Shown in pieces: positions 1 through 6,657 of a stretch of 6,657 nucleotides of DNA. Where the stretch lies: positions 1-6,657 of the forward strand of contig WFOY01000194.1 in assembly GCA_015487835.1 (NCBI GenBank). The letters run 5' to 3'. Both the position numbers and the translations under genes were made by a program. Below the pieces are notes generated by a model. It was given only the letters and a program-made list of their open reading frames with translations. It had not been told where the DNA came from and ran no database searches. Position 1 is the first letter of the stretch. Every line of letters starts with the position of its first letter. This stretch comes from Aquificaceae bacterium. GTDB taxonomy: Bacteria; Aquificota; Aquificia; Aquificales; Aquificaceae.

Positions 1-189
1 ATGGTGGACGCTGCGATAGTTTTAGTCGAGAACGTCCACAGGAGACTGGAGCACGGGGAGGATCCTGTCACGGCGATAACCCACTCTGCCAAAGACGTCG
101 GAAAACCCATATTCTTGGCACTTCTCATAGTTACCGTCTCCTTTGTCCCCCTCTTTGCCTTGGAGGGGCAGGCGGGGAGGCTCTTCTAA
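1..189 (+). CDS. Heavy-metal-efflux RND pump (CusA/CzcA type), middle fragment ending at an in-frame stop
   Basis: This is the continuation of a gene that begins upstream of the window; the ATG at position 1 is an internal Met, not a start. The 62 residues match the TM4-TM5 stretch of heavy-metal RND pumps (inner-membrane proton/metal antiporters of tripartite CusCBA-like systems): the MVDAAIVLVEN motif carries the Asp (residue 3) that corresponds to the proton-relay Asp of CusA (D405). It is followed by the family's cytoplasmic GKPIFLALL segment and by FVPLFALEGQAGRLF at the end of TM5. Translation then meets TAA at 187-189, where relatives typically read Lys (RLFKPL). The frame continues unbroken after the stop, so this and the segment at 193-1995 are two pieces of one ancestral gene. 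It is either a recent nonsense mutation, a split gene, or a sequence error. Confidence 0.85.
   Translation: MVDAAIVLVENVHRRLEHGEDPVTAITHSAKDVGKPIFLALLIVTVSFVPLFALEGQAGRLF
187..189 (+). other. In-frame TAA interrupting the RND pump gene
   Basis: The codons read CTC TTC TAA CCC TTG, and the RND homology runs straight through with no shift of frame. CusA-like proteins usually have Lys here, and AAA to TAA is a single base change. The stop lies in the short periplasmic loop between predicted TM5 and TM6. UAA has no well-established amino-acid recoding in bacteria of this kind, so readthrough is unlikely. A GGGGAGG at 174-180 lies 12 nt before the TTG at 193, so weak restart coupled to termination is conceivable. 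Confidence 0.85.
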
Positions 190-192
190 CCC

Positions 193-1995
193 TTGGTCGC
201 CACGAAGACGCTTTCGATGCTCGTCGCCGCTATAATCTCGGTGGTAATAGTTCCGGTTCTAATTTATTACCTGGTGAGGGGGAGGATACCCCCTGAGGAG
301 AGGAACCCCATAGTCAGGACGCTGATAAGAGTTTACGACCCCGTTTTCCACCTCGCTGTCAGGCTGAGGTACTTCATGCTCCTTCTATTTGTGGTCATGG
401 GTGTCAGCACAGTTTACTTCTACAACAAGCTGGGAAGGGAGTTCATGCCACCCCTCAACGAGGGTACCCTCCTCTACATGCCAACGTCCGTCCCGAGCGT
501 CTCGAGGCAGGAGATCTTCAGGATAATAAACCTACAGGATAGGATCTTAAAGCAGTTCCCCGAAGTTGAAACGGTCTTCGGAAAGGCTGGTAGGGCTGAG
601 ACGGCGACCGACCCTGCCCCCTTCTCCATGATAGAGACCTTCATAACGTTGAAGCCAGAGAGCGAGTGGAGGAAGGTGAAGGTGAAGAGGTTTTACTCAG
701 ACTGGAACATACCAGAACCCGTAAAGGACATCCTCAGGAAGGTCTTCCCCGAGGAGAGGAGGATAACCTTTACCGAGCTTCTGAGGGAGATGGACAGGGC
801 TGTGGCGGTCCCAGGACTCTCCAACATGTGGACCATGCCCATAAAGGGAAGGATAGACATGATAACCACGGGGATACAGACACCTCTTGGGATAAAGATA
901 TACGGAGATGACATAACCAAGCTGAACGAACTCGCCCAGGAGATAGAGCAGATGCTGAAGGACGTCCCCGGGATAATGAGTGTGTTCGGTGAGAGGGCTA
1001 TAAAGGCTACCTACGTGGAGATAAAGCCGAGGAGGGACGCCTTGGATAGGTACGGGCTCACCGTCTCTGACCTCAACATGGCGGTAGCCCAGCTTCTTGC
1101 CAACACCCCAGCCTCGACCATGATCCTTGGGAGGGAGAGGTACGCCATAACCCTCGGCGTTCCCCTCGATTACAGGTACGACCTCGAGAACCTTATGATA
1201 CCCCTCAAGGACAGGCTGATACCCCTCTCGGCGGTGGCGGAGGTGGTGAGGACCGAGAGCCCCAACGTGATAAAGTCGGAGAACGCCCTGCTCACCAGCT
1301 ACGTGTTCATAACCCCCTCCCCAGAGGTGGACATGGGGACGGTCATAGAGAGGGCGGAGGAGGTTCTAAAGGAGAAGCTGAAGCTTCCCAAAGGTTATTA
1401 TTATGAGTGGAGCGGTCAGTTCGAGTACTGGAAGAAGGCCCTCGAGAACCTAAAGGTTATAGTGCCGATCGTGATTCTTCTGATAGTCCTCCTCGTGTGG
1501 TTCACCTTCAACAGGTTGTTCGAGACGATCCTGGTTCTCCTCACGCTCCCCGTAGCTACCTTTGGTGGGGTTATGCTGATGTACCTTCTCGGCTACAACA
1601 TCTCGATAGCCTCGATAGCTGGATTTTTAGCACTCCTTGGCATAGCCGCTGAGATGGGTATAGTCATGGTGGTTTACATACAGAACTCCCTACTGCACAG
1701 GGCTGTGGAGCTGGGAGGCAGGATAGAGACGAGGGAGGAGGCCTTCGAGGCCATATACCAAGGTGCGGTGAAGAGGATAAGGCCCATATTCATGACCTTC
1801 TCCGCCATACTCCTCGGACTCCTCCCCATAATGAAGGGTCACGGGACTGGGAGCGAGGTCATGTCCAGGATAGCAGCTCCCATGGTGGGTGGGATCCTCT
1901 CCACCTTCGTGATAGTTCTCCTGTTCGTCCCAGCCCTCTACGCCATATACATGGAACTGACGATAAGGAGGAACAGAACTACCGAAGGACCCTGA
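193..1995 (+). CDS. Heavy-metal-efflux RND pump (CusA/CzcA type), C-terminal fragment
   Basis: This is the C-terminal ~600 residues of an HME-RND inner-membrane pump that would export a metal ion using the proton gradient, with a periplasmic adaptor and an outer-membrane channel. In order: TM6 (residues ~6-27, KTLSML...), TM7 (~58-77), the large periplasmic PC loop (~80-420), TM8-TM12 (~422-440, 445-465, 471-497, 529-548, 560-587). Family hallmarks are the NMW...GRIDM motif near 211-223, SGQFEYW at 407-413, GIAAEMGIVM at 483-492 with the relay Glu (E487), and GTGSEVMSRIAAPM at 551-564, which is CusA-like. Of the residues that bind Cu/Ag in E. coli CusA, the first Met is kept (M223), but the other two positions appear to be Leu (L289, L338), and the Lys of RPKAMT is Ile (I532). 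The metal therefore cannot be assigned. The start given is the first TTG after the TAA; it is probably not a natural start. Whether the fragment is made or is part of a pseudogene is unknown. Confidence 0.85.
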   Translation: MVATKTLSMLVAAIISVVIVPVLIYYLVRGRIPPEERNPIVRTLIRVYDPVFHLAVRLRYFMLLLFVVMGVSTVYFYNKLGREFMPPLNEGTLLYMPTSVPSVSRQEIFRIINLQDRILKQFPEVETVFGKAGRAETATDPAPFSMIETFITLKPESEWRKVKVKRFYSDWNIPEPVKDILRKVFPEERRITFTELLREMDRAVAVPGLSNMWTMPIKGRIDMITTGIQTPLGIKIYGDDITKLNELAQEIEQMLKDVPGIMSVFGERAIKATYVEIKPRRDALDRYGLTVSDLNMAVAQLLANTPASTMILGRERYAITLGVPLDYRYDLENLMIPLKDRLIPLSAVAEVVRTESPNVIKSENALLTSYVFITPSPEVDMGTVIERAEEVLKEKLKLPKGYYYEWSGQFEYWKKALENLKVIVPIVILLIVLLVWFTFNRLFETILVLLTLPVATFGGVMLMYLLGYNISIASIAGFLALLGIAAEMGIVMVVYIQNSLLHRAVELGGRIETREEAFEAIYQGAVKRIRPIFMTFSAILLGLLPIMKGHGTGSEVMSRIAAPMVGGILSTFVIVLLFVPALYAIYMELTIRRNRTTEGP

Positions 1996-3073
1996 CACGT
2001 ATGTGGGCCGTGAAGTCAAGCCCGTCTCCCGATATCCTGTAGCGGAACGTCCTCCCGCTCCTCCAGTCCTGGGGAGGTAGGGTTATGATCTTGCCCGCCC
2101 TGTCGTGAGCACCCGACATCTCGTAGACCTCCTCACCCGAACACCTTTGGGTTCTCGTAACCTGTCTTATGCTCCTTTCTATCACCACCAGAGGGAACAG
2201 ATCCGAGATCTTCCTTATAGCTAAGGGGCCGTTGGCGTCGCAGTCAACGGCGAGTATGGAAACGGAGATCCAGTCCGTCGGTCTGACGTTGTGGACGTAG
2301 TAGGCCAAGCCCGGGTTGTAGGTCTTGCCGCTGGATACGTTCTTGGTGCCCTTCAGTGGCCACTGGGCGGGTTTTAGCCTCTCGGAGGCGTGTCCAGGCT
2401 GGTTGGTGGTGACGTAGTTTCTGTCCCCCTTTAGAGCCATCATGATCACCTTCCAGTCGCCCGGGCTCACGTTGTCCGCGTCATCGTGAACCTCAAGGCG
2501 TGTTAGGACTATCTCCACCGATACGGGCCCACGGATCTGGGACCTGGACCCAGGTGCGGCCCTAGCCTGGGGGACGTTCCTCCTGGGAGGCTGGCTTGCC
2601 TGCGGGGGTGGGGGTGCCGGCGCTACCCTCACGGAAGGACCCCCTCCTTCGGAGGCTGCGTAAACTCCCTCCCCCTTCCTGCCTGCCATAAAACGGAAGG
2701 TGGAACTTCCCGTGGCACCCTGCCAGATCCTGTTGGCGAACTCATCCCTGAACTTCACAACCGTTCCGGACCTCGTGATGGAAACGACCACCGGCCCACC
2801 GGAGACAGGTATCTCGAAGATAAGGGTCCCTCTGGGTGTTGTTTCTCCGGGTCTCGTCATGGGTCTGTCCAGCCAGGCACACTGGCCTGGTCCTGGAGGG
2901 CTTGCGTTAGCTCCCTGGGGGGCTGGCCTGGCCTCGAGTAGGATCAGGTTCCTCGAGGACTCGTAGCTGATGGACATACCCGGACCGCCCTTGCACACCA
3001 CCGGATAGGCGGCGAATGCCTGAAGCAGAGCACCGGAGAGAAACACGACAGAAGTGAAGAGATATGCCTTCAT
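1979..3073 (-). CDS. Secreted two-domain protein of unknown function with a proline-rich linker
   Basis: I do not recognise a named family. The 364-residue product opens with a clear Sec signal peptide: Lys-2, a hydrophobic stretch to about residue 20, and a likely AxA-type cleavage near residues 20-22 (QAFA-AYP). No lipobox Cys follows. The mature part has an N-terminal domain (~23-140) with Cys27 and Cys65 (GQCAWLDR) and beta-rich sequence, a low-complexity linker (~145-180) rich in Pro, Ala, Arg and Gln, and a C-terminal domain (~183-364) opening with VEIVLTRLEVHDDADNVSPG. That Asp/Glu-rich loop could bind a metal such as calcium. Cys278 and Cys311 lie in the C-terminal domain, so one disulfide per domain is plausible. 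The start at 3073 is supported by a GGAGGGAGGG ribosome site 7 nt upstream and by the signal peptide. It is transcribed divergently from the yaaA-like operon, and its last 17 bp overlap the convergent RND gene. Likely periplasmic or extracellular. Confidence 0.85.
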   Translation of the reverse strand: MKAYLFTSVVFLSGALLQAFAAYPVVCKGGPGMSISYESSRNLILLEARPAPQGANASPPGPGQCAWLDRPMTRPGETTPRGTLIFEIPVSGGPVVVSITRSGTVVKFRDEFANRIWQGATGSSTFRFMAGRKGEGVYAASEGGGPSVRVAPAPPPPQASQPPRRNVPQARAAPGSRSQIRGPVSVEIVLTRLEVHDDADNVSPGDWKVIMMALKGDRNYVTTNQPGHASERLKPAQWPLKGTKNVSSGKTYNPGLAYYVHNVRPTDWISVSILAVDCDANGPLAIRKISDLFPLVVIERSIRQVTRTQRCSGEEVYEMSGAHDRAGKIITLPPQDWRSGRTFRYRISGDGLDFTAHIRVRVLR

Positions 3074-3080
3074 GACACAC

Positions 3081-3090
3081 CCCTCCCTCC
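3081..3090 (-). promoter_or_regulatory. Ribosome binding site of the secreted-protein gene
   Basis: On the minus strand this reads GGAGGGAGGG, 7 nt before the ATG at 3073-3071. It is a strong Shine-Dalgarno match that fixes this start codon. It contrasts with the yaaA-like gene on the other side of the region, which has none. Confidence 0.75.
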
Positions 3091-3129
3091 TGGAGTTCTC
3101 CCTTAAAGTTAGATTGATCTCATCTGAGC

Positions 3130-3150
3130 GCTATAACTTTTGCTTATAGC
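3130..3150. promoter_or_regulatory. 7-bp perfect inverted repeat in the divergent control region, candidate operator
   Basis: GCTATAA (3130-3136) and TTATAGC (3144-3150) are exact reverse complements separated by 7 nt (CTTTTGC). The site covers the expected -35 region (about 3134-3139) of the TATAAT promoter at 3157-3162. On the minus strand, its right arm and flanking base contain TATAAG (3148-3143), which could serve as a -10 for the divergent gene. A dimeric repressor bound here could control both transcription units. No regulator gene is present in the window, and a chance AT-rich palindrome is possible. Confidence 0.35.
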
Positions 3151-3156
3151 CTGCTT

Positions 3157-3162
3157 TATAAT
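3157..3162 (+). promoter_or_regulatory. Perfect TATAAT -10 box of the yaaA-like operon, implying a leaderless start
   Basis: TATAAT is followed by 6 nt (ATTCCC) and then the ATG at 3169. With the usual -12/-7 placement, transcription would start at the A of the ATG, giving a leaderless mRNA. No Shine-Dalgarno sequence precedes this ATG, which agrees with that. The -35 region (TAACTT at 3134-3139 for a 17-bp spacer) matches the consensus poorly. Confidence 0.5.
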
Positions 3163-3168
3163 ATTCCC

Positions 3169-3837
3169 ATGTTCTTGTTTTTACTGCCCTGGAGCCCCGT
3201 TCAGTCCAGTTTTAGCCAGAACGGAGGTTCCTTCTGGGATGTAGGGAACAGGTTTGAGGTCTTGGACCCGCTGCGCCTTCCCCTGTTCGAGGAGTTCAGC
3301 GTAAAACCTGAACCCCTGGCACCCGTCTGGATGAGGTACAAGGGTAGGTTCTGGGAGGAGCTTTGCCTGTGGGTACTCCCGGGGAGGGTTAAGGACACCC
3401 TTGAGGAGAACGGCATCACCTTCTCGCCCCTTTTTGGGATCCTCTCCTTAGGTGACCTTATACCCAGGTACGCTGTTAGATGGGAACATAAGTATAAGGG
3501 TGTAACGCTCAGGACCTTCTGGAGGAGACACCTGGAGGGTCTTCTTATGGAACTGCTGGAGGGCAGGGTGGTTGTCGATCTCCTCGGTTACAGGGAGAGA
3601 AAGGTTGTGAGGTTTCCGGAGAGTACAAAGAGGGTTGTCTTTGAGTACTACAGATCCGGTGAGAAGCTGAAAAACACCCAGCCTCACAGGGCTTACACGT
3701 TAAGGTATATAGTGGAGATGGGGATCGGTCTCGAGGACCTTCACAGGATAAACTTCTTGGACTACAGGGTAAAGGACGTGAGGGTCTCGGGGAACCTGGT
3801 CACCGTGGTTCTCCACGGGGAGGGGAGGTACATATGA
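3169..3837 (+). CDS. YaaA-like protein (UPF0246 / DUF328 family), divergent
   Basis: The 222-residue product resembles the YaaA family, known in E. coli for limiting iron-driven damage during peroxide stress and for a DNA-binding helix-hairpin-helix-like fold. Signs of membership, in order: the N-terminal strand MFLFLLPWSP (family: LLxxSPxK); the YKG motif at 57-59; LFGILSLGDLIPRYAV at 88-103, matching LSGLYGVLRPLDLMQPYRL of the E. coli protein; FW at 117-118 (family FWG); the VVVDLLGYRE strand (family VVINLASDEY) at 134-143; and HRAYTLRYI at 173-181 (family ARGLMSRFI). It is slightly shorter than the usual ~250 residues, and the N-terminal SPxK Lys is replaced (SPVQ), so conservation of function is uncertain. 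The ATG at 3169 is chosen because the first strand of the fold begins right there; it has no ribosome site but sits at a predicted leaderless transcript start. Its stop overlaps the next gene as ATGA. Confidence 0.7.
   Translation: MFLFLLPWSPVQSSFSQNGGSFWDVGNRFEVLDPLRLPLFEEFSVKPEPLAPVWMRYKGRFWEELCLWVLPGRVKDTLEENGITFSPLFGILSLGDLIPRYAVRWEHKYKGVTLRTFWRRHLEGLLMELLEGRVVVDLLGYRERKVVRFPESTKRVVFEYYRSGEKLKNTQPHRAYTLRYIVEMGIGLEDLHRINFLDYRVKDVRVSGNLVTVVLHGEGRYI
3822..3828 (+). promoter_or_regulatory. Ribosome binding site of the glycosyltransferase gene
   Basis: GGGGAGG lies 5 nt before the ATG at 3834, inside the last codons of the yaaA-like gene. Together with the ATGA start/stop overlap, it supports the start and translational coupling. 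Confidence 0.7.
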
Positions 3838-4778
3838 TCTCGGTCGTTATACCGGCTTACAACGAGAGGGAGAACGTAACCCCCCTATACGAGAAGCTGG
3901 TGGAGGTACTGAAGGATATAGGCAGGGAATTTGAGATCATATTCGTGGACGACGGGAGCACGGACGGGACCTTCGAGGTCCTAAAGAACATCGCCGAGAA
4001 GGACAGGAGGGTCAAGGTCATAAAGTTCAGGAGGAACTACGGACAGACGGCGGCTATATACGCAGGTTTTGACCACGCCAAGGGTGACGTGATAGTTACC
4101 ATGGACGCTGACCTCCAGAACGATCCCGAAGACATACCGAAGCTTTTGGAGAGGATAGAGGAGGGCTACGACATAGTCAGCGGGTGGAGAAAGGAAAGGA
4201 AGGACCCCCTACTCACAAGAAGGGTGCCCTCGAGGATAGCCAACTGGGTAATATCGAAGGTGACCGGGGTGAAGCTCCACGATTACGGCTGCACGTTAAA
4301 GGCCTACAGGTCAAGTATAGCCAAGAGATACAGGCTCTACGGGGACATGCACAGGTTCCTCCCTGCCCTCGCCAAGAGGTTTGGAGCGAAGATAACGGAG
4401 ATCCCGGTGAGGCACCATCCAAGACTCCACGGGAGGTCCAAGTACGGCATAGACAGGACCCTGAGGGTTATCCTCGACATATTTCTGGTTAAGTTCCTGA
4501 ACGAGTATATAACAAAACCCCTATACGTTTTCGGCGGTGTAGGTTTCATCATGTTCAGCTTGGGTTTCCTTATAGAACTCTACCTGACCTTCATAAAGAT
4601 CTTCAGAGGTGAGGACATAGGGGGGAGGCCCCTTTTGATCCTTGGAGTTCTGCTCATACTCGCGGGTATCCAGCTAATATCCACGGGGATAATAGCCGAG
4701 CTGATAGTGAGGACTTACTACGAGTCGAGGGGGGAGAAGCCTTACATAATCGAGGAGAAAATAAACGTGGAGGACTGA
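3834..4778 (+). CDS. Family 2 glycosyltransferase, polyprenyl-phosphate sugar transferase (GtrB/DPM1 type)
   Basis: This protein likely transfers a sugar from a nucleotide donor to a polyprenyl phosphate (such as undecaprenyl phosphate) on the cytoplasmic face of the membrane, giving a lipid-linked sugar for envelope glycan or protein modification. A GT-A domain spans ~1-215: ISVVIPAYNERENV at the N-terminus, donor-binding VDDGSTDGT with D39-D40, FRRNYGQTAAIYAGF at 65-79, the metal-binding DAD at 91-93 within DADLQNDPED, GCTLKAYR at 152-159, and the basic HHPRLHGRSKYG at 194-205. Two membrane segments follow (~229-256 and ~266-294), as in GtrB-like enzymes, then a charged tail. The length of 314 residues is normal for this subfamily. 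It overlaps the yaaA-like gene by 4 bp and precedes the PLD-HerA gene by 10 bp, so it is the middle gene of an operon. No flippase or further glycan gene is visible, so the sugar and the acceptor are unknown. Confidence 0.88.
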   Translation: MISVVIPAYNERENVTPLYEKLVEVLKDIGREFEIIFVDDGSTDGTFEVLKNIAEKDRRVKVIKFRRNYGQTAAIYAGFDHAKGDVIVTMDADLQNDPEDIPKLLERIEEGYDIVSGWRKERKDPLLTRRVPSRIANWVISKVTGVKLHDYGCTLKAYRSSIAKRYRLYGDMHRFLPALAKRFGAKITEIPVRHHPRLHGRSKYGIDRTLRVILDIFLVKFLNEYITKPLYVFGGVGFIMFSLGFLIELYLTFIKIFRGEDIGGRPLLILGVLLILAGIQLISTGIIAELIVRTYYESRGEKPYIIEEKINVED

Positions 4779-4788
4779 TCTTAAACTT

Positions 4789-6657
4789 ATGGACGTCCTT
4801 ACGGGCGAGGATATAGAGAGGAGGCTGAGGGACCTTTTCAGGAAGGCTGAAAGGTATGTGAAGATAGCCTCTCCCTGGGTAAAGGGGGAGATCCTCAGGG
4901 ACCTCCTCTCGGAGGCTGGTGACGGGGTCAGGGTAGAGGTTATACTGAGGGCCTCCTCGGAGGAGGATCTCTCCATAACAGATCCAGGAACCTTCCTCTA
5001 CCTGAAGGAGAGAAAGGGGGAGGTGTTCCTTAACCCCAGGATCCATGCCAAGGTGTTTATAGTGGATGGGAGGGAGGCTGTGGTCGGGTCCGCAAACCTC
5101 ACACCCTCAGGTGTCAGGGGTCAGGAGAACCTGGAGGTGGCCCTCCACCTTAAGGGAAGATCCCAGGTGAAGGACCTTGAGGAGTTCTTTGAGAGGGCCA
5201 AGGCCGAGTCCTATAACCTTTCGAAGACTGTGGGTATTGTCTTCAGAACCGACTCGGCGAGGGAAGGCGAGCTGGTACTGGTAAGGGAGGTCCAGGAGCA
5301 GACCTACGTGAGGGTACCCCTCACAGGGGGCTTTCTCCTCGGGAGGATAACGAAGGTCAGGTCACCAGGCCCTGAGGAGGACCTCACCTGGAAGAGACTA
5401 CCGCAGGATAGAGACTGGAGGGCCGCCCTTCTGATAGCCAGATCTTTGGAGAGGGAGGGACTGAGGCTGGGCAGGTTCGAGATCCTCGGAGAGTACGAGA
5501 GGGAGAGGGACCTCTTCAAGGTGCCCACGACACCGGTGATCGTAGGTGCCCCCGTGGAGATTTTAGATCCCAAAGACCGGGACCTCCTGTCCATACTCAG
5601 GAAGAACCACTCGGGCTATCCGATGAGCATGCCGGTGTATGTAGGTAAGCTGATGGGGTCGGAGGTGGAGGCTTTCCTGGACATGGACAAGGTTGTCTCC
5701 ATGCACATGGCAGTTCTGGGCACAACCGGTTCAGGGAAGACCACCTTTGTGAGGAAGATCCTGGGTAACTTAGAGAACAAGGTGGAACTCTTCCTGTTCG
5801 ATATGTACGGGGAGTACGTGGAACACATCGGAGGCAGGGTTAGGCACCTTGTCGTTCCCAACATTCTCCTCCCAACGGACTGGGAGGACCTGAAGAAGAT
5901 ACTCAGGGAAGGTGGTGTAAATGTGGGGGAGAGAACGACCGAGGAGAAGGATCTTGCGGTCTTCATGAGGAGGAGCCTAAAGCCCGATCTGACCAAGACC
6001 TCACTCAGGGAGAGGTCCCTTGAGGAGGTGATCAGGGAAGGCATAAAGGGCATTAGAGATGCAGCCCTCAAAGAGAGTGTGGAGGAGGCCATCGAGTTCT
6101 TTAAGGAGATGTTTGGCCCCGAGTCCGTGAGGGACCAGCCCCTTCTGATAAAGGAGCTCGCCGCCTCACTGAGGGGAGACCAGAGCAGGGTCATCTACGA
6201 CTTTAGGGAGGTGGACCTTTCTGAGACGAGGTTGGCGGTGGGAGGCTTGGTCCTCAGGGAGGTCCTAAGGCTGGTCAAAAAGAAACCTGGCGACAGGCTG
6301 GTCGTCATCGAGGAGGCCCACAACTTCGCCCCGGAGAGGGGGACCGGAGAGGTCCAGATGGGAAGGGAGAACCTGGCCTACCTTAGCCTAAGACGCATAG
6401 CCATGGAGGGTAGGAAGTTCAGGATCGGCCTCATAGCCATAACCCAAAGGCCTGCGAACATAAGCAAGTTCATCCTATCCCAGCTGAACACCCAGGTCAT
6501 ATTCAAGCTCATAACGAGGAACGATCTGGAGGCGGTGTCCGTCTTCTTCGAGCACTCTAAAGAGGACGTATTCAGACTGCTGCCCTTCTTAAAACCGGGC
6601 ACCGCCTTTATAACGGGCTTAGCGGTTCCCTTCGGCTTCCTCTTCCACATGGAGGAG
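4789..6657 (+). CDS. PLD-family nuclease domain fused to a HerA-type ATPase, 3' end outside the window
   Basis: The frame is open from the ATG at 4789 to the right edge (623 codons, no stop), so the C-terminus is missing. Residues ~5-140 form a phospholipase-D-superfamily domain with one HKD motif: H86, K88 and D93 in IHAKVFIVD, then GSAN at 100-103 and LTPSG. Residues ~145-290 look like the HAS barrel of HerA proteins (VGIVFR...LLGRITKV). The RecA-like motor follows: Walker A GTTGSGKT at 311-318, FDMYGEY with D338, a long helical insert at ~360-480, Walker B LVVIEEAH at 504-511 with E508/E509, and the ITQRP sensor strand at 551-555. HerA is a hexameric DNA translocase, usually paired with the separate nuclease NurA; here a candidate nuclease is built in. 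The start has only a distant GGAGG (4769-4773, 15 nt away), but a TAA at 4762-4764 with no ATG, GTG or TTG after it rules out a longer frame. It is probably co-transcribed with the two upstream genes. The role (DNA-end processing or phage defence) is inferred. Confidence 0.88.
   Translation, partial: MDVLTGEDIERRLRDLFRKAERYVKIASPWVKGEILRDLLSEAGDGVRVEVILRASSEEDLSITDPGTFLYLKERKGEVFLNPRIHAKVFIVDGREAVVGSANLTPSGVRGQENLEVALHLKGRSQVKDLEEFFERAKAESYNLSKTVGIVFRTDSAREGELVLVREVQEQTYVRVPLTGGFLLGRITKVRSPGPEEDLTWKRLPQDRDWRAALLIARSLEREGLRLGRFEILGEYERERDLFKVPTTPVIVGAPVEILDPKDRDLLSILRKNHSGYPMSMPVYVGKLMGSEVEAFLDMDKVVSMHMAVLGTTGSGKTTFVRKILGNLENKVELFLFDMYGEYVEHIGGRVRHLVVPNILLPTDWEDLKKILREGGVNVGERTTEEKDLAVFMRRSLKPDLTKTSLRERSLEEVIREGIKGIRDAALKESVEEAIEFFKEMFGPESVRDQPLLIKELAASLRGDQSRVIYDFREVDLSETRLAVGGLVLREVLRLVKKKPGDRLVVIEEAHNFAPERGTGEVQMGRENLAYLSLRRIAMEGRKFRIGLIAITQRPANISKFILSQLNTQVIFKLITRNDLEAVSVFFEHSKEDVFRLLPFLKPGTAFITGLAVPFGFLFHMEE

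Follow-up and report, generated by a model that had tools for sequence, protein, structure and literature searches.

An in-frame fusion of a PLD domain with a HerA motor forms an established two-clade protein family in Aquificota

The window, i.e., the whole stretch of DNA analysed here (6,657 nucleotides), encodes an in-frame single-chain fusion of a PLD domain with a HerA motor, in the following called PLD-HerA. This confirms the central claim of the first-pass annotation, which had placed a PLD nuclease and a HAS-barrel/RecA HerA motor on one polypeptide; Pfam and structure matches were obtained for both halves. PLD-HerA is an established family of Aquificota, a largely thermophilic phylum, and not a one-off. 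Its copies fall into two clades, for which we use our own labels: clade A, to which the window copy belongs, and clade B. We consider it fairly probable that PLD-HerA is a self-contained DNA-feeding nuclease, in which a predicted hexamer would pump dsDNA to paired PLD domains, with clade A as the resident form and clade B in mobile or defence loci. The coordinates of the respective features are given in Table 1.

Table 1. Coordinates of the PLD-HerA gene, its domains and motifs, the gene upstream of it, and two clade-B loci in other genomes (positions refer to the window unless a locus is named).
Feature	Position	Strand	Remark
PLD-HerA fusion gene	4789..6657	+	623 of about 627 codons; contig end truncates the 3' end
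N-terminal PLD domain (Nuc-like, single HKD), residues 1-143	4789..5217	+	
HxKxxxxD motif (H86, K88, D93)	5044..5067	+	invariant, 74-row alignment
GSxN motif, PLD active site (G100, S101, N103)	5086..5097	+	invariant, 74-row alignment
HAS-barrel region, residues 144-300	5218..5688	+	Pfam 15.9 bits, below cut-off; structure alignment to HerA from residue 143
RecA-type HerA motor, residues 301-623	5689..6657	+	
Walker A GTTGSGKT, residues 311-318	5719..5742	+	G311, T313, G314, G316, K317 invariant (74-row alignment)
Walker B strand, ends E508-E509	6295..6315	+	E508, E509 invariant (74-row alignment)
Sensor Gln Q553 in TQRP motif	6445..6447	+	Q553, R554, P555 invariant (74-row alignment)
Family-2 glycosyltransferase gene, upstream, stops 10 bases ahead of PLD-HerA	3834..4778	+	Pfam PF00535
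Type III-A-linked clade-B loci	L134 (1003-10076), L135 (1788-9759)		two genera; G131, G135

The window gene is a single open frame whose product is 4 residues shorter than its 627-aa twin owing to the contig end. Contigs also start or stop within the PLD-HerA gene in L013, L014, L016 and further MAG contigs, as the window does at position 6657. With regard to the N-terminal part, the annotation was to be dropped if residues 1-140 gave no PLD match, and the domain search returns one. The fold comparison assigns this domain a Nuc/NucT fold with one HKD. That is, the window protein shows the PLD fold, the HxKxxxxD and the GSxN of Nuc-like single-HKD proteins. For the motor half, the DUF87 domain scores 85.6 bits (curated cut-off 23.2). 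A HAS barrel precedes the RecA motor according to the structure model, which aligns with HerA chains from residue 143, while the Pfam HAS-barrel profile alone stays below its cut-off. The intact Walker A, the acidic Walker B and the sensor Gln, which had been read from the sequence at first pass, all coincide with invariant alignment columns. With regard to named subfamilies, the protein scores below the cut-offs of the NCBIfam equivalogs, i.e., those of helicase_HerA (79.8 vs. 970 and 72.7 vs. 800 bits) as well as those of HerA_antiphage and SIR2/DUF4297-HerA (91.6 vs. 800 and 69.8 vs. 850). Within PADLOC, it matches PDLC01055 ('HerA, Type III coevolved') with an E-value of 3.4e-23 and 80.3 bits, and other PADLOC HerA models outscore this one (best 130.6 bits).

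The catalytic residues are kept throughout the family. Homologues without the HKD residues had been named beforehand among the observations that would refute the annotation; H, K and D of HxKxxxxD are found in 188/190 fetched proteins of 590-690 aa, and the remaining 2 lack the whole PLD domain. The G of GSxN differs in two proteins of a wider set (P0011, P0187). Within clade A, the mean identity is 48.0% for residues 1-142 and 50.0% for the remainder (91 pairs from 14 genomes; the halves are split at fixed residue 142, which is a rough boundary). Given this near-equal conservation, both halves seem to be under selection, which speaks for both activities, cutting and pumping, being in use.

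A search with a profile of the fusion at 1e-20 matched 102/136 genomes of the phylum, and fusion-level matches (at least 300 bits) are found in 77/136. Three of the latter (G001, G016, G103) show the motor half alone, since the contig starts inside the gene. Listed matches below 300 bits are canonical or other HerA proteins (at most 156 bits) or the second fragments of split genes, as well as remnants in G035 and G057. Copies with stops or splits occur in G045, G117 and G133. In the window's family (f1, presumably Aquificaceae judging by the names of matches), 43/64 genomes have a PLD-HerA match, among them 27/34 of those at least 95% complete. The profile search gave no match in 7/34 near-complete f1 genomes; G070 is unsafe in this respect, with coaE, the usual PLD-HerA neighbour in its genus, lying at the contig end. 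In G080 (65% complete), coaE is directly followed by the gene that elsewhere lies past PLD-HerA and dtd, both of which are absent. For an empty site in g3, the gene flanking PLD-HerA found no match in G027. The PLD-HerA gene is dispensable in f1. It is missing from near-complete genomes and broken in others, unlike bacterial-type NurA, which is near-universal in f1 (58/64 genomes; 34/34 near-complete), which makes it unlikely that PLD-HerA is essential for repair.

Profile and single-sequence searches also yielded relatives beyond the phylum, under the names Hippea, Candidatus Kryptonium, Thermotogae, Pyrinomonadaceae and Acidobacteria, some of which may be mislabelled MAGs. The database names of relatives are generic (e.g., 'helicase HerA domain-containing protein'), and no description of the fusion was found in the open-licence literature searched (PubMed Central). 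A viral origin was considered and rejected: ten viral contigs contain a relative, but their matches all start at query residue 143 or beyond and do not extend into the PLD part. The search of phage records yielded a single partial match to HerA.

The two clades are separated in a tree of 51 full-length copies, with 31 copies in clade A and 20 in clade B, each supported at 100/100 (the root serves for display, and 8/48 inner branches are open). Clade A holds the copies of f3 together with 20 f1 copies including that of the window, and clade B consists of 10 f5 and 10 f1 copies. Both clades are present in G004, G015 and G019. The genus labels require 20 changes on the tree compared to a minimum of 19, i.e., descent is mostly vertical within genera. 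The copy of G040 (f3) places among those of the window's genus in clade A and likely represents a transfer.

Next to the tree, we compared for each genome pair the identity of PLD-HerA with that of NurA. For clade A, 14 of the 20 full-length f1 copies entered this comparison, the other 6 being without NurA on file. The mean identity is 49.4% for PLD-HerA vs. 47.6% for NurA, with PLD-HerA lower in 29/91 pairs, and both sets of identities are strongly correlated (Mantel r 0.93, 0/2000 permutations as high). Judged by these identities, the window's clade diverges in step with the core nuclease NurA. Among the seven f1 copies of clade B, 19/21 pairs show a higher identity for PLD-HerA than for NurA, e.g., 67-68% vs. 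35% when G009 is paired with G018 or G034; only G013-G004 (54 vs. 59) and G004-G015 (59 vs. 60) deviate. This suggests transfer of clade-B copies, or slower change. Clade B looks more mobile than clade A. A broken PLD-HerA in two annotated frames is located on plasmid ece1 of Aquifex aeolicus VF5 (NC_001880; L147:11166-13107). The 8 copies that score best against it all belong to clade B, with 842 bits at the top; of two clade-A copies inspected, the higher-scoring one reaches 387. The plasmid also bears PIN, AbiEii and IS5 genes.

The flanks of PLD-HerA vary between genera in the 40 regions fetched. A constant neighbour gene was sought and discarded, since no gene cluster occurs in more than 7/40 regions (the commonest is an acetyltransferase); the blocks NurA-obgE, Dtd and LolA are common to two or three genera. 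Neighbour ORFs were called mechanically, and we scanned 81/124 of them from 15 of 16 chosen loci for clade A (L139 left out) and 91/107 from 16 loci for clade B. Clade-A neighbours are mostly housekeeping genes (hom, obgE, coaE, dtd, lolA, trpB; assigned by eye, several Pfam-confirmed). The 81 neighbours show three PADLOC families with one member each (MzaA, REase_II and mad2), and none of ten picked clade-A neighbours carried these three matches. Among the clade-B neighbours, RAMP proteins (at least 4 members) and AbiEii (at least 3) are found, and 61 PADLOC families are matched, which are largely redundant models of few proteins; the clade-B defence neighbours are lower bounds. That is, clear defence gene clusters lie around clade B and not around the window's clade A. 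Counted by locus, the contrast is small (at least 4/16 for clade B vs. at most 3/15 for clade A), and it is one of the kind of neighbour more than of their number.

The most distinct clade-B neighbourhoods are those following type III-A CRISPR genes, i.e., cas10-csm2-csm3-csm4-csm5-cas6-PLD-HerA in G131 and cas10-csm2-csm3-csm4-csm5-PLD-HerA in G135. As read from the sequence, the csm5 stop and the PLD-HerA ATG share TGATG in G135, and in G131 the PLD-HerA ATG overlaps cas6, lying 20 bases ahead of its end. With 2/16 clade-B loci examined, this link is not a general rule of the clade. G133 belongs to the genus of G135, and its sequence aligns at 72-79% from the start of PLD-HerA onward, with PLD-HerA split into two frames; the csm block is without counterpart in the fetched stretch, and the genome gives no Cas10 match. 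PLD-HerA of G127 adjoins RmuC and a type III restriction-modification pair, and the clade-B copy of G004 lies beside AbiEii. In G119 (L137, 1680-9988), genes for a trypsin-like protease, a HerA of 722 aa (139 bits with PADLOC 'Type III coevolved') and a protein with weak similarity to REases come after PLD-HerA on the same strand; the arrangement resembles a defence cluster that has two HerA motors.

For the window itself, no cas family was found among the five proteins scanned. No effector was seen next to PLD-HerA; upstream lie the glycosyltransferase and a YaaA-like gene, and the downstream side is cut off by the contig end. In its relatives G004, G007 and G016, the downstream gene encodes homoserine dehydrogenase. 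The glycosyltransferase gene also adjoins PLD-HerA in the same-genus relatives G004, G007 and G005, which we do not take as a sign of a joint function. Cas10 gave no match in the window's genome (G000, 81% complete) and none in other clade-A genomes, e.g., G004, G007, G019, G021 and G066, from which we take clade A to be independent of type III CRISPR.

The clade-B loci behind type III-A genes, near the restriction-modification pair, in the G119 cluster and beside AbiEii would fit a protein that is chiefly an anti-phage effector in both clades, with the window copy as a resident single-gene defence system. The same holds for the losses and broken copies, as well as for the closest solved sequences of the window protein, which are HerA proteins, several belonging to anti-phage complexes. 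However, the mostly housekeeping neighbours of clade A, with their three single-member PADLOC families, and its divergence, which keeps pace with that of NurA and gives no hint of rapid evolution, speak against this explanation, which we consider possible but rather doubtful.

With regard to NurA, the window's genome carries a separate copy on another contig (C99; L087:3077-4060). Since the PLD-HerA and NurA contigs of G000 are both short, adjacency was judged from relatives: in seven f1 genomes (G007, G017, G019, G024, G026, G031, G033), the two genes lie on one large contig, more than 100 kb apart. A separate nurA next to PLD-HerA, named beforehand as an observation that would weigh against the first-pass annotation, is thus seen neither in G000 nor in these relatives. 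The f1 NurA looks intact; D57, E156 and D175 are presumably its catalytic residues. NurA is also present in genomes without a PLD-HerA match (g10, most of f2, G027 and G076). A strict NurA partnership had been suggested by PF09376, according to which g10 and f2 lack both proteins, and was rejected when the family-specific profile A3 found NurA there. Canonical HerA (DUF87 at least 138 bits, 513-554 aa) occurs in 17/17 f3 genomes vs. 0/37 f1 genomes searched. Apart from PLD-HerA, the best DUF87 match in f1 is a 599-aa HerA in G010 with 77.9 bits, others reaching at most 38 bits. In this genome, which is without a PLD-HerA match, a 604-aa protein matching the NurA family (L103:5335-7146) lies just upstream of the 599-aa HerA; the two form an anti-phage-like pair.

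One explanation of this distribution would be that PLD-HerA is a dedicated double-strand-break end-resection enzyme which replaced canonical HerA as the partner of NurA in f1. We regard this as unlikely. NurA persists where PLD-HerA is missing, such that the two are not a strict pair, and the distance between their genes in the seven f1 genomes points in the same direction. Furthermore, the fused PLD is expected at the very place where NurA would dock, and many f3 genomes hold canonical HerA and PLD-HerA together. A replacement of RecB-type enzymes by PLD-HerA was rejected as well: among the 17 f3 genomes, PLD-HerA is found in 8/9 with a large RecB-like protein and in 1/8 without (G052; G057 has remnants), which is the opposite of replacement. 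Among the matches listed for 61 genomes, RecB-like frames of 976-1023 aa occur in f3 only (G038, G040, G044, G046, G051, G054, G055, G058, G060).

The substrates of PLD-superfamily enzymes also include lipids and other phosphodiesters, and it would be least likely of all, if still conceivable, that the motor moves DNA while the PLD domain acts on another substrate (lipid, RNA or protein-DNA adduct), for which the breadth of the superfamily, the cardiolipin synthases in the NCBIfam scan of the window protein (far below cut-off) and the tie of phospholipase D with nucleases in the fold comparison could be quoted.

The DNA-feeding nuclease that we prefer would work as follows. PLD-HerA chains would form a HerA-type hexameric ring, given that HerA proteins are rings, and ATP would drive dsDNA through the ring toward six PLD domains, which are predicted to occupy the HAS face, the docking site of NurA in the HerA-NurA complex. 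Single-HKD domains dimerise, as in Nuc. Since a single HKD needs a partner, the PLD domains would pair into composite active sites, with three pairs per ring expected. The PLD superfamily cuts metal-independently through a covalent phospho-histidine, and the paired domains would cut the incoming DNA in this way. In clade A, the machine likely has a resident role in which it destroys or trims foreign or broken DNA ends, in bacteria whose genomes gave no canonical HerA; in clade B, it appears to have been recruited by mobile and defence loci, type III-A CRISPR loci included.

PLD-HerA most likely corresponds to HerA-NurA, condensed into one gene. The nucleases Nuc and NucT stand alone; the N-terminal domain of PLD-HerA shares their fold and single HKD, and differs by its fusion to a DNA motor. 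Where HerA-NurA of Thermococcus, Deinococcus and Sulfolobus relies on a separate NurA dimer with an RNase-H fold, PLD-HerA has a PLD domain fused to the motor as its nuclease, and the predicted ring has six nuclease domains instead of two NurA subunits. Compared to the SIR2-HerA and DUF4297-HerA anti-phage systems, the effector is a PLD domain of the same chain, and no such partner gene lies upstream in the window. PDLC01055 of PADLOC is matched by the window protein, and two clade-B copies accord with it by following type III-A genes, whereas the window copy is not near cas genes. In the parts of the literature consulted, NurA binds the HAS barrels in Deinococcus (PMC9960219), and HerA of Thermococcus feeds dsDNA to NurA, where both strands are cut; the authors of the latter study argue that the complex is possibly antiviral rather than a resectase (PMC12977600). 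PbeA, BREX-related helicases and BrxL-HKD are described as likewise combining an HKD nuclease with a DNA motor in one chain, but their motors are SF2 or Swi2/Snf2 helicases or BrxL and not HerA (passages of PMC10853773 and PMC12839542).

Work on HerA motors concerns separate ATPases to which a nuclease or toxin is recruited. With the nuclease built in, the stoichiometry would be fixed and no docking would be needed, such that the coupling of pumping and cutting could be tested in one, probably thermostable, protein. PLD-HerA is also a candidate for DNA-end processing or destruction where neither canonical HerA nor an over-cut-off RecB is found. The best lead are the copies behind csm genes, which might provide type III immunity with an arm that degrades DNA. 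What is bold here is the division of the family into one clade that is resident and another that is more mobile and in some cases linked to defence. Taken furthest, and tentatively so, PLD-HerA might lead two lives, with clade A as a resident genome guardian and clade B as a portable defence module, i.e., a Csm-activated DNA-shredding arm of type III-A that would do without a separate nuclease or metal ions.

The remainder of the window holds three further genes. Positions 1-1995 show an AcrB/AcrD-family (RND) efflux gene with one in-frame stop (187-189), i.e., a pseudogene or an assembly error. A 364-aa protein without Pfam or NCBIfam match is predicted at 1979-3073 on the minus strand. The gene at 3169-3837 encodes a diverged YaaA-family (peroxide stress) protein and overlaps the glycosyltransferase gene, an order that is kept in G007 and G005.
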